Positions 1-64,000 of a stretch of 64,000 nt of DNA are shown here, piece by piece. The stretch lies in NCBI RefSeq assembly GCF_947077765.1, contig NZ_CAMTTF010000003.1, positions 124,001 to 188,000 on the forward strand, written 5' to 3'. The stretch comes from Salinibacter grassmerensis. Its GTDB lineage: Bacteria > Bacteroidota > Rhodothermia > Rhodothermales > Salinibacteraceae. A program made the translations under genes and the position numbers. The notes beneath the pieces were generated by a model, which was not told where the DNA came from, ran no database searches, and saw only the letters and a list, made by a program, of their open reading frames with translations. Position 1 is the stretch's first letter. Each line of letters opens with the position of its first letter.

Positions 1-1
1 C

Positions 2-958
2 GCCGACGCGGGCACGGTCCACTACGACGGCGAGGAGATGACCGACGTGGCCGTCCAGGACCGAAGCGTCGGGATGGTCTACCAGGAGTTTATCAACTAC
101 CCCTCCCTCACCGTTCGCGAAAACCTCGCGTCCCCCCTCCAGGTGAGCGACGAGAACTACTCGGCGGAAGAGATCGACCGGCGCGTGCAGGAGACCGCCG
201 AGATGCTGAAGATCGACCACATTCTCAACAACCTGCCGGAAGAGGTCAGTGGCGGCGAGGCCCAGCGAACGGCCATTTCCCGGGCCCTCATCAAGGAGCC
301 CGACTACCTCTTCATGGACGAGCCGCTGGCCAACCTCGACTACAAACTGCGCGAGCAGCTGCGCAGTGACTTCGAGCGCCTATTCTCCGAGCAGGACACG
401 ACGGTGATCTACGCGACCCCGCAGGCCGGGGACGCGCTCGCGATGTCGACGCACATCGGCTTTCTCCACGACGGCACCATTATCCAGAAGGCGCTGCGCG
501 ACGAGATCTACTACCGGCCGCGCTACCTGCCGGTGGCCGAGTACTTGGGCGAGCCCCCCATGAACATCGTGCCGGTCACGCTCGTCCAGGAGCCGACCTC
601 CACCGACCGCTACTTCGAGGTGGACGACGACACGCGCATCCCCGCCACAGGCTTCGACTCCCTCTCCCCTGGCGAAACCTACCACCTCGGCTTCCGCCCA
701 CAGGACATGACCCTCACGGAAAACGGGGCCGAGGCGTCCGTCGCCCCGACCCTCTCGTTCGTAGAGACGGTCGGGTCCACCAGCACCCTGCACATGGACT
801 TTCAGGGCCGGGAGATCTACGCGCTGCACCCCAACCCGCTGCACCTGGAGACCGGGGCGTCGATTCCGTTTGCGCTCGACCCCGAGAAATTCTACGTCTA
901 CGACCCCGAGGCGGGCGACCTGATCGCCGCGGGCGACAAAATTCCCTCCTTCTCATAA
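2..958 (+). CDS. glpS: Glycerol ABC transporter ATP-binding protein GlpS-like (5' truncated by window edge)
   Basis: ATPase subunit of an inner-membrane ABC importer, open at the 5' end: the frame is already coding at base 2, and the Walker A motif lies outside the window. Counting from the ATG at 38, the signature is VSGGE (about residues 70-74) and Walker B is YLFMDEP (about 90-96), followed by a C-terminal TOBE/MalK-type regulatory region. The H-loop histidine is replaced: the segment reads YATPQAGDA, with Pro near residue 128. Neighbours are a second ATPase, two permeases, a DUF2160 protein and a binding protein, in the order of the rhizobial glpSTPQV glycerol transporter, so glycerol import is the inferred role. 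The downstream ATPase starts 15 bases after the stop. Confidence 0.85.
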   Translation, partial: ADAGTVHYDGEEMTDVAVQDRSVGMVYQEFINYPSLTVRENLASPLQVSDENYSAEEIDRRVQETAEMLKIDHILNNLPEEVSGGEAQRTAISRALIKEPDYLFMDEPLANLDYKLREQLRSDFERLFSEQDTTVIYATPQAGDALAMSTHIGFLHDGTIIQKALRDEIYYRPRYLPVAEYLGEPPMNIVPVTLVQEPTSTDRYFEVDDDTRIPATGFDSLSPGETYHLGFRPQDMTLTENGAEASVAPTLSFVETVGSTSTLHMDFQGREIYALHPNPLHLETGASIPFALDPEKFYVYDPEAGDLIAAGDKIPSFS

Positions 959-973
959 CGTCGACGCTGGTAC

Positions 974-2092
974 ATGGCTGAGATCGAAGTTCGTGACATA
1001 CGACACGTCTACGATGCGGGCACCGCGGACGAGACGGTGGCCGTCGACCACGTAGACCTGACGCTGCAGGACGGCACCGCCAATGCGCTACTGGGGCCCT
1101 CGGGGTGTGGAAAAACCACCCTCCTCCAGATCATCTCCGGGCTGCTCCAGCCCACCGAAGGGCAGGTGCTCATCGACGGCGAGGACGTGACCGAGAAGCC
1201 CCCGGCCGAGCGCGACATCGCGCAGGTCTTCCAGTTTCCGGTCATCTACGACTCGATGGACGTCTACGGCAACCTCGCGTTTCCCCTCCGAAACGGAGGC
1301 ACGCCGGAGAACGAGATCGAGGAACGCATCCAGAAGATCGCCGACCTGCTGGAGCTCAACGACATTCTGCACAGCAGCCCCTCGAACCTCGGCCCCGAAC
1401 TGAACCAGCTGGTGGCCCTGGGCCGCGGCATCATCCGCGCGGACACCTCCGCCATTCTCTTCGACGAGCCGATGACGGACGTCGAGCCCGCCCGGAAGCT
1501 GACCATCCGCCGGCGCGTGAAGGAGGCCCAGCAGGAGTTCGAAATCACGGCGCTCTACGTGACCCACGACCAGCACGAAGCACTTACGTTTGCTGAGCAG
1601 GTGGCCATCATGCAGGACGGGCGCCTCGTGCAATACGACAGCGGCGAAGCCCTCTACCAGAACCCGGTCAACACCTTCATCGGCCACTTCATCGGGAGTC
1701 CCGGCATGAACCTGCTCGAGTGCGGCCTAACGGAAGCCGACGCGGCGCCGCACGCACAAATCGGGCCCCACACAATTTCGGTCTCCGAGGGCATCCACGA
1801 CGAAATCGATCTGAGCTGGAAGGATTGCCAGATCGGAATCCGCCCCAGCTCCGTGACCGTCCAGGTGGCCGACCCGAAAGAAGACACGCACTACATTCCC
1901 GCGACGGTCGATCAGGTGGAAATGGTCGGCGGCTACCAGATTCTGACGACCCGCCTCGACGACACCGACGTGGAGGTGAAGGCCCGCGTGGCCCACGACT
2001 TCATGATCGAAGAGGGCGCCTCGATCTGGCTCAGTTTCCCCCCCGACGCGGTGCAGTTTTTCCACGAGAAACAGGCCGTGCACGCCCAGTAG
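974..2092 (+). CDS. glpT: Glycerol ABC transporter ATP-binding protein GlpT-like
   Basis: Second ATPase (372 aa) of the glycerol importer. Walker A GPSGCGKTT is at residues 41-49, the Q-loop Gln near 87, Walker B AILFDEP at 160-166 and the H-loop His at 198 (YVTHD). The ABC signature is degenerate: LGPEL at about 139-143 stands where LSGGQ is expected. The C-terminal 130 residues fit a TOBE/MalK-type regulatory domain. Because the partner GlpS keeps a signature but lacks the H-loop histidine, the two proteins should form a heterodimer with one competent and one degenerate ATP site. It sits between glpS and the permease genes, reading the same way. Confidence 0.87.
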   Translation: MAEIEVRDIRHVYDAGTADETVAVDHVDLTLQDGTANALLGPSGCGKTTLLQIISGLLQPTEGQVLIDGEDVTEKPPAERDIAQVFQFPVIYDSMDVYGNLAFPLRNGGTPENEIEERIQKIADLLELNDILHSSPSNLGPELNQLVALGRGIIRADTSAILFDEPMTDVEPARKLTIRRRVKEAQQEFEITALYVTHDQHEALTFAEQVAIMQDGRLVQYDSGEALYQNPVNTFIGHFIGSPGMNLLECGLTEADAAPHAQIGPHTISVSEGIHDEIDLSWKDCQIGIRPSSVTVQVADPKEDTHYIPATVDQVEMVGGYQILTTRLDDTDVEVKARVAHDFMIEEGASIWLSFPPDAVQFFHEKQAVHAQ

Positions 2093-2132
2093 GCACCGCT
2101 TCCGTGATTCCCGTTAGGACCTTTGTACTCCA

Positions 2133-2999
2133 ATGAAACAACGTCCCTGGCTCTTTCTGCTGCCGGCACTGCTCCTGGTTTCGATCAGTGCCTTTATCCC
2201 GCTCATCACAGTCATCAACTATTCCCAGTTGACCCTGCTTCCGGGCACCGAGCCCTACTTTGCGGGTCTCGAGAACTTCGTTGCGGTCCTGGAGGACGAG
2301 GCGTTTCGCGGCGCACTGCGACGCCAGATCATCTTCAGCTTCCTCGTGCTCATCACCGAGATTCCGCTTGGTCTGGGGCTGGCCCTCTGCATGCCCAAGG
2401 AGGGCCCAGGGGTCGGCCTCAGCCTCGTGCTTCTAGGCATTCCGCTGCTGATTCCATGGAACGTCGTCGGGATCATCTGGCGCGTGTTCACCCGGTCGGA
2501 CATCGGGGTGCTCCCCGCCGCCTTCGACGGGCTCGGGTACTCATACAACCTCAGTAGCTCCACGCTTGATGCCTGGTGGACCGTCTTGGCCATGGACATC
2601 TGGCACTGGACCCCCCTGGTGGTCCTCATCTGCTACGCCGGCATTCAGGCCATCCCCGAAGAGTACTACATGGCCGCCAAGATCGACCGGGCGTCCCCCT
2701 GGAAGACGTTTCGGTACGTCACGCTGCCAAACCTACGGGGGGTCCTCATCATCGCTGTGCTGCTGCGGCTGATGGACTCGTTCAAGATTTACGCCGAACC
2801 GTTCGTGCTTACGGGCGGCGGGCCCGGAAGCTCTACAACGTTCTTAAGCACGTACACGTCACGAATGGCCATCGGAGGATTTCAGATGGGAAGAGGCGCG
2901 GCAACGTCGCTGATCTACTTCTTCATCGTAATCCTTATCTCCTTCGTGATTTACATCGTCATGCTTAACCTCGGACAAGGTGCAGGTGGTGACCAATGA
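2133..2999 (+). CDS. glpP: Glycerol ABC transporter permease GlpP-like
   Basis: Inner-membrane permease of 288 aa from the MalF/UgpA class. About six hydrophobic helices are visible, the first at residues 7-28. A cytoplasmic EAA-type loop (EEYYMAAKIDRAS, then TLPNLRG) is the expected contact for the ATPases. The stop overlaps the start of the next permease by four bases (ATGA), which suggests translational coupling. Substrate assignment to glycerol is inferred from the complete gene neighbourhood; another polyol is possible. Confidence 0.87.
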   Translation: MKQRPWLFLLPALLLVSISAFIPLITVINYSQLTLLPGTEPYFAGLENFVAVLEDEAFRGALRRQIIFSFLVLITEIPLGLGLALCMPKEGPGVGLSLVLLGIPLLIPWNVVGIIWRVFTRSDIGVLPAAFDGLGYSYNLSSSTLDAWWTVLAMDIWHWTPLVVLICYAGIQAIPEEYYMAAKIDRASPWKTFRYVTLPNLRGVLIIAVLLRLMDSFKIYAEPFVLTGGGPGSSTTFLSTYTSRMAIGGFQMGRGAATSLIYFFIVILISFVIYIVMLNLGQGAGGDQ

Positions 3000-3790
3000 A
3001 TAAAAAGTATTATCTCATCCTGTTTTTGGTATTCATCATGATACCAATTTACTGGATGGTCAACATGTCGTTTAAGCCAAACTCCGAAATCCTGAGTCGG
3101 CTGACGCTTTACCCCCACGAATTCACCCTTGCGAACTACGAGGAGATCCTCACCTCGGAGTTCTGGCGGGCTGGGTACATCAACTCCATCGTCATGGCCT
3201 CCATGAACGTGGTGTTCGTGACCATCACGGCCCTTCCCGCCGCCTACGCCTTTTCGCGCTGGGACTTTCGGGGCGACAAGCACCTGTTTTTCTGGTTCTT
3301 GACGAACCGAATGGCCCCGCCGGCGGCCTTCATGGTGCCGTTCTTTATCCTCTACTCGAACCTGAACCTGATCGACACCTACTGGGCGGTCGCGCTGGCA
3401 CACTGCCTGTTCAACCTGCCGCTGGCCATCTGGATTCTGGAAGGGTTCATGTCCGGCATCCCGAAGGAGATCGACGAGATGGCCTTCATCGATGGGCACA
3501 GCTTCACCAGCTTCTGCTGGAATATCTTCCTTCCGTTGATCAAACCCGGCATCGCCGTGACGGCGTTTCTGACGTTCATGTTCTCCTGGGTCGAGCTGCT
3601 CCTCGCCCGCACCCTCACAAACGAGGCCGCACAGCCGATTACGGTCACCCTGACCCGGAGCCTCGGCGCTGGTGGCTGGGACTGGGGCGTACTGGCCGCG
3701 GCGGGCGTCATCGCCATGATTCCCGGGGCCATCATCGTGTACCTTGTCCGTGACCTTTTGGCGACGGGCTTCTCCATGGGCCGCGTGTAG
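2996..3790 (+). CDS. glpQ: Glycerol ABC transporter permease GlpQ-like
   Basis: Second permease (264 aa), MalG/UgpE class, with about six membrane segments beginning at residue 4. The EAA loop reads EIDEMAFIDGHS followed by FLPLIKPG. It overlaps glpP by four bases. Such permeases pair as a heterodimer, here with GlpP, to form the channel between periplasm and cytoplasm. This gene is followed 51 bases later by the small DUF2160 protein, which is typical of glycerol ABC loci. Glycerol as substrate is inferred from the locus. Confidence 0.87.
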   Translation: MNKKYYLILFLVFIMIPIYWMVNMSFKPNSEILSRLTLYPHEFTLANYEEILTSEFWRAGYINSIVMASMNVVFVTITALPAAYAFSRWDFRGDKHLFFWFLTNRMAPPAAFMVPFFILYSNLNLIDTYWAVALAHCLFNLPLAIWILEGFMSGIPKEIDEMAFIDGHSFTSFCWNIFLPLIKPGIAVTAFLTFMFSWVELLLARTLTNEAAQPITVTLTRSLGAGGWDWGVLAAAGVIAMIPGAIIVYLVRDLLATGFSMGRV

Positions 3791-3841
3791 CGGAATCGCC
3801 GGCCTCCCCGACCTCTGCTTCATTCGACCCCACTGGTCCCC

Positions 3842-4132
3842 ATGCTCTCTCTTCCTCCCGACTGGATGAACTGGACGTCCCCGACGCTCCTCTTCCTCGG
3901 GTCCATCATTCTACTGCTCACCACCCTGACGATTTGGGACATGAAGAAGCCTGGATGGGCGCGCCAGGGCCTCCTCCCCATTGCGACCACCCGGGGAGAC
4001 CGCTTCTTCATGGGCCTGCTGATGACAGGGGGAATCTTCTGCCTGTGGCTGTATTTTGTCGGGCCGACGGCCGTGTGGGCGGTGCTCCTTCTGGGCATCC
4101 TCTCCATCATCGGCACCATTAGCTTTTTCTAG
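3842..4132 (+). CDS. Small membrane protein, DUF2160 family, of the glycerol ABC locus
   Basis: A 96-residue protein with three hydrophobic segments (about residues 15-32, 55-71 and 76-94) separated by a short basic loop (KKPGWARQG). A small membrane protein of this family is regularly found between the permeases and the binding protein of glpSTPQV-type loci; its molecular job is not established. Here it occupies exactly that slot, the last gene before a 240-base gap and glpV. The family call rests on size, hydropathy and position, recognised by eye. Confidence 0.75.
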   Translation: MLSLPPDWMNWTSPTLLFLGSIILLLTTLTIWDMKKPGWARQGLLPIATTRGDRFFMGLLMTGGIFCLWLYFVGPTAVWAVLLLGILSIIGTISFF

Positions 4133-4204
4133 GGCGACCCGCCGGGGAGGCCACTTTGGGAAGATGGAATCATTTTCTAGGAAGATTAGACTATCGATGA
4201 AGAA

Positions 4205-4277
4205 AAGCGCTTCCTATCCTTCACTTTAGATTGACGAAGGCAGCAGCGACCGTCCCTGCTTAGCTACGGAAGCGCTT
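4205..4277. promoter_or_regulatory. Paired AAGCGCTT palindromes upstream of glpV (candidate operator pair)
   Basis: The perfect 8-base palindrome AAGCGCTT occurs at 4205-4212 and again at 4270-4277, 65 bases centre to centre, in the 240-base gap between the DUF2160 gene and glpV. This core resembles operators bound by LacI/GalR-family regulators. No regulator gene is visible in the locus. Function is inferred only from palindromy, pairing and position. Confidence 0.4.
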
Positions 4278-4372
4278 ACGCCGCCCTCGACCGGATCGCA
4301 TCCGCAAGGGGCCTGCTCTTCGACGCTTGACCGTCCTCAACGACTTCTTTCATTATCAACGGTGGCTTTGCT

Positions 4373-6208
4373 ATGAGCACCTTCTACCAACCCCACAAGC
4401 CGCGCCGGGCCTGGCTGATGCCAGTGGCCCTCTGCGTCGCGGCCCTCCTCCTCCAACCCCTTGCGTCCGCGCAGGCGCAGGACTTCCCCGATGAACCCAA
4501 CTATCCCGACATCACACGGGAGGAAGCTCGGGAGTATGCCCAGAGCGAATACGGCCCCATGAACGAACGCAAGCGGGCCGCCGTCAAGTATGCGTTCGAA
4601 TTCCAGCCATCGGTGCTCACCCTTCGGGAGCAGATCGACGAACTGATGTGGTTCGCGGAGAACGCCGAGGAGCTTCGCGGAACCGACGTCGAGTCGGTTG
4701 CCGAGACGATCAAGACGCACACTTGGGAGTCGGAAACGCTCGCTCAGGCCTTCACGGAGATCACGGGCATCAACGTGACGCACAACATCATCGGGGAGGG
4801 CGACCTCGTTGAGAAGCTGCAGACGCAGCTCGCGTCCGGCCGCAGCGTCTACGACATCTACGTCAACGACGCTGATCTTATCGGGACGCACATACGCCTG
4901 CAGAGCGCGGTCAACCTTACCGACTACATGAACGGGCCGGGCAGCGAGTTTACGAACCCGACCCTCGACCTGGACGACTGGATGAACCCGGAGTTCGGAC
5001 AGAACTTTGAGGGCGACCAGATCCAGCTCCCCGACCAGCAGTTCGCGAACCTCTATTGGTTCCGGTACGACTGGTTCACCGACCCGGATCTCAAGGAGCA
5101 GTTCCGGAACGAGTACGGCTATGAGCTTGGGGTCCCCCGCAACTGGGCGGCCTACGAGGACATCGCCGAGTTCTTCACGGATTCCGTCTCTCCTTCCGAC
5201 GTAGGCGCGGAGACGGACGGCATCTACGGCCACATGGACTACGGACGACGTGGTCCGTCCCTTGGCTGGCGCTTTACGGACGCCTGGCTCTCGATCGCGG
5301 GCGCTGGCGATACGGGGCTTCCCAACGGTCGTCCCGTGGACGAATGGGGCATCCGGGTGGAGGACCGCATCCCGGTCGGCTCTTCGGTAGATCGCGGCGG
5401 CGCCACGAACAGCCCCGCGGCCTACTACGCCACCCAGAAGTACGTAGACTGGCTGGACGACTACGCCCCGCCCTACGCCTCGTCCATGAGCTGGTCGGAG
5501 GCGGGCCCGGTGCCCTCTCGCGGCAGCGTGGCGCAGCGCGTCTTCCAGTACATTACCTTCCTCTCGGCCGATCCCTTCACCTCGCCGGAGTCGGCAGTGA
5601 CGGACGACGAGGGCAATCCGAAGTGGCGCATGGCCCCCACGCCGCACGGCCGCTACTGGGATGAAGGCATGAAGGTCGGGTACCAGGACGCCGGCAGTTG
5701 GACCATTCCGAAGCAGACGACCGGCGACAAGCGACACGCCTCCTGGATGTGGGCACAGTTTGCCTCCTCCAAGACCGTGTCCCTCAACAAGTTCAACGTG
5801 GGCACGACGCCTGTTCGGAGCTCCACGGTGAACTCGGAGTACTGGCAGGAGCGCGAGGGCGACCTCGGCGGCCTGATCTCCTTCTACACCTCCCCCGTGG
5901 AGGACCAGTGGACGGACTCAGGAAAGAATGTGCCGCACTACCCGCTGCTCGCGGAGCAGTGGTGGAAGCAGGTATCCAGCGCCGTGAGTGGCGAGAAGAC
6001 CGTCAAGCAGGCGATGAACGACCTTGCGAGCATTCAAAACTCGCTGATGCAGCGCCTGCGGATGTCAGAGTACTCCCCGGAGCTCAACGAAGAGCGCACC
6101 CGGGAGTACTGGCTCAATCAGCCCGGTTCGCCGAAGGCTGAGCGCCCGCCGGAAGAGCCGGTGACGGTACCGTACGACGAGCTCATTCAAGAGTGGGAAA
6201 GTGAGTAA
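4373..6208 (+). CDS. glpV: Glycerol ABC transporter substrate-binding protein GlpV-like
   Basis: Periplasmic solute-binding protein of 611 aa that should deliver glycerol to the GlpPQ permease. A Sec signal peptide covers about residues 1-36 (basic RR, a leucine/alanine core, cleavage after AQAQ). The mature protein is rich in Asp/Glu, as in salt-adapted proteins. It is much longer than ordinary sugar-binding proteins but fits the large binding proteins of glycerol systems. No cysteine lipobox is seen, so it is probably soluble. It has its own upstream gap carrying two palindromes, so it may be transcribed more strongly than the transporter genes before it. Confidence 0.85.
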   Translation: MSTFYQPHKPRRAWLMPVALCVAALLLQPLASAQAQDFPDEPNYPDITREEAREYAQSEYGPMNERKRAAVKYAFEFQPSVLTLREQIDELMWFAENAEELRGTDVESVAETIKTHTWESETLAQAFTEITGINVTHNIIGEGDLVEKLQTQLASGRSVYDIYVNDADLIGTHIRLQSAVNLTDYMNGPGSEFTNPTLDLDDWMNPEFGQNFEGDQIQLPDQQFANLYWFRYDWFTDPDLKEQFRNEYGYELGVPRNWAAYEDIAEFFTDSVSPSDVGAETDGIYGHMDYGRRGPSLGWRFTDAWLSIAGAGDTGLPNGRPVDEWGIRVEDRIPVGSSVDRGGATNSPAAYYATQKYVDWLDDYAPPYASSMSWSEAGPVPSRGSVAQRVFQYITFLSADPFTSPESAVTDDEGNPKWRMAPTPHGRYWDEGMKVGYQDAGSWTIPKQTTGDKRHASWMWAQFASSKTVSLNKFNVGTTPVRSSTVNSEYWQEREGDLGGLISFYTSPVEDQWTDSGKNVPHYPLLAEQWWKQVSSAVSGEKTVKQAMNDLASIQNSLMQRLRMSEYSPELNEERTREYWLNQPGSPKAERPPEEPVTVPYDELIQEWESE

Positions 6209-6443
6209 ACTCTCCCCTAGCCGGAGCACGCCCCGGCCGCAGTGCCAACCACGAGCCGCTGGCTCGAGCTGCGGCCGGTGCCTTCCGGCATCATGAACGA
6301 CAACACTTCGACCCGTCTCTCCGGACGCACACCTCGGTTCCTCCCGGAGAGGCTGAGTGTATTGCCAGGCACACCCCCATTTCACTGCGGGGACCCAAAC
6401 CGTGCCTGCTTTCAAAACCAATCACCAATCCACAACATCTCCC

Positions 6444-7658
6444 ATGACTCAGTTTACAATTTCACGAACCACAAACACTCTTTTTCAATGGCTGACCGCT
6501 AGTGCCTTCGCCCTTCTGCTGCTCGTGGCGACGGCCGTGCCGGCCCAGGCGCAGATGGAAGACGGCGAGCTACCAGAGATTGATTTTAGTGTCAACCTGA
6601 TGCAGTCGGCACAGGTTCTTTCGGTAGACGGCCTGGATAACACTGCGTCCGGTTTCCATGCCGCACGCGCCGGGGTCAACGCAAACGTGCAGTTCTCAGA
6701 GAACGTGAGCGGACTTCTCATGCTAGAATCCGAGCCGAATGACTTCGGCGGCGCCTCCGGGGCGAGTCAATTCCAGCCGCAGGTCGATTTTATGGTTATG
6801 AACCTGCAGGTGAGTGAGGGGCTGACGGTCCAGGCCGGAACGCCGGTGACCGGTCTGCTCAATTTCCGTGGCTTCTCCGACGGCCCGAACGTTCAGGGCA
6901 ATCCGCTGATTGGCAACTCCCCGGCCGACAACATTACGGCGGGAGAAGGTGTGAAGCTGATCGGATCGTTCGACGAGTTTGGCTTTGACTTCACCGTGAA
7001 CCGAGGCTTTGGCGAAACCGTCAGCAATCCGGAAGGCGGCGGAACCGGCCTCAACTACATCGGGAAGGTCCGGTACACCGGATCCGAAGACGAGATCTTT
7101 CAGGTCGGTGCCGGAGCCGCGATCCAGTCTGGGACCCAGGGTATTGTCTTCGCTAACGGAGACGGCGAGAACTACTACCTGAATCTGCCGGTTGAGGAGC
7201 AAGCGGTTAACCCTGAAACGGGCATCATTGAGGGTACAACTACGCGTTCAGCCATTTCCGCGCGGAATACGCACGCTGCCCTTCCCAACGGAGGTGTGAT
7301 CGCACAGGCCGACGCCAAGATTACCCCGGATCCTTTGGACATCGACCTCTGGGGCGGATTCGCGAATGAGAGCGACCCGGACGACACTGCTGTCTTCGGC
7401 GGCGTCGGCGCGAAGGTGGATGTCTCAGAGAATTTCTACCTTGCCGGTCGCTTTACGATCGTCAACGATCAGGAAGCGCCGGACGGTGCGGACGCCAACC
7501 TGACTCGCTTTCAAGGTGGGTTTGGGTGGATGATCTTCGACCGCGCTCTCCTGAAGGTTGAGGGGGTAACCCAGACGCACGGAGACACCGGCGTTACTCG
7601 CCCGGCCGATGCCGACAGCTTCGGTGGCGTCTTGACGGAACTCTCCTTCAGTTTCTAA
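6444..7658 (+). CDS. Predicted outer-membrane beta-barrel (porin-like) protein
   Basis: A 404-residue protein with a clear signal peptide (about residues 1-37, ending PAQAQ) and alternating beta-strand patterns. It ends in Phe (LTELSFSF), the usual C-terminal signature of barrels folded by the BAM complex. The start at 6444 was chosen because it leads straight into the signal peptide; an upstream in-frame start at 6357 would add an unlikely 29-residue extension. It lies between glpV and glpD on the same strand, so a role as the outer-membrane channel for the same substrate is a reasonable inference. No specific porin family is recognised. Confidence 0.72.
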   Translation: MTQFTISRTTNTLFQWLTASAFALLLLVATAVPAQAQMEDGELPEIDFSVNLMQSAQVLSVDGLDNTASGFHAARAGVNANVQFSENVSGLLMLESEPNDFGGASGASQFQPQVDFMVMNLQVSEGLTVQAGTPVTGLLNFRGFSDGPNVQGNPLIGNSPADNITAGEGVKLIGSFDEFGFDFTVNRGFGETVSNPEGGGTGLNYIGKVRYTGSEDEIFQVGAGAAIQSGTQGIVFANGDGENYYLNLPVEEQAVNPETGIIEGTTTRSAISARNTHAALPNGGVIAQADAKITPDPLDIDLWGGFANESDPDDTAVFGGVGAKVDVSENFYLAGRFTIVNDQEAPDGADANLTRFQGGFGWMIFDRALLKVEGVTQTHGDTGVTRPADADSFGGVLTELSFSF

Positions 7659-7875
7659 CAGCATAAAGTCGGTACATTACTGAACGTGCTGAGTATGATG
7701 TAGACGCTCAGTCGGCCTGGGGCCGCCACCTGCCGGTGGGGGCCTCAGTGCTTTCACTCCCCTATTGGGGCCCGCGCGGCGGGGGTTCTCCCCCTCCGGT
7801 CGAGGGGTCTCCCTCCAGCAGCGTTGTCTGGGGGGGCTCTCCGAGGCCCACTCGCTCACTCTGTTGTTTTTTGCG

Positions 7876-9459
7876 ATGAATCTCATGGACCGCACACAAG
7901 GCATCGAGGCACTGAAGTCCCGCCAAAAGCCCTGGGACTTCGTCATCATCGGCGGGGGGGCCACCGGGCTCGGCTGTGCCGTAGACGCCGCGGCACGGGG
8001 CTACGACACGCTCCTACTTGAGATGCACGACTTCGCGAAGGCGACCTCCAGCCGCTCGACGAAGCTCGTGCACGGCGGCGTCCGGTACCTGGAGCAGGGG
8101 AACGTGTCCCTCGTCCTCGAGGCACTCAAAGAGCGGGAGCGACTTCAGGACAATGCGCCGCACCTCGTGAGCAACCTGTCCTTCGTGGTGCCTAGCTACA
8201 AGTGGTGGGAGGCCCCCTACTACGGGATTGGGATGAAGGTATACGACCTGCTCGCGGGCAGCCAAAACTTCGGGCGGTCTCAGTACCTCAACCGAAGCCA
8301 GACGATCGATCGCCTCCCCACCGTGGAGACCGATGGGCTGCGCGGCGGCATTCTGTACTTCGACGGGCAGTTCGACGACACCCGGCTGGCCGTCAACATG
8401 GCCCAGACGGCCGAGGACCACGGCGGCGTGCTGCTCAACTACATGAAGGCGGCGGACCTGACGAAAACGAACGGGCAGGTGGATGGGGTGGTCGCCGAGT
8501 GCCAGGAGACCGGTGCCACGTTCGACATCGAGGCGCGGTCCGTCATCAACGCCACCGGCATCTTTACGGACACCATCCGGCAGATGGACGACCCGACGGC
8601 CGAGACCACCCTCCGCCCCAGCCGCGGGACCCACATTGTCCTGGACAAGTCGTTCTTGCCGGGCGACAGCGCAATCATGGTCCCGAAGACGGACGACGGG
8701 CGCGTCCTCTTCGCGATCCCGTGGCACGACCGAGTCGTCGTCGGTACAACCGAGGCCGAGGTGGACGAGGTAAGCATGGAGCCCACGCCCGGCCACGAGG
8801 AGTTGGACTTCCTTCTGACCCACGCCCAGCGGTACCTCAAGAAGGACCCGGGGCCGGAGGACGTGCTGAGCGTCTACGCCGGCATTCGTCCGCTGGTGGC
8901 CCCCCCGGGGAGCAACGGGGACACCTCAGACATTTCCCGCAAGCACCAGCTCAACGTCTCCGAGAGTGGACTCGTCACCATTTCGGGGGGCAAGTGGACC
9001 ACCTACCGCAAGATGGCGGAGGACACGATCGACGAGGCGGCCCGCCACGCGGAGCTTGCCCGCCGGCCGTCCAACACGGATGATCTCCGCCTGCACGGCT
9101 GGCATCAGGACTCCGATCAGTTTGGCGATCTGGCCCTTTACGGCGCCGACGCCGAGGAGCTGGAGGCCCTGATGGAGGAGCACCCTCGCCTCCGGGAGCC
9201 CCTCGACGAACGGCTTCCCATTCGGGCCGGACAGGTGGTGTGGGCCGCCCGACACGAGATGGCACGGACGGTGGAGGACGTTTTGGCCCGCCGGACGCGC
9301 TGCCTCCTGCTCAATGCACAGGCGAGTATCGACGTGGCCCCGCAGGTCGCAGAGCTGATGGCCGAAGAGCAGGACCTTCCCTCCGCCTGGGTCGAAGATC
9401 AGGTGGAGGCCTTCACCGAGGTGGCCAGCCAGTACCTGATGCCCTCCATCCCCGCGTAG
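7876..9459 (+). CDS. glpD: Glycerol-3-phosphate dehydrogenase, FAD-dependent
   Basis: Membrane-associated flavoenzyme of 527 aa oxidising sn-glycerol 3-phosphate to dihydroxyacetone phosphate and feeding electrons to quinone. The N-terminus holds the FAD-binding GGGATGLG motif (about residues 26-33). It is followed by the GlpD hallmark ATSSRSTKLVHGGVRYLEQ near residues 56-74 and the second hallmark VTISGGKWTTYRKMAED in the C-terminal half. The last 130 residues form the usual helical cap (VEDVLARRTR). Start 7876 gives the normal N-terminus; 7765 adds a low-complexity extension. Glycerol kinase, needed between import and this step, is not in the window. Confidence 0.95.
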   Translation: MNLMDRTQGIEALKSRQKPWDFVIIGGGATGLGCAVDAAARGYDTLLLEMHDFAKATSSRSTKLVHGGVRYLEQGNVSLVLEALKERERLQDNAPHLVSNLSFVVPSYKWWEAPYYGIGMKVYDLLAGSQNFGRSQYLNRSQTIDRLPTVETDGLRGGILYFDGQFDDTRLAVNMAQTAEDHGGVLLNYMKAADLTKTNGQVDGVVAECQETGATFDIEARSVINATGIFTDTIRQMDDPTAETTLRPSRGTHIVLDKSFLPGDSAIMVPKTDDGRVLFAIPWHDRVVVGTTEAEVDEVSMEPTPGHEELDFLLTHAQRYLKKDPGPEDVLSVYAGIRPLVAPPGSNGDTSDISRKHQLNVSESGLVTISGGKWTTYRKMAEDTIDEAARHAELARRPSNTDDLRLHGWHQDSDQFGDLALYGADAEELEALMEEHPRLREPLDERLPIRAGQVVWAARHEMARTVEDVLARRTRCLLLNAQASIDVAPQVAELMAEEQDLPSAWVEDQVEAFTEVASQYLMPSIPA

Positions 9460-9517
9460 GTGAGCCGCATCAAGCACTGAACAGAGAACGGGGGCTGGCA
9501 ACCCTTCCCGTGCCGAA

Positions 9518-9550
9518 GCCCCGGCCCGACGATGTCGGGTCGCCGGGGCC
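9518..9550 (+). terminator. Strong GC-rich hairpin after glpD
   Basis: The sequence starting GCCCCGGC and ending GCCGGGGC folds into a long stem with a small bulge and a GATG loop, 58 bases after the glpD stop. No clear T-run follows, so it may be a weak or Rho-assisted terminator, or an mRNA-stabilising hairpin. Confidence 0.5.
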
Positions 9551-9714
9551 GGAGCACTTTAGCGTTAGGGATTAGCGTTGGGGATGCCGCATTGATGTCC
9601 AAAAGTACTTGCGCACGAAAGGCGCAAGTCCAGGGTCGATCGAGGTGAAAGACCCTGCCTTCTGTCTTCAAAATGGTTCGTCGAGGCGGCTTCTAGAACG
9701 CTCTGAGCCCCGCG

Positions 9715-11688
9715 CTATTCTGGCAGGGCCCCATCTCCCGACACCTCAGAGCGTCCGGGCCCACCTGGGCGCTGGGTGCCTTCTGGTTGTTCCTGATCGG
9801 GCGCTTCGTCCACGGAGGCCGGGACCTTTTCGCCCGCCGCGGATCGGGGCTGCTCAAGAGCGAATTGCCGGACCCGGTCTTCCAGATCTTCGGTCAGGCG
9901 ATCCAGGTTGGTGGCAATGTCGGATACCTGCGTGACGCCCGCCGCCGACTCCTGGGCCGCCGTCGAGATCGACTGTACGCTTCGGGCAATCTCCTTACTG
10001 GTGGTGGACTGCTCCTCGGAGGCCGCTGCAATCTCTTCGGCCTTTGCCTCCACCTCTTCGATCGAGGCGACGATCTGGCCGAGCGCCTCGCTCGCCTCCT
10101 CCGACAACTCGATGCCCTCCTCCGCGTCACGACTGCTCTGCTGGGCCGCCTTTACGGCCTGGTCGATCTCCGACTGGACCTCGCCAATGATGTCGGCGAT
10201 CTCGGAGGTGGCCTGGTCGGTCTCGTCCGCGAGTTCGCGCACTTCCTCGGCCACCACGGCGAACCCCTGCCCCGTCTCGGTCCCGGAACCGTCCCCGCCG
10301 GCCCGGGCCGCCTCAATCGCCGCGTTTAGGGCCAGCAGATTCGTCTGGTTCGCAATCTCGTCGATGGTCTCGACGACCTGGCTGATTTCATCGCTGGACG
10401 CTTGCAGGCGGTCAATGGTGTCGGCGGTGCCCTGCACTTTTTGGGCAATGTCCTTCATCTTGCCGGTCGCCTCGGAGACCACCTCCTGCCCCTCTCGGGC
10501 CTCGCGCCCACCGGCCTGGGCAGACTGAGCAACAGACTGGACGCTCCGTGCATTTTCGTTGATCGTCTGGTTCAGCTGCTCGACCGCCGCGGCCACCTCC
10601 TCGGATTGCGCGGACTGCTCCTCGGCGGACGCAGCCATTTGATCGGACGACGTGCTAATCTCTTCGGCGGCCCCCTTGGCCTTGGTCGTTGCACTCATCA
10701 CATCCTGCAACGTTGAGCGGATCGCCCCGACCGCGCCCCCAAGCTTTGCCCGGAGCCGCCCGGTCATTTCGGCCGCCTCCTCCGTGTTCTCGGTCGGGGT
10801 CGTTGGCGCCTCCCCCACAAAGGAAACGGTGAGGTCTCCGTTCTCGAGGCGCTCAAGGCGACCGTCCAGGTCCTCGATCTCCAAACGCAGGAAGCTGCTT
10901 ACCTCCTTGGCGGAGTCTGCCAGGCGGGTCGCTTCTTCCTTCTTCTCTTGGGCCTCCTCCTGCGCTTCCTCAAGGTCGGCGAGAATCGTCTCAAGCTCTT
11001 CGTTCTGAGCTTCGTTCTCCAGTTCCGTCTGGGCCCGGTTTCGCTGCGCCCGGAGGGCCTGCAGGCATCCGAGCGTCAAGAATCCGACCTCAAAGACGAC
11101 CCAGGCGCTGTGCTCCGCCGCCATCCAGGGCGCCGAATGGGTTACTCCAAACATCGACATCGGCGCGACGATGCCACGAACAAAGTGGTCGACGGCCGTC
11201 ACAAGTGCAGCGGTCACGAGCACCTTCCAGTCGTAGTAGAGCCCCAGGAAAGCAAGGGAGACGAAGATGTGAAAGTGCATTGCGATGCGCCCGGCCACGA
11301 GATAAATCAAAAGGCCCGACATCAGAAGCTGGGCGGCGCCTATGAGGTTACGGGTCACCTCGGAGGAAGGCCGAACCCACCCGGCAATGGCCGGGGGAAG
11401 GGAAATCAGTCCCCCGAGCAGAACGGCGGTGAGCACGTAGCCGCCAACGGCACTCTCGGCTCCGGCCCATGCCTCCGCCGACGCCACACTGGCCAGAACG
11501 ATTGACAGGACCCACTGGATCACCAGAAGTGCGGCAAACTTTCGGCTGGTCGCCTTCCATCCAGCCCGGAGGTACTGCAGCGTTCGTTCTTGCAGATCAT
11601 GATCATCGATCGTCGGGCCCGTCCCCGTCTCCTTAGTTGCTGTTTGGGTATGCATGATAGGAAAGTACCCTCGTCGAAAACCACCCAT
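9715..11688 (-). CDS. Methyl-accepting chemotaxis protein with multi-helix membrane sensor
   Basis: Chemoreceptor of up to 657 aa. The N-terminal 200 residues carry about six membrane helices with no periplasmic domain of note. One stretch is rich in His ([17 protein letters not shown], then AVDHFVRG), suggesting an intramembrane sensor. A coiled coil and HAMP-like segment (LENGDLTV) follow, then the cytoplasmic signalling hairpin with the tip [20 protein letters not shown]. The return strand has an insert of about six residues ([10 protein letters not shown]) relative to classical receptors. The ATG at 11688 sits three bases after AGGAGGT; an alternative ATG at 11655 is equally plausible. 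No che genes are nearby. Confidence 0.88.
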
Positions 11689-11996
11689 TGACCTCCTACG
11701 GCCCCAAAAGGCCTAGTGGGACGATCCAACGAGCGTCATTTTTGTACAGGATGATGCGCGAAGTAAAATTTTCTGTATGAGTTCATTAGACGTTATCGGC
11801 GGCTCACCCTTGACTTGTTGCCGGCAATGTGCGCGTGACGAGAATTTCAATTTTGGTCACGCATACAGGCCAGGCCTGGCACGGGTGGCGGCCGTCTCTC
11901 CTGCGGACAGCCTCCGCACCCGGAGCGGCGTGCCGACGTTTCGTTCTCCGCGTCTCCGGTCCAGTCTGACCCTCTTCCCGGGCTCCCCGACACAGA
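11689..11996. other. Intergenic region upstream of the chemoreceptor gene
   Basis: About 300 bases without a convincing gene. Open frames here are short and have arginine/proline-rich shadow composition. The end near 11700 holds the AGGAGGT ribosome-binding-like sequence of the minus-strand chemoreceptor and presumably its promoter; no -7/-33 boxes could be assigned confidently. Confidence 0.4.
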
Positions 11997-12026
11997 AACG
12001 CCCGTCCCGGAAATGGAACGGGCGTT
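11997..12026 (-). terminator. Terminator of the rlmB-like gene
   Basis: A perfect 9-base stem, AACGCCCGT at 11997-12005 and ACGGGCGTT at 12018-12026, with a 12-base loop, lies 76 bases past the stop of the minus-strand rlmB-like gene. On the minus strand it is followed by TTTCTGTG, a short U-rich tail. Confidence 0.6.
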
Positions 12027-12102
12027 GGAAGAACGTCGCGTCGCATGGATGCAGGGCGTGGACGGGGGGCGACACGCCCTGGTTGGGGCCCTGCCCCGTC
12101 CG

Positions 12103-12864
12103 CTACGTCCGCGACCGGGCGGCCTCGTAAACAAGGAGGCCCGCCGCCACAGAGACATTGAGCGACTCGGCCGGCCCGCGCATCGGAATGGAGATGAGTT
12201 CGTCGCACGCCTCGGCCACCCTGGGCGCCAGGCCCGCCCCCTCACTTCCCAGCACCACCGCCACGGGTCGGTCCCAGTCGGCGTCCCAGAGCGGTGCCTC
12301 GGCGGTCCCCTCCGCGCCGTAGACGAAGTAGCCCCGCTCTTTGAGCTGGGTCAGCACGCGCGGCAGGTCGTCGGTCCGTGCAATCGGAATCCGGGGCGCC
12401 GTTCCGGCGCTCGCCTTGATCGCGGCGGCGTTCAGGGGGGCCATCTCGCGGGTCGGCACAATGACGCCGTCGGTGCCGGCCGCCACCGCGCTCCGCAGCA
12501 TCGCCCCAAAGTTGCGAGGGTCCGTCACCCGGTCGACGACGAGGAGCATCGGCTGGGCGGTCTGCACCGCATCCCAGGTGGGCGCAATGTCGGAGAGCAT
12601 GTCGTCCACCTCCTGGTACCGGATCGGGGCCGTAATGGCAACCACCCCTTGATGGGTAGCCCCGTCGGACTCGTGCCGCAGCCGGGCCTCGGGGACGTAC
12701 TGCACCGGCGTTCCGCGATCGTCGGCGATCGACCGAATGGCCCCAATCTGGGCGCCGTTTACGTCCTGCTTCAGCATGACCTTTTCGATGCCCAGGTCAT
12801 CGCGCTTCAGGGCCTCCAAGACAGGACCGCGTCCGATGAGGGTAGAGGTGTCGGATGTGCTCAT
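12103..12864 (-). CDS. rlmB: RNA 2'-O-methyltransferase, TrmH/SpoU family (RlmB-like)
   Basis: A 253-residue SPOUT methyltransferase that transfers a methyl group from SAM to a ribose 2'-OH in rRNA or tRNA. The N-terminal 80 residues are the substrate-binding domain (IGRGPVLEAL at the start). The three SpoU motifs are present: VDRVTDPRNFGAMLRSA, VAVVLGSEGAGL and IPMRGPAESLNVSVAAGLLVYEA, which form the knot that binds SAM. Size and the N-terminal domain favour RlmB (G2251 of 23S rRNA), but TrmH-family paralogues cannot be excluded by eye. It stands alone, divergent from the thiolase gene. Confidence 0.88.
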   Translation of the reverse strand: MSTSDTSTLIGRGPVLEALKRDDLGIEKVMLKQDVNGAQIGAIRSIADDRGTPVQYVPEARLRHESDGATHQGVVAITAPIRYQEVDDMLSDIAPTWDAVQTAQPMLLVVDRVTDPRNFGAMLRSAVAAGTDGVIVPTREMAPLNAAAIKASAGTAPRIPIARTDDLPRVLTQLKERGYFVYGAEGTAEAPLWDADWDRPVAVVLGSEGAGLAPRVAEACDELISIPMRGPAESLNVSVAAGLLVYEAARSRT

Positions 12865-13064
12865 ATTTGGTTCGGGAACGACTGGTGTACGGATACAGAT
12901 GGGGCGACGAGATGCCCCGCTGGGCAGCCGTCTGAATCAGGCAACAGCGGGCGAAGGCCGTGGTTCGGGCCCCCCTACGCTTTTCGGGGTGTTTTCGCGT
13001 CGTGCCGAACGGGGCCCCCAGCCGCACGTATGGATACCCTCTTCTTTCCCAACAGCCCAATTCA

Positions 13065-14366
13065 ATGCCTGTCCCCTCCCCCGGCCGCACCGCGGTCTTC
13101 GTCGACGGCTGCCGGCTTCCCTTCCAGCGGGCCGGCACCGGGTACGCCGACCTCATGGCCTACGACATGGGCCGCATGGTCCTGCGGCACCTGCTCACCC
13201 GGACCGGCCTGCCCCCCGACCACGTCGAGCGCGTCGTGATGGGCACGGTCGTGCAGGACGTCAACACGAGCAACGTGGCGCGGGAGTCGGCCCTCGCCGC
13301 CGGCATTCCGAACCACGTGCCCGCCTTCACGGTGACGATGGCCTGCATCTCCAGCAACCAGGCCGTCACCAGTGGCATGGACCTCCTGCGCACCGGACAG
13401 GCAGACGTCATGATCGCGGGCGGCACCGAGACCCTCAGCGACCCGCCCGTCCGGCTGAAGCGGCCCGTCCGGAAGCGGCTGTTTCAGGCCCGCAAGGCCA
13501 AGAGCACGGGCGACTACCTGGACCTGCTCGACGGCCTCAGCCCCGGCGACCTGCTGCCCGAAACGCCGGCCATCGCCGAGTTCTCAACCGGCGAGGTGAT
13601 GGGCGAGAGCGCCGACCGGCTCGCCGCGATGTTCGGCATCTCGCGCGAGGACCAGGACCGATACGCCCTCCGCTCGCACGAGCGGGCCGCCGCGGCCCGG
13701 GACGACGGGCGCCTCGACGAGGAGCTCGCCCCCGCAACCGTCCCGCCGGCGTTCGACCCGATCACGACCGACAACGTGATTCGGGATGACACCTCGATGG
13801 AGCAGCTCCACAACCTGCCGCCCGCGTTCGTCGAGCCCTTCGGGACCATCACCGCCGGCAGCTCGTCGGCCCTCACCGACGGCGCCTCCGCGACGCTGCT
13901 GATGGCGGAGGAAGTGGCCGAGGCCCAGGGCCTTGCGCCGCGCGCCGCCCTCCGCACCTACACCTACGTCGCGCAGGACCCCGAGACGGAATTGCTCCTG
14001 GGCCCGGCGTACGCCATCCCCGAGGTGCTCGACGAGGCCGGCCTCGCGCTCGACGACATCGACGTGATCGAGCTCCATGAAGCCTTTGCCGGCCAGGTGC
14101 TGGCGGTCCTCGAAGCGCTCCGCTCCGATACGTTTGCTGCGGAGCACCTAAACCGGACCGAGGCGGTCGGCGCGGTCGACATGGATCGCCTCAACACCCG
14201 GGGCGGCTCCCTGTCGCTGGGGCACCCGTTTGGGGCAACCGGGGCCCGCCTCGTGATGAGCGCGGTGAACCGGCTCCACGACGAGGACGGCCGCTGGGCC
14301 CTCGTCGCCGCCTGCGCCGCCGGCGGACTGGGGCACGCCCTCCTCGTCGAACGGAGGCCTTCCTAG
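13065..14366 (+). CDS. fadI: Acetyl-CoA acyltransferase (thiolase), beta-oxidation beta subunit
   Basis: Thiolase of 433 aa that cleaves 3-ketoacyl-CoA with CoA in the last step of fatty-acid beta-oxidation. The acyl-accepting Cys is at residue 94 in TMACISSNQA; the C-terminal GGSLSLGHPFGATGARL carries the catalytic His, and AACAAGGLGHA the second catalytic Cys. Start 13065 places the conserved TAVFVDGCRLPF near the N-terminus; an in-frame start at 12960 would add 35 unrelated residues. It is followed 46 bases later by the multifunctional FadJ-like gene, so the two probably encode the alpha2beta2 complex. The symbol fadI is chosen over fadA on length and general similarity, with moderate certainty. 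Confidence 0.9.
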   Translation: MPVPSPGRTAVFVDGCRLPFQRAGTGYADLMAYDMGRMVLRHLLTRTGLPPDHVERVVMGTVVQDVNTSNVARESALAAGIPNHVPAFTVTMACISSNQAVTSGMDLLRTGQADVMIAGGTETLSDPPVRLKRPVRKRLFQARKAKSTGDYLDLLDGLSPGDLLPETPAIAEFSTGEVMGESADRLAAMFGISREDQDRYALRSHERAAAARDDGRLDEELAPATVPPAFDPITTDNVIRDDTSMEQLHNLPPAFVEPFGTITAGSSSALTDGASATLLMAEEVAEAQGLAPRAALRTYTYVAQDPETELLLGPAYAIPEVLDEAGLALDDIDVIELHEAFAGQVLAVLEALRSDTFAAEHLNRTEAVGAVDMDRLNTRGGSLSLGHPFGATGARLVMSAVNRLHDEDGRWALVAACAAGGLGHALLVERRPS

Positions 14367-14412
14367 CCCGCTCTCAGCGCTCCCCTCCTTCTGTCTCCAA
14401 CGCCCTACCCCC

Positions 14413-16572
14413 ATGCCGAACGCCCTCTCTGTGCCCACGGACCTCCTGACCCTGACGGTGGACGAGACCGGGGTGGCCACGCTCGAGCTCGACGCCCCCG
14501 ATGCGTCAGTCAACAAGATCTCCTGGGCCACGCTGAACGCGTTTTCCGACGCCCTGGACGTAATTGAAACCCACGCAGACCTGTCCGGGCTGGTCATCGC
14601 CAGCGGCAAGCCGGACTCGTTCATCGTTGGGGCCGACCTGTCGATGCTGCAGACGTTCGAGATTCCGGCGGAGGCGCGGCGCCTGAGCCGCGAGGCCCAC
14701 GCCCTTGGGGAGCGGGTCCGAAGCCTCCCGGTGCCGACCGTGGCCGCGCTTCACGGCCCGGTGATGGGGGGCGGCCTGGAGCTGGCGCTCAACTGCGACT
14801 GCCGCGTCGCCTCCACCGCCGACGCGACCAAGATGGCCCTGCCGGAGGTGCAACTCGGCCTCCTGCCCGGCGGGGGCGGCACCCAGCTGCTGCCGCGCCT
14901 CGTGGGCGTGCAGCGGGCTCTCGGGCTCATGCTGACCGGCAAGAATACGTATCCGAAAAAGGCGCGGCGCATCGGCCTGGTCGACGGCCTCATCCACCCG
15001 CCCGGCCTCCGCGAGGCGGCCCGGCAGGCGGCCCGTGAGTTGGCGGCGGGCACCCGCACCGTTGAGCGCGATGCTCAGTCGCTCGGGGACCGCCTGCTGG
15101 AGGGCAATCCCGTCAGCCGGCGCGTCATCTACCGGCAGGCCCGCACACGGACCGAGAGCCGCACCCGGGGCAACTACCCCGCACCGCCCCGCATCATCGA
15201 CGCCGTGCGCACGGGGATAGAGGAGGGCCTGACGACCGGACTCGACACGGAGCGGCAGCACTTTGGCGAGCTCGTGTTCACGCCCGAGTCGCAGGCCCTC
15301 GTGTCGATCTTCTTTGCCAAGCGGGACGCGGAGACGCACCCGCAGTCCGAACAGGCACGCCCGGTCGACACCCTGGGCGTGCTCGGGGCGGGCCTCATGG
15401 GCAGTGGCATCGCCCAGGTATCGGCCCAGAACGGGCTCGACGTCGTGCTCAAGGACCAGTCCCTGGCGCTCGCGGCCGAGGGGAAGAAGGCCATCTGGGC
15501 CGCGGTGACCGCGCAGAAAGAGAAGGGCATCATCAACACGTTCACGCGGGACCAGATCGTGGAGCGGGTCGCCCCCACCGCCGACTACGCGCCCCTCCGG
15601 ACGGCCGATGTCGTGATCGAGGCCGTGCCGGAGGACCTGTCGATCAAGCACGCGGTGCTGTCGGAGGTGGAGGCGGTCGTCGACGCGGACACGGTGCTGG
15701 CCTCCAACACCTCCGCCCTGCCGATTGCGAAGGTCGCCGAGGGCGTGGACGACCCATCCCGGGTGCTCGGCATGCACTACTTCTCCCCCGTCCCCGACAT
15801 TCCGCTGCTGGAGATCGTCGTCACCGAGGAGACCTCCGACGAGGCGCTGGCCACCGCGTACGCCGCGGGCCTCGCGCAGGACAAGACCGTCATCGTGGTG
15901 AACGACGGCCCGGGCTTCTACACCACCCGCATCCTCGCCCTCTATATGAACGAGGCCCTGCTGCTCTTCGAGGCCGGGGCCGAGATTGAGGCGGTCGACG
16001 AGGCGATGAAGGACGCCGGGTTCCCGATGGGCCCGTTTGAGTTGTTCGACCTCGTGGGCCTGGACGTGGCGGCCAAGATTACCGACGTCATGGGCGAGGC
16101 CCTCTCGTCCGAGCGCGTCGACATCAGCGACCGTGCGGGCCGGCTCGCGGAGGCCGACCTGCTGGGCCAGAAGACCAACCGCGGGTTCTACGAGTACGAC
16201 GCGGACGACGACGCCGACGACAAAGACCCGCAGGGCGTCAACGACGCGGTGTACCATCATAGCGACGCCTCCACCCGCTCGACGCCGCCGGCCGACGCGG
16301 TTCAGGATCGGCTCCTCCTCATGATGGTCAACGAGGCCGTGCGGTGCCTCGAAGACGAGGTGCTCCGCGCCCCCATCGACGGCGACCTCGGGGCTGTGTT
16401 CGGGCTTGGCTTTCCGCCATTTCTCGGGGGTCCCTTCCGCCACGTCGACCGTACGGGGGCGGCCTCGGTCGTAAACACCCTTCAGCGTCTGGCCGACCGC
16501 CACGGCCCTCGCTTTGCCCCCGCCGACCGCCTCCAGACCCACGCCGATCAGGACACGACCTTTCACACATAG
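14413..16572 (+). CDS. fadJ: Multifunctional enoyl-CoA hydratase / 3-hydroxyacyl-CoA dehydrogenase
   Basis: Alpha subunit (719 aa) of the beta-oxidation complex. The N-terminal crotonase domain (about residues 1-190) has the oxyanion segment GADLSML and both catalytic glutamates, in GGGLELAL and MALPEVQLGLLPGGGGTQ. The central NAD-binding fold begins at about residue 320 with LGVLGAGLMGSGIAQ. The dehydrogenase His lies in GMHYFSPVPDIPLLEIV, and a C-terminal helical domain follows. Together they hydrate enoyl-CoA and oxidise 3-hydroxyacyl-CoA. It follows the thiolase gene on the same strand, and the next gene begins only four bases after its stop. Confidence 0.92.
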   Translation: MPNALSVPTDLLTLTVDETGVATLELDAPDASVNKISWATLNAFSDALDVIETHADLSGLVIASGKPDSFIVGADLSMLQTFEIPAEARRLSREAHALGERVRSLPVPTVAALHGPVMGGGLELALNCDCRVASTADATKMALPEVQLGLLPGGGGTQLLPRLVGVQRALGLMLTGKNTYPKKARRIGLVDGLIHPPGLREAARQAARELAAGTRTVERDAQSLGDRLLEGNPVSRRVIYRQARTRTESRTRGNYPAPPRIIDAVRTGIEEGLTTGLDTERQHFGELVFTPESQALVSIFFAKRDAETHPQSEQARPVDTLGVLGAGLMGSGIAQVSAQNGLDVVLKDQSLALAAEGKKAIWAAVTAQKEKGIINTFTRDQIVERVAPTADYAPLRTADVVIEAVPEDLSIKHAVLSEVEAVVDADTVLASNTSALPIAKVAEGVDDPSRVLGMHYFSPVPDIPLLEIVVTEETSDEALATAYAAGLAQDKTVIVVNDGPGFYTTRILALYMNEALLLFEAGAEIEAVDEAMKDAGFPMGPFELFDLVGLDVAAKITDVMGEALSSERVDISDRAGRLAEADLLGQKTNRGFYEYDADDDADDKDPQGVNDAVYHHSDASTRSTPPADAVQDRLLLMMVNEAVRCLEDEVLRAPIDGDLGAVFGLGFPPFLGGPFRHVDRTGAASVVNTLQRLADRHGPRFAPADRLQTHADQDTTFHT

Positions 16573-16576
16573 TCGC

Positions 16577-18166
16577 ATGGCGCCTTCCATCTCCGACCTC
16601 AAGGACGCCCTCTCCGCCCCCGCTGCCTACCCGCACGACCCGGACCGGATCCAGTTCGAGCAGACCCACATCTCCCTGGTCGCCCTCGCCCCGCCCCAGG
16701 TGTACAAGATCAAGAAGCCGGTCTCGCTCAAGTACCTCGACTTCTCGACCCTGGAGCGGCGGCGGCACTTCTGCGAGCAGGAGGTCCGCCTTAACCGTCG
16801 CCTCGCCCCCGACACGTACGAGGGGGTGGTGCCCATCGTGGACACCGACGCAGGCCTCCGGGTAGACGGCGACCCAGACGCAGGGCCCGTCGTGGAGGTG
16901 GCCGTGGCGATGCGCTACCTAGACCCGGATCAGTTTCTCGACGCCCGGCTGGCCCGCGGGGCCGCGTCGGCCGCCGACATCGACCGGGTCGTGCGTACCC
17001 TCTGCACGTTTTACGAGTCGCGCTCCTCGACGCCCGAGGTGGCGGAGGCGGGCCGCATCGACCGGCTGCGATCGGTGACGGAGGGGAATTTCGCGGAGGC
17101 GGAGGGGCACGTTGGCCACCTGCTCTCGCGCCCGGCCCACGAGGCGCTCCGCTTCTATGCCGACCGCTTCTACGATCAGCACGCCGCCCGCCTCCACCGA
17201 CGCCGGGCTGGGGGATGCATCGTGGAGGGCCACGGCGACCTGCGGCTGGAGCACGTCCACCTCACCGACGACCGCGTCGCCATCTTCGACTGCGTGGAGT
17301 TCAACGACGAATTTCGGCACCTCGACGTGGCCAACGACGTGGCGTTCCTGGCCATGGACCTCGACCGCAAGGGGCACCCGGACCTCGCCCGGCGTTTCGT
17401 GAACCGGATGGCGGAGGGATTGGACGATCCGGGGCTGCCCACGGTAATCCCCTTCTACAAGAGCCAGCGGGTCCAGGTGCGGGGGAAGGTGCACGGGCTA
17501 CGGGCCAACGAAGCGGAGATCCCCCCGGCCGAGCGGGACCGCAGCCGCGCCCAGGCCCGGCACTACTACCAGCTGGCCCTCCACTACGCCGTGGCGGGCC
17601 CCGAGCCGCTCGTGGTGGTGGTCATGGGCCGCCCCGGCACCGGCAAGAGCACCCAGGCCGAGGCGGTGGCCCGCGCCCTGGGCTGGCCCCACCTCGCCTC
17701 CGACCGCATCCGCAAGGCCCACGCCGGCGTCCCCCAGCACGGCCGGCCCGACGCCGCCACCCGCGAGCGCCTCTACACCGACGCCGCGACGGAGGCCACC
17801 TACGCCACGCTCCGCACCCGTGCCCTGCAGCGGGCCCGCCGCCACCAAAGCACGGTGCTCGACGCCACCTTCAGTCGCCCCGCGCAGCGCGACAGCCTCC
17901 GGACCGCCCTCCGCGCCGCGGACGTGCCGTACGTGTTCGTGGAGGTGATCGCCGGGGACGGGACCCTCAAGAAGCGCCTGCGCGAGCGCTCCGCCAAGGA
18001 CGCCACGGCCTCTGACGCCCGGGCCACCGACTTCGAGATGCTCACGGACCGCTACGAGGCGCCCACCGCCCTGGAAGACCCGCGTCACGTCCGTGTCGGG
18101 ACCGAGGGCGCCCCCGACCAGACCACACTCGACATCCTGAAGACGCTAATTCGGCTGGCGGACTGA
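16577..18166 (+). CDS. Bifunctional phosphotransferase-like / P-loop ATPase protein
   Basis: A 529-residue fusion. Residues 1-320 resemble aminoglycoside phosphotransferase/choline kinase folds, with a catalytic-loop-like EGHGDLRLEHVHL and a metal-site-like IFDCVEFNDEFRHLDVANDVAFLAMD. From about residue 345 a zeta-toxin/AAA-type P-loop domain follows, with Walker A GRPGTGKST. This architecture is known as a conserved 'aminoglycoside phosphotransferase/ATP-binding' family of unknown substrate; it is not evidence for antibiotic resistance. The start at 16577 lies four bases after the fadJ stop; a start at 16514 would overlap fadJ. Confidence 0.82.
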   Translation: MAPSISDLKDALSAPAAYPHDPDRIQFEQTHISLVALAPPQVYKIKKPVSLKYLDFSTLERRRHFCEQEVRLNRRLAPDTYEGVVPIVDTDAGLRVDGDPDAGPVVEVAVAMRYLDPDQFLDARLARGAASAADIDRVVRTLCTFYESRSSTPEVAEAGRIDRLRSVTEGNFAEAEGHVGHLLSRPAHEALRFYADRFYDQHAARLHRRRAGGCIVEGHGDLRLEHVHLTDDRVAIFDCVEFNDEFRHLDVANDVAFLAMDLDRKGHPDLARRFVNRMAEGLDDPGLPTVIPFYKSQRVQVRGKVHGLRANEAEIPPAERDRSRAQARHYYQLALHYAVAGPEPLVVVVMGRPGTGKSTQAEAVARALGWPHLASDRIRKAHAGVPQHGRPDAATRERLYTDAATEATYATLRTRALQRARRHQSTVLDATFSRPAQRDSLRTALRAADVPYVFVEVIAGDGTLKKRLRERSAKDATASDARATDFEMLTDRYEAPTALEDPRHVRVGTEGAPDQTTLDILKTLIRLAD

Positions 18167-18248
18167 GGCGGTCCGCAGGGCGCCCTCCGTACCGTTTGGC
18201 TTGATCCGTACGACGAAAATCCGTAAGGTGTCTCGACGCAGGAGGATC

Positions 18249-18402
18249 GGCATAACGTTGTTATGTGGATCGGTTCGGCATAATGCTTCTGTTGATTTTA
18301 TAACCTACAGGGAGGCAATTATTTGTCACAATTCGAGACCCGTATTATGCCGATCGGCATAATGTGATATGGCGGAATGGATCCATATAAGATATATTAT
18401 AG
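18249..18402 (+). repeat. attC-like site 0
   Basis: The R''-like box GGCATAAC is at 18249-18256. The region just inside it (TTATGTGGATC at 18261-18271) is inversely repeated near the far end (GATCCATATAA at 18380-18390). The predicted crossover is A18396|T18397, immediately before the HNH cassette. No cassette gene precedes it, so it is either an orphan attC or the array edge. The expected G at the crossover is an A. Confidence 0.55.
18344..18363. repeat. Perfect 20-base palindrome inside attC-like site 0
   Basis: ATTATGCCGATCGGCATAAT is a perfect palindrome. Its halves match the array's own boundary sequences (ATTATGCC at 19334-19341, GGCATAA at 19716-19722). It may be a nested attC half-site, a regulator-binding site for the cassette genes, or the scar of a lost cassette. 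Confidence 0.6.
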
Positions 18403-18423
18403 CGCCAGATCTGTGCTGATGTA

Positions 18424-19155
18424 ATGAACAAACATGGACTATCTCGCACGATACCAGCTCAAGTAAAGCGAGAAGTACGCAGGGCCTGTGGTTTTGGATG
18501 CGTTATCTGTGGGACAAGCATTATTGAGTACGAGCATATCGATCCTCCATTCGCAGAAGCAAAAGAGCATGACCCTGACAAGATTGCGTTGCTGTGCCCT
18601 CAGTGCCATGCAAAAGTGACTAGAGGTTTTTGGTCGAAACAAGCAGTCAAGGAGGCAAGGCGCGATCCACACTGTCTCAAAGAGGGGTACGCGAGTGAGT
18701 TCATTGATGTCGGGCGACAACATCCCAAGATAGAGTTTGCCGGCGTTACACTTGTTGAGTGTGATATACCTGTTCAGGTCGGTGAGAAACCTCTTTTTCA
18801 AATCAAGGAAGCTGAAGAAGAGGGTGGACCATTTCGGTTGAGTGCAAATTTTTCTAACTCAAACGGGAAGACTAGTTTACAGATAAAAGATAATGAATGG
18901 AGGGTATTTACCGGAAATTGGGACGTTGAAGCAGTAGGAGGTACCATCACCATTCACGATGCTCCCGGTCAAATTTCACTTCAGCTCTCAATATCAGGCC
19001 GTGACACGGTTGCGGTTCAAAAACTCGACATGAAGCTAAACAGAATGCATTTTCATGGGAATACAGATAATCTCATAGTCGAATCCCCTGATGGCAGAAA
19101 TTTGAGTTTAACTAATTGTATTGCTAGCAACTGCCATATTGGCCTGGCCCTATAA
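18424..19155 (+). CDS. HNH-type zinc-binding protein with C-terminal beta-rich domain (cassette gene 1)
   Basis: A 243-residue protein. Residues 22-70 form an HNH/His-Me finger: CxxC at 26 and 29, the EHIDP motif with His38, and a second CPQCH cluster at 58-62. This is the layout of HNH nucleases, where the EH pair supplies the catalytic His. Residues 100-243 are predicted beta-rich, with repeated short hydrophobic strands, and match no family I recognise. The gene starts 28 bases after the cassette boundary. Its TAA stop is embedded in the R'' box of the next attC, common in integron cassettes. Base composition is clearly AT-richer than the flanking genes. Nuclease activity and any role in defence are inferences. 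Confidence 0.8.
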   Translation: MNKHGLSRTIPAQVKREVRRACGFGCVICGTSIIEYEHIDPPFAEAKEHDPDKIALLCPQCHAKVTRGFWSKQAVKEARRDPHCLKEGYASEFIDVGRQHPKIEFAGVTLVECDIPVQVGEKPLFQIKEAEEEGGPFRLSANFSNSNGKTSLQIKDNEWRVFTGNWDVEAVGGTITIHDAPGQISLQLSISGRDTVAVQKLDMKLNRMHFHGNTDNLIVESPDGRNLSLTNCIASNCHIGLAL

Positions 19156-19341
19156 CACTTCCACTACACCTGAACCCGGGCTGCTGCCGCTTTCAAGCGG
19201 TTCCGGTAAGGCAGTTCGACTTCGCTGATCGAGAGTGGCCATGCAAACGAATGGATACTTCGTTGTACGTTTCAGTTCGAGCGGCACTGAGAGCAACTGA
19301 ACAGTTCCTCGCCCGGGTCGGGTGAGTTTCGTCATTATGCC
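19146..19341 (+). repeat. attC-like site 1
   Basis: Begins with GGCCCTATAAC (19146-19156), complementary to the HNH cassette's first bases TTATAGCGCC at 18397 with one mismatch. The stem CACCTGAACCCGGGC at 19168-19182 pairs imperfectly with GCCCGGGTCGGGTGAG at 19312-19327. The central part holds a second hairpin, CCGCTT/AAGCGG (19187-19200). Predicted crossover A19334|T19335. At about 190 bases it is longer than most attC sites. Confidence 0.62.
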
Positions 19342-19350
19342 AACTCGCGC

Positions 19351-19617
19351 GTGACAATGAGGTCGACACTTATCTCAGTCCCTGTTTTTAAACTTCTCTC
19401 TACGATGCAGAATCGGTTCATCAGTGCGTGGATTGGTGTTCTTATTTACAAAGCGATCGCCTGGTTAATTTCCCCAGAGGCTTACGCGTGGAGTGACGAG
19501 CCGCTTAGGGCGCTTATCATTGCATTTTTTGTGACAGCGGTTCTAGAGATACAAGACTGGTGGCTCAGCGAGAGCAATACCACGGACAGTAAGGTCGAGT
19601 CCAGTGAGGCAATTTAG
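19351..19617 (+). CDS. Small membrane protein (cassette gene 2)
   Basis: An 88-residue protein starting at GTG 19351 or, as likely, ATG 19357, only 16-22 bases after the predicted cassette boundary. Two hydrophobic stretches are visible, the first about residues 22-42 and the second about 52-68, ending in a short polar tail rich in Ser/Thr/Glu. No family is recognised. About 100 bases without a gene separate its stop from attC-like site 2. Cassettes usually lack their own promoters, so expression may depend on upstream transcription. Confidence 0.55.
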   Translation: MTMRSTLISVPVFKLLSTMQNRFISAWIGVLIYKAIAWLISPEAYAWSDEPLRALIIAFFVTAVLEIQDWWLSESNTTDSKVESSEAI

Positions 19618-19715
19618 CCACAGGAGGCCGTACGAAAACGAGCGCAACTTCTCACCCGAATGGACAACTTAAGATAGGAGGATTCCGTGGATATCGGAAA
19701 GTTGAAGCAGAGCAC

Positions 19716-19845
19716 GGCATAACTCTCTATGTAGCTGACGAAAAGCGCGGGCCGTTTTGCCTCGTTGGTCCGAAGGGCGCGCTTCCTCTGCTCTATTCAG
19801 GTGATGTGCCGCGACTTTTCGCAAGCTAATCTACGCCGTTATGCA
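19716..19845 (+). repeat. attC-like site 2
   Basis: About 130 bases, a standard attC size. The R'' box GGCATAAC (19716-19723) is exactly complementary to the start of its own cassette (TTATGCC at 19335, after a G). Internal arms TAGCTGACGAAAAGCGCGG (19732-19750) and CCGCGACTTTTCGCAAGCTA (19809-19828) pair with small bulges. The right end is CCG|TTATGC, with the canonical crossover G19838|T19839. Confidence 0.75.
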
Positions 19846-19865
19846 GACGACATAATCTCCCCATC

Positions 19866-20321
19866 ATGACCGGCTCTCGTTATTTTCTACTTTTCGTTCT
19901 TGGAGCTTACATGCTTGTGGCAACTAGATGTGACTCTAGGAGGACTGCTGGGAGCTGCCAGGTAGAGTGGAAAGATCCGCTACTTCGTATCACAGAGGGT
20001 AAAGGCACAAGCTCGGGTGAATCGATTCCCGAGCTAATACTGACCGACATAACACGGGACGGATCAGAAGTGCGGGTTCCTCTACTATCCCTTCGCTCAG
20101 GAGCGACAGCCTTGAACGAAGATAGCCTCCGCTGCTCAATTCCTTGCGGGTTTGCTAATGACGAAGGCGAGTATGCTTTTGTGGTTTCAGCTGAGGACTA
20201 CCAGTCCAAAGAGGTCAACCTTGGAGAGGTAGAATACGACGAACGGGAAGAAAGAGGCCCCTGTCCAGCCATTATATTTCGGGGAAGTCAAGAAGTGCAG
20301 ATTTCACTTTCAAAAAAATAG
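19866..20321 (+). CDS. Secreted or membrane-anchored small protein (cassette gene 3)
   Basis: A 151-residue protein with an N-terminal hydrophobic segment (about residues 6-20) followed by ATRC. That is a poor lipobox because Arg precedes the Cys, so lipidation is uncertain. The mature part is acidic, with Cys pairs (about residues 22/31 and 89/93) and beta-strand patterns, resembling a small periplasmic or surface domain. It starts 27 bases after the cassette boundary and ends three bases before attC-like site 3. No family is recognised. Confidence 0.6.
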   Translation: MTGSRYFLLFVLGAYMLVATRCDSRRTAGSCQVEWKDPLLRITEGKGTSSGESIPELILTDITRDGSEVRVPLLSLRSGATALNEDSLRCSIPCGFANDEGEYAFVVSAEDYQSKEVNLGEVEYDEREERGPCPAIIFRGSQEVQISLSKK

Positions 20322-20323
20322 CG

Positions 20324-20452
20324 TCTCCATAACCCTCGATGTAGCTGACAAAAAGTCCAGGCCGTTTTGTCCTCCTGAGATGAAAGTTGCATCTTGTGCT
20401 TAAGCAGTCCATGTGCCACGACTTTTCGCGAGCTAATTTCCGCTGTTGTACG
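20324..20452 (+). repeat. attC-like site 3
   Basis: A 129-base relative of site 2: both contain ATGTAGCTGAC, a GGCCGTTTTG segment, a CACGACTTTTCGC-like segment and AGCTAAT. The R'' side TCTCCATAAC (20324-20333) matches the complement of its own cassette start (TTATGCAGA at 19839) with one mismatch. The right end is GCTG|TTGTACG, crossover G20445|T20446. What lies beyond is not a recognisable cassette. Confidence 0.72.
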
Positions 20453-20904
20453 GCGTAAATCTTCACTTTCCCATCACTAGAGTGTCAGGAGCCTCCATGC
20501 GTCGCGCATGGCTTTCCCACTCTTGACTTTGTTGAACCCCTTTCCATATCAGTGCGCTCGCCTGTGACCTTCTCCATGCCAATTCCGAGCAGGACCCAGT
20601 CTTTGGCTGCAGGCAGGCGTTCGGGACAGGGCGAGGTGCTGGTGCCACGATCTCCTCGACGCCGCAGAGTGAACTGTCAGACCTCGGGCTCAGGGGACGT
20701 AAGGACCCCGAATGCTGCGTCCTTGTGGGACCTCCCCGCAGCCAACTCGATGCGGCACGCACCGGACCGCGCCTGGCGTTCGCGGCCCGTGATGGCCAGT
20801 CGAGATTTTCGACGACCGTTGAGCGGGCACGACCGGAATTGCTTTCCGAATCTCTTAGAGACCGCGTGCAGGCCCAACGGCAATGGCGCTGTGGGTCGCA
20901 TCCC
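20453..20904. other. Gene-poor flank of the cassette array
   Basis: About 450 bases without a convincing gene. A hairpin CCATGCG-TCG-CGCATGG lies at 20495-20511. Minus-strand frames between 20465 and 20660 read like coding text interrupted by a frameshift (for example PAAKDWVLLGIGMEK, then GKAMRDAWRLLTL in another frame), as in a decayed gene. No R'' box complementary to the next predicted cassette end (TTGTACGGC) was found, so the array appears to stop here. Confidence 0.35.
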
Positions 20905-21531
20905 CTACACCGCGGCCAGGTCGAGCGCAGCCTCCGACGAGATGACCTGCACACCGGCCTCGTTCATCTCGTCCCAGGCCTGCGCCAGCGAGCCGTTTTG
21001 GTCAATGCCACGGGTCGCGTCCTCAATCACGTACACGTCGAACCCTTCCTCGCGCCCGTCCACGGCCGACCACTTGACGCAGAAGTCCGCGGCGAGGCCG
21101 CACAGGTAAAGCGTGTCGATGCCCCGCTCGCGGAGGTAGCCCGTCAGGCCGGTCGGGGTCGCGCCGTCGTTTTCGTAAAAGGCGGAATAGGAGTCGATCT
21201 CGGGTCGGAACCCCTTGCGGACGATCAGCTCCGTCGGGGTGGTGTCGAGGTCCGGGTGAAACTCGGCCCCCTCCGTGCCCTGGACACAGTGGTCCGGCCA
21301 CAGCACCTGTTCGCCGTAGTCGACCTCGATCACGTCCATCGGATCGTGGTCCGGGTGCGACGAGGCGAACGACTGGTGCCCGGCCGGGTGCCAGTCTTGC
21401 GTCTGGATGACGTGGTCGAACCGGGCGGCCAGCTCGTTCACCGTCGGGACGATGGTATCCCCCTCCGGCACCGCCAGGGCGCCGCCGGGGCAAAAGTCGT
21501 TCTGAAGGTCGACGATAAGGAGTGCGTCCAT
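20905..21531 (-). CDS. pncA: Nicotinamidase / pyrazinamidase
   Basis: A 208-residue isochorismatase-fold hydrolase converting nicotinamide to nicotinate for NAD salvage. The catalytic triad is visible: Asp8 in LLIVDLQNDF, the Lys in IVRKGF, and the nucleophilic Cys in YLCGLAADFCV. Metal ligands are in TQDWHPAGHQSF. The start at 21531 gives the canonical MDALLIVDLQNDF N-terminus; the open frame extends further upstream to 21861 but that part is not conserved-looking. It diverges from the aldehyde dehydrogenase gene. Confidence 0.93.
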   Translation of the reverse strand: MDALLIVDLQNDFCPGGALAVPEGDTIVPTVNELAARFDHVIQTQDWHPAGHQSFASSHPDHDPMDVIEVDYGEQVLWPDHCVQGTEGAEFHPDLDTTPTELIVRKGFRPEIDSYSAFYENDGATPTGLTGYLRERGIDTLYLCGLAADFCVKWSAVDGREEGFDVYVIEDATRGIDQNGSLAQAWDEMNEAGVQVISSEAALDLAAV

Positions 21532-21706
21532 GGGAAATGGGGCGTCGTTGGTTCGAAAACGTCCGCGCGTGGATGTCGGGAATTGTGGGCTCCGAATGCC
21601 ACTCGTTCGAATCCCGGCCGGGCCGCATTGTTGCCGGCCGCGCCGCGGATCACGGGCCTCGGGAGACAGGTTCGAGGGACCCGTTCTTATACGACTCTCG
21701 TCCCCT

Positions 21707-23161
21707 ATGATGCTCGATTCCGCTTCTCCTCCGGCCTCTGCCAGTACCGACGAGATCGAACGCGTGTTTGCGGCCCAGCAGGCCCACGCCCCGGCGGTCC
21801 GCGCCACCTCCGTCGACCAGCGCCGGGACAAACTCCGGCGCCTCTGCGATGGACTCCGCACGTACCGGACCGACTTTCAGGAGGCCATCCACGCCGACTT
21901 CCGGAAGGCCCCGGCGGAGGTAGACCTCACGGAGATGAAGCCCCTGCTCGACGAGGCCCAGTTCGCGATCAGCCACCTCGACGACTGGATGGCCCCGGAC
22001 CGGCGCAGCCACCCGGCCTTCTTTGCGGGGACGCGGTCGGACATCCACTACGAGCCGAAGGGGGTCGCACTGCTCCTCTCCCCCTGGAATTATCCCCTCA
22101 CGCTCACGCTCGGCCCGCTGATCGGCGCCATCGCGGCGGGCAACTGCGCAACGCTCAAGCCCTCCGAAAAGACACCGCACACGAACGTCGTCCTCAAGAA
22201 GCTGATCGGTGAGTTGTACGAGGAGCGGGAGATCGCCCTGCTGACCGGCGCGAAGGAGGTCGCGCAGGGCCTCCTGAAGCAGCCGTACGACCACGTGTAC
22301 TTCACCGGCAGCCCGCGGGTCGGTCGGCTCGTGATGAAAGCCGCGGCGGACCACCTGGCGTCCGTGACACTGGAGCTTGGGGGGAAGTCGCCGGCGATCG
22401 TCGACGAGACCGCCGACCTCGACCTCGCGGCGGAGCGCATCGCCTGGTCGAAGTTCACGAACGCGGGCCAGACCTGCATCGCCCCGGACTACGTGCTCGT
22501 TGACGCCCCCATGCACGACGCCCTGGTCGCCCGCCTGATCGACACCGTGGAGCGCTTCTACGGCGCGACGGCGGCGATGCGGCGGGGCAGCGACGACTAC
22601 GCCCGCCTCATCGACGACGGCCACTGGGACCGCGTCGTGGGGCTCTTGGAGGACGCCGTCTCGAACGGGGCCACCGTGGCCTTCGGCGGGCACACCGACG
22701 CCGAGACCCGATACGTGAGCCCCACCATTCTGACGGACGTGCCCCTGGAGGCCTCCGTCATGCAGGAAGAGATCTTCGGTCCCCTTCTCCCCGTGATTCC
22801 GATCTCGTCGCTGGATCAGGCGGTGGGCATCGTCAACGAGCGGCCCAACCCGCTGTCGATGTACCTCTTCAGCGAGCGCGACGCGATGGTCAAGACCGTT
22901 CTGGGACGCACCACGGCCGGAAGCACCTGCGTCAACGAGGGCTTTTTCCACTACGCCAATCCCAACCTCCCCTTCGGCGGGGCCGGTCACAGCGGCATCG
23001 GGCGGGGACACGGCGAAGCCGGATTCCGGGCCTTCTCGAACGAGCGGTCGGTCCTGCGGCGCCGGTACGGGGCATCGCTCGTGCAGGCCGTCCTCCCTCC
23101 CTTCACGGATCGCAAGGAGAGCTTCTTGGCGGCCCTCCTCCGGTATTTCTCTGGGCCCTAA
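21707..23161 (+). CDS. NAD(P)-dependent aldehyde dehydrogenase, class 3 type
   Basis: A 484-residue aldehyde dehydrogenase oxidising aldehydes to acids. The SPWNYPLTLTL nucleotide-binding segment is near residue 125 and FTGSPRVGR near 199. The general base Glu223 is in TLELGGKSP, and the nucleophile Cys257 in NAGQTCIAPDYVL. The absence of a long oligomerisation N-terminus and the hydrophobic C-terminal tail (FLAALLRYFSGP) resemble ALDH3/fatty-aldehyde enzymes. Tandem ATGs at 21707 and 21710 can both start it. A role with the beta-oxidation genes upstream is possible but not shown by operon structure. Confidence 0.9.
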   Translation: MMLDSASPPASASTDEIERVFAAQQAHAPAVRATSVDQRRDKLRRLCDGLRTYRTDFQEAIHADFRKAPAEVDLTEMKPLLDEAQFAISHLDDWMAPDRRSHPAFFAGTRSDIHYEPKGVALLLSPWNYPLTLTLGPLIGAIAAGNCATLKPSEKTPHTNVVLKKLIGELYEEREIALLTGAKEVAQGLLKQPYDHVYFTGSPRVGRLVMKAAADHLASVTLELGGKSPAIVDETADLDLAAERIAWSKFTNAGQTCIAPDYVLVDAPMHDALVARLIDTVERFYGATAAMRRGSDDYARLIDDGHWDRVVGLLEDAVSNGATVAFGGHTDAETRYVSPTILTDVPLEASVMQEEIFGPLLPVIPISSLDQAVGIVNERPNPLSMYLFSERDAMVKTVLGRTTAGSTCVNEGFFHYANPNLPFGGAGHSGIGRGHGEAGFRAFSNERSVLRRRYGASLVQAVLPPFTDRKESFLAALLRYFSGP

Positions 23162-23200
23162 ATCCGGGGCTCAAAGGCCTTTGGCGCAGCACAGAACGGG

Positions 23201-23220
23201 GCCGGGGTTCTAAACCCGGC
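23201..23220 (+). terminator. Hairpin after the aldehyde dehydrogenase gene
   Basis: GCCGGGGTT-CT-AAACCCGGC forms a 9-base stem with one mismatch, 39 bases past the stop. No T-run follows, so it is a weak terminator candidate. Confidence 0.4.
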
Positions 23221-23691
23221 TTGGAGCTCATCCCTGCACGGTCGACGCACTCACTACGGCTGTAGGGGGTTTCAGTTAGCCCGCTCGTCGCTCTCCTCCA
23301 CTGCCAAGCGGGGCGCACAGTCGCTGACCAATTGCCAGCTCTCCCCTGTTTTTTCTCCTTCGATGGGGATAGAAATTCAAGCCGAGGAATCGCAGTTGGG
23401 CCGACGCAGCTTGGGCCGGTGTTCGTGCACTCTTGCCTCACCTCTGCATCCGGCCGTGCCGGCCGAAGGGAGCTCGATCCGAACAGGTTGTTGGACCCAC
23501 TGATGCGGGACGTTGCCCCTTGACACTGGGGCCCTCTCCCAACCCCTCCACTGTGAAGCGGGTACGGTTCGACTCCAGAACAAAAAAGCCTCCTTGTGCC
23601 CATCGCCGCGGAAGCAGTGCAGACGCGCGCGTCCCTCGGGGCAACGATGTTGCCCCCTGCAGTCGACTGCGGTCCCGTGGGCTCCTGTCAC
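23221..23691. other. Gene-poor region between aldehyde dehydrogenase and chemoreceptor genes
   Basis: About 470 bases. Several overlapping frames are open on both strands, but all have the Arg/Pro/Ser-rich composition of GC-rich shadow frames and none shows a recognisable motif. A GGTTCGACTCC string near 23568 resembles a tRNA T-arm but has no partner stems. I see no gene here. Confidence 0.4.
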
Positions 23692-25509
23692 CTACACGGT
23701 TGGCGCCCCATCTCCGGCCCGTCCCCCTCCCGATACGGCCCCGTTTCGGTCCGGACGACCGGACTCAACAGGAGCACCCGAGCTCGTGGCATTTTCAGCA
23801 ACGGTAAATTGCTGGAGCCGCCGCTGTAGCTTCTCGGTGACGTTGTCCAGGTCGCCCGCAGTGTCGGATACCTCGGTCACCCCCGCGGCCGACTCCCGTG
23901 CGGCCGTCGAGATCGACTGTACGCTCCGGGCAATTTCCTTGCTGGTGGTGGACTGCTCTTCGGACGCCGCCGCGATCTCATCCGCCTGGTCCTCAACCCT
24001 CTGGATCGAGGAGACAATCTCTTCTAAGGTGCTGCTGGCCCTTCGGGACAGATCGATTCCTTCCTGCGCGTTCCGGTTGCTCCGGCGGGCTGCTTCTACG
24101 GCCTGGTCGATCTCGGATTGCACCTCCCCGATGATGTCCGCAATCTCCGACGTTGCCGCGTCGGTCTCGTTGGCGAGCTCTCGGACTTCCTCGGCGACGA
24201 CCGCAAACCCTTCGCCTGTCTCCCCGGATCCCTCACCGCCGGCGCGGGCAGCCTCGATCGCCGCGTTCAGAGCCAGTAGATTCGTCTGATTCGCAATCTC
24301 GTCGATCGTCTCGATCACCTGACTGATCTCTTCGCTGGAGGCCTGAAGCCGGTCGATGGTCTCGGCGGTGCTCTGGACCTCCTCGGCGATCTCTTCCATC
24401 TTCCCTGTGGCCTTAGAGACAATCTCCCGGCCTTCTTGGGCCTCACGGCTCCCCTGACTGGCCGCCTCCGCGACCGACTGGACGCTCCGGGCATTCTCGC
24501 CAATCGTCTGGTTCAGCTCCTCGACCGCCGCGGCCACCTCCTCGGATTGGGCGGACTGCTCCTCGGCGCTGGCGGCCATCTGGTCGGAGGAGGAAGAGAT
24601 TTGGTCGGCTGTTGAGGCGGTCTGCTCGGTCGCCGTCTTTACGTCACTGAGAATCTGCTGGACGCTTCCGACCGCCCGGTTGAACCCGTCGAACAGGCGG
24701 CCGATCTCGTCCTCTCGGCCGGTGTGAACCCGAACGGTCAGGTCCCCCTCCGAGAAGCGGTCCATGGCCTGAAGGATTTCCTCAACGTGACCGGAGAGTG
24801 CTTCCTTTTGGCTGCGAAGCTTGCTTGTGGCCTCCTCCACCTGCTTCTCGACCGAGCGCTTCTGCTCTTCGAGCTCCTCGGCCATCTTCTCAGCATCGGC
24901 CTTCTGAGCCCGGGCCTCTTCGGTAGCGGCTTTGGCATCTTCCATCGCCTGCTCCTGCCTGTTTTTGAAGACCAGAGCCAGTGCAGCAATGATAATGGCA
25001 AGTCCCCCGTACGATACAGCTCTATGCTCCGAAATAAATGCTTCGGCCGTACCAGTTGGGAATGCCATAGCACCTGTAGTATCTAGCACGTGAACAAGGG
25101 CAACTTCTCCAATAGTAGCTCCGGTTATTAGCCCTGCAAACCATCTCTCTGCCATCAGAAGACCCATGAGTGGAGCAACGACAAGCCAGGGCGTCGTGCT
25201 TGAGGAGATTCCGCCGTCTACCCAAACAAGCGAAGACATCATTACCAGCGTGATGACAGCAGTGAGCTTGGCCCCAACAGATGGAGCCGCCCCACTTTTG
25301 ATTAAAACAGGAACGAAAGCGTAGGCCACCGTACCGCTCCATAGCACTGCAATTCCGGCATAGAACTCCCACCGGACGTACAGGGCCGAATAGCTGATCG
25401 ACGCGGCCATGATGGCAAATGCCATCGCAATCGCCAGGTACCCAAGACGACGCTCAGAGGACCCTTCTGGAAGCGAGCTGGGGAGGAATAGATTTACAAA
25501 AGCAGTCAT
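23692..25509 (-). CDS. Methyl-accepting chemotaxis protein with six-helix membrane sensor
   Basis: Second chemoreceptor, 605 aa. Residues 20-185 hold about six hydrophobic helices with short loops, so the ligand or signal is probably sensed within the membrane. A coiled coil (about 190-245), a HAMP domain ([21 protein letters not shown]) and the methylation/signalling hairpin follow, with the tip [20 protein letters not shown]. The return strand carries the insert GEGSGETGE instead of the classical four residues, as in the other chemoreceptor of this window. The two share almost identical C-terminal halves but unrelated sensors. A 15-codon leader frame precedes it. Confidence 0.9.
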
Positions 25510-25518
25510 TTTATCGAC

Positions 25519-25566
25519 CTATCTGCAAGGAGAGCACAGACTCAGGGATTCAAAGTGTTTGCTCAT
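25519..25566 (-). CDS. Possible leader peptide upstream of the chemoreceptor
   Basis: A 15-codon frame, MSKHFESLSLCSPCR, opens 9 bases after a perfect AGGAGG and stops nine bases before the chemoreceptor ATG. The sequence before both starts is alike (AGGTCGATAA), but only the leader has the full AGGAGG. A TTG...TAACTTTA pair at 25593-25620 could be the promoter. Whether it is translated is unknown; it could set chemoreceptor expression by coupling. Confidence 0.35.
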   Translation of the reverse strand: MSKHFESLSLCSPCR

Positions 25567-26224
25567 GCTTATCGACCTCCTAACACGGGATTTAAAGTTA
25601 TCCCTCTAGCCTTGCCTCAAGACCCTGTGTCTTACACCACGTTTTCCATTTTTGTAATACACTAGCGCTCTATTTCTACCTGATATGGATTTCGTCTTGC
25701 GATTCAAATGTGGCGATTACGAAAGTTCTTTTACTATCAAATAATTGGACATCGTTGGGCTCTTCCGTTTTTTCGGAGGAGGAGGCCCACAAACACGACC
25801 CACCGATTTCATCTGGGGCGTATTCTTCGCCGCCTATCGCGGCTCACTGGCCGCGCCTGCCCTACCGATTGCGGGCTACCACCGCACTGGCCAACACATT
25901 TTCCGCACGCGTGGCGCATGAGAACCCCCCTTGCGTCCTGGAAACCTGCAGGGAAGTAGGTCGCCACAGACCGGCCCACATAAGACCTCCAGTTGACGAG
26001 AGAAATCTCCTCAAGGCATTCGGGCTCGCCCTCGTTTTGCATCTGAAAACGATCGTCCCGATACAGGTCTCCGCCCATGATCACGGCGTCTGGAAGGACG
26101 GCGTGATCGGCTTCGTTGAAGCAGGTAGGAACGGCTAGGCCGCCCCACGGAAGGTCGGTGATCGATTCCCGAAGTGGGCCGTGTAAGCAGGTGCCTCTTG
26201 GCTTCTTCTCGCTTTTCACCCCCG
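25567..26224. other. Gene-poor region upstream of the Ser/Thr kinase gene
   Basis: About 650 bases. The first 150 are AT-rich and should contain the chemoreceptor promoter. From 25809 to 26219 the minus strand is open for 136 codons and parts of it have natural-looking composition (for example VPTCFNEADHAVLPDAVIMGG), but start and end look unnatural and no family is recognised. It may be a decayed gene. The plus strand is also open (25710-26138) and is more likely a shadow. Confidence 0.35.
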
Positions 26225-28165
26225 ATGCCTGACCCCGGCGACGTACTGGACGGCTACCGCCTGAATGCGGTCATCGGCCGGGGCGGCATGGGCACCGTGT
26301 ACCGGGCCACGGACCAGGCCCTCGAAAAGACTGTCGCCCTCAAGGTCATCGCGCCGCACCTGGCCGACGATCCCACCTTCGTGCGCCGGTTCCGGGAGGA
26401 GGCCAAGGCGCTGGCCCGCCTGGACGCGGACGGAATTGTCGACGTATACACCCTCCGCGAGACGGAGGAGGCCCTGTTTTTCGTGATGGAGCATATCGAG
26501 GGGCCTTCGCTACAGACCGTGCTGCGGCGGCGGGGCCGGCTGGAGCCCCCACAGGCCCTGTCGCTCCTTCGACAGGTGCTCACCGCCGTGGGGCACGCCC
26601 ACGCCTCTGGGGTGCTGCACCGCGACCTCAAGCCTAGCAACATCCTCATCGACGCGGACGGGCAGGCGGTGATCACAGACTTCGGGCTGGCCAAGATTCT
26701 GGCCTCCGACGCCGACCTGACGGCAACACATGACCAACTGGGCACCGTCGCGTACATGTCGCCGGAGCAGGTGAAGGGCCTCCGGAACGTGGACACGGCC
26801 AGCGACCTCTTCGCCGTCGGCCTCATTGCCTACGAGGTGTTGACCGGACAGCTTCCCTTCGATCGGTCCGGGACCGACTTCGTCGTCCAGCGGGCGATCG
26901 TGGACGCCTCCTTCCCCCCTCCCTCGACCTATGCGCCGGAGGTGCCCCCGGCGGTGGAACAGGTGGTACTCGATCTGTTGTCGAAGGACCCGGCCGCTCG
27001 GCCGCCCGACGCCCAGGCCGCCCGAACCCGGCTGCCCATCCCACAGACCGCGGACGAGGAGCCGCTTCTCACGCCGGATACCCCACCCGCCCCCGACGTC
27101 GGCTTCACGGCTTGGCAGTGGGCCGGCTTGGCGGCGGGGACCCTGCTGATGCTAATGGGCACGTACGCCGGGGTGCGGGGCACCCTCGGCCTGCCGATTC
27201 TCTCCACTGCGGGCCCGGCGCCCTCGGAGACAACCCGAACGGCGGCAACCCCGGCCGGCCCGTCCTCCGCAGAGCAGAAGAGCACACCTGAGGCGAACGA
27301 CACAGGGCTCTCCTCGCGCACCGGACAGGATCCCTCGACGGAGACGTCTTCGTCCGTAAATCCGTCGTCCAGCGACGAGGCGCCGTCGGATGAGTCGGAT
27401 CCAAGCGCGGCCGCCCCATCGGAGGACTCGACACCCCCGGGCGCTTCTACCGACAACACGTCCGGAGCAACGTCCGCCCCCGACGACGAGCCGTCTCCCC
27501 CACCCGAGCCGGCGACGGGGGCCATTACGGTCCGGTCGAGCCCGGACGGAGCGACGGTGCGCCTGAACGAGCAGACGATTGGGCGCACGCCACTGACGAT
27601 TGATGACCTGGCGCCCGGCACGTATCGTCTCCTCCTGGATCGGAACGACCACCGCGCTCAGGAGACGACCGTCCCGGTAGCGGGAAACGACACCACGGTC
27701 GTGTCGCCGACACTCCCCCCTCGGCCCGCCGTGGTGCGGCTGGGCGCCCGTCCCGACGGCACGGTGCGCATCGATGGCACTCCACAGGCCCCCACGGCGG
27801 ACGGGCTCGTCGTGGACTCGCTGTCCCCGGGCCCCCACCAGATCACAATCACGTCTACGCTTGGCCGCTGGGCGATGGAGGTGACGCTCGATCCAGGGGA
27901 GACGTACGAGCGCACGATCGACTTCACAGAGCGCGTCGAGAGCGCAGTGACGGCCCGCGCGACGGGCGGCCCCCCGCTCCCCAACGCCACCGTCACGGTG
28001 AACGGCGATACCGTCGGGTATACGCCACAGCGCCTGCGGCTGCGGGTGGGCGAGCGCACCATCCGGGTCATGAAGGACGGATATATTCCTGCCGAACAGA
28101 CGGTCCGGGTCGAACCGGGCATGGAGACGCCGCTCGTGTTCGAGCTCGCCCCGGAGCCCGAGTGA
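26225..28165 (+). CDS. Membrane-anchored Ser/Thr protein kinase with PEGA domains
   Basis: A 646-residue Hanks-type kinase. The kinase domain spans about residues 10-275: glycine loop GRGGMGTVY (18-26), invariant Lys40 in VALK, catalytic HRDLKPSN (132-139) and DFG at 152-154. One membrane helix lies at about 297-317, followed by a Ser/Thr/Glu-rich disordered linker (about 330-430). Three or four PEGA-type beta repeats complete the exported C-terminus (for example ITVRSSPDGATVRLNEQTIG). PEGA domains often bind surface components, so it probably reports envelope state to cytoplasmic substrates. Its 3' end converges on a T9SS cargo gene 16 bases away. Confidence 0.9.
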   Translation: MPDPGDVLDGYRLNAVIGRGGMGTVYRATDQALEKTVALKVIAPHLADDPTFVRRFREEAKALARLDADGIVDVYTLRETEEALFFVMEHIEGPSLQTVLRRRGRLEPPQALSLLRQVLTAVGHAHASGVLHRDLKPSNILIDADGQAVITDFGLAKILASDADLTATHDQLGTVAYMSPEQVKGLRNVDTASDLFAVGLIAYEVLTGQLPFDRSGTDFVVQRAIVDASFPPPSTYAPEVPPAVEQVVLDLLSKDPAARPPDAQAARTRLPIPQTADEEPLLTPDTPPAPDVGFTAWQWAGLAAGTLLMLMGTYAGVRGTLGLPILSTAGPAPSETTRTAATPAGPSSAEQKSTPEANDTGLSSRTGQDPSTETSSSVNPSSSDEAPSDESDPSAAAPSEDSTPPGASTDNTSGATSAPDDEPSPPPEPATGAITVRSSPDGATVRLNEQTIGRTPLTIDDLAPGTYRLLLDRNDHRAQETTVPVAGNDTTVVSPTLPPRPAVVRLGARPDGTVRIDGTPQAPTADGLVVDSLSPGPHQITITSTLGRWAMEVTLDPGETYERTIDFTERVESAVTARATGGPPLPNATVTVNGDTVGYTPQRLRLRVGERTIRVMKDGYIPAEQTVRVEPGMETPLVFELAPEPE

Positions 28166-28181
28166 CTCGCCTCTCCCACGG

Positions 28182-30203
28182 CTACTGCATCACAACGAGG
28201 CGGCGGGTCCGTGTGACGTCGCCGGCCTGCAGGCGAAGCAGGTAGGCCCCACTGGAGAGAGAGCCCCCGGTGTCCTGGCGGGTCCAGGCATAGGTGTGAG
28301 TGCCGGGCGCAACGGACTTGTCGTCGATGAAGGTAGCCACGCGCCGCCCCAGAAGATCGTACAGCTCCAAGGTGGCTCGGGTGCGCTTGGGGACCTGGTA
28401 CCGGAAGGTGGCGTGGCTGCGCACCGGATGGGGCACGCTAGGCAGGAGTTCGACGCGCTCCGGCCGATCAGCATTTCGGCCGAGTCGCCGCTGCACCGCC
28501 GCGGTGGGCCCGACGAGAATCCGCAGGGACCGTGCGTCGGTCGCCTCGGCTGCCGGGAACTGATACGTCGGCGTCTCCCGCAGATTCTGCGTCTGATCCA
28601 GAACCGGGTCCACGAGCCACACCGACTGATTGTCGGGCACCGACGAGACGTCCGCCGCACGTATGGTGACTAGGCCGGACACGTTGGTCCGCACGTCGGC
28701 CGTCCAGGTACGGACACCGCCGCCTGTCGAGCGCATATCGCGCCAGAGCCCACCCTCCTGCGACGGGGCGCGAAAGCTGAGGGAGACGTAGTCGCCAATG
28801 GGCGGGGGCTCCCGGCCGTCTGCCGCCTCCACTCCATCCGTTGCGTTCGGGGCCGTGCCAAACGTGTTCGTCGGATCGCGCGCCTGCCCCACCCGAGCCG
28901 ATAGGCCAACCGCCCACCGTGCGTCCAGGGTCCGCATCGACGACGCCGTGGCGGACGTTTCCTCTGGGCTCGGGTCAATGACAAGCGTGCCGGCCTGGCC
29001 GTCCGAGAGCCGGACGAGGTATCCCCGGTAGGGCTCAAGCACACCGCCCTCCTGATTGACGAAAGTGCCGTTGTAGCCAAATACGTCTTGGAGGGCGCCC
29101 GCTGTGTTCTCCACCCGAACCTGACTCAGCGGTACCTCGAAGGCGAATGGATTGCCGACGAGGTTCCACCCTTCCTCCAGCGGAATCTCGAAGGGTTGAT
29201 CGGTGCGGATCGACGTCCCCTCGACCGGCGTCAGCGCCCCGCCGGAGCGACGGATGAACCAGAGGCCGTCGCCCGAGGGCAAAGACGCACTCAGGCTTCT
29301 CTGCTCTGCGTAGTCGCCTCCTGCCCCGTCAGTGGTGTAGAGACGCCACTCCGCTGGATCGTACGAGCCAAGGGACGAGAACAGGTTTGAGAGCTGCGGG
29401 TCATCGAGCCTACCGGGAAACGATACGATCCGGTAGGCGGTCTCGGCTGAGCCGCCCGGCTGGGAAAGCGGCTCGGTATCCGCCGTTACCCGGATCGAGG
29501 CGACGCCCTGCGCCGGCGCCTGCACCAGATTTCCGCCCGCATCCCGGGTTTCAACGACGAACTCGATGCCACGAAGGGTGGCCTGTTCTCGAGGGATGGT
29601 CGCTGCAAGCGCTTCCCCGTCTTCTTCCATCGTCGTTGACGAAAACGAGTCGGCGCCCCCCTGTCGGTACCGCAGACGCACGGATTCCTCGGACGGCACA
29701 TTGGTGGCTTCTACTCTTATCTCAACATCCTCTTCTTCTGCGTCGACCGGCTCCGAAACCGGGACCGTCGGCTCCACAATCTGAAGGGTCACCGGGGGGT
29801 AGGGCGTGGCCGACGCCTCATTTGAAAACGACGACTCCTCCGTACGTGCGCTTCCACACGTCGTGGGGGTGTCTTCCGTCTCCGCAGCCTCGGCCGTCAC
29901 GCGGTAATAGTACGTCTCGCCGTTGGTCAGGCCGCTGTCGGTGTACGAGGGATCCTCTTCGCTGACCGCGTCCACCTCGTCCACGCGCTTCCCCGTCAGA
30001 TCTCCGGGGTTGTCGTCCGGAATCGATTCAGTGTCCCGGTATACGCGGTAACAGACCAGCGTCGTGCCGTCGTCCACCGTCGGGGCGTTCCAGGTTAATG
30101 TGCTCCTCTGGTCCTCCGGAGCGGCGTCGAGCCCCTGTGGCACCTGTGCTGCGGCTCCCAGGGGAACCATCACCAAAACAAGGATGAGTAACCGACCGGT
30201 CAT
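28182..30203 (-). CDS. Secreted fibronectin-III protein with T9SS sorting domain
   Basis: A 673-residue exported protein. Signal peptide at residues 1-19 (ending GAAAQ), then a fibronectin type III domain (about 22-130; TLTWNAPTVDDGTTLVCYRVYR). Beta-rich regions follow, and the protein ends in a typical type-A T9SS C-terminal domain: ATLELYDLLGRRVATF, then GAYLLRLQAGDVTRTRRLVV. It should cross the outer membrane by the type IX system and be surface-attached or released. The start at 30203 begins the signal peptide; the open frame continues upstream without coding character. The gene behind it on the same strand encodes a small envelope protein. Confidence 0.85.
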   Translation of the reverse strand: MTGRLLILVLVMVPLGAAAQVPQGLDAAPEDQRSTLTWNAPTVDDGTTLVCYRVYRDTESIPDDNPGDLTGKRVDEVDAVSEEDPSYTDSGLTNGETYYYRVTAEAAETEDTPTTCGSARTEESSFSNEASATPYPPVTLQIVEPTVPVSEPVDAEEEDVEIRVEATNVPSEESVRLRYRQGGADSFSSTTMEEDGEALAATIPREQATLRGIEFVVETRDAGGNLVQAPAQGVASIRVTADTEPLSQPGGSAETAYRIVSFPGRLDDPQLSNLFSSLGSYDPAEWRLYTTDGAGGDYAEQRSLSASLPSGDGLWFIRRSGGALTPVEGTSIRTDQPFEIPLEEGWNLVGNPFAFEVPLSQVRVENTAGALQDVFGYNGTFVNQEGGVLEPYRGYLVRLSDGQAGTLVIDPSPEETSATASSMRTLDARWAVGLSARVGQARDPTNTFGTAPNATDGVEAADGREPPPIGDYVSLSFRAPSQEGGLWRDMRSTGGGVRTWTADVRTNVSGLVTIRAADVSSVPDNQSVWLVDPVLDQTQNLRETPTYQFPAAEATDARSLRILVGPTAAVQRRLGRNADRPERVELLPSVPHPVRSHATFRYQVPKRTRATLELYDLLGRRVATFIDDKSVAPGTHTYAWTRQDTGGSLSSGAYLLRLQAGDVTRTRRLVVMQ

Positions 30204-30250
30204 GCAGGCCAAGGGTGGGTTAGCAGTACGTGTGAGGATGAGAGGCTTTT

Positions 30251-30799
30251 CTACTCGGGGAGCGGCTGCGGGGGCGGCAGTGGCTCCGCCCCGCCCCCGG
30301 AGTCGTCCCCTCCAAGCAGCAGCACCGCGGCCGTACCGAGGGCCGCCGCCGCAGCCCCGAGCGCCCACCGGACCCACCGCCGGTTTCCATCCTCTTCAGA
30401 CTCGGCCCGGGCCCGCCGCTGCCTCTTCGCCCTCTCCACGAGGGAAACGAAATCAGGCCGGTCTTCTGATGGATCCGGCGCGAAGTCCGGGCGCAGGTCA
30501 AGGAGGCTTTCGACGGCCCGGCGGGCCGCTGCCTCGTCGTTCTGACCAAGATGGACAAAACTGAGCAGCCGGTACATGCGGGCCCGTACCGAGTCCGGCA
30601 GCGTCCGCTCCTGGGCGCACGGCCGAAGGCGAGCCACGGCGGCCTCGAATTCGGCCGCGAAATATGCCTCTTGCGCCTGTGCAAAGCTGGTATCACAGGC
30701 GGCAGGATTCTGAGCCTGGGCCGGGGACACACCACCCAGCAGGAACAGTCCCCACACGATCAGACAAGCCCAGACAGGGAATGAACCGGTCCACCGCAT
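30251..30799 (-). CDS. Exported TPR-like protein with C-terminal membrane helix
   Basis: A 182-residue protein with a signal peptide (about 1-29, ending AQAQ). A helical segment of two or three TPR-like repeats (AQEAYFAAEFEAAVARLRPCA and following) comes next, then a basic stretch, one membrane helix (WALGAAAAALGTAAVLLLG) and a Gly/Pro tail. The arrangement suggests a periplasmic scaffold anchored in the inner membrane. Its gene lies 47 bases upstream of the T9SS cargo gene on the same strand, so the two are likely cotranscribed. No named family is recognised. Confidence 0.65.
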   Translation of the reverse strand: MRWTGSFPVWACLIVWGLFLLGGVSPAQAQNPAACDTSFAQAQEAYFAAEFEAAVARLRPCAQERTLPDSVRARMYRLLSFVHLGQNDEAAARRAVESLLDLRPDFAPDPSEDRPDFVSLVERAKRQRRARAESEEDGNRRWVRWALGAAAAALGTAAVLLLGGDDSGGGAEPLPPPQPLPE

Positions 30800-30973
30800 A
30801 CGTCCAATTGAGACGGCCAAATGACGTTTTGTGTCAACGAGCGGATTATACAAGACACCGCGGGAGAGGGTTGCAGCCTTCACCGTCTCAATTTCTCGGG
30901 CGTGTAGAGGTGCTCCTTAGTTGCCGACGCCTTGTTCGAGGAGACACCGAGCCCCAAGGCCGTTTCTTCGATC

Positions 30974-32551
30974 TTACTCATCCTGATCGCCCGTGATGGG
31001 CATGGTCTCCTCCAGGTACGAAGTGCCGCTCCGCTGTACAGCGACGGACTGACCGCGCGGATCGAAGGTGAGCGACGGATGTCCTTCTTCCGAAGGCCAG
31101 CGGAATTCGATCTCTGCCTCGCCCTCGTCACCCCCCACGTCGAGCTCGCCGCGCGTCGTATCGGCGACCACGACCTCGTAGGTGCCCGTCGCCAAGTCCT
31201 CGACCTCGATCGCGAACGCTGCCTCATCGGCTTCCATCTCGAACTCCGCCTCGCCAGAGGCATCTGAGTCCGGACCGGTATTGTTGAGGTCAACTTCGAT
31301 CTCGACCTCGTCTTCGTAATTCTCATCTTCTCCGTCCTCGTTCTCATTGTCGGTGCTCGGGACGTCTGCTTCCAAATACGGAGTGTCATCCTGCTGCACC
31401 TCCACGTGCCGGCCACGCGGGTCAAAGTTGAGCGACGGATGGCCGTTCTCGGACGGGCGGCGGAATTCAACCTCCGCTTCACCCTCTTCACCCGTCACGT
31501 CCAGCTCACCGCGCGCCGTATCGGCGACCACGACGTCGTAAGTGCCCGACGCCAGGTCCTCGACCGCAACCTTGAATTCCGTCTCGTTGGCCTCTTTCTC
31601 GTACTCCACTTCGCCGGAGGCATCTGAATCCGGGCCGACGTTTTCCAGGGCCGTCTCAATTTCAATCTCGTTTTCGTCCTCTTCATCCTCCTCTTCTTCG
31701 TCTTCCTCCTCTTCGTCCTCCCTCCCATCTCGGTCATCGTCCTCGAAGCCCTCGATGGAAGACTCAATGTTCTCTTCAATGAGTTCTCCGAAGGAGCCCC
31801 CCACCGGATTTACGAGCGTGCTATCGGCCCGCCGAAACCAGGCATCGACGTTGACTGAAAACGTAACGTTGTTTGCGTTGTCCGCAGTGACCTCTAGGGG
31901 CGGTTCGAACGCAATTTCCCGCTCGGCGTTGAGGTCGCTGGCGAACGTGAAGTCTTGAGCCGCCCCTCCGCTCGGTGTGTAGCGTCCCTGGACCCGGATG
32001 CTCGCCTCCAACGGAAAGTCCGTCCCCTCCAAGAAGTCGGGCGTCGAGGACTCCGCCTCGGGCTTGTGCACCTCAAACTCGACGTCGTCCCAGCGGCCCG
32101 CGGGCAACGTCGTGTCGACAACCACAGCGGGGGCGTCTCCGTCGAGCGGAAGCGAGACGAGAACCGGGCCGGACTCGACTTCGGCGCAGTTGTCATCGTC
32201 CGAGTTGGGGCGGTCCTCCGAAGAGCAATTTTCGTCGCCGTTGGCGCGGTCTAGCTCAATCTCGCGGACAACCATCTCCACCCGGTCGAGACGAAGCTGA
32301 TTCCCGTCCGGATCAATGAGGGTTCGCTGGCCCGCTGCGGCCTTGCTGGTCGATGCGGTGCCCCCGGCCGCAGTGCCGTCCGAAAACGCCATCGAGACGG
32401 GCACCTCCTCCTCGGACCCGTCCGGCCCCGCCACGGTGCTTCCGTCGCAGGCCACGAGGCCCAGAACGAAGCCGGCCAGGATCAAGGGCCCGCCAAGGGA
32501 GCGCAGCAGATTCAAAAGGGACATGTTGGGGTGGACGAAGCTCAGGGACAT
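30974..32551 (-). CDS. Acidic lipoprotein with duplicated C-terminal domain
   Basis: A 525-residue predicted lipoprotein with lipobox GLVAC. The start at 32551 was chosen because GAAGG stands seven bases upstream; 32524 is an alternative. Residues about 55-245 resemble a DUF4382-type beta domain (LRLDRVEMVVREIELDRANGD). An almost purely acidic linker (EDEEEEDEEEEDEEDE) then leads to two tandem copies of a 120-residue domain sharing GPDSDASGE, SGTYDVVVADTARGELDV and HPSLNFDPRG. It is probably a surface or periplasmic protein of a halophilic cell. Confidence 0.7.
   Translation of the reverse strand: MSLSFVHPNMSLLNLLRSLGGPLILAGFVLGLVACDGSTVAGPDGSEEEVPVSMAFSDGTAAGGTASTSKAAAGQRTLIDPDGNQLRLDRVEMVVREIELDRANGDENCSSEDRPNSDDDNCAEVESGPVLVSLPLDGDAPAVVVDTTLPAGRWDDVEFEVHKPEAESSTPDFLEGTDFPLEASIRVQGRYTPSGGAAQDFTFASDLNAEREIAFEPPLEVTADNANNVTFSVNVDAWFRRADSTLVNPVGGSFGELIEENIESSIEGFEDDDRDGREDEEEEDEEEEDEEDENEIEIETALENVGPDSDASGEVEYEKEANETEFKVAVEDLASGTYDVVVADTARGELDVTGEEGEAEVEFRRPSENGHPSLNFDPRGRHVEVQQDDTPYLEADVPSTDNENEDGEDENYEDEVEIEVDLNNTGPDSDASGEAEFEMEADEAAFAIEVEDLATGTYEVVVADTTRGELDVGGDEGEAEIEFRWPSEEGHPSLTFDPRGQSVAVQRSGTSYLEETMPITGDQDE
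30990..31695 (-). repeat. Tandem duplication inside the acidic lipoprotein gene
   Basis: Two direct repeats with a period of 360 bases (CATCTGAGTCCGGACCG at 31261 against CATCTGAATCCGGGCCG at 31621). They encode two 120-residue domains that remain similar along most of their length, pointing to a fairly recent in-frame duplication. Confidence 0.8.
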
Positions 32552-32934
32552 AAGCATACCTTCAAGTTGGTGCGTGGGTCGTGGACTGCCTTCGTGCAGG
32601 CGTGTCACTCTACACAATGATCAAGCCCCGCGCCACTTCACGTTTTCTCTATACTCATTCATTAACGCTCAACACAAGGAGCGCCCTGAGCAGTCTTAGA
32701 GGGGTAGAGCCCGGCGATCTTGGCTAGGCTGTGCAAGGGTTTTGTGTCGGCATTGGACGACTTGTGTTTCACCGGTGTGTCTCGTGATACATCTCGCTTT
32801 CGCGTACGAGAAGACCCTGCGGGCAGAGGGTTCATTTCTTCGATTCCGGACGCCGTAGAATGGAGAGGCGAGCGGACCAACTGCCCCACGATTCGAATAG
32901 GACCGACGCTATTCAGCGCAATCCCTCGGCCAAT
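32552..32934. other. Intergenic region between the lipoprotein and histidine kinase genes
   Basis: About 380 bases between divergent genes, so it should hold both promoters. It is AT-richer near 32620-32680. No conserved structure, RNA gene or convincing small frame was seen. Confidence 0.4.
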
Positions 32935-34272
32935 ATGTCTTTCCGGCGCAAAATTTTACTGGTGGTATTTGGGCTCGCCGTTGGGGCCGTGGTTACGGGG
33001 GGCGTCGCGGGGCTTACCCTCTGGTACGTACAGGTCGGGGCGGCCCCATTTTTGGCGGACGCGCCCGAGCTCAACGCCCTGCTCCGCCGGAGCCTCTGGC
33101 TCGTCGGCGGCGTCACGGGCGTCCTCGCGCTTGGGGCCGCGGTCGCGGGACGGTGGCTGCTCGCGTCGTTCCGGCAGTCCCTCCAGGTCCTCCGGGACGC
33201 CGTGGAGCAGGTCCGCACCGGTCGCCTCGATGCCCAGGTCTCGGTCGACCCGGACGACGAGCTCCGGCGACTGGCCCAGGCGCTGAACCGAATGACCACC
33301 ACGCTCAGCCAGCAGACGGTCTCGCGGGACTATCTGCAGGCTGTGCTCGACTCCATGGCGGAGCTGTTGTTCGTGGTCGATCCCGACGGACGCATCCGTC
33401 GGGTCAACGCAGCCGCCGCAGAGGCCCTTGGCCGCTCGGCGTCGGCCCTGCGCGGAACGGCCCTCGACGATCACTTCAACACCGACCCGCTGACGTCCTC
33501 CGCGGAGGGCGCGGTCGAGCGCATCCTCGCCCCAACGAACGGCCCCGAGCGGCCCGTGCTCGTCTCGCGGTCGGCCCTTGAGCGGACGGACGCCACGCAG
33601 GGCACGCTCGTGTGCGTGGCACAGGACATCTCGGAACGGAAGGCCACCGAGGAGAAGCTGCGGCGCTCCCTGGAGGAAAAGGAGGTTCTCCTCCGCGAGA
33701 TCCACCACCGCGTCAAAAACAACCTGCAGGTGATTTCGAGCCTGCTGAACGCCCAGGCCCGCGACGTAGAGATCTCATCGGTCGAGGACCGGTTCGCGGA
33801 GACGCAGGACCGCATCCGCTCCATGGCGTCCATCCACGAGCAGCTCTACCAGTCCGGCGACCTGGCCCGGGTCGAGTTCGACGCGTACCTTGAGGGCCTT
33901 CTGGATGACCTCTTCCGGTCGCACCGGACCGACCACATCGATCGCACCCTCGAGGCCGACGCCCAGCCGCTTTCCGTGGATCAGGCCATTCCCGCCGGCC
34001 TCATCGTGAACGAGCTCGTCACCAACGCCCTCGAACACGCCTTTCCAACGGGTCAGTCCGGGACCGTCGCCGTCACATTTTACGCCGATGAGGGCACTGC
34101 ACGGCTCGCCGTGGCGGACGATGGCCGCGGCACGGATGGGCTCGACGAGAACGGAAGCCTTGGGCTCCGGCTGGTTCGAGGGCTGACGCGCCAGCTTCGG
34201 GGCACCCTCTCCACCGACCTCGACGACGGCGTGACCGTCACGATCACGTTCCCCACGAATCCGTCCAGCTGA
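32935..34272 (+). CDS. Membrane sensor histidine kinase, HisKA_2 class, with HAMP and PAS
   Basis: A 445-residue sensor. Two membrane helices (about 8-28 and 48-66) bracket a very short loop. A HAMP domain (about 67-120) and a PAS domain (about 135-235; LDSMAELLFVVDPDGRIRRVN) follow, then the dimerisation motif REIHHRVKNNLQVISSLLNAQ near residue 257, which carries the phospho-accepting His. The ATPase N-box is LIVNELVTNALEHAF. The motif is that of HisKA_2 kinases rather than classical HisKA. The response-regulator gene starts three bases after its stop, so the two form a two-component pair. The signal is unknown; the near-absent periplasmic domain suggests intramembrane or cytoplasmic sensing. 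Confidence 0.88.
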   Translation: MSFRRKILLVVFGLAVGAVVTGGVAGLTLWYVQVGAAPFLADAPELNALLRRSLWLVGGVTGVLALGAAVAGRWLLASFRQSLQVLRDAVEQVRTGRLDAQVSVDPDDELRRLAQALNRMTTTLSQQTVSRDYLQAVLDSMAELLFVVDPDGRIRRVNAAAAEALGRSASALRGTALDDHFNTDPLTSSAEGAVERILAPTNGPERPVLVSRSALERTDATQGTLVCVAQDISERKATEEKLRRSLEEKEVLLREIHHRVKNNLQVISSLLNAQARDVEISSVEDRFAETQDRIRSMASIHEQLYQSGDLARVEFDAYLEGLLDDLFRSHRTDHIDRTLEADAQPLSVDQAIPAGLIVNELVTNALEHAFPTGQSGTVAVTFYADEGTARLAVADDGRGTDGLDENGSLGLRLVRGLTRQLRGTLSTDLDDGVTVTITFPTNPSS

Positions 34273-34275
34273 TCC

Positions 34276-35955
34276 ATGCCTCCCCCGCCCCGCATCTTGA
34301 TCGTGGAGGACGAGTTTGCCGTCGCCATGGAGCTGGAAGATCACCTGGCGGAACTCGGCTACACCGTCGTGGACCACGTGATGACCGGTGCCGCGGCAAT
34401 CGACCGGGCGGCAGAAGCCGAACTCGACCTGGTGCTGATGGACGTACACCTCGACGGCCCAATGGATGGCGTGGAGGCGGCTCGCACCATACGGGAGGCC
34501 CATCCCCTGCCCGTCGTCTTCGTGACCGCCTACAGCGACGATGAGACCCTTCAGCGGGCAACCAACACGACGCCGTTCGGCTACGTCGTGAAGCCGTTCA
34601 ACGAGCGAGAGATTTACGCCGCGGTGGAGGTGGCACTGCAGACCCACGCCCTACAGCGCCGCGTAGAGCGGGCCCACCAGGATCTCCGGCAGCTCCTGAA
34701 CGGGCTTCGGCAGGGCACAGCGCTTACCGACGCCGGGGGACGCCTTCGTTTTCTGAACGATCCGGCCGCCCGTCTGCTCGATGTCTCTTCTGAGGCCGCT
34801 ACCGACGCGCCGTGGGCTGACCTTCTCCCCGTCGACGACGAGACGCTTGAGGCACTCCGGGCCCGGATGCAGGGCACGGCCGACGCCGACGAGCCCGTCA
34901 CCGCAACCCTCTCCCACGACGACGGCACGTCATACCGCGTCGAGATCGAGGTTCGCCCTGACCCGCGCGATGATGACCGTCACATTCTGGTGTTCTACGA
35001 CGTGACGGAGGTCCACGAGCTCCGACGCATGCTCGACGACCAGTCCCGGTTCCACGACCTCGTGGGCAAGAGCGCCCCGATGCAGGACGCCTACGAACAG
35101 ATTCGGTCCGTCGCCGAGGTCAAAACCACAGTGCTGATCCAGGGCGAGACGGGCAGCGGGAAGGAACTCGCCGCCCGGGCCATCCACGACGAGAGCCCGC
35201 GGGCGGAGGGTCCGTTCGTCACCGTCAACTGCGCCGCCCTCAACCCGGACCTCGCCGGCAGCCGCCTCTTTGGGCACCGGGAGGGCGCCTTCACGGGGGC
35301 GACCGAGGACCGGGAAGGATACTTCGAGGCAGCCGACGGAGGGACACTTTTTCTGGACGAGATCGGCGACGTGCCGCTCGACGTGCAGCGTCAGCTCTTG
35401 CGGGTGCTCGAAGAGGAGGCCGTCACACGGCTCGGGGAGACCGAAGCACGGCCGGTGGACGTCCGCATTGTGGCCGCTACGCACCGCAGCCTCGACGATG
35501 AGGTGGAAGCCGATCGGTTCCGGCAGGACCTGCTGTACCGGATTCGAATCGCCCGCGTCCCCCTCCCGCCCCTCCGCGAGCGCCGGTCTGATCTGCCCCT
35601 CCTGGTGCGCACCTTCCTCCGCGAACTTCGGGCCCGCACCGGAGCGGAGGTCGATCGCGTCGGCGACGAGGCCCTTCGCCGCCTGCTCAACTACAACTGG
35701 CCGGGCAACGTGCGCGAGCTGCAGAATGCACTGGAGGCGGCCCTCATCCGCGCGTCCGGCGATGTGCTTCGGGCGGACGGCCTGCCCCCTGAAATTCGGG
35801 AGGCGTCCCCCTCCCCTCCGTCGGCCCCTGAGGAGGCCGAGCGCATCCGGGCGGCCCTTGAGCAAACCAATGGCAACCGCACCGAGGCCGCCGAGCTCCT
35901 CGGCATCAGTCGGGCCACCCTGTACCGCCGCCTCGACGAGTACAACATCGAGTAG
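34276..35955 (+). CDS. Sigma-54-dependent response regulator (REC-PAS-AAA+-Fis)
   Basis: A 559-residue activator. The receiver domain (1-125) has phospho-acceptor Asp56 in [10 protein letters not shown] and the conserved Lys in [12 protein letters not shown] domain lies at about 140-250. The AAA+ module has Walker A GETGSGKE (about 292-299), the sigma-54 contact GAFTGA (about 337-342) and Walker [11 protein letters not shown]. The C-terminal Fis helix-turn-helix ([19 protein letters not shown]) binds DNA. Phosphorylation by the kinase just upstream should license it to open sigma-54 promoters. The receiver is of the kind usually paired with HisKA_2 kinases, here fused to an NtrC-type output. 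Confidence 0.93.
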
Positions 35956-35984
35956 TCGAGACGGGGCCGCGACGCTCGCCTGGC

Positions 35985-36569
35985 TTATTCGTCGAGCACT
36001 TCCAGGAGGCGTTCAAAGTCGGCCGCCGTCAGCTTCTGCTCGGCCCGTAGGCGCTCCAGAGACTCCCGCACGGCCGCCACGTCCGTCGCGTCCGGCTCCG
36101 CCGCCGGCGCGAAGTCGATGTCCCGAACCATCGCCGTGTCCAGAAAATCGGCGACGTAGGACGCGGCCTTCGGCGTGCCCGAGAAGTCCATCGTCAGCTC
36201 GAAGGTGGCCCGCCCGCGGTTGACCGTGAGGTCTACCACCTTGCCCCCAAGGCCAAACAGGCGGCTTTGCGCCGAGACCTTCACGAGGTCCGGATAGCGC
36301 ACCGTCTGGGTGGCCTGCAGGTCGTTGTTCTGGAAGACAAACCGGTCGGGGGTAAAGACGGCGCCGTCGCCCCCCGTGCCACTCAGGGTCGCGTCGTACA
36401 GCGCCAGCACCTCGGCCCGCTTTACCTCGGTCGCGTAGTCGGAGAGTGCGTTGTCGAGACGATCCGACGGCAGGTTTGGCGTCACGAAGAGCCCCATCTG
36501 CGGGGCGTGTGGCAGCCGGTCGCGGAGCAGCGCTTCCATCGGCGGGACGAGTAAATTGGGGAGACGCAC
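35985..36569 (-). CDS. Conserved-looking hypothetical protein downstream of nuoN
   Basis: A 194-residue soluble protein, mixed alpha/beta, with a beta-rich centre (TPDRFVFQNNDLQATQTVRYPDLVKVSAQ, which contains PH-like strand patterns) and a helical C-terminus (RESLERLRAEQKLTAADFERLLEVLDE). It starts at GTG 36569 or ATG 36539. The gene follows nuoN by 27 bases on the same strand and may be the last cistron of the nuo operon. No family is recognised. Confidence 0.6.
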   Translation of the reverse strand: MRLPNLLVPPMEALLRDRLPHAPQMGLFVTPNLPSDRLDNALSDYATEVKRAEVLALYDATLSGTGGDGAVFTPDRFVFQNNDLQATQTVRYPDLVKVSAQSRLFGLGGKVVDLTVNRGRATFELTMDFSGTPKAASYVADFLDTAMVRDIDFAPAAEPDATDVAAVRESLERLRAEQKLTAADFERLLEVLDE

Positions 36570-36596
36570 ACGGGTCGTGCTGTCGGGGCCACTCGC

Positions 36597-38096
36597 TCAG
36601 GGCGCCGTGGCCATCGTAGCGGTCTCGAAGAAGCCCAGGGTGGTTTCGAGGACGCCGCCGAAAAACACCCCGAGCACGACGAGCGCCACCGCACACACCA
36701 CGAGCGTGCCCGTCGCCGCCACTGTGGCCCGGGGGAACGCAGCCGCCCGGACGGGGTCGGTCGCCTCTACGTCGTCGGCCGACTGCATCCAGAAGACGTA
36801 CACGACACGCAGGTAGTAATAGGCGCTCGTGGCGCTCATGAGCACACCGATCACCACGAGCCAGGTGAGGCCGGCATCGACGGCCGGGGCAAACACGAGG
36901 TACTTGCCGATGAAGCCCCCGAGCGGCGGAAAGCCAATCAGGCTGAGCATGAAGACGCCCATCGTGCTGCCCAGAACCGGCCGGTCGTTGGCGATGCCCG
37001 CCAGGGACGACAGCGTTTGTTCGCGGCCCTCTTTCCCGTCCCACTCCAGCATTGCCATCACGCCAAAGGCCCCGATGTTCATCACCGCGTAGACCAGCAG
37101 GTAGAACAGGGCGCCGGCGTATCCGGCCGACGTTCCCGCCGAGAGCCCGACGAGCACGTATCCGGCGTGCGCAATGGACGAGTACGCAAGCAGGCGCTTG
37201 ACGTTGGTCTGGGCCAGCGCCATCACGTTTCCAATCACCATCGTCAGCACCGCGACCGCGGCCATGGACAGTTGCCACTCTCCGCCCGGCACGGCGTGGA
37301 CGAGCACCAGGATGAGGGCGGCGAACGCCGCGGCTTTCGTCGCCGTCGACATGTATCCGGTGAGGGGAGTGGGCGCTCCCTGATACACGTCCGGGGTCCA
37401 CATGTGGAAGGGCGCCGCGCTCACCTTGAAGAAGAACCCGACCAGGAAAAGCGCGAAGCCGCCCCAGAACAGAAGCCGCGTCGAGAGTGTCCCCAGCTCC
37501 GCCGCCGCCATCGCCGGCAGGGCCATCGTCCCCGTGGCCCCGTACATGAGCGCAATGCCGTACAGGAAGAAGCCGGTCGAGAACGCCCCGAGCAGAAAAT
37601 ACTTGAGCGCACTCTCCACCGCCCCCTCATCCTCCCGAATAAACCCGGTTAGCACGTAGAGGCACACGGACATCGTTTCGAGCCCGAGGAAGATGCTGAT
37701 CATGTTGTTGGCGGAGCCGAGCATAATCATCCCGACCGTACAAAACATGATCAGCGCGTACACCTCTCCGTAGTCGTACCGCAGCTGGTTCAGGTACGGC
37801 ACCGAGATGAGGATCGTGGCCAGGCCCGTAAGCAGGATGATGAGGTTGATGAACGCCACAAAGCCCCCCGTTCGGAGGGTTTCGAAGAACACCGTGCTCT
37901 GAGGGGCCCCAAGATGCGTGACCTCCCAGACTGCAGAGACACCGAGCGCCGCCACGCCGAGCCAGGGAATGGCCGGGTGGTCGTTGCGGAAGGCATCAAG
38001 GACAATGATCGCAAGCCCGGCCAGTCCGACGACCGACATGGAAAAGGCGGCCGGCAGATCGGTCACGAGCGCCGGGAATGCAGTCGACAAATCCAT
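36597..38096 (-). CDS. nuoN: NADH-quinone oxidoreductase subunit N
   Basis: A 499-residue antiporter-like membrane subunit of respiratory complex I with about 14 helices. Family signatures include YGEVYALIMFCTVGMIML, LGLETMSVCLYVLTGF, SAAPFHMWTPDVYQGAPTPLTGYMSTATKAAA (the proton-channel Lys region) and LAYSSIAHAGYVLVGL. It takes part in proton pumping coupled to NADH oxidation. It is the last nuo gene of this cluster; a pterin dehydratase gene separates it from nuoM. Confidence 0.95.
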   Translation of the reverse strand: MDLSTAFPALVTDLPAAFSMSVVGLAGLAIIVLDAFRNDHPAIPWLGVAALGVSAVWEVTHLGAPQSTVFFETLRTGGFVAFINLIILLTGLATILISVPYLNQLRYDYGEVYALIMFCTVGMIMLGSANNMISIFLGLETMSVCLYVLTGFIREDEGAVESALKYFLLGAFSTGFFLYGIALMYGATGTMALPAMAAAELGTLSTRLLFWGGFALFLVGFFFKVSAAPFHMWTPDVYQGAPTPLTGYMSTATKAAAFAALILVLVHAVPGGEWQLSMAAVAVLTMVIGNVMALAQTNVKRLLAYSSIAHAGYVLVGLSAGTSAGYAGALFYLLVYAVMNIGAFGVMAMLEWDGKEGREQTLSSLAGIANDRPVLGSTMGVFMLSLIGFPPLGGFIGKYLVFAPAVDAGLTWLVVIGVLMSATSAYYYLRVVYVFWMQSADDVEATDPVRAAAFPRATVAATGTLVVCAVALVVLGVFFGGVLETTLGFFETATMATAP

Positions 38097-38182
38097 AAGC
38101 TAAATCCAACCGTTCATTACGCAAAAATAGCCCGCTGCCTCCCACACGGCGATTCCTTCGCTCCGCGACGAAGCTGCTACAC

Positions 38183-38473
38183 CTACGCGAGGTCCTCAAT
38201 CTGCGAGGCAAGCTCCACGTCCATTCCCGTCACCTTGCCCCCCGCGTCGTGGGTCGTGAGGGCGACGGACACGGTGTTGTAGACATTCTCAAGCTCAGGG
38301 TGGTGCATCATTTCCTCGGCGTAGAACGAGAGGCGCACAATGAAACTGACGGCCTCTCGAAAGTCAGAAAACTCGTACGTCTTGTGGAGTTTGTCATCGG
38401 CGTGGGACCATCCGTCCAGGTCCGCCAGGGCGTCGTCGATCTCGTTGTCGGTAAGGGGCTCGTCTGAGGGCAT
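38183..38473 (-). CDS. 4a-hydroxytetrahydrobiopterin dehydratase (pterin-4a-carbinolamine dehydratase)
   Basis: A 96-residue PCD/DCoH-family protein that dehydrates 4a-hydroxytetrahydropterin, recycling the cofactor of aromatic amino-acid hydroxylases. The family motif is clear: MMHHPELENVYNTVSVALTTHD followed by GGKVTGMDVELASQI, with the catalytic histidine cluster. The start at 38473 gives normal length. It sits between nuoM and nuoN on the same strand, with gaps of 86 and 92 bases, an unexpected place for a pterin enzyme. Confidence 0.92.
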   Translation of the reverse strand: MPSDEPLTDNEIDDALADLDGWSHADDKLHKTYEFSDFREAVSFIVRLSFYAEEMMHHPELENVYNTVSVALTTHDAGGKVTGMDVELASQIEDLA

Positions 38474-38565
38474 ACGTTTAATCTGATACTCCGAAAAGAG
38501 ATTGAAGAGGCCGTCTTTCTGAAGAAGCGCTGCGGGCCACAAACGGGGCGACCGCCACGACCGGT

Positions 38566-40200
38566 TCAGGGCGAGGCCGACGGGACGTCCATGGATCCGT
38601 CCTGGGTCTCGAGCGGGGCCGTCGGCACCTGGGTCGGCTCGTCCGCCGCGGCGGCGGCCTCACTTTCCATTCGCTCCACCGCGGCTCGTTTTTGCTCGAC
38701 CGTCTCCAGGAGAAATTCGGTGGTCGGGGCGGTCTGCCGCAGGAACGGACCCGGGTAGAAGCCAAGGACGAACATAAGCACGATGAGCGGCACCATCAGC
38801 CCGAACTCACGGGCATTCAGGTCCGGCATCTGCGCATTCGCCTCGTCGGTGAGCTCGCCGAAGAAGGTGCGGTAGACCATGTGGAGCAGATACATCGCCG
38901 CCAGGATGACGCCGGTCGTCGCGACGGCGATGAGCACCGGACTGTCAATCACGGTGCTCTTGAAGGACCCGAGCAGGATCAGAAATTCGCCCACGAACCC
39001 GTTCAGGCCCGGCAGCCCGGCCGAGGCGAGCACGCTAATCACCATGAACGTCGTGAGCACCGGGACGGACGTCGCCAGCCCCCCGTAGTCGTCCATCAGG
39101 CGGGTGTGGCGCCGCTCGTAGAGCATCCCGACCAGCAGAAAGAGCGCCCCGGTCGAGAGGCCGTGGTTGACCATCTGGATCACGGCCCCCTGCATCGCCT
39201 CCGTCGTGAAGGCAAACAGCCCGAGCACGACGAACCCGAGGTGGCTGATGGAGGAGTACGCCACGAGGCTCTTCGCGTCGTCCTGGACGCGGGCCACCAG
39301 CGCCCCGTAGATGATGCCGATAATGGCAATCACCGCGAAGAGGCCGGCGTAGCTCTGGGCCACGTTCGGGAAGAGCGGCAGGCAGAAGCGCAGCAGGCCG
39401 TACGTCCCCATCTTCAGCAGCACCCCGGCCAGGATCACCGAGCCGCCCGTGGGGGCCTGCACATGGGCGTCCGGCAGCCAGGTGTGCAGCGGAAAGAGCG
39501 GCACCTTGATCGCGAACGAGAAGGCGAAGACCCCGAAGAGCCAGCCCTGCACCGCCAGCGGAATGTTGTACTCCAGCAGCGTGTACCAGTCGGTCGTAAA
39601 CACGCCGTTGTTGACGGCGTCCCCCGCCGCGTAGCCCAGGTACAGAATGCCGACGAGCATCAGGAGCGACCCCACGAGCGTATAGATGACAAACTTCACC
39701 GCCGCGTAGATGCGCTCCTTGCCGCCCCAGATTCCGATGATGAAGTACATCGGAATGAGGGTGAGCTCAAAGAAAATGTAGAAGAGAAAGAGGTCGAAGC
39801 TTGTGAAGACCCCCGTGATGCCCGTCTGCAGCAGAAGGAGCAGCGCGTAGTAGCCCTTGTGCTTCTCGCCGATGTAGGTCCACGACGAGAGCACCACGAT
39901 GGGCCCCAGGAGCGTCGTCAGCATCACGAGCAACAGGCTCAGCCCGTCGACGCCCACGAAGTACTTGATGTCGTACCCTTGCGGCAGCCATCCCGCCCAT
40001 ACGTCCGCCAGCTGTGGACCCAGGGCCGTGCTCACCGACGGATCGTAGCCCACGAAGAGCCCAATCGAGAGCACAAACGTGACGGTCGTGGTCGCCAGGG
40101 CCGTCCACCGGATCGCGGAGGCGCGTCGCAGAAAAAGCGTGAGCAACGCGCCGGCGGCCGGCAGGAAGACGACGAGGGATGTGAGGTAGGGAATGTTCAT
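38566..40200 (-). CDS. nuoM: NADH-quinone oxidoreductase subunit M
   Basis: A 544-residue antiporter-like subunit of complex I with about 14 membrane helices. Signatures include FYIFFELTLIPMYFIIGIWGG (the conserved Glu), FAIKVPLFPLHTWLPDAHVQAPTGGSVILAGVLLKMG (conserved Lys) and LVAYSSISHLGFVVLGL. The C-terminus has an extra acidic tail of about 50 residues. Start 40200 is the first ATG; a TTG 12 bases upstream is less likely. It is followed by the pterin dehydratase gene. Confidence 0.95.
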   Translation of the reverse strand: MNIPYLTSLVVFLPAAGALLTLFLRRASAIRWTALATTTVTFVLSIGLFVGYDPSVSTALGPQLADVWAGWLPQGYDIKYFVGVDGLSLLLVMLTTLLGPIVVLSSWTYIGEKHKGYYALLLLLQTGITGVFTSFDLFLFYIFFELTLIPMYFIIGIWGGKERIYAAVKFVIYTLVGSLLMLVGILYLGYAAGDAVNNGVFTTDWYTLLEYNIPLAVQGWLFGVFAFSFAIKVPLFPLHTWLPDAHVQAPTGGSVILAGVLLKMGTYGLLRFCLPLFPNVAQSYAGLFAVIAIIGIIYGALVARVQDDAKSLVAYSSISHLGFVVLGLFAFTTEAMQGAVIQMVNHGLSTGALFLLVGMLYERRHTRLMDDYGGLATSVPVLTTFMVISVLASAGLPGLNGFVGEFLILLGSFKSTVIDSPVLIAVATTGVILAAMYLLHMVYRTFFGELTDEANAQMPDLNAREFGLMVPLIVLMFVLGFYPGPFLRQTAPTTEFLLETVEQKRAAVERMESEAAAAADEPTQVPTAPLETQDGSMDVPSASP

Positions 40201-40324
40201 CAATCGTAGCAATGCCTAATCGGCAAAGAAGGAATCACCAGGGATGTCTGCGCTCATGCGACGATCACGCACGGCCGACGTCGGGGACCGGCCAGGGGCA
40301 ACCGTTCAGCGTCGCGTCGCCCGC

Positions 40325-42322
40325 TCAAGCACCGTACATCAACAGCCCGACCAGGAGCGCAGCCCCGACGGTCAACGCCAGGGCGTAGTTCTGGACGAGG
40401 CCCGTCTGGACCCGGCGCAGCAGGCCACTGGCATTCTGGGCCGCGCCGGCCACCCCGTTGACGGCCCCGTCCACCACGGTCGTATCAAACGCCGCCAGGC
40501 CCTTGCGGGCAATGCCGTTTATGAGGGAGTCCACGACCACTTCGTCGTAGAATTCGTCCCAGTAGTACGTGTCCGTCCAGGTCTGGTAGACCCCTTGCAG
40601 CTGTCGCTTGAGGGCGGCGTCGTACTCCAGCCCCTGCGCCCCGTAGACGCGCCAGGCGTAGTAGACCGTGCCGACCGCGATGGCCGAACTCAGCAGGATA
40701 AGCCCCCACTCCAGCGCCAACGGCACGTGGCCGTGCACCGACGCCTCCGCCACCGGCCCCCCGTACTTCGCGCCGAGGTAGTGGTGAATCCAGTTGAGAT
40801 CGCCCCCCTGGATGACGGCGGGCAGCCCAATGAAGCCGCCGACCATAGAGAGAACGCCGAGCGTCCAGAGCGGCCCCGTCATCGTGGAGGGCGACTCGTG
40901 GGGACTCAGTTGATCCGGGAGCGGCCACCGGGGCTCCCCCTCAAAGGTGAGCATGTAGGAGCGCATCATGTAAAACGCCGTGAGCACGGCCGTCAAGACC
41001 CCGACGATCCACACCGCCATGGCGTAGGTGTACCCGTCATAGCCGTACTCGAAGGCCTTGAACAGGATCTCATCTTTCGAGAAAAACCCGGCGGTCAACG
41101 GAATCCCCGAGATCGCCAGGGTCGCCAGAAGATACGTCGTTCGCGTGGCGGGCATGTACTCGCCGATTCCTCCCATCGTGCGCATGTCCTGCGGGTCGAA
41201 GTCGCTGGTGTCCCGCCCCTGCTCTTCCAGGCCGTGCTCCACCTCCTCCATCCCGTGAATCACGCTTCCGGAGCCGAGGAAGAGGCACGCTTTGAAGAAG
41301 GCGTGCGTGATCACGTGAAAGATCGCCACGAAGAACGCCCCCACCCCCGCCGCCATGAACATGTAGCCCAGCTGCGACACCGTGGAGTACGCCAGGACGC
41401 GCTTGATGTCGTCCTGCGCGATGGCAATCGTGGCCGCCATGAGGGCGGTGGCCGCCCCCACGATGGCGACAATCATCATGACGACCGGCGCGCCCAGCAC
41501 GAGCGCCGACAGACGCGCCAAGAGGTAGAGCCCGCTCGTCACCATCGTGGCCGCGTGGATGAGGGCGGACACCGGCGTGGGACCCGCCATCGCGTCCGGC
41601 AGCCACACAAAGAGCGGAATCTGCGCGCTCTTGCCGGTCGCCCCCACGAAGAGCAGGAATACGATCCAGTTGAGCGTCGCCTCGGGAAGGGCCGGCCCCT
41701 CCGCGAGCAGCACGTCAAAGCTCAGCGAGCCAAGCTGCTGAAAGACCAGAAACATGGCCACCAGGAAGGCAAAGTCGCCCACCCGGTTCACGATGAACGC
41801 CTTGTTGGCGGCGGCGCTGTTGCTAAGGTCCGTGTACCAGAACCCGATCAGCAGGTACGAACACAGGCCCACCCCTTCCCACCCCAGAAACAGCACAGGC
41901 AGGTTGTTCGCCAGCACAAGGTTGAGCATGGCGAAGATGAAGAGGTTGAGGTAGGCGAAGAACCGCCAGTACCCCGCGTCCCCGTGCATGTAGCCGATCG
42001 AGTAGAAATGGATGACGCCCCCGACCCCCGTCACGACCCCCGTCATGAGGAGCGAGAGCTGGTCGATCCGGTAGGCGAACGACAGGTCCAGGTCGCCCGC
42101 CGCCATCCAGGTGAAGTAGTCCGCCACAATGGGCTCGCCGCCGAAGGTCACGAACAGGTAGACCGTCAGGACGAACGGAATCGCCACGACCGCCGTGCCG
42201 ACCGTCCCCAGGAGCGTCTCCCGGGTGCGGAGGCCTTTTAGAAAGAGCGGCGCCACGCCATTCAAGACCGCCCCGGCGAGCGGCAGGAGAAGAACGAGGC
42301 GAAGCAGATCGGCAGAGGTCAT
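40325..42322 (-). CDS. nuoL: NADH-quinone oxidoreductase subunit L
   Basis: A 665-residue subunit, the largest antiporter-like protein of complex I, with about 16 helices including the long lateral helix near the C-terminus. Signatures: YMHGDAGYWRFFAYLNLF, FLGWEGVGLCSYLLIGFWY, KSAQIPLFVWLPDAMAGPTPVSALIHAATMVTSG and RVLAYSTVSQLGYMFMA. Start 42322 is the ATG directly before TSADLLRLV. It lies 55 bases downstream of nuoK and 124 bases upstream of nuoM. Confidence 0.96.
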   Translation of the reverse strand: MTSADLLRLVLLLPLAGAVLNGVAPLFLKGLRTRETLLGTVGTAVVAIPFVLTVYLFVTFGGEPIVADYFTWMAAGDLDLSFAYRIDQLSLLMTGVVTGVGGVIHFYSIGYMHGDAGYWRFFAYLNLFIFAMLNLVLANNLPVLFLGWEGVGLCSYLLIGFWYTDLSNSAAANKAFIVNRVGDFAFLVAMFLVFQQLGSLSFDVLLAEGPALPEATLNWIVFLLFVGATGKSAQIPLFVWLPDAMAGPTPVSALIHAATMVTSGLYLLARLSALVLGAPVVMMIVAIVGAATALMAATIAIAQDDIKRVLAYSTVSQLGYMFMAAGVGAFFVAIFHVITHAFFKACLFLGSGSVIHGMEEVEHGLEEQGRDTSDFDPQDMRTMGGIGEYMPATRTTYLLATLAISGIPLTAGFFSKDEILFKAFEYGYDGYTYAMAVWIVGVLTAVLTAFYMMRSYMLTFEGEPRWPLPDQLSPHESPSTMTGPLWTLGVLSMVGGFIGLPAVIQGGDLNWIHHYLGAKYGGPVAEASVHGHVPLALEWGLILLSSAIAVGTVYYAWRVYGAQGLEYDAALKRQLQGVYQTWTDTYYWDEFYDEVVVDSLINGIARKGLAAFDTTVVDGAVNGVAGAAQNASGLLRRVQTGLVQNYALALTVGAALLVGLLMYGA

Positions 42323-42377
42323 CAACGCGACAAGGTCCGATGTTCAAAACGGGCGCAACAGAGGCGGGGCGTGGCGG

Positions 42378-42683
42378 CTAGTGCTTGAAGAGGTTGATCT
42401 CCGTGATGTCCACCGTCACTTGGCTTCGGAAGACGGCAATCACGATCGCGAGTCCCACCGCGGCCTCGGCCGCCGCCACCGCGATCGAGAAGAAGACGAG
42501 CAGCTGGCCGCTGGGGTCGCCCATCGACTGGCTAAACGTCACCAGCGTGAGGTTGACCGCGTTCAGCATTAGCTCCACCGACATCAATACCACGATCGCG
42601 TTTCGACGGAAGAGCACCCCGAACGTGCCGATGGTGAAGAGCACGGCGCTCAGGGCCAGGTACCAGTTGGGAGCAACTTCCAT
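42378..42683 (-). CDS. nuoK: NADH-quinone oxidoreductase subunit K
   Basis: A 101-residue, three-helix membrane subunit of complex I. The family motif [23 protein letters not shown] contains the conserved intramembrane Glu needed for proton translocation, and a second conserved Glu follows in [13 protein letters not shown]. Normal length for NuoK. It is placed between nuoJ and nuoL as in most operons. Confidence 0.96.
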
Positions 42684-42782
42684 GGCGGGAGAATCAATAC
42701 TGGGTTACGGGATGTCGTGTGCAGCGGCCGTTGGGGGGCGGGGATTCATGTCCCCTCCTCCCCCACTACCTGGAAACCGCGG

Positions 42783-43292
42783 CTACTGAAACCGGCGCTG
42801 GGCAAGCAGGACAGCCCCAACGGTCGCGGCCAGCAGCAAGATGCCGGCCACCTGCAGGTGGAGCGCGTAGCGGGTGAACAGGATTTCGCCCAGGCTCGCC
42901 GCGCTTCCCGTCTCCGCCGCGGCCGCCGCCCCGATTGGGTCCACCCCCAACTCAAACTGCAGGGCCACGACGTACAACAGTTGGCTTAACAAAACGAGCC
43001 CAACCGCGAACCCCCCAATGCTGGCCCACTCAATCTCTTCCAGCTCGGGCATGGCCGAGAGGTTGAGCAGCATGATCACGAACAGGAAGAGGACCATGAT
43101 GGCGCCGGCATAGACAAGAATTTGGATGACGCCAATAAACGACGCGTTCAGCGTTAGATACAGGCCGGCGATGCAGAACAGATTGAGCACCAGCCAGAGG
43201 GCGCTCGACACCGGATTGCGGGCGATAATCATTCCGAGCGCGGCGGCCACCGCGACGGTCGCCAGCAGGAAAAACATGGAGGGTGCGGCCAT
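42783..43292 (-). CDS. nuoJ: NADH-quinone oxidoreductase subunit J
   Basis: A 169-residue membrane subunit with five helices. Signatures: NPVSSALWLVLNLFCIAGLYLTLNASFIGVIQILVYAGAIMVLFLFVIMLLNL, including the conserved Tyr/Gly region of helix 3. The start at 43292 is preferred over the longer open frame to 43406; ATG 43277 is also possible. It is the first nuo gene here: nuoA-I are not upstream, where a Ppx/GppA gene is found instead. Confidence 0.92.
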   Translation of the reverse strand: MAAPSMFFLLATVAVAAALGMIIARNPVSSALWLVLNLFCIAGLYLTLNASFIGVIQILVYAGAIMVLFLFVIMLLNLSAMPELEEIEWASIGGFAVGLVLLSQLLYVVALQFELGVDPIGAAAAAETGSAASLGEILFTRYALHLQVAGILLLAATVGAVLLAQRRFQ

Positions 43293-43477
43293 AAGCCCGA
43301 GTGTCCTAGCGGAGAAAACCGTCCTGTGCGAAGAGGCTCGGAGCGCGTTTCCGGACGGAATGGAACGAACCCGTGATTGTCTACCGGACGCAAAGTAACG
43401 CGCCACCGACGTAGGGGCAAGATACGGGGCGGTTAATCATGCATGAATTGAAATCAGGCCCTTCCCCTCCCGGGACC

Positions 43478-45169
43478 CTACGAACGCACCCGGCCCTGCG
43501 ACTGCAAAGACGGTTCGGGGACCCAGGTGGAGGCGGACTCGCCGTTCGCATAGATCGGAATTTCGGTAGGGGTGACGTACAGGGCCCGCTCGAACGCGTC
43601 TTCGAAGAGGCCCCCATTCGTCTCAGCCGCCCATACCTCGAGCTGAGGGTCCGCCTTGGTGGCCACCAGCACGTGGAGGGCCGCGTCGGTGAGCGATGTG
43701 CGCAGCGCCACCACGTTCTGAAAGTGACTCCGATCCAGGTTTTCCGCGACGCGTAGCAGGGCCGCAAGCTGACGGGCCCGCCGCCGACGCTCCGGGGACA
43801 GGCGGTCGAAGTGCTCGTGCGACGCGTCCGGCACGGCTCCGCGGTGATACCGCGCTACCAAGGCCATCATCGTCACCTCCTCGGCCCGAAAGCCCTGAAG
43901 GTCGGCGTGCTCGATGAGGTATCGAGAATGTTCGTGGTGCTCGTCGTGCGTCACGAGATAGCCGATGTCGTGAAGCAGGGCCGCGTACTCTAGAAGCTCC
44001 ACGTCGCTCGCCGGCCCATCGTAGAGGGGGCGGCAGACGTCAAACAAAAAGGTTGCCGTGGCGGCCACGTGCTGGGCGTGTTCTTCCTCCCACTGAAACC
44101 GGTAGGCCATCTCGTGCACGCTGCGCCGCCGGGGATTCCGGAACCGCGCCATGCGCTGGAGCCGGTCACTGTTTGCGTCCAGGAAGTGCACCACCATCCC
44201 CTCCCGGAGGGCATTCGACGACACCCCAAAGTGACGCACCGAGGGCAGGCCCGTGCAGACGGTATCGAGGAGCACAGCCCCCGCCCCAATCTGATCAACC
44301 CGCCGCGGCTCGATGGCTGGATGGGCCGTCCGCTCGTCGGCCGCGGCCTGCATGACCCACCGGAGGGCCGACCGTACATTCTCGATGGGAAACGCCCGTT
44401 GGAACGGCGAACGGGCCGGCGTGTCTTCCATCTCTAGCGTCACCCGCGCCAGGCTTTTCATGGTGCCCGACGACCCTACGATCCGGGTCACGCCGTGCTC
44501 TCGGCAGGCCGCCAGGACATCCTCCAGTACGCCCTTACAGTGGGCCCGCAGCCGCGCCTGCTCGTCCTCCGACATCGGGTCCGTCGCAACAAACTGCTCG
44601 GTCATGCGGGCCGCCCCAAGCTTCAGACTCGTGCTGAAAACCGGCGTGTCGTCGTCCACGACAATAAACTCGACCGACCCGCCGCCGATGTCCATCACCA
44701 GCGAGGGATCATTGAACTCCTTCGTCCGGCTGACGCCCTGAAAAATGAGATGGGCTTCTTTTTCTCCGCTGATGGGCCGAATGCGAAGCCCCAATTCGTC
44801 GTGGGCTCGCTCGATGAAGTCGCCCCCGTTGGTCGCCTCCCGAATCGCACTGGTGGCGAACGACAGGTATTCACGCGTGTCCCACCCATCGGCCAGCAAC
44901 TTGATGCGGGTGAGGGCCTGCAGGCCCCGCTCCATCGCGTCTTCGGGGAGGCGGTTGGCGTCCAGCCCGTGCTCCCCGAGGCGCACCATCTCTTTCAGCC
45001 GGTCGACCACCTGGTAGCTGCCGTTCGGGTGGACGTCCACGATGATGGCGTGGAAGGAGTTGGTCCCGAGGTCAATCACGCACACTCGGACCGGCGACGC
45101 TGCCCCGTTGGCCCCGTAGGTGGTCTCCGGAATGAGGGTGCAGGCAGCGCGCTCGTGGGGGGAGGACAT
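43478..45169 (-). CDS. ppx: Exopolyphosphatase / guanosine pentaphosphate phosphatase (Ppx/GppA)
   Basis: A 563-residue phosphatase of the ASKHA fold that removes terminal phosphates from polyphosphate and/or pppGpp. The two phosphate-binding loops are seen in VIDLGTNSFHAIIVDV and LVMDIGGGSVEFIVVDD. The substrate-site Glu is in ATSAIREATNGGDF. The C-terminal HD-like domain contains LLHDIGYLVTHDEHHEHS, which is present in Ppx-type long forms. Start 45169 is the first ATG after a TTG-initiated extension. It reads toward nuoJ with a gap of 185 bases and diverges from the SUMF1-domain gene. Ppx and GppA cannot be separated by eye. Confidence 0.9.
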   Translation of the reverse strand: MSSPHERAACTLIPETTYGANGAASPVRVCVIDLGTNSFHAIIVDVHPNGSYQVVDRLKEMVRLGEHGLDANRLPEDAMERGLQALTRIKLLADGWDTREYLSFATSAIREATNGGDFIERAHDELGLRIRPISGEKEAHLIFQGVSRTKEFNDPSLVMDIGGGSVEFIVVDDDTPVFSTSLKLGAARMTEQFVATDPMSEDEQARLRAHCKGVLEDVLAACREHGVTRIVGSSGTMKSLARVTLEMEDTPARSPFQRAFPIENVRSALRWVMQAAADERTAHPAIEPRRVDQIGAGAVLLDTVCTGLPSVRHFGVSSNALREGMVVHFLDANSDRLQRMARFRNPRRRSVHEMAYRFQWEEEHAQHVAATATFLFDVCRPLYDGPASDVELLEYAALLHDIGYLVTHDEHHEHSRYLIEHADLQGFRAEEVTMMALVARYHRGAVPDASHEHFDRLSPERRRRARQLAALLRVAENLDRSHFQNVVALRTSLTDAALHVLVATKADPQLEVWAAETNGGLFEDAFERALYVTPTEIPIYANGESASTWVPEPSLQSQGRVRS

Positions 45170-45425
45170 AAGCGAACACTCTGGCGGGAAAGCGAAAGAG
45201 TCAGGCAACTATCACGTACGAGAACCAAGCAACAGGGGTATATGTCCCTCGCAATCTTCAGTTCTCGGGAACAGCCTTCGTCTCATCCGTGGACGCTGCA
45301 TCACTGCGCGGTGTGGACATCTATTTATCGTTTCAGCGTATTGGGATTAGAATTGATCAATTTATACCTTCATCGAACGAATTTCCACATTGAGATCCGC
45401 GTAATTTCATTCCCTTCTTCGCTGT

Positions 45426-47168
45426 ATGACCGCGTCAATTTCAGGAACCGGGCATCTGCAAATCGAGGCAGGAACAGCATGCGAAATCTTTCTGGATGGT
45501 GAGTCACTGACGGCACTCGAGCCGGGGGACGTGGAGACCCTGGAGCTGCTCGCAGACTCCTACGAACTGACAGCGGAGCGCCAAGCAGGCCCGGTCTGGG
45601 AACGAACGGTTCGGATCGAGAAAGATACCCAGACCAGACTGACCATCCCCACCGCGGATACCAACACCGCCGCAAAGTCGACAGACGGGTCAGCACCGAC
45701 CATCATTCGGCCCGGAAACGAACGTAGTGGCGGAGACTCCACGGAACAGAGGACGTCGTGGTCATGGATCGCCACAAGCATCGTTCTTCTGCTTCTGGCA
45801 GGCGTTGCGGCATATGGGCTTCGTCCCCAGTGGCCCGAATCCGTTGCCGACTACGCCCAAGAGATTGCCGGAACGTCTCGGATGTCCAGTCCAATTTCTA
45901 CACCGGAGGATACCCCCACAGAAATACAGTTGGCCGAGCCGTCAGACGAACTCCGGGCGGTGATGCTGATAACTCAACCCGAAAATGGCTCTCTGACATT
46001 TGCTTCTGACAGCAGCACTGCTACATATCGCCCAGATCCGGACTTCTCCGGCACAGACGACTTCCGGTACGCGGCGCGTTACCCTGGACGACTGGATACG
46101 GTACGGAGCGTCGTGCAGGTAGTCCCTGTTCCGGATGCCCCTCAGGCAACGGACGATCGAGTCCAGACACTAGCTGGTGAGTCTGTCACGGTCGACCCGC
46201 TGCGAAACGACGGAGGCCCCAACTCAGACTCCCTCCAACTTGAATACGTGGATTCGGCCTCCAGTGGAGAAGTGAGTGTGTCCGCGGATAGCACTCGTAT
46301 CACTTACACTCCTACTGGTGAATTCACGGGGACCGACACAATAGAGTACGGCGTTGCCGACGCGCGGGGTCAGACCGACGCGGCCGCCGTGACCGTGAAG
46401 GTAGAAGCGCCTGCCCCAACCCCGGCCGACCTTAACATAGAATGGAAGCGGATTACGGAAGGATCGTTTGTGATGGGGTCGGATCGAGGGAGTGCAGACA
46501 CCCGTCCATCGCACCGGGTCGAAATCACGTCCCCATTCCGGATGAGTGCGCACGAGGTTACGGTCCGACAATTTCGGATGTTTGTGGAGGCGACCGGCTA
46601 TGAAACAGATGCAGAGCGGCTCGGCGGAGCGTGGAGCGCAGACAACCGCGACAGCCTCCGGACCCCTGGCCTCACCTGGCGGAATCCTGGGTTCGAGCAG
46701 GCCGATGACCACCCCGTCGTGAATGTGAGTTGGAACGATGCGCAGGCGTTCGCGAAGTGGATCGGAGGCCGGTTGCCTACGGAAGCCGAGTGGGAGTACG
46801 CGGCCCGGGCAGGTACAACGTCCCCAAAACTACCGGGCGAATGGCAGGAGACAGCCTGGTACAGCGAAAACGCAAACGGGAGAACCCATCCTGTGGCTCA
46901 GAAGGAATCCAATGAATGGGGGCTCTACGACGTTCAAGGAAACGTGTGGGAGTGGGTCCAGGACTGGTACAGCCCCAACTATTACCAAAAAAGTTCTAAG
47001 AAGGACCCCAGAGGCCCCGAGTCCGGACAACTCCGAGTGTGCCGCGGAGGAAGTTGGCACAACGACACGTGTTGGCTCCCAACCCGGAACCGAGCCTCTC
47101 CCACCTACCGCGCCAACAATATTGGCTTTCGAGTTGTCCTGCCACTCGATGAAGCCCCTCCGAGTTGA
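45426..47168 (+). CDS. Membrane protein with PEGA-like, Ig/cadherin-like and SUMF1 (FGE-sulfatase) domains
   Basis: A 580-residue protein. The N-terminal 80 residues are PEGA-like; one membrane helix lies at about 117-135. Two cadherin/VCBS-like beta repeats (each with DFSGTDDFRYAA- or EFTGTDTIEYGVAD-type motifs) precede a C-terminal SUMF1 domain (about 335-575; GGRLPTEAEWEYAARAG, YDVQGNVWEWVQDWY, FRVVLP). The Cys pair of true formylglycine-generating enzymes is not seen; RGGSWHNDTCW has a single Cys. A structural role is therefore likelier, as in the GldJ/GldK proteins of gliding and T9SS. It converges on the nine-gene envelope operon. Confidence 0.82.
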   Translation: MTASISGTGHLQIEAGTACEIFLDGESLTALEPGDVETLELLADSYELTAERQAGPVWERTVRIEKDTQTRLTIPTADTNTAAKSTDGSAPTIIRPGNERSGGDSTEQRTSWSWIATSIVLLLLAGVAAYGLRPQWPESVADYAQEIAGTSRMSSPISTPEDTPTEIQLAEPSDELRAVMLITQPENGSLTFASDSSTATYRPDPDFSGTDDFRYAARYPGRLDTVRSVVQVVPVPDAPQATDDRVQTLAGESVTVDPLRNDGGPNSDSLQLEYVDSASSGEVSVSADSTRITYTPTGEFTGTDTIEYGVADARGQTDAAAVTVKVEAPAPTPADLNIEWKRITEGSFVMGSDRGSADTRPSHRVEITSPFRMSAHEVTVRQFRMFVEATGYETDAERLGGAWSADNRDSLRTPGLTWRNPGFEQADDHPVVNVSWNDAQAFAKWIGGRLPTEAEWEYAARAGTTSPKLPGEWQETAWYSENANGRTHPVAQKESNEWGLYDVQGNVWEWVQDWYSPNYYQKSSKKDPRGPESGQLRVCRGGSWHNDTCWLPTRNRASPTYRANNIGFRVVLPLDEAPPS

Positions 47169-47252
47169 GTCCAATCACTCACTACACTCTCCCCACAGAT
47201 GCACGGGGCTTTCCGCACGGAACTGCAGAACGATGGAAGCGCCGTCTGTGAG

Positions 47253-48101
47253 TTAAGGCTTCCGTGGGGATGCCGCACCTGAAGGCACAGCCTCTTCCTC
47301 CGGACCGTTTCGCTGCTCTTCAGGAAGTGCCGACGTAGGCCCCTGCGGAATGTACTCTGTCTCCTCAACCGTCCGGTTAATGTAAACGACATCGTAGATC
47401 ACCGAGTCACTCCGCACAACGTAAACCAGGTCTCGGGTTTGCACGGTATCGGGCGGCCCGCCGGGGGCGGCCTGGTACTGCATCGCCTGCGGGGTGTAAT
47501 CCCACATCTCGAACGTAAACCCATTGGCGTCTTTCTCCAAAAGAAGACTGACGGCTTCGCCCTGGTAGTTTCGCTGTACCGTCTCAAGGACATCGGCCAT
47601 GATTTCGTCCTCGGCCCACTCTTCGCTCTGGGGACGGCCCCGGGGAGGTTGTTGCGCTTCCCCAATGTCGGCGTCGGCAGTATCTGCCTGTGCAGTATCG
47701 GGACGGAAGGTCTCGGCGGGGGCATTGGCCCCGTCGTACTGGAACTCTGATTCGAGGCTCCAGCTGCGCATGATGTCTTGAACCCGCCCAGTAACGAGAG
47801 AGGGGTCAATGTTGAACGTCTCCCCGCTCGGGTACACCACCACGAGATCGTCGGGCCCGTATCCGTTCCCAGTCACGTCGACAACCTCAACTCTTCTGAT
47901 CGAGTCTTTTGGAATCTGTGGGGTGATGATCAACTCAGTGAGCATCTCATCAATGGCCGCCCGGTCAGAAAGCTGTGCCACCGGACGAGTAACCTGGGTG
48001 AAGTCGGCCTGTCGTGCCTGCCCATGTGCCTCGCCTCCCCATGCCCCAGCTACACATCCGAGCACGAAGCAAACTAGCAAATAGCGAATAACATGCCTCA
48101 T
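47253..48101 (-). CDS. Secreted protein of unknown function, last gene of the envelope operon
   Basis: A 282-residue exported protein with a signal peptide (about residues 1-28, ending AHGQA). The first part (about 30-115) contains strands typical of a GLPGLI- or GldN-like accessory (RRVEVVDVTGNGYGPDDLVVVYPSGETFNI), but no confident family match can be made. The middle is an Asp/Gln-rich linker, and the tail is Pro/Glu-rich. Start 48101 is the ATG opening the signal peptide. It lies 20 bases after the TPR lipoprotein gene and closes the nine-gene unit. Confidence 0.65.
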   Translation of the reverse strand: MRHVIRYLLVCFVLGCVAGAWGGEAHGQARQADFTQVTRPVAQLSDRAAIDEMLTELIITPQIPKDSIRRVEVVDVTGNGYGPDDLVVVYPSGETFNIDPSLVTGRVQDIMRSWSLESEFQYDGANAPAETFRPDTAQADTADADIGEAQQPPRGRPQSEEWAEDEIMADVLETVQRNYQGEAVSLLLEKDANGFTFEMWDYTPQAMQYQAAPGGPPDTVQTRDLVYVVRSDSVIYDVVYINRTVEETEYIPQGPTSALPEEQRNGPEEEAVPSGAASPRKP

Positions 48102-48121
48102 GGTAAACCTTGGATCGTTGA

Positions 48122-49678
48122 TCAACTAGCGGCCGCCTGTTTTCGAATCTTCTGAACTACTTTCCGATATTTGATCGCCTCTTCTCGATTTCCGAGACGT
48201 CGGTGCTGCCGAACCAGATTGCGGTAGAGATCTAGCCGATCTTCCACCTCAAGCACGTCCGGCTCTTTTGCCGCCCGCTCTAGATACTTGACCGACTCTT
48301 CCACGTTGTTGCGAAGGAGCTTTCCAGACTCCAGCTCCGCAAGGGCCTGCCGTCCCCATTGCACCTCGGCGGACTGCTGAAAGTATTTGAGCGCCGTGCG
48401 AAGATCCTCATCCCGCTTCTCTCGGCCCAAGTTCAAGCAAATCGTACCGTACGTGTCGAAGTACCGCCGATACGTGGAATCTACTGGGGCACCATCCTTA
48501 TTTACCTCGGTCCGGCGGAACAGTGCTTGGAGGCGATCGGCCGCCCGAGTCTGCTCTCCATTCTGGTATTCGGCTTGTGCGAGACGCCAGTCAACCTCAT
48601 CACGGGCGGACTGGGTTTGGAGCCTGGGTTTCAGTTCACGAAAGCCCTGCACCGCCGCGGCGTAATCCCCTCGGCTCGCGAGAGCCGAGAGCGAGTCACG
48701 GGCAAAGCTAGCAGCGATATTCCCATCATCCCAGTTCACCCAGTCAACCCAGTTCTCCGCCGTGCTTTTCTGCTCGGAGGTTTCGGCGTACTCCAATGCC
48801 AACTCGTATCCTTCGAGCGCGGGGGTTGTATTTCGGCCAAAGCGATGCGCATCAGCCTCCGCTAATGCATACTGGAAGACCCGTGTGGAGTCCACTTGGC
48901 GCTCCTTCTGAAGAGACAGTTCTACCGACTCCAGATAGGTTTCTCGGGCTTTGCGATAGTTCTCCGCGGCCCGGTCGTACTGGCCCGTCTCGTAGAGATT
49001 GTTCGCAAGGTTTAGGAACGGCGTGGGCTGGTCTTTGCGGAGCCGGACGAGTTTTTCGTACACGTCAATCGCCTCCCGGTACGCCTCCTCCTCTCCCAGA
49101 CGCTCGGCCCGAAGCTCATAGATTTGACCCAATCTGTTGCGGGTGGCGTCGTCGTAAGGGTTCAGCTGAATTGCCTCCTCGAAAGCCTCTTGGGCCCCGT
49201 TGAGGAGATCCCCCTGCAACTGCCTCAGTCGCGTGCTATCGAGGGCAGAGGCCTTTGTGACCTTCAGGTACTTTCGGAGTGAATCAGCTCCTCGGTTGTA
49301 CGCCCGAATGGCCGCATTGCGCTTGTCCTGGCTGACGCTGTCGACGTTGGTCGTGTCATTTCCCATCTCCAGGTAGCTCCACAGCGAATCGCTGATCTGC
49401 ACAAGGGACTGTCCCTCTTGCGCCCGCGCGCTAGCCTGCTGCTGTTTCTTCAGGGAGACAAAAGACCCGCTCGCCAGCGAGTCCGCCCGCTCGGCTGTAC
49501 TCGAGTCCACCCCTGGGGGGACGTAGACGCTGGAGGCCGCCGAAGCTGAACGATCCGCGGCAGAGGTGGTCGCAGGGGTTGTCGTGGAGCCACTCGACCC
49601 ACACCCAATCAGCAGAATCCCCAAAAGGCAGAAGTAAACCAGTCGATTCATAGATTCAAAAACCATCATGATTCTCAT
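48122..49678 (-). CDS. TPR lipoprotein of the envelope operon
   Basis: A TPR-repeat lipoprotein of 518 aa from ATG 49678, which overlaps the stop of the TonB-like gene as ATGA; ATG 49651 gives a tidier signal peptide. The lipobox is LLIGC. A Ser/Thr-rich spacer is followed by at least five TPR units between about residues 120 and 450 (for example AIDVYEKLVRLRKDQPTPFLNLANNLYE). A periplasmic or outer-membrane-tethered scaffold is expected. A second TPR lipoprotein opens the same operon. Confidence 0.8.
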   Translation of the reverse strand: MRIMMVFESMNRLVYFCLLGILLIGCGSSGSTTTPATTSAADRSASAASSVYVPPGVDSSTAERADSLASGSFVSLKKQQQASARAQEGQSLVQISDSLWSYLEMGNDTTNVDSVSQDKRNAAIRAYNRGADSLRKYLKVTKASALDSTRLRQLQGDLLNGAQEAFEEAIQLNPYDDATRNRLGQIYELRAERLGEEEAYREAIDVYEKLVRLRKDQPTPFLNLANNLYETGQYDRAAENYRKARETYLESVELSLQKERQVDSTRVFQYALAEADAHRFGRNTTPALEGYELALEYAETSEQKSTAENWVDWVNWDDGNIAASFARDSLSALASRGDYAAAVQGFRELKPRLQTQSARDEVDWRLAQAEYQNGEQTRAADRLQALFRRTEVNKDGAPVDSTYRRYFDTYGTICLNLGREKRDEDLRTALKYFQQSAEVQWGRQALAELESGKLLRNNVEESVKYLERAAKEPDVLEVEDRLDLYRNLVRQHRRLGNREEAIKYRKVVQKIRKQAAAS

Positions 49679-50760
49679 TGAACGTCTGTTTTGGCCTCTT
49701 CCCACCACGAGAGAAACACATCATAGAATCGCTGCGCTTCTTCCCCCCGGGGCTTGCCCTCAGATTGGACCCCGACAATCTTTCCGTTACTTCGTCTCAC
49801 GGGCCCCGCCCGGAACTTCCGGCTCTGTTTCTGAAAGGAGCGGTCCACGAGGTACTGTGCACGCTCATTCTTGACCAGGACGATGTGAACCTCTTTGAGG
49901 CTTTCCTTGCACATCAGGTACAACTCGTACGTCTCCCCCCCTACCTTCACGGGGCGAAGCTTCGAAGACAAATAGTCAGACTGATAACTGACCAGTTGCT
50001 CTACACCGGTCGGCAGTCTGGCCGGATTGTTCTTCATCCACTGAATCAGCTTGTTCACCTCCAGGTTGCCATAGTCCTCCTGACTCACATCCTTCAGCGA
50101 CACCTCTACCGACGACCCGCTTTCTCCCCCGGCCTGCCCTTTGCTCCCGGCAGCAACCTCTCCCCCTCCTCCAAGGTCATCTCCTGACGCGGCTCCTTGT
50201 CCCGACCCCGATCCGTCCGCGACCGCGATCCCCGCTCCGTCCGACCCGCTCGTCGCTTCTGCAGCGTCTCCGCTCGGGAGCGCATTCGTACTGGGATCCT
50301 CAAAGGTTTGAGCCCCCCCAGCCTCTCCCACCTTTTTCCGCTCTACCTCCACGGAGGAGTTTCCGCCCGAGGACTCGGACTGATCCGGGTTGCGGCTTGT
50401 CTCGTTTGGGGTTTGACTTGGGGACGGATCGACATTCAACCCTTCCGAGGACAGGTCCGGGGCTTCAACCCGCTCCGGGGCTTTCTCCGGCTCGGCCTGC
50501 TGCTCTGCCTCTTCCGGATTCTCCTGCTCTTCCGACTCGGATTCGCTGTTCGACTCCTGCTCGGGTTCCGGTTGAGAGTCCATCTCCAGGTCCGCAAACC
50601 GTTGCGGGTCGAGTTTCCGAAACTGCTCCTGTGGACTCGTGAGATCGGGCACACTGACGACCCCGACAAAAAGTGCAGCGATAGCCACTACACCAACCGT
50701 CGAGAGGGCCGCAATCCGGCGCTGCCGAGACGTGTCGTTACGGGGGTCAGGTGAAATCAT
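49675..50760 (-). CDS. TonB-like periplasm-spanning protein
   Basis: A 361-residue protein with a short basic cytoplasmic N-terminus and one membrane helix (about 16-37). A long acidic and Ser/Gly-rich linker (about 45-230) follows, then a compact C-terminal domain (about 235-361) with KLIQWMKNNPARLP and YELYLMCKESLKEVHIVLV. The layout is that of TonB/TolA: anchor, extended spacer, terminal contact domain. The usual Pro-Glu/Pro-Lys linker and the TonB C-terminal YP motif are not recognised. Encoded directly after two ExbD-like genes, it probably transmits their motion to the outer membrane. Confidence 0.7.
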   Translation of the reverse strand: MISPDPRNDTSRQRRIAALSTVGVVAIAALFVGVVSVPDLTSPQEQFRKLDPQRFADLEMDSQPEPEQESNSESESEEQENPEEAEQQAEPEKAPERVEAPDLSSEGLNVDPSPSQTPNETSRNPDQSESSGGNSSVEVERKKVGEAGGAQTFEDPSTNALPSGDAAEATSGSDGAGIAVADGSGSGQGAASGDDLGGGGEVAAGSKGQAGGESGSSVEVSLKDVSQEDYGNLEVNKLIQWMKNNPARLPTGVEQLVSYQSDYLSSKLRPVKVGGETYELYLMCKESLKEVHIVLVKNERAQYLVDRSFQKQSRKFRAGPVRRSNGKIVGVQSEGKPRGEEAQRFYDVFLSWWEEAKTDVQ

Positions 50761-50763
50761 GGG

Positions 50764-51183
50764 CTATAGCTGAAGGGGGGCTTTATTGATGTTCTTCGGA
50801 ATCCCAAGCCGCTGACAAATGTCCAGGACATTGACGGTGTGTTGGACTGCCGATTCTTCGCTAGGCTCGATCAGCACGACAGCTCGTCGTCCCCGCTGTG
50901 AACTCTCCTTGTTTGCCCGGCCGAGGCAACGCTCTAACCCCGATTGCTCAACCTCGCTACACTCGACCTCTCCAGTCTTGCGGTTCATGACACTGTAGAC
51001 CCCACCCTGGCCAACATTTACCCTCAAGATTGCAATCTCCTCCGTCTGCTCAGACTGTTGCTTCTGGTCATCTCCGGACATGTCGATGTGGGAAAACGTG
51101 CTTATGTCGCTTACCCATATAAACCCGAACAGTATTATTAACCCTATATCTATAAATCGTACCAAAAATCCTGTGTTTTGCAT
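50764..51183 (-). CDS. ExbD/TolR-like motor subunit (second copy)
   Basis: A 139-residue protein with one N-terminal membrane helix carrying the key Asp: RFIDIGLIILFGFIW, Asp12. This matches the ion-carrying Asp of ExbD and TolR. A periplasmic alpha/beta domain follows (about 45-139; RRAVVLIEPSEESAVQHTVNVLDICQRLGI), the usual ExbD fold. It sits 19 bases downstream of another ExbD-like gene and three bases before the TonB-like gene. Two ExbD genes in a row are common in Bacteroidota Exb systems. Confidence 0.82.
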   Translation of the reverse strand: MQNTGFLVRFIDIGLIILFGFIWVSDISTFSHIDMSGDDQKQQSEQTEEIAILRVNVGQGGVYSVMNRKTGEVECSEVEQSGLERCLGRANKESSQRGRRAVVLIEPSEESAVQHTVNVLDICQRLGIPKNINKAPLQL

Positions 51184-51202
51184 ATCGCACGCACTGTGCC
51201 TT

Positions 51203-51589
51203 TCACTTGGTCTCGACCTCTATCGATTTTTGTAGGCCCAACTCGTCACAGAGAGCAGCAACCTGCATCAGGTACTGCATCGGAGCCCTGTGGCTGCTCC
51301 GTACGCGCACCTTCAAGGACGATCTTCCGAACTGGTCGATTTTTCCCTGCAGGAACTCCGTGAGCTCAGGGAGAGACTGGAGTGTTTGATTTCCCTCCCC
51401 CACCTGAATGGTCCCCTTCGTCTGAACACCTACGAAGAGGACACGCTTCTGCACAATGGGTTTGTCCGGGGTTTCTGTGCTCTCGGGAGGTTGTATGTCA
51501 CTGGGTTCAATGCGGGAGACACTGATCATGCCGAAGAGCAAGATCAGAACGATGTCGACAAACCGAAGGATGTACCCTGACTGCCCCAT
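51203..51589 (-). CDS. ExbD/TolR-like motor subunit (first copy)
   Basis: A 128-residue ExbD-type protein. The membrane helix RFVDIVLILLFGMI carries Asp12 in the expected position for proton or sodium translocation. A Pro-rich spacer and a periplasmic domain ending VAALCDELGLQKSIEVETK follow. It pairs with the ExbB-like gene 128 bases upstream and the second ExbD-like gene downstream. Divergence between the two ExbD copies suggests non-identical roles. Confidence 0.83.
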   Translation of the reverse strand: MGQSGYILRFVDIVLILLFGMISVSRIEPSDIQPPESTETPDKPIVQKRVLFVGVQTKGTIQVGEGNQTLQSLPELTEFLQGKIDQFGRSSLKVRVRSSHRAPMQYLMQVAALCDELGLQKSIEVETK

Positions 51590-51717
51590 GACAAACTATC
51601 TGTTGCCGTGCATATGTCTCTGATGAGAGACTCGTCTCCGAGAATCGAACCGTGGGGATATCCCTTCCCCTGGCAAGGCCAGTCGTCCAATTGCGACGGC
51701 ATGCCCAAAGCAATCGA
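51590..51717 (-). other. Structured spacer between the ExbB-like and ExbD-like genes
   Basis: A 128-base gap inside an otherwise tight operon. On the minus strand it contains GTCG-CAATTGGA-CGAC (51682-51697), the palindrome GGGATATCCC (51654-51663), GGTTCGATTCTC (51640-51651) and GAGAC/GTCTC stems. It resembles pieces of a tRNA but lacks matching acceptor and anticodon stems. It could adjust the ExbB:ExbD ratio as an mRNA processing or attenuation site. Confidence 0.35.
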
Positions 51718-53322
51718 CTATTGTTCAAGGGCCATGGCCTGAAACCCGACCTCTTCATCTCCGACAACCGCAGAGACTGTGTTTAGCCCTGGTGTCCCGC
51801 CGACCCAGAACTCTGCGGATGCTTCGCCAGATTCGTTAGTGGTCACTTCAATGGACTTCTCTCCATTCTCGAATTTGCCTTCCCCGGCGTTGACCTGAAA
51901 TTGAACCGCATGGGTTGGTACGGGGTTGCCATGCTCGTCGAAGATTCTGACGCTCAGAGGTTTGGGAAGGGCCTCTCCGATTTCGGCGCCCTGGTTATTC
52001 CCACCCTGCTTGTATCGTTTTGGGGCGCCCGGGCGTGCACGGACCGAGAACTGGGTGGTCGTACCCGGAGCGTCCGCAGACGGAACGGCGGCCACGGCTT
52101 TGCAGGAGCCAGCCGTGTCGGGAAGATGCCAGTCAAAAGCCACACGTCCATTCTCGTTAGTTCGGCGGGTGACCTCCGACTGCCCATTCGCCAAATGACC
52201 GCTTCCCTCCGTAGCTTCGATCTGTACGGGCTCGTCAGCAACAGGCTCTCCATCTTCCGCGGTGAGTCTCAGGGTTACATCGGCAAGGGTCGAAACGACG
52301 GGGGCGGCCTCGGCTAGGTCTGCCACCTCAAGCTGCTTCGGAGACGGCTCAACGGCGGTGGCTGATGGAGCTGGATCCTCCGCCACCTGCTGCCCACGAC
52401 TTGGCTCTCGGTCTGAACCGAAGGGTTCTTCAGTCGGGCTGAGGTCGGTGGTCTGCGCAGAAGAACGATTTCCGCCGGCCGGTTGCGGTTCGGGCGCGGA
52501 TGCCTCGGTCATGCCTTTCGTCGCGGCGTGATCGGCCTCAGACACCTCTTCTCCATTCTGATTCAGCCCCAGCTCCAAGAGTCGAAAGCGAAGTTCATCG
52601 GCCTTGTCTTCAATCTGATCAAGACGATTGTCGAAAAAACTGTATACCTCCGTCGAGATCAGATTCAGGGTGATGCTCACGACGAGCCCGAGGAGGGTCG
52701 ACACGAGCGCAACTCCCATTCCGGCAAGAACCCGCTGCTCGTCGTCGATTCCTCCTCCAGTAAACACCCGGAGGATGCCCCACACCGTCCCAAGCAGTCC
52801 CACGGCGCCAGCCGTATCCGCAAGGAAGTCAATGCGCTGTTTGAAGGTGCCAAATCGCTCTCTCTGAAACTGGATGAAGTTGGCAATCTCTTCGTGAAGC
52901 GTGGCCGCGTCGTTCGTCGTCTGAAAAACGTTCAGCATTGTCGCCTGCAGGTCGGCGAGCATGCTCTTCTTCTGGTTCGCGACCAGCATGGCGATGCGGT
53001 TCATCTCCATGCTTTCCAGAGACGCTTCTTCCAACTCCTGCGCAGCCCGACGGTCGCTGTACAGTTCGTATATTTTGGCGCTGATTAGAAACAGGCCGAT
53101 CGCGAGTAGCCCGAAGATCGGGTATTGAAAGCCCCCAGCCTCTCCGATCAGGTCCCAGAGCAGGAATCCGTCGCTCGAGCCCAATCCGGTATCAGCGGCG
53201 GCCGACGCAGTATCCGCGGCCTGCTGAGCAAAAGTGCGAGTGGCCCCCCAGAAAATACTGCTTGTGAGCGCGAGAAGGATTCCCAATCGAAGTCTCGGGC
53301 AACGTGCACGGTGTTGGAGCAT
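51718..53322 (-). CDS. ExbB/TolQ-like motor subunit fused to two Ig-like domains
   Basis: A 534-residue fusion. Signal peptide about 1-33 (ending FAQ), first membrane helix about 67-83, a cytoplasmic-type helical loop (about 85-165), then two helices with the ExbB/TolQ core AGAVGLLGTVWGILRVF (about 171-187) and MGVALVSTLLGLVVSITLNL (about 202-221). After a disordered acidic linker (about 255-340) come two invasin-like Ig domains (about 342-430 and 445-534; PVADEPVQIEATEG, PVPTHAVQFQVNAGEGKFENG). Normal ExbB stops near residue 250. Canonical topology puts the C-terminus in the cytoplasm, which is odd for Ig domains. Start 53322 is the first ATG, 12 bases after the PorP-like gene. Confidence 0.85.
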   Translation of the reverse strand: MLQHRARCPRLRLGILLALTSSIFWGATRTFAQQAADTASAAADTGLGSSDGFLLWDLIGEAGGFQYPIFGLLAIGLFLISAKIYELYSDRRAAQELEEASLESMEMNRIAMLVANQKKSMLADLQATMLNVFQTTNDAATLHEEIANFIQFQRERFGTFKQRIDFLADTAGAVGLLGTVWGILRVFTGGGIDDEQRVLAGMGVALVSTLLGLVVSITLNLISTEVYSFFDNRLDQIEDKADELRFRLLELGLNQNGEEVSEADHAATKGMTEASAPEPQPAGGNRSSAQTTDLSPTEEPFGSDREPSRGQQVAEDPAPSATAVEPSPKQLEVADLAEAAPVVSTLADVTLRLTAEDGEPVADEPVQIEATEGSGHLANGQSEVTRRTNENGRVAFDWHLPDTAGSCKAVAAVPSADAPGTTTQFSVRARPGAPKRYKQGGNNQGAEIGEALPKPLSVRIFDEHGNPVPTHAVQFQVNAGEGKFENGEKSIEVTTNESGEASAEFWVGGTPGLNTVSAVVGDEEVGFQAMALEQ

Positions 53323-53334
53323 CAATGTGCAACC

Positions 53335-55116
53335 TCACTTGTCAATTCGAAGCTCAAGCGCATCTGCTGGATTTTCTAATCCTTCCGGACTCCCGGTCAC
53401 CTCAATCGTGATCTTCCGAACGGTCTTCTGCACGGAGAATTCCTGCGGCTCTGATTGGTAGGACCCATCTGGCCCCTCCCATCCGAGCTGATATCTGTAC
53501 ACGCCCTGGTCCAAGGGGTCCCCCTCCTCGTCGTTCCACCCCCACTCAATCTGTCGTGTCGGACGGCCCGACCCATCGAAGCTCCTGATGACCTCGCCTG
53601 CCTCATTCTTGATCGTGAGCGTCCAGACGCCGTTCTCATCCGGCAGATAGGGATCAAGGAGGGTCAGCGTCGTGCGTTCAGGATTTAGGACCGACAGTGA
53701 TTCCTCGCGGGGGAGCTCTTGGCGCTGCGGGGAAAATGCCTGCACGCTGTCGGTCGGACTCGTCACGCGCACCTGTCCACCCTGCAGTCCAGGTTTCGAT
53801 TGCATACGGTTGTAGAGCCCATATGCTTTTACGCTGTCTTCATCTTTTTTCAGAATGTCGAGGGTCGACGGTGTTCCCTCTCTCACCCGACGACCCACCA
53901 GTGAAAGTGTTGAGTCGTACTCGGCCGAGAGAACATCCATCATCCTGATGTTCTCCGGGACGTCCTTCGTGGGTTGTCCCGCCCGTCGCCCCCGATCCGT
54001 CGAGATGTTATCGTCCAGGCGACCGAGCGCTTCACGAGAGACATTTTGGAGCGCCGCGTCGGGTACATCGATCTCTCGTTCGATGCGCTTCTCCAAGTGT
54101 TGCAGAATCTGGTGGCTCGACGCAACTTGGAGTCTCGGCTTCGGCGAGGAGTCCACCTCAGACCGGTCGGCCTCGAGCAACAAAGAGGGGGACGACGGCA
54201 TCTCGGGGAGCTCTGGGGACCGCCCAAACTCGTAGAGGACCGTAAACTGGTGGGAGCCCGTCGACGGACCTCGCAAATCCGACGTGGGGACGTTGTACTG
54301 GTAGTTCACGCTCAAAGGCCCACCAACATGGAGTTGCCCCTCAATGCGACCGTTGTTGAACCCGGCATCGCTCCCGACTCGGATGTAAGATCCGTCTGTG
54401 GAGTAGGCCTCAAGGCCAAGACGTACGTCAAGTCCGTACTGGCCATTTGAGACTTCCGCCCGTGCGCGCACAGCATTGAATGCGTAGGACACCCCCCCAA
54501 AGATTTCCGGGTCCGCCCGAAACTCTTCATCCGGGTCAAGGGCCAGGTTCGGGCGGTTCAAGTTTCGTCCTCCGACGGCAAGGTTCAAGTTAGGCAGCGG
54601 CTTCGCGAAGAGGCCGACAGACCCTGTCAGTGTGGTTCGTCCGGTTCCCTGCTCGTCAAAGAGGGGATCATTGCGAGCCCCCTCGGTAAACTCAGAGCGA
54701 TTGTACCCAAGATTGAGCGCCGAGACCCGAACGCCCGCGGATAAAAACCGGAAGAGACGTCCCGAGACGCTTGCGCCGAATGCCCGCTTCTTAAAGATGG
54801 GCGTGTCGACATACCGGACAGTTCCCCCAAACCCAATTCGATCGGCCACCAGAAAAGGCGTGGACCCCGCGAGGAACCCCTGACGGAGGGGCACGCCAGA
54901 TTTATTGCTTATGCCGATGTGATGGGCCTTTACCCCGAGTGCGACTTGGGGACGATGGAACGAGATGGTGGCCGGGTTGCGGAGCGCCGACTTTGCATCA
55001 TCAAGCCCCGTCGACGGCCCCGAGATAAAGCGCTGGGCGTGAGAGAGATTGACACCCCCGCCAAGAATGAGCAGTAGAGGGCACAGAATGATCCAGCGTT
55101 CGAATTCGACCTTCAT
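53335..55116 (-). CDS. PorP/SprF-like outer-membrane protein with C-terminal FlgD-like domain
   Basis: A 593-residue protein. Signal peptide about 1-27. Residues 30-310 resemble the PorP/SprF barrel family: it opens with a small Asn-Pro motif (DDAKSALRNPATISFHRPQVALGVKAHHIGI) and continues in alternating strands to FTVLYEFG. A helical/disordered segment (about 320-490) and a FlgD-type Ig-like domain (LTIKNEAGEVIRSFDGSGRP, then GVYRYQLGW) complete it. PorP/SprF proteins partner with type-B T9SS cargo, and the gene just upstream encodes such a cargo. The long C-terminal extension is not standard for the family. Confidence 0.7.
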   Translation of the reverse strand: MKVEFERWIILCPLLLILGGGVNLSHAQRFISGPSTGLDDAKSALRNPATISFHRPQVALGVKAHHIGISNKSGVPLRQGFLAGSTPFLVADRIGFGGTVRYVDTPIFKKRAFGASVSGRLFRFLSAGVRVSALNLGYNRSEFTEGARNDPLFDEQGTGRTTLTGSVGLFAKPLPNLNLAVGGRNLNRPNLALDPDEEFRADPEIFGGVSYAFNAVRARAEVSNGQYGLDVRLGLEAYSTDGSYIRVGSDAGFNNGRIEGQLHVGGPLSVNYQYNVPTSDLRGPSTGSHQFTVLYEFGRSPELPEMPSSPSLLLEADRSEVDSSPKPRLQVASSHQILQHLEKRIEREIDVPDAALQNVSREALGRLDDNISTDRGRRAGQPTKDVPENIRMMDVLSAEYDSTLSLVGRRVREGTPSTLDILKKDEDSVKAYGLYNRMQSKPGLQGGQVRVTSPTDSVQAFSPQRQELPREESLSVLNPERTTLTLLDPYLPDENGVWTLTIKNEAGEVIRSFDGSGRPTRQIEWGWNDEEGDPLDQGVYRYQLGWEGPDGSYQSEPQEFSVQKTVRKITIEVTGSPEGLENPADALELRIDK

Positions 55117-55171
55117 TCTTTCACGGACGTGATTCTGATAGGTAGTGCTCTGATGTATTCTTTTCTCCCTG

Positions 55172-58000
55172 CTAGCGGGCGAGGGTCACTTGCCCTGAGG
55201 CTACGTCCTGTCCCCCATCTCGGACAACGTAGAGGTACACGCCCGGAGGTTGTTCTTCACCACTTTCGCTGGTGCCGTCCCACTTGACCTTTCCGCTCGT
55301 CACTTCACTGAGCGTGCGAATAAGACGCCCTTCGAACGTGTAGATTTCTACAGTCGGCTGGTCAAGTCCGAACTCGTTTACCAGAAACCCAACAGATTCA
55401 TTCACTTCATCCCCGTTCGGCGTAAACGGATTGGGCTGGACCGGAAGTTGATCGGGCAACTCGACCGTAAGGTCAAGCACAGCCGTGTTGTTGTCTTCGC
55501 CTTGCTCGGTAATTTGAGCTTCACTGTCTACCTCACAAGTAATTTCCACAGGCCCTTCGCTGGAAAACTCTACACTGACGGACCGCGTCTCGCGGGTGCC
55601 TCCGACCTCGGGGTTGCTATTATCCGTTCTCGACTCCAGGACAGTCCCATCTTGACGAATCTGCCACTCGAACGAATCGTCGACCCGAGTGCCGCCCTGG
55701 TTGCTGTACCTGCACCGGACGCTCAAGGTATCGGAGACTCGAATTGGACTCGGGTCGTCCTCCTCCACGAAAACTTCCTCCGCAACAAGATCGGGGCGCG
55801 GCGGCCGCGAGGATCCCCTGAGCGTCACCTCCACAGTTTGCTGCTGGTCACAGTTTCTGCTCTCCAAAGTCACCCGGACGGTCTCTTCGTAGGATGCATT
55901 GGCTTCTGTTGGCGCAAACCGAACGGTCACCTGCTCCTGCCCACTTCCCAAAACCGTCGATGGAGAATTGACAACCTCGAACGGGGTGCCATCGAGCCCC
56001 CGAATCTCCTGAACGTCCGCGTCGTCGTTTCCTTGATTCTGAATGGTGAATGACTCGGTCGAGGAATTCCCTTCGATGACTTCCCCAAATTCACGAACCT
56101 CCGGGCTTGCCGATACTTCGATGCCCAGCCCAGTCCCACGGACCTGAATGGGAAGTTCCGTAGGCGGTGTCTCCCGTCCGCAGAACTGAGTTAACTCGTT
56201 TGCCCTCAAAACCAGTTGATCATTATAGTCTGTGATGCTTCGGGGCTCGAACGTAACCTCCACCACACGGATCTCACCGGGGCGAAGTGTGTCGGGGAGA
56301 GTGCCACTTGTGCTTCTCACGCCGAACCCCTCGGGAACCACCGAACTGTCAATCTCCACCCGATTCGGGCTCATGTTTTCGATCTGTATAGTCTCTGTAC
56401 TGTCATTTCCAACACAGATTTCTTCAAAGTTGATTGAGCTAGGATCGAGCGTAACGGGTCCCGGACGCCCCCCCTGGTTAGTGAACAGATCGAGCGACGT
56501 CCCCCGCGGGTTGATAACTGTGAAATCCTGATCGCCGTCACGATCTACGTCAAAGTCTGTAATCCCAACGGGATCGTTGCTCCTGCCAGAGAAGGAAGAG
56601 GGAGTTCCGTATCCGTTGTTCGAACTGTTGGGAAGAAGCTGCAGGCTGTCGCTGGACCGGTACGTACTGAGCAGGTCTAGGTCATACACCCCTTCCTCTT
56701 GCGAGCGACCCGCATCCACGTCGGACAGCGCCATTCCGAGAGCAGGCCCGTTCGGGGTCGATGATAGCGTAGTCGGTGCGCGAAACCCGAAGGAGTCCGT
56801 AGGATCATTTTCGACAAGAACCATCTCATTCTGTCCCTGCCCACTGACGGTCAAGTCCATAAACCCGTCGCCGGTCTCAGGCCCATTGTTCCCGCTCACG
56901 TCGTTGGCAGATATGGACGCTGGGACAAACCCAACGTCGACAGAGTCACGCAGGGGAGCATTCTGAGGGAAATGTCCCTGCTCGTCATTCCCAAGCACGT
57001 CGATGCGCTCTTCCCCAGAACTCCCCACCAGCAAATCCAGGGCCCCGTCTCGATCAACATCTCGAGCCGTCAGGCTTGTCGGAGCTGCTCCCACAGGGTA
57101 GGACTCCTCGCTCTGAAAGGCTATGTTGTTGTCATTGTCTTGGTTGACATAAACCTCCACTTCATCTTCGCCAAAGGGCGCGACGGCGAGGTCCTGGGCC
57201 CCATCGCCGTCAAAGTCTCCAACAGCAACGTCTGTAGGACGAGACCCTGTCGAGATCTGGGGTCCCTTCTGAAACGTTCCTTCCTGATTCACGAGAACCG
57301 TCAGGTTATCCGAAAAGCTGCTGACCGCGACAAGGTCAGGCAGGCCATCATTGTTGAGATCACCTCCCGCCAAGGTCGTCGCCCCGGTCACTGAAACGGT
57401 TTGCGAATCCGACCCGTCAAGATCCGGCCCGTATAAGACTTGAACCTCCTCCGCTTCCTGGTTGACGAACGCCACGTCTGTCTGGAGATCATCAGGGCGA
57501 TTTAAGTCGGCGGCGAAGGGCTCGGACGGAATTTCTACGGAGCCGAGCTTGGCAACTTGTTTTTCCTGGCCCTGTTGCCCGAAAGAAACGGAATTCTCGC
57601 GAGAAAACGTCCCCCTCCCGTACTCTGACCGAACCGTAAATTGCCAGACGTAGGGGGTACTGAGAGCACTGCTGACCCTCTCGTCGACCGTGACCGTCAC
57701 GGTCTCTCCTGGTCGAAAGGGACAATCGGAGATGAACCGGATTGAATCCGATGTGACTTCGGTGGTCCCCTCGTGGCGGCCGAACCGGCTTCCAAACACG
57801 GTGAGCGTGTCCGAACCTTGAAGATCCCTCCTAACCGAACTGAGGGCAACGGCAACCGTGTCGGTCGCCCGGGCCACGACCGAGTTTTGTTCCGGCTCCA
57901 CCCCCTGAACCCGCTGCTGAGCATATCCCGGTGTGGGCCAGAGTCCCATTGCTCCCAAGAACACCCCAACTGCAAAAGACAGAATGCAAAATCTGCGCAT
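55172..58000 (-). CDS. Large surface protein: FG-GAP propeller, HYDIN-type Ig, CARDB and type-B T9SS domain
   Basis: A 942-residue exported protein. Signal peptide about 1-27. An FG-GAP/VCBS propeller (about 120-520) has Ca-binding loops such as DLNNDGLPDL, DFDGDGAQDL and DVDRDGALDL. Two ASPM/HYDIN-type Ig domains lie at about 525-700, a CARDB adhesion domain at about 745-850, and a gliding-motility-type C-terminus (NPFTPNGDEVNESVGF, then GVYLYVVRDGGQDVASGQV). The last fits a type-B T9SS signal, so the protein should be displayed on the cell surface. ATG 58000 was chosen because it opens the signal peptide; ATG 58027 overlaps the upstream gene. Confidence 0.85.
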   Translation of the reverse strand: MRRFCILSFAVGVFLGAMGLWPTPGYAQQRVQGVEPEQNSVVARATDTVAVALSSVRRDLQGSDTLTVFGSRFGRHEGTTEVTSDSIRFISDCPFRPGETVTVTVDERVSSALSTPYVWQFTVRSEYGRGTFSRENSVSFGQQGQEKQVAKLGSVEIPSEPFAADLNRPDDLQTDVAFVNQEAEEVQVLYGPDLDGSDSQTVSVTGATTLAGGDLNNDGLPDLVAVSSFSDNLTVLVNQEGTFQKGPQISTGSRPTDVAVGDFDGDGAQDLAVAPFGEDEVEVYVNQDNDNNIAFQSEESYPVGAAPTSLTARDVDRDGALDLLVGSSGEERIDVLGNDEQGHFPQNAPLRDSVDVGFVPASISANDVSGNNGPETGDGFMDLTVSGQGQNEMVLVENDPTDSFGFRAPTTLSSTPNGPALGMALSDVDAGRSQEEGVYDLDLLSTYRSSDSLQLLPNSSNNGYGTPSSFSGRSNDPVGITDFDVDRDGDQDFTVINPRGTSLDLFTNQGGRPGPVTLDPSSINFEEICVGNDSTETIQIENMSPNRVEIDSSVVPEGFGVRSTSGTLPDTLRPGEIRVVEVTFEPRSITDYNDQLVLRANELTQFCGRETPPTELPIQVRGTGLGIEVSASPEVREFGEVIEGNSSTESFTIQNQGNDDADVQEIRGLDGTPFEVVNSPSTVLGSGQEQVTVRFAPTEANASYEETVRVTLESRNCDQQQTVEVTLRGSSRPPRPDLVAEEVFVEEDDPSPIRVSDTLSVRCRYSNQGGTRVDDSFEWQIRQDGTVLESRTDNSNPEVGGTRETRSVSVEFSSEGPVEITCEVDSEAQITEQGEDNNTAVLDLTVELPDQLPVQPNPFTPNGDEVNESVGFLVNEFGLDQPTVEIYTFEGRLIRTLSEVTSGKVKWDGTSESGEEQPPGVYLYVVRDGGQDVASGQVTLAR

Positions 58001-58010
58001 CACGAACTGA

Positions 58011-59051
58011 CTATCGACTGTCTCCATCCGTTAGAGTTTTGAGCTGGTCGGTGTACTTTTGCGCTTCCTCGGTCCGATTCAGGTTTCGATAGGCAATAAT
58101 CAAGCTTTGAAGTGCGTCTTCATCCTCCGGGGACCGTTGATGCAGGCGGAGGTACGTGTCCACCGCGTCCTGATGTTGGCTCAGGGAGAGGTAGGTGTCT
58201 CCAAGAAGGTGAAGAACCGCAGGATCGGGATTTTCGACGGCGGCAAGCCGCTCCAGCTGAGACCGCGCCTCGTCGTATGCACGGTTCTTGTGCAGGGCAA
58301 ACGCAAAGTCTCGCCGCAATTCCTCCGACGGAGTCAGCTTCAGAGCTTGCTGGAACCGCTCACGCGCCGACGAGAACTGGTCCAGTTCCAGGTGGGCATA
58401 CGCCAACCGCTTCACCACTTCCGGCCTGGTCTGCCGCGCCTCGTCGGAGTCGAGCTCCAATGCCCGTTGGGAGTACCGAACAGTTTCGGCGTAGGCTTCG
58501 CGCTGGAAGGCGAGAGCTGCTAGGTTATTGAGCGTCTCGGCGGTTGGCTCTAGCTCCAGTGCATCCGAATACGCCCGCTCTGCCTTCTGGGGCTGATCGG
58601 TCTGTACAAAGGTGTGCCCCAGCGCCTGGTGTGCAGGTGCACTGGACGGCAAAAGAAGTGTGGCGCTTTGATAATGCTGCGTTGCGGCACGGTGGGATCC
58701 AGACTCACTGGCCTCCCTTCCTTTCTGGAACTCTTCCCGCCCGTGCTTTTCTCGAAGAAAGTCGATTCGCTCTTCGAAACGGGGAGAAAGTTCTTTTGAG
58801 GTTTTTAGCGCCGCCACAGCGTCCTCGTACGCCCCCTGCCGCAGTTGAACACGGCCGAGCAAGAAATGAGCCTCCGCATTTTCCGGATTATTTCGGGTGG
58901 TTCGCTGGAGGAGTTGCGCTGCAGACTCGTAGTCTCGCGTCTGCTCATATTTGCTGATTCGGCGTGAGAGGTCACTTTCGCAGGCCAAGTTGATTCCTCC
59001 AAACGCAAGGAATACGCAGAGGAGAAGACACCTCAGAGCGTATGCGTGCAT
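58011..59051 (-). CDS. TPR lipoprotein, first gene of the envelope operon
   Basis: A 346-residue lipoprotein (lipobox INLAC, about residues 20-24) with eight or nine TPR repeats filling the rest (for example AEAHFLLGRVQLRQGAYEDAVAALK and APAHQALGHTFVQTDQPQKAERAYSDALEL). It is probably a scaffold on the periplasmic face of the outer membrane. It precedes the surface-protein gene by ten bases and heads the nine-gene unit; the 233-base gap upstream should hold the operon promoter, though no boxes could be assigned. Confidence 0.85.
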   Translation of the reverse strand: MHAYALRCLLLCVFLAFGGINLACESDLSRRISKYEQTRDYESAAQLLQRTTRNNPENAEAHFLLGRVQLRQGAYEDAVAALKTSKELSPRFEERIDFLREKHGREEFQKGREASESGSHRAATQHYQSATLLLPSSAPAHQALGHTFVQTDQPQKAERAYSDALELEPTAETLNNLAALAFQREAYAETVRYSQRALELDSDEARQTRPEVVKRLAYAHLELDQFSSARERFQQALKLTPSEELRRDFAFALHKNRAYDEARSQLERLAAVENPDPAVLHLLGDTYLSLSQHQDAVDTYLRLHQRSPEDEDALQSLIIAYRNLNRTEEAQKYTDQLKTLTDGDSR

Positions 59052-59284
59052 GTCAAAGCATTACATGCTTGTCTTTCGACAGTTGAACCATCCAACAATC
59101 GTCACGAAACCACCAGTCTGCAGAAGTAGAAATGTAAAGAAACGCTCAACAGAAGAGTGAACTTGGTGGAGTACAGTTTCTACACCTGTACGATGGCAGG
59201 ATTTCGACACGACAACCTGCTGATTCGGACCAGATCTCCTTCGTGAAGAGAGTCGTCCCCGTCTGCGCCAGTCTCCCCCTTTGC

Positions 59285-60982
59285 CTACTCGTCTGGAGAT
59301 CGGGGAACACGTTCCAAACCGGCAGACACGATAGACTCGACCATGTCTTCGGGCGACGAAGTGGCGTCCCAGCGAATTGACATCAAGTCATCACGGTGCG
59401 CATAGACCCAGTGCGAGAGCAGCCGAATCTCGGTCGCGTCCCGCTTGGAGAACGTCTCGGGCGGGTCGGCCTCCGCGTCGAAGACCGACCGGCAGCGCTC
59501 CAGAAGATGGGTTCGCTCGTCCGGCGACAGCGGCACCGTACACGCGACCGATTCCTCAAACCGCCCGAAGCGCACCAGCACCACGTCCACGCGACCCGCC
59601 CGGTCGGGGGCCTGGTGCACGAGGGCTGCGTTGTGCTGCCGCACCGGTGCCGCCGCCACACGCTGCTTCTCCAGAATGCGCTCCAGTTGCTCCATCGTGT
59701 CCCGGAGCTCGGCGGCCTTCTCAAAGTCGAGATCATCGGACGCCCGTTGCATCCGGTTCTGCATCGTGTCGAGCACGCTCTGATCCTGTCCGGTGAGAAA
59801 GGCCCGCACGCGCTCCACGACCGTGGCGTACGCCTCCGGATCCTCCATCTCACACGGCACGGTGCACCGGTCCATGTCGGCATAGAGGCACCGCTGGCCC
59901 AGGTGCAGGCGTTCGTCGTCGCACTCGCGCAGCTGAAAGAACCGGCCGACCACATCGACCACCATCTCCGCCTGCTCGGTGTTGCGCACCGGGCCGTAGT
60001 ACTCGGCCCCGTCCGCCTCCAGCCGACGGGTCCACGACACCGTCGGGTACTCGTGGCCCGTATCCAGCCGGATGAAGGGCCGGTTGTAGTAGCGGCGCTG
60101 TGCGCGGTTGTACCGGGGCTTCTCCGCCTTGATGCGCCGCGATTCCAGGAGGATCGCCTCCAGTTCGGTCGCGGTCGTTGTCCAGTCTACCGACCGCACC
60201 TTTTGAAGCATTTTCCGCTTGCGGGCGCCGCTCGATTCGACCGCCGTAAAGTGGCTGCGGAGGCGGTCGGGCAGGCGCTTGGCCTTGCCGATGTAGAGCG
60301 GCGTTCCCGAACGGTTCTTCATCACGTAGACGCCCGGTTCGTCCGGAACGTCTGGAAGGACCTCGTCCCGAATGGACTCAATGTGCCCCGGCACCTCCCG
60401 CACCGTCTGGTAGCTCTTGTGCTGAAAGCGCAGCAGGGCCTCGACGGTCTCGACCTCATGCTCGAAGGCCAGCTGACTCACGAACCGGCGCAGCACTACG
60501 CTCGTCGCCTCCGCGTCCCCGAGCGCCCGGTGTCGCCCCTCCACATCGATGTCGTAAAACTGCGCGAGCCGGCTGAGGCCCTTCGAGTCGAGCCCCGGGA
60601 GCAGCCGCCGCGCCAGACGAACGGTGCAGAGCGTCTCGTTGGAAGGGGCCTCGTCCCCGATCCGCCGCGATTCCGCCTCCAGGAAAGACACGTCGAACGA
60701 CGCGTTGTGCACCACGAGAATACCATCCCCCAGAAAGGCGTGATAATCCGGAAGCACCTCGTCGGCCGGCGGCGCCTCGAAGACCATGCCCGTCGTGATC
60801 CCGGTCATCTTCGTAATGCGCCCCGGGACAGACTGCTGGGGGTTGACGAGCTGCTGGAACCGGTCGACCACCGATCCATCCTGAACCTTCACCGCCCCGA
60901 TCTCCATGATCCGATCATCGTCCGGCGTGGTGCCGGTCGTCTCCAGATCGGTCACCACGAACGTTGCGTCGGCAATGTCCAT
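59285..60982 (-). CDS. DnaQ-type exonuclease fused to UvrC-type GIY-YIG nuclease
   Basis: A 565-residue fusion. Residues 1-170 are a DEDDh 3'-5' exonuclease: FVVTDLETTG, then VVHNASFDVSFL and HRALGDAEAT with the catalytic acids and His. Residues about 210-300 are a GIY-YIG domain (EPGVYVMKNRSGTPLYIGKAKRLPDRLRSHF). A Cys cluster (CLYADMDRCTVPC) and a UVR motif (DLDFEKAAELRDTMEQLERI) follow. It lacks the UvrC C-terminal endonuclease/HhH part, so it is a Cho-like incision enzyme with proofreading-type exonuclease. It starts one base after the stop of the acid phosphatase gene. Confidence 0.9.
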   Translation of the reverse strand: MDIADATFVVTDLETTGTTPDDDRIMEIGAVKVQDGSVVDRFQQLVNPQQSVPGRITKMTGITTGMVFEAPPADEVLPDYHAFLGDGILVVHNASFDVSFLEAESRRIGDEAPSNETLCTVRLARRLLPGLDSKGLSRLAQFYDIDVEGRHRALGDAEATSVVLRRFVSQLAFEHEVETVEALLRFQHKSYQTVREVPGHIESIRDEVLPDVPDEPGVYVMKNRSGTPLYIGKAKRLPDRLRSHFTAVESSGARKRKMLQKVRSVDWTTTATELEAILLESRRIKAEKPRYNRAQRRYYNRPFIRLDTGHEYPTVSWTRRLEADGAEYYGPVRNTEQAEMVVDVVGRFFQLRECDDERLHLGQRCLYADMDRCTVPCEMEDPEAYATVVERVRAFLTGQDQSVLDTMQNRMQRASDDLDFEKAAELRDTMEQLERILEKQRVAAAPVRQHNAALVHQAPDRAGRVDVVLVRFGRFEESVACTVPLSPDERTHLLERCRSVFDAEADPPETFSKRDATEIRLLSHWVYAHRDDLMSIRWDATSSPEDMVESIVSAGLERVPRSPDE

Positions 60983-60983
60983 G

Positions 60984-61991
60984 CTATTGGGGTCGCTTCG
61001 GGGTCAGGTGTTCGCGCTTCGCCTCAAGACGGGGACGGGGCGACAGGCCATACTCGAAATCGTACAGCGCTGCCTCCCAGGATCCGTATTGCGGATTCGG
61101 GAGGACGATCCATCGGGTGCCCCAATATTTTCGAAAGGACCGGGCCTTCACACGGCGGGCCGGTACGCTTGTGTCCGCCTCCGCCACAAAATCCCCGAAG
61201 TTGTCGCCCACGAGAAGAAGAATTCGGTATCGATCGGCGACCCACTGGCGACGTGCTTTCTTCGAAGCCCAGCCTTCTTGTTCACCTTGAGTGAGCACGG
61301 CATCCAGGGCGTCATCCACCGGGAAATCAAGATTCGTCAAGTTGGTGCGCGTAGCCGGTTCCAGAGCGGCGTCCCGGTTGGTCAGGTAGATCACCTGCAC
61401 GCCCTGGGCTGCGGCCGCCTGTGTGAAGGGGCGTGCCCCCGGCACCGCGGCGGCCTGTTCCTCCCGAACCCAAGTCGCCCAGGTCTCCGCCTCGTAGGCG
61501 GCGTCATCGCGAATGAGACGAGCCTGGTAGGGACTGTTGTTGAGCACAGTCTCGTCGACGTCAAGCACCACGGCAGGGGGCTTCTGACGATAGGCGTCGC
61601 GCCCCCGATTTGCCTGTTCAACCGAGGCGGTCCACAGGCTGTCGGCCAGCGCGCGCCGCATCATGATCGCCGCCACCCGGTACGCCTGCCGCGCCGTCCC
61701 TTCGTACTCCACCGCGGTCTGTGTCCAGAGCGTGCTGTTCAGGAGCGGGTTGCGGAGGGCTGCCAGCCGGGCCAGGCTGTCGGCCCGGGCCTGCAGCGAC
61801 TCCACACGGGCCTGTAGGGCGGCGGTGTCCCCGGTCGACCCTCCGGACCGGAGGGTCTGACAACCGGTGAGAACCAGGACGAATGAGAGTATGAGCCATG
61901 CGACGCGTCGGGACACGAGACGGCGCAGTAAATTTGGAAGGCGGTGTTGCGATTTAGCCGTGACGGTCGGCAAAATGATCGGATGCAACAT
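60984..61991 (-). CDS. Acid phosphatase lipoprotein, e(P4)/OmpP4 type HAD family
   Basis: A 335-residue lipoprotein (lipobox VLTGC near residue 43) of the class-B-like HAD acid phosphatases related to Haemophilus e(P4), which dephosphorylate nucleotides such as NMN outside the cytoplasm. The catalytic motif VVLDVDETVLNNSPYQA carries the DxDxT acids; YLTNRDAALEPATRTNL and LLVGDNFGDF supply motifs II and III. ATG 61991 is preceded by GGAAGG; the GTG at 62021 is a longer alternative. It is cotranscribed with the exonuclease-nuclease gene and divergent from clpP. Confidence 0.85.
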   Translation of the reverse strand: MLHPIILPTVTAKSQHRLPNLLRRLVSRRVAWLILSFVLVLTGCQTLRSGGSTGDTAALQARVESLQARADSLARLAALRNPLLNSTLWTQTAVEYEGTARQAYRVAAIMMRRALADSLWTASVEQANRGRDAYRQKPPAVVLDVDETVLNNSPYQARLIRDDAAYEAETWATWVREEQAAAVPGARPFTQAAAAQGVQVIYLTNRDAALEPATRTNLTNLDFPVDDALDAVLTQGEQEGWASKKARRQWVADRYRILLLVGDNFGDFVAEADTSVPARRVKARSFRKYWGTRWIVLPNPQYGSWEAALYDFEYGLSPRPRLEAKREHLTPKRPQ

Positions 61992-62141
61992 ATCCGGAGC
62001 GCCTTCCAGGAGCAACCCCACCTTGACTTCTTCCGGTGTGGTTACACCATGATGGAGTTGGGCCGCCCGTCAAAGGAACGATGTGCCCGCTAAGAGGTGC
62101 ATAACAGCGCGAAGTTCTCCCCGACCTTCTCGACGCTTTCT

Positions 62142-62885
62142 ATGCCTGATCCCGACGACTTCCTGCAGTTTAGCAAGAGCATGACGTCGCTGCCCAGTAG
62201 CATCTTCCAGGGCGGCCTCGGCGACCAGCCGCAATCTGGGCTCGTCCCCAAGGTTGTGGAACAGACCACTCGCGGCGAGCGGGCCTACGACATCTTCAGC
62301 CGCCTACTGAAGGAGCGGATCGTGTTCATCGGCACGCCGATCAACGATCAAATTGCCAACCTGACAGTGGCCCAGCTTCTCTACCTGGAGAGCGAAGGGT
62401 CCAGCCAGCCGATCAACATCTACATCAACTCTCCGGGCGGCGTTATCTACAGCGGCCTGGGCGTGTACGACACCATGCAGTACGTGGAGGCGCCCATCTC
62501 CACGACGTGTGTCGGCCTGGCCGCGTCGATGGGATCGGTGCTGCTTGCCGGCGGCGAAGACGGTCAGCGGGCCTGTCTTCCCAACTCCCGTGTGATGATG
62601 CACCAGCCGATGGGGGGAACCGAAGGGCAGGCCTCCGACATCGAGATTCAGGCGAAGGAGATGGCCTGGCTCAAGAATCGCCTGTACCAGATCTTGTCCT
62701 TCCACACCGACAAGGACATCGATCAGATCGAGGAAGACGCGGATCGGAATCACTGGTTAAGTGCCGAGGAGGCACGGGACTATGGGCTCGTCGATAAGGT
62801 TATGAATGAGGACAACCTCGACGCCCTGAAGTCCATCCACACCAACGGAGAAGCCAGCGGCGCCGACGAGTCAGACGAGGAGTAG
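62142..62885 (+). CDS. clpP: ATP-dependent Clp protease proteolytic subunit
   Basis: A 247-residue serine protease that forms the degradative chamber used with ClpX/ClpA/ClpC. Catalytic Ser129 lies in [11 protein letters not shown] and His154 in MMHQPMGG; the Asp follows near residue 200 in [15 protein letters not shown]. The [19 protein letters not shown] oxyanion region is intact. The first 40 residues ([19 protein letters not shown]) are an N-terminal extension or propeptide. Start 62142 is the first ATG; a GTG at 62097 would lengthen it. No clpX follows; a strong terminator does. Confidence 0.95.
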
Positions 62886-62909
62886 CCCCCTCATACCGTT
62901 CGGCCCAAT

Positions 62910-62945
62910 GCCCATCTCCGGCTGTCGCCGGGGATGGGCTTTTTT
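62910..62945 (+). terminator. Rho-independent terminator of clpP
   Basis: A 13-base stem, GCCCATCTCCGGC (62910-62922) with GCCGGGGATGGGC (62927-62939), one G-T pair and a TGTC loop, followed by TTTTTT. It lies 24 bases after the clpP stop. Confidence 0.93.
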
Positions 62946-62979
62946 GTTTAGCCCCCTGGCTCGTCCCGGATGTCCCTCG

Positions 62980-63525
62980 CTACGGCTTTTCGGTCTCCGT
63001 AAAGACCGATACGTTTTCGTCGTTGATGTACCGCTGGTTCGCCTCCAGAAAATTCAGCTGGGAGTGGCGGTGCGACCGCGTAGCAGAGTAAACAGCCCCC
63101 ACCACTCCCCCGACCACCAGCCCCGCACTGTAGGCGCTCGTCCAGAGCCCCCAGAGGTACTGCACGAGGTACACACCCAGTGCCCCCATCACGAGCCCTA
63201 TGACCGTGTATTTCAGCACTGGAAGAAAACTCGTCAGGACGTCCCGTCGCCACAGGAGCCAGGCTCGAGGGGCGCGCCTGCCTAAGCACCGGAAGGCCCC
63301 CTGGCCCGTGACGAGCCAGGCGACGATTCCGACCCCACAGCCGATGGCAAAAATGCCGGCGCCCTCGAGCTCATTCAACAGCACGGCTCGATCGAAAGGG
63401 AGCCACTCCAATACTCCCGTAAGAACGATCGCCACCTCGCTGCTCGAGGCCCCGAGCCACATCGTGAAGGCGACCCCCGCGCCCACCCCAATTACCCCGT
63501 ATGCGATGCGAGTACTGTATTTCAT
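62980..63525 (-). CDS. Membrane protein of unknown function
   Basis: A 181-residue protein with about five hydrophobic segments (roughly 7-24, 30-42, 53-72, 98-115 and 118-145), a basic loop in the middle (RCLGRRAPRAWLLWRR) and a polar C-terminal tail. No motif is recognised. Its ATG overlaps the stop of a 60-codon frame (ATGA), suggesting the two are translated together. Its 3' end converges on the clpP terminator. Confidence 0.7.
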   Translation of the reverse strand: MKYSTRIAYGVIGVGAGVAFTMWLGASSSEVAIVLTGVLEWLPFDRAVLLNELEGAGIFAIGCGVGIVAWLVTGQGAFRCLGRRAPRAWLLWRRDVLTSFLPVLKYTVIGLVMGALGVYLVQYLWGLWTSAYSAGLVVGGVVGAVYSATRSHRHSQLNFLEANQRYINDENVSVFTETEKP

Positions 63526-63704
63526 TCGAGGACGGGGCGGCGGCGTTGAGGCTGCATTTTGAGCGTGTAAGGGACAATGTTATTTCTTTCTGAGCGCAAA
63601 AACCAGACCAGGTTTGGATCGATGAGCGCGGCCTCGTCCCAGTGGCCCCCACGCGTGAGAAGTACAATGTCTCCCCAACGGAGTTTGTCCTCCAGACCCT
63701 CCAC
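63522..63704 (-). CDS. Possible small protein coupled to the membrane protein gene
   Basis: A 60-codon frame (GTG start) with natural-looking composition (KLRWGDIVLLTRGGHWDEAALIDPNLVWF). It overlaps the next start by four bases. Coding character continues about nine codons upstream of the GTG, to an in-frame stop, so this may be a remnant of a longer gene. Function unknown. Confidence 0.35.
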   Translation of the reverse strand: MEGLEDKLRWGDIVLLTRGGHWDEAALIDPNLVWFLRSERNNIVPYTLKMQPQRRRPVLE

Positions 63705-64000
63705 AGCAGCTAATCGGGACCCGTCCTTGAAACTCGCTCAGCACCAATCAGGAGGTAGGCACACACAGACCGACCACCTGAAGTGTCAGGGCCCCTCAAC
63801 TCATACCGCTCTTATTCGCCGCCGCAGCTCTCGCCTCCCCGGCCCCTTCGTCATCATCACGGACGCCTCATCCTCGGGGGCGTTTCCCAGAGGGGCGCGT
63901 CCAGAATGGGAGAGGGTTCGGCCCCGGAATCATCACGGCGAGGCAGCAGTCTCGTCGCCAGCCACATCGCCCTGGACCTGTAACTGATAGGAGGCCCCTG
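63705..64000. other. Window end without a recognised gene
   Basis: Nearly 300 bases with only short shadow frames on both strands. An AGGAGG at 63751-63756 is not followed by a usable start. Nothing else is recognised. Confidence 0.3.

Follow-up and report, generated by a model that had tools for sequence, protein, structure and literature searches.

A probable remnant of a lineage-B integron in Salinibacter grassmerensis: three attC-ended cassettes behind an attI-type leader, without an integrase

A short insertion between two conserved genes of Salinibacter grassmerensis carries three gene cassettes, with an attC site at the end of each, and is most readily explained as the remnant of an integron of Salinibacter lineage B that has lost its integrase but retained a promoter-like sequence and an attI site (attI_B); we put the probability of this reading at roughly 0.85. 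The window, that is, the whole 64-kb stretch analyzed here, corresponds to G000:C3:124001-188000 in a genome of 3.78 Mb. The earlier note on this DNA had correctly described the host type, which is Salinibacter, and had proposed an integron cassette array without a neighboring integrase. This holds, with three attC sites and no intI nearby, but the array is headed by an attI. The insertion as a whole, its leader, and its tail are as follows.

18179 to 20904, plus strand: whole insertion relative to related genomes, ~2.7 kb
18201 to 18229, plus strand: putative cassette promoter Pc, TTGATC - 17 nt - TAAGGT, with 7 of 12 consensus bases
18249 to 18396, plus strand: predicted attI_B, with repeated GGCATAA boxes, a recombination point at 18396|18397, and homology to intI_B-linked leaders
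20446 to 20904, plus strand: orphan tail past the last recombination point, 459 bp; candidates are a truncated cassette or the old right flank of the integron

The insertion is flanked by two convergent genes, one ending at 18166 and the other, an isochorismatase-like gene on the minus strand, extending from about 20905. The same flanking genes are separated by just 24 bp in G004 and 30 bp in G005, where the insert is absent, and short gaps of 10–76 bp were also found between them in G002, G003, G006, and G011. The GC content is 44–51% in the leader and cassettes and 61% in the tail, compared with 67–71% in the flanks. Near matches of the window on plasmids came only from S. ruber, and other Salinibacter genomes have genes and sites in common with it; the tail had no relatives in plasmids or in the 12 related Salinibacter genomes. 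In G007, the same intergenic gap is occupied by another cassette (L116, G007:C5:49000-52300, positions 1051-1925), encoding a nucleotidyltransferase/HepT toxin–antitoxin-like pair with an attC site (1735-1925, E 8e-8) and followed by a DUF433 gene. A short attI_A-like core precedes this cassette, with a weak match (E 0.001 in a 420-bp search). The gap is possibly a preferred spot for cassettes, or it may once have been the home of an ancestral integron.

The attC sites were identified with models that were independent of the window. The seeds came from the contig C1 array that adjoins the intact intI, and the profile models were extended on loci from related genomes and plasmids, with the window sequence excluded; attC-like sites were also searched for without a prior model. 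A covariance model (R1), built from 26 Salinibacter attC sites, none of them from the window, detected three attC sites within the 64 kb of the window and no other match up to E = 10.

19150 to 19340, plus strand: attC1, long type, about 190 nt, R'' CTATAAC ... R' ATTATGC; covariance model 47.1 bits, E 2e-9; nhmmer profile 19159-19338, plus strand, E 8.5e-38
19717 to 19844, plus strand: attC2, R'' GCATAAC ... R' GTTATGC; covariance model 71.3 bits, E 1.9e-15; nhmmer profile 19718-19842, plus strand, E 4e-28
20327 to 20451, plus strand: attC3, R'' CCATAAC ... R' GTTGTAC; covariance model 49 bits, E 6.6e-10; nhmmer profile 20328-20441, plus strand, E 4e-22

Under R1, all three sites have the R''-L''...L'-R' architecture, and this structure is backed by covariation. 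Specifically, 87.9% of the cells in the R1 structure were paired, compared with 76% in shuffles and 31–45% in slid controls, and 69 cells were doubly changed, versus 23 after shuffling, a level that 0 of 500 shuffles reached. An unpaired, extrahelical base in the L stem is expected of attC sites. Column 23 of R1, which lies unpaired between the paired columns 22 and 24 in the L'' arm, is an A in 26/26 sites, and the window sites carry the same A at the aligned position. When the bottom strand of attC2 was folded as a single strand, both the R and L stems formed. In single-strand folding, the energies of the window sites were unexceptional (z -1.35 to +0.16); the case for attC relies on the alignment models. 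A search of Rfam at gathering thresholds gave no match. The proposal that sites 2 and 3 share internal arms was borne out by the D1/D2 repeats (86%).

The earlier note had taken four repeats for attC sites. Three of them are the sites above, whereas the first, at 18249-18396, gave no attC model match and belongs to the leader. Leaders homologous to the sequence at 18193-18400 are present in other genomes and plasmids of Salinibacter; these leaders end in ...TAAGATAT|GTTA and are then followed by unrelated cassettes. G004 and G012 each have an intact, divergent intI_B with the leader immediately upstream of it. At 8/8 of the intI_B loci that were examined, whether intact or broken (L011, L042, L043, L044, L045, L051, L055, and L061), a B-type leader was recognized, either in an alignment or from its visible core. 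The intI_A loci, in contrast, have a different leader, mostly ending in TGATATAATTRTAG|GTTA. Because B-type leaders accompany intI_B and another type accompanies intI_A, the window leader is assigned to attI_B, and the first repeat is, as judged from its sequence, an attI-type site of lineage B. The attI_B core pattern was absent from viral contigs. A motif of the form TTGA(T/C)N-17-TAnnnT occurs at the position of Pc in 9/10 aligned leaders. A generic promoter and terminator scan did not rise above chance and did not flag the Pc hexamers; a promoter function of Pc is presumed from the motif and its placement.

The recombination points divide the array into three cassettes, for which own-end pairing was scored as the match between the first 10 bases of a cassette and its own R'' arm.

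18397 to 19334, plus strand: cassette 1, 938 bp, between attI_B and attC1; own-end pairing 9/10
19335 to 19838, plus strand: cassette 2, 504 bp, A|TT at 19334 and G|TT at 19838; own-end pairing 7/10
19839 to 20445, plus strand: cassette 3, 607 bp, G|TT at 19838 and 20445; own-end pairing 9/10

These values confirm the across-gene complementarity between R'' and the start of the same cassette that had been noticed in the letters, and a test across 43 Salinibacter cassettes agrees with them. At positions 5-10, beyond TTAT, the R'' arm paired with the start of its own cassette at 4.65/6 positions, compared with 2.23/6 for the start of the next cassette and with a mean of 2.58 and a maximum of 3.21 among 10,000 random re-pairings. 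Such own-end pairing is the mark of circular intermediates. The junctions also read as predicted, with G|TT at both 19838 and 20445, and A|TT at 18396, the attI point, as well as at 19334. Among the listed attC sites of the genus, the ATT reading was seen only in attC1 of the window, and the following T varies in a few others; the attI_B relatives, when aligned through the junction, have a G where the window has an A (18396). The occurrence of A instead of G at both recombination points around cassette 1 suggests decay, and this cassette is probably hardly mobile now, because neither of its points carries the G.

The genes of the three cassettes are all encoded in the same orientation.

18424 to 19155, plus strand: gene of cassette 1, 243 aa, with its stop codon within R'' of attC1
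19351 to 19617, plus strand: gene of cassette 2, 88 aa, a small hydrophobic, membrane-type protein
19866 to 20321, plus strand: gene of cassette 3, 151 aa, with a lipoprotein-like N-terminus and a lipobox, LVATRC, recognized by eye

The cassette 1 protein matches the phage family phrog_6544 (E 2.8e-77) and has an N-terminal HNH-type zinc motif, for which the match to Pfam HNH (E 4e-4) fell just short of the cut-off. Homologues are carried by plasmids of distant bacteria, including one that is 47% identical on a plasmid of Pseudomonas luteola. No copies of the gene were found in the other 12 Salinibacter genomes, and the homologues in other phyla had no adjoining attC sites under the Salinibacter model. 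The AlphaFold prediction made without an alignment was uninformative (pLDDT 33). The cassette 2 protein matched no family over the cut-off; a relative in G001, 47–48% identical, likewise adjoins attC sites. The cassette 3 protein had no family match and was absent from all other Salinibacter genomes searched.

As the earlier note had stated, the window contains no integrase: tblastn gave no match for intI, and the closest tyrosine-recombinase match on contig C3 was weak and >60 kb away. The wider search for intI that the note had recommended revealed one intact and three decayed integrons elsewhere in the genome.

G000:C1, about 892800-903340: complete integron with an intact lineage A intI
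G000:C4, 184395-185249 (L015): interrupted intI; a single attC-like site lies on the opposite strand
G000:C1, 83158-84254 (L103): decayed integron, with an N-terminal intI fragment and a leader remnant
G000:C2, 237044-239173 (L104): decayed integron, with an N-terminal intI fragment and a leader remnant

The sole intact intI of the genome (G000:C1:902390-903337) encodes a protein scoring 436 bits against a cut-off of 265 and is accompanied by about 13 attC-like sites on the strand opposite to intI; L103 and L104 have 2–3 attC sites each. The loci on C4, at 83 kb on C1, and at 237 kb on C2 form a decay series within one genome. Across the genus, two integrase lineages can be distinguished, A and B, which are about 57% identical, and the attI types follow these lineages. 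AttC-like sites were found in 13/13 Salinibacter genomes (the genome-wide counts are lower bounds, with 150 candidates scored per genome), and an integrase above the cut-off was found in 10/13.

Platforms in which attI_B lacks an adjacent intI were found at four places with different surroundings: the window, the S. ruber plasmids pSR10 (strain M1) and pSR61 (strain M8), and contig C85 of G008. In both plasmids, the attI_B leader is followed by cassettes. The two share a 291-bp leader that is 94.5% identical and reaches to the attI recombination point. They also have 29 bp in common from the last attC recombination point on, whereas the cassettes between these points differ.

L009, 608-898 and 2430-2457: stretches shared by pSR10 and pSR61
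L010, 3909-4199 and 4824-4852: the same stretches in the other sequence

The similarity itself ends slightly beyond the leader and, on the right, after the 29 bp. Cassette exchange at the predicted boundaries, which the earlier note had proposed to look for in related strains, was thus observed at a related platform but not at the window locus, where no single-cassette gain or loss is visible in the genomes compared, since the cassette genes have almost no counterparts outside this genome.

If the locus is a lineage-B remnant, each cassette would have entered via IntI-mediated recombination of a folded bottom-strand attC with attI_B or with a neighboring attC, Pc would read into cassette 1, and intI_B would have been lost by a deletion with its break just upstream of the promoter, leaving an array that could now be moved only by an integrase acting in trans. 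For clusters of attC sites lacking an integron-integrase (CALINs), the origins proposed so far are three: off-target insertion, intI loss, and rearrangement (PMC8618304). The attI_B that still heads the array argues for the loss of intI or for rearrangement. In the first of the three, an IntI from elsewhere, such as that of the C1 integron, would have put circular cassettes one by one into an attG-type site between the conserved genes. An intact IntI is indeed available in trans, and the G007 cassette in the same gap means that this spot has received cassettes at least twice. However, cassette 1 is preceded by ~200 bp of promoter-like sequence and attI_B, homologous to intI-linked leaders, and a plain target site would bring no attI, so we regard this route as very unlikely here.

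The integrase-loss reading has its own difficulties, in that no intI remnant adjoins the window leader and the 459-bp tail is left unaccounted for. The platform may instead have arrived without intI, as the counterparts in pSR10, pSR61, and G008 would allow. Indeed, integrase-less promoter–attI_B platforms dispersed over chromosome and plasmids might move as units and serve as expression docks that are filled and emptied by integrases in trans, consistent with the different surroundings of the four platforms and with the exchanged cassettes of the two plasmids, whose boundaries lie at recombination points. On the other hand, mobilizing ends were not found, attI_B and attC1 of the window lack the G at the recombination point, and attI types track integrase lineages, whereas the intact integrase of this genome belongs to the other lineage. 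We therefore consider such platforms an improbable, although not a far-fetched, explanation of the window. Chance inverted repeats, or other repeats such as terminators or REP-like elements around ordinary genes, would fit the unexceptional folding energies of the window sites taken alone, but are refuted by the window-free profile and covariance models (E <=2e-9), the genus-wide covariation, and the pairing of R'' with its own cassette.

The array resembles a CALIN, as defined by IntegronFinder, in its three attC sites of the same orientation without intI nearby; CALINs have been reported with at least two attC sites (PMC9024848). It differs in starting with a recognizable attI and a promoter-like sequence, which are not required of a CALIN. 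The C1 integron contains the same attC families, 75–88% identical to the window sites over 110–180 nt, but differs in its attI type, in its intact lineage A intI, and in having about 13 attC-like sites. Likewise, pSR10 and pSR61 share with the window the homologous promoter–attI_B leader, the absence of intI, and the cassettes that follow, but differ in their cassettes, right flank, and plasmid location. A complete integron was named in S. ruber M1 with IntegronFinder 2.0, in one sentence that gives neither site sequences nor lineages (PMC9024848); it represents the same genus and overall system, whereas the window is a separate, integrase-less locus. The word "integron" is absent from the main text of a study that dealt with genome variation within S. 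ruber (PMC6060240).

Integrons are thus general in Salinibacter, where they form two lineages that differ in attI type, yet they have hardly been described, the literature found on them amounting to one sentence on one strain. The anatomy of the present array, with its attI retained, indicates which of the proposed routes to a CALIN produced it, namely the loss of intI. Also of interest are the integrase-less attI platforms scattered in the genus and the plasmids pSR10 and pSR61, with different cassettes between the same two boundaries. Because Salinibacter offers both natural series of decaying integrons and plasmids whose cassettes have been exchanged, integrase loss and the action of integrases in trans are testable in this genus.
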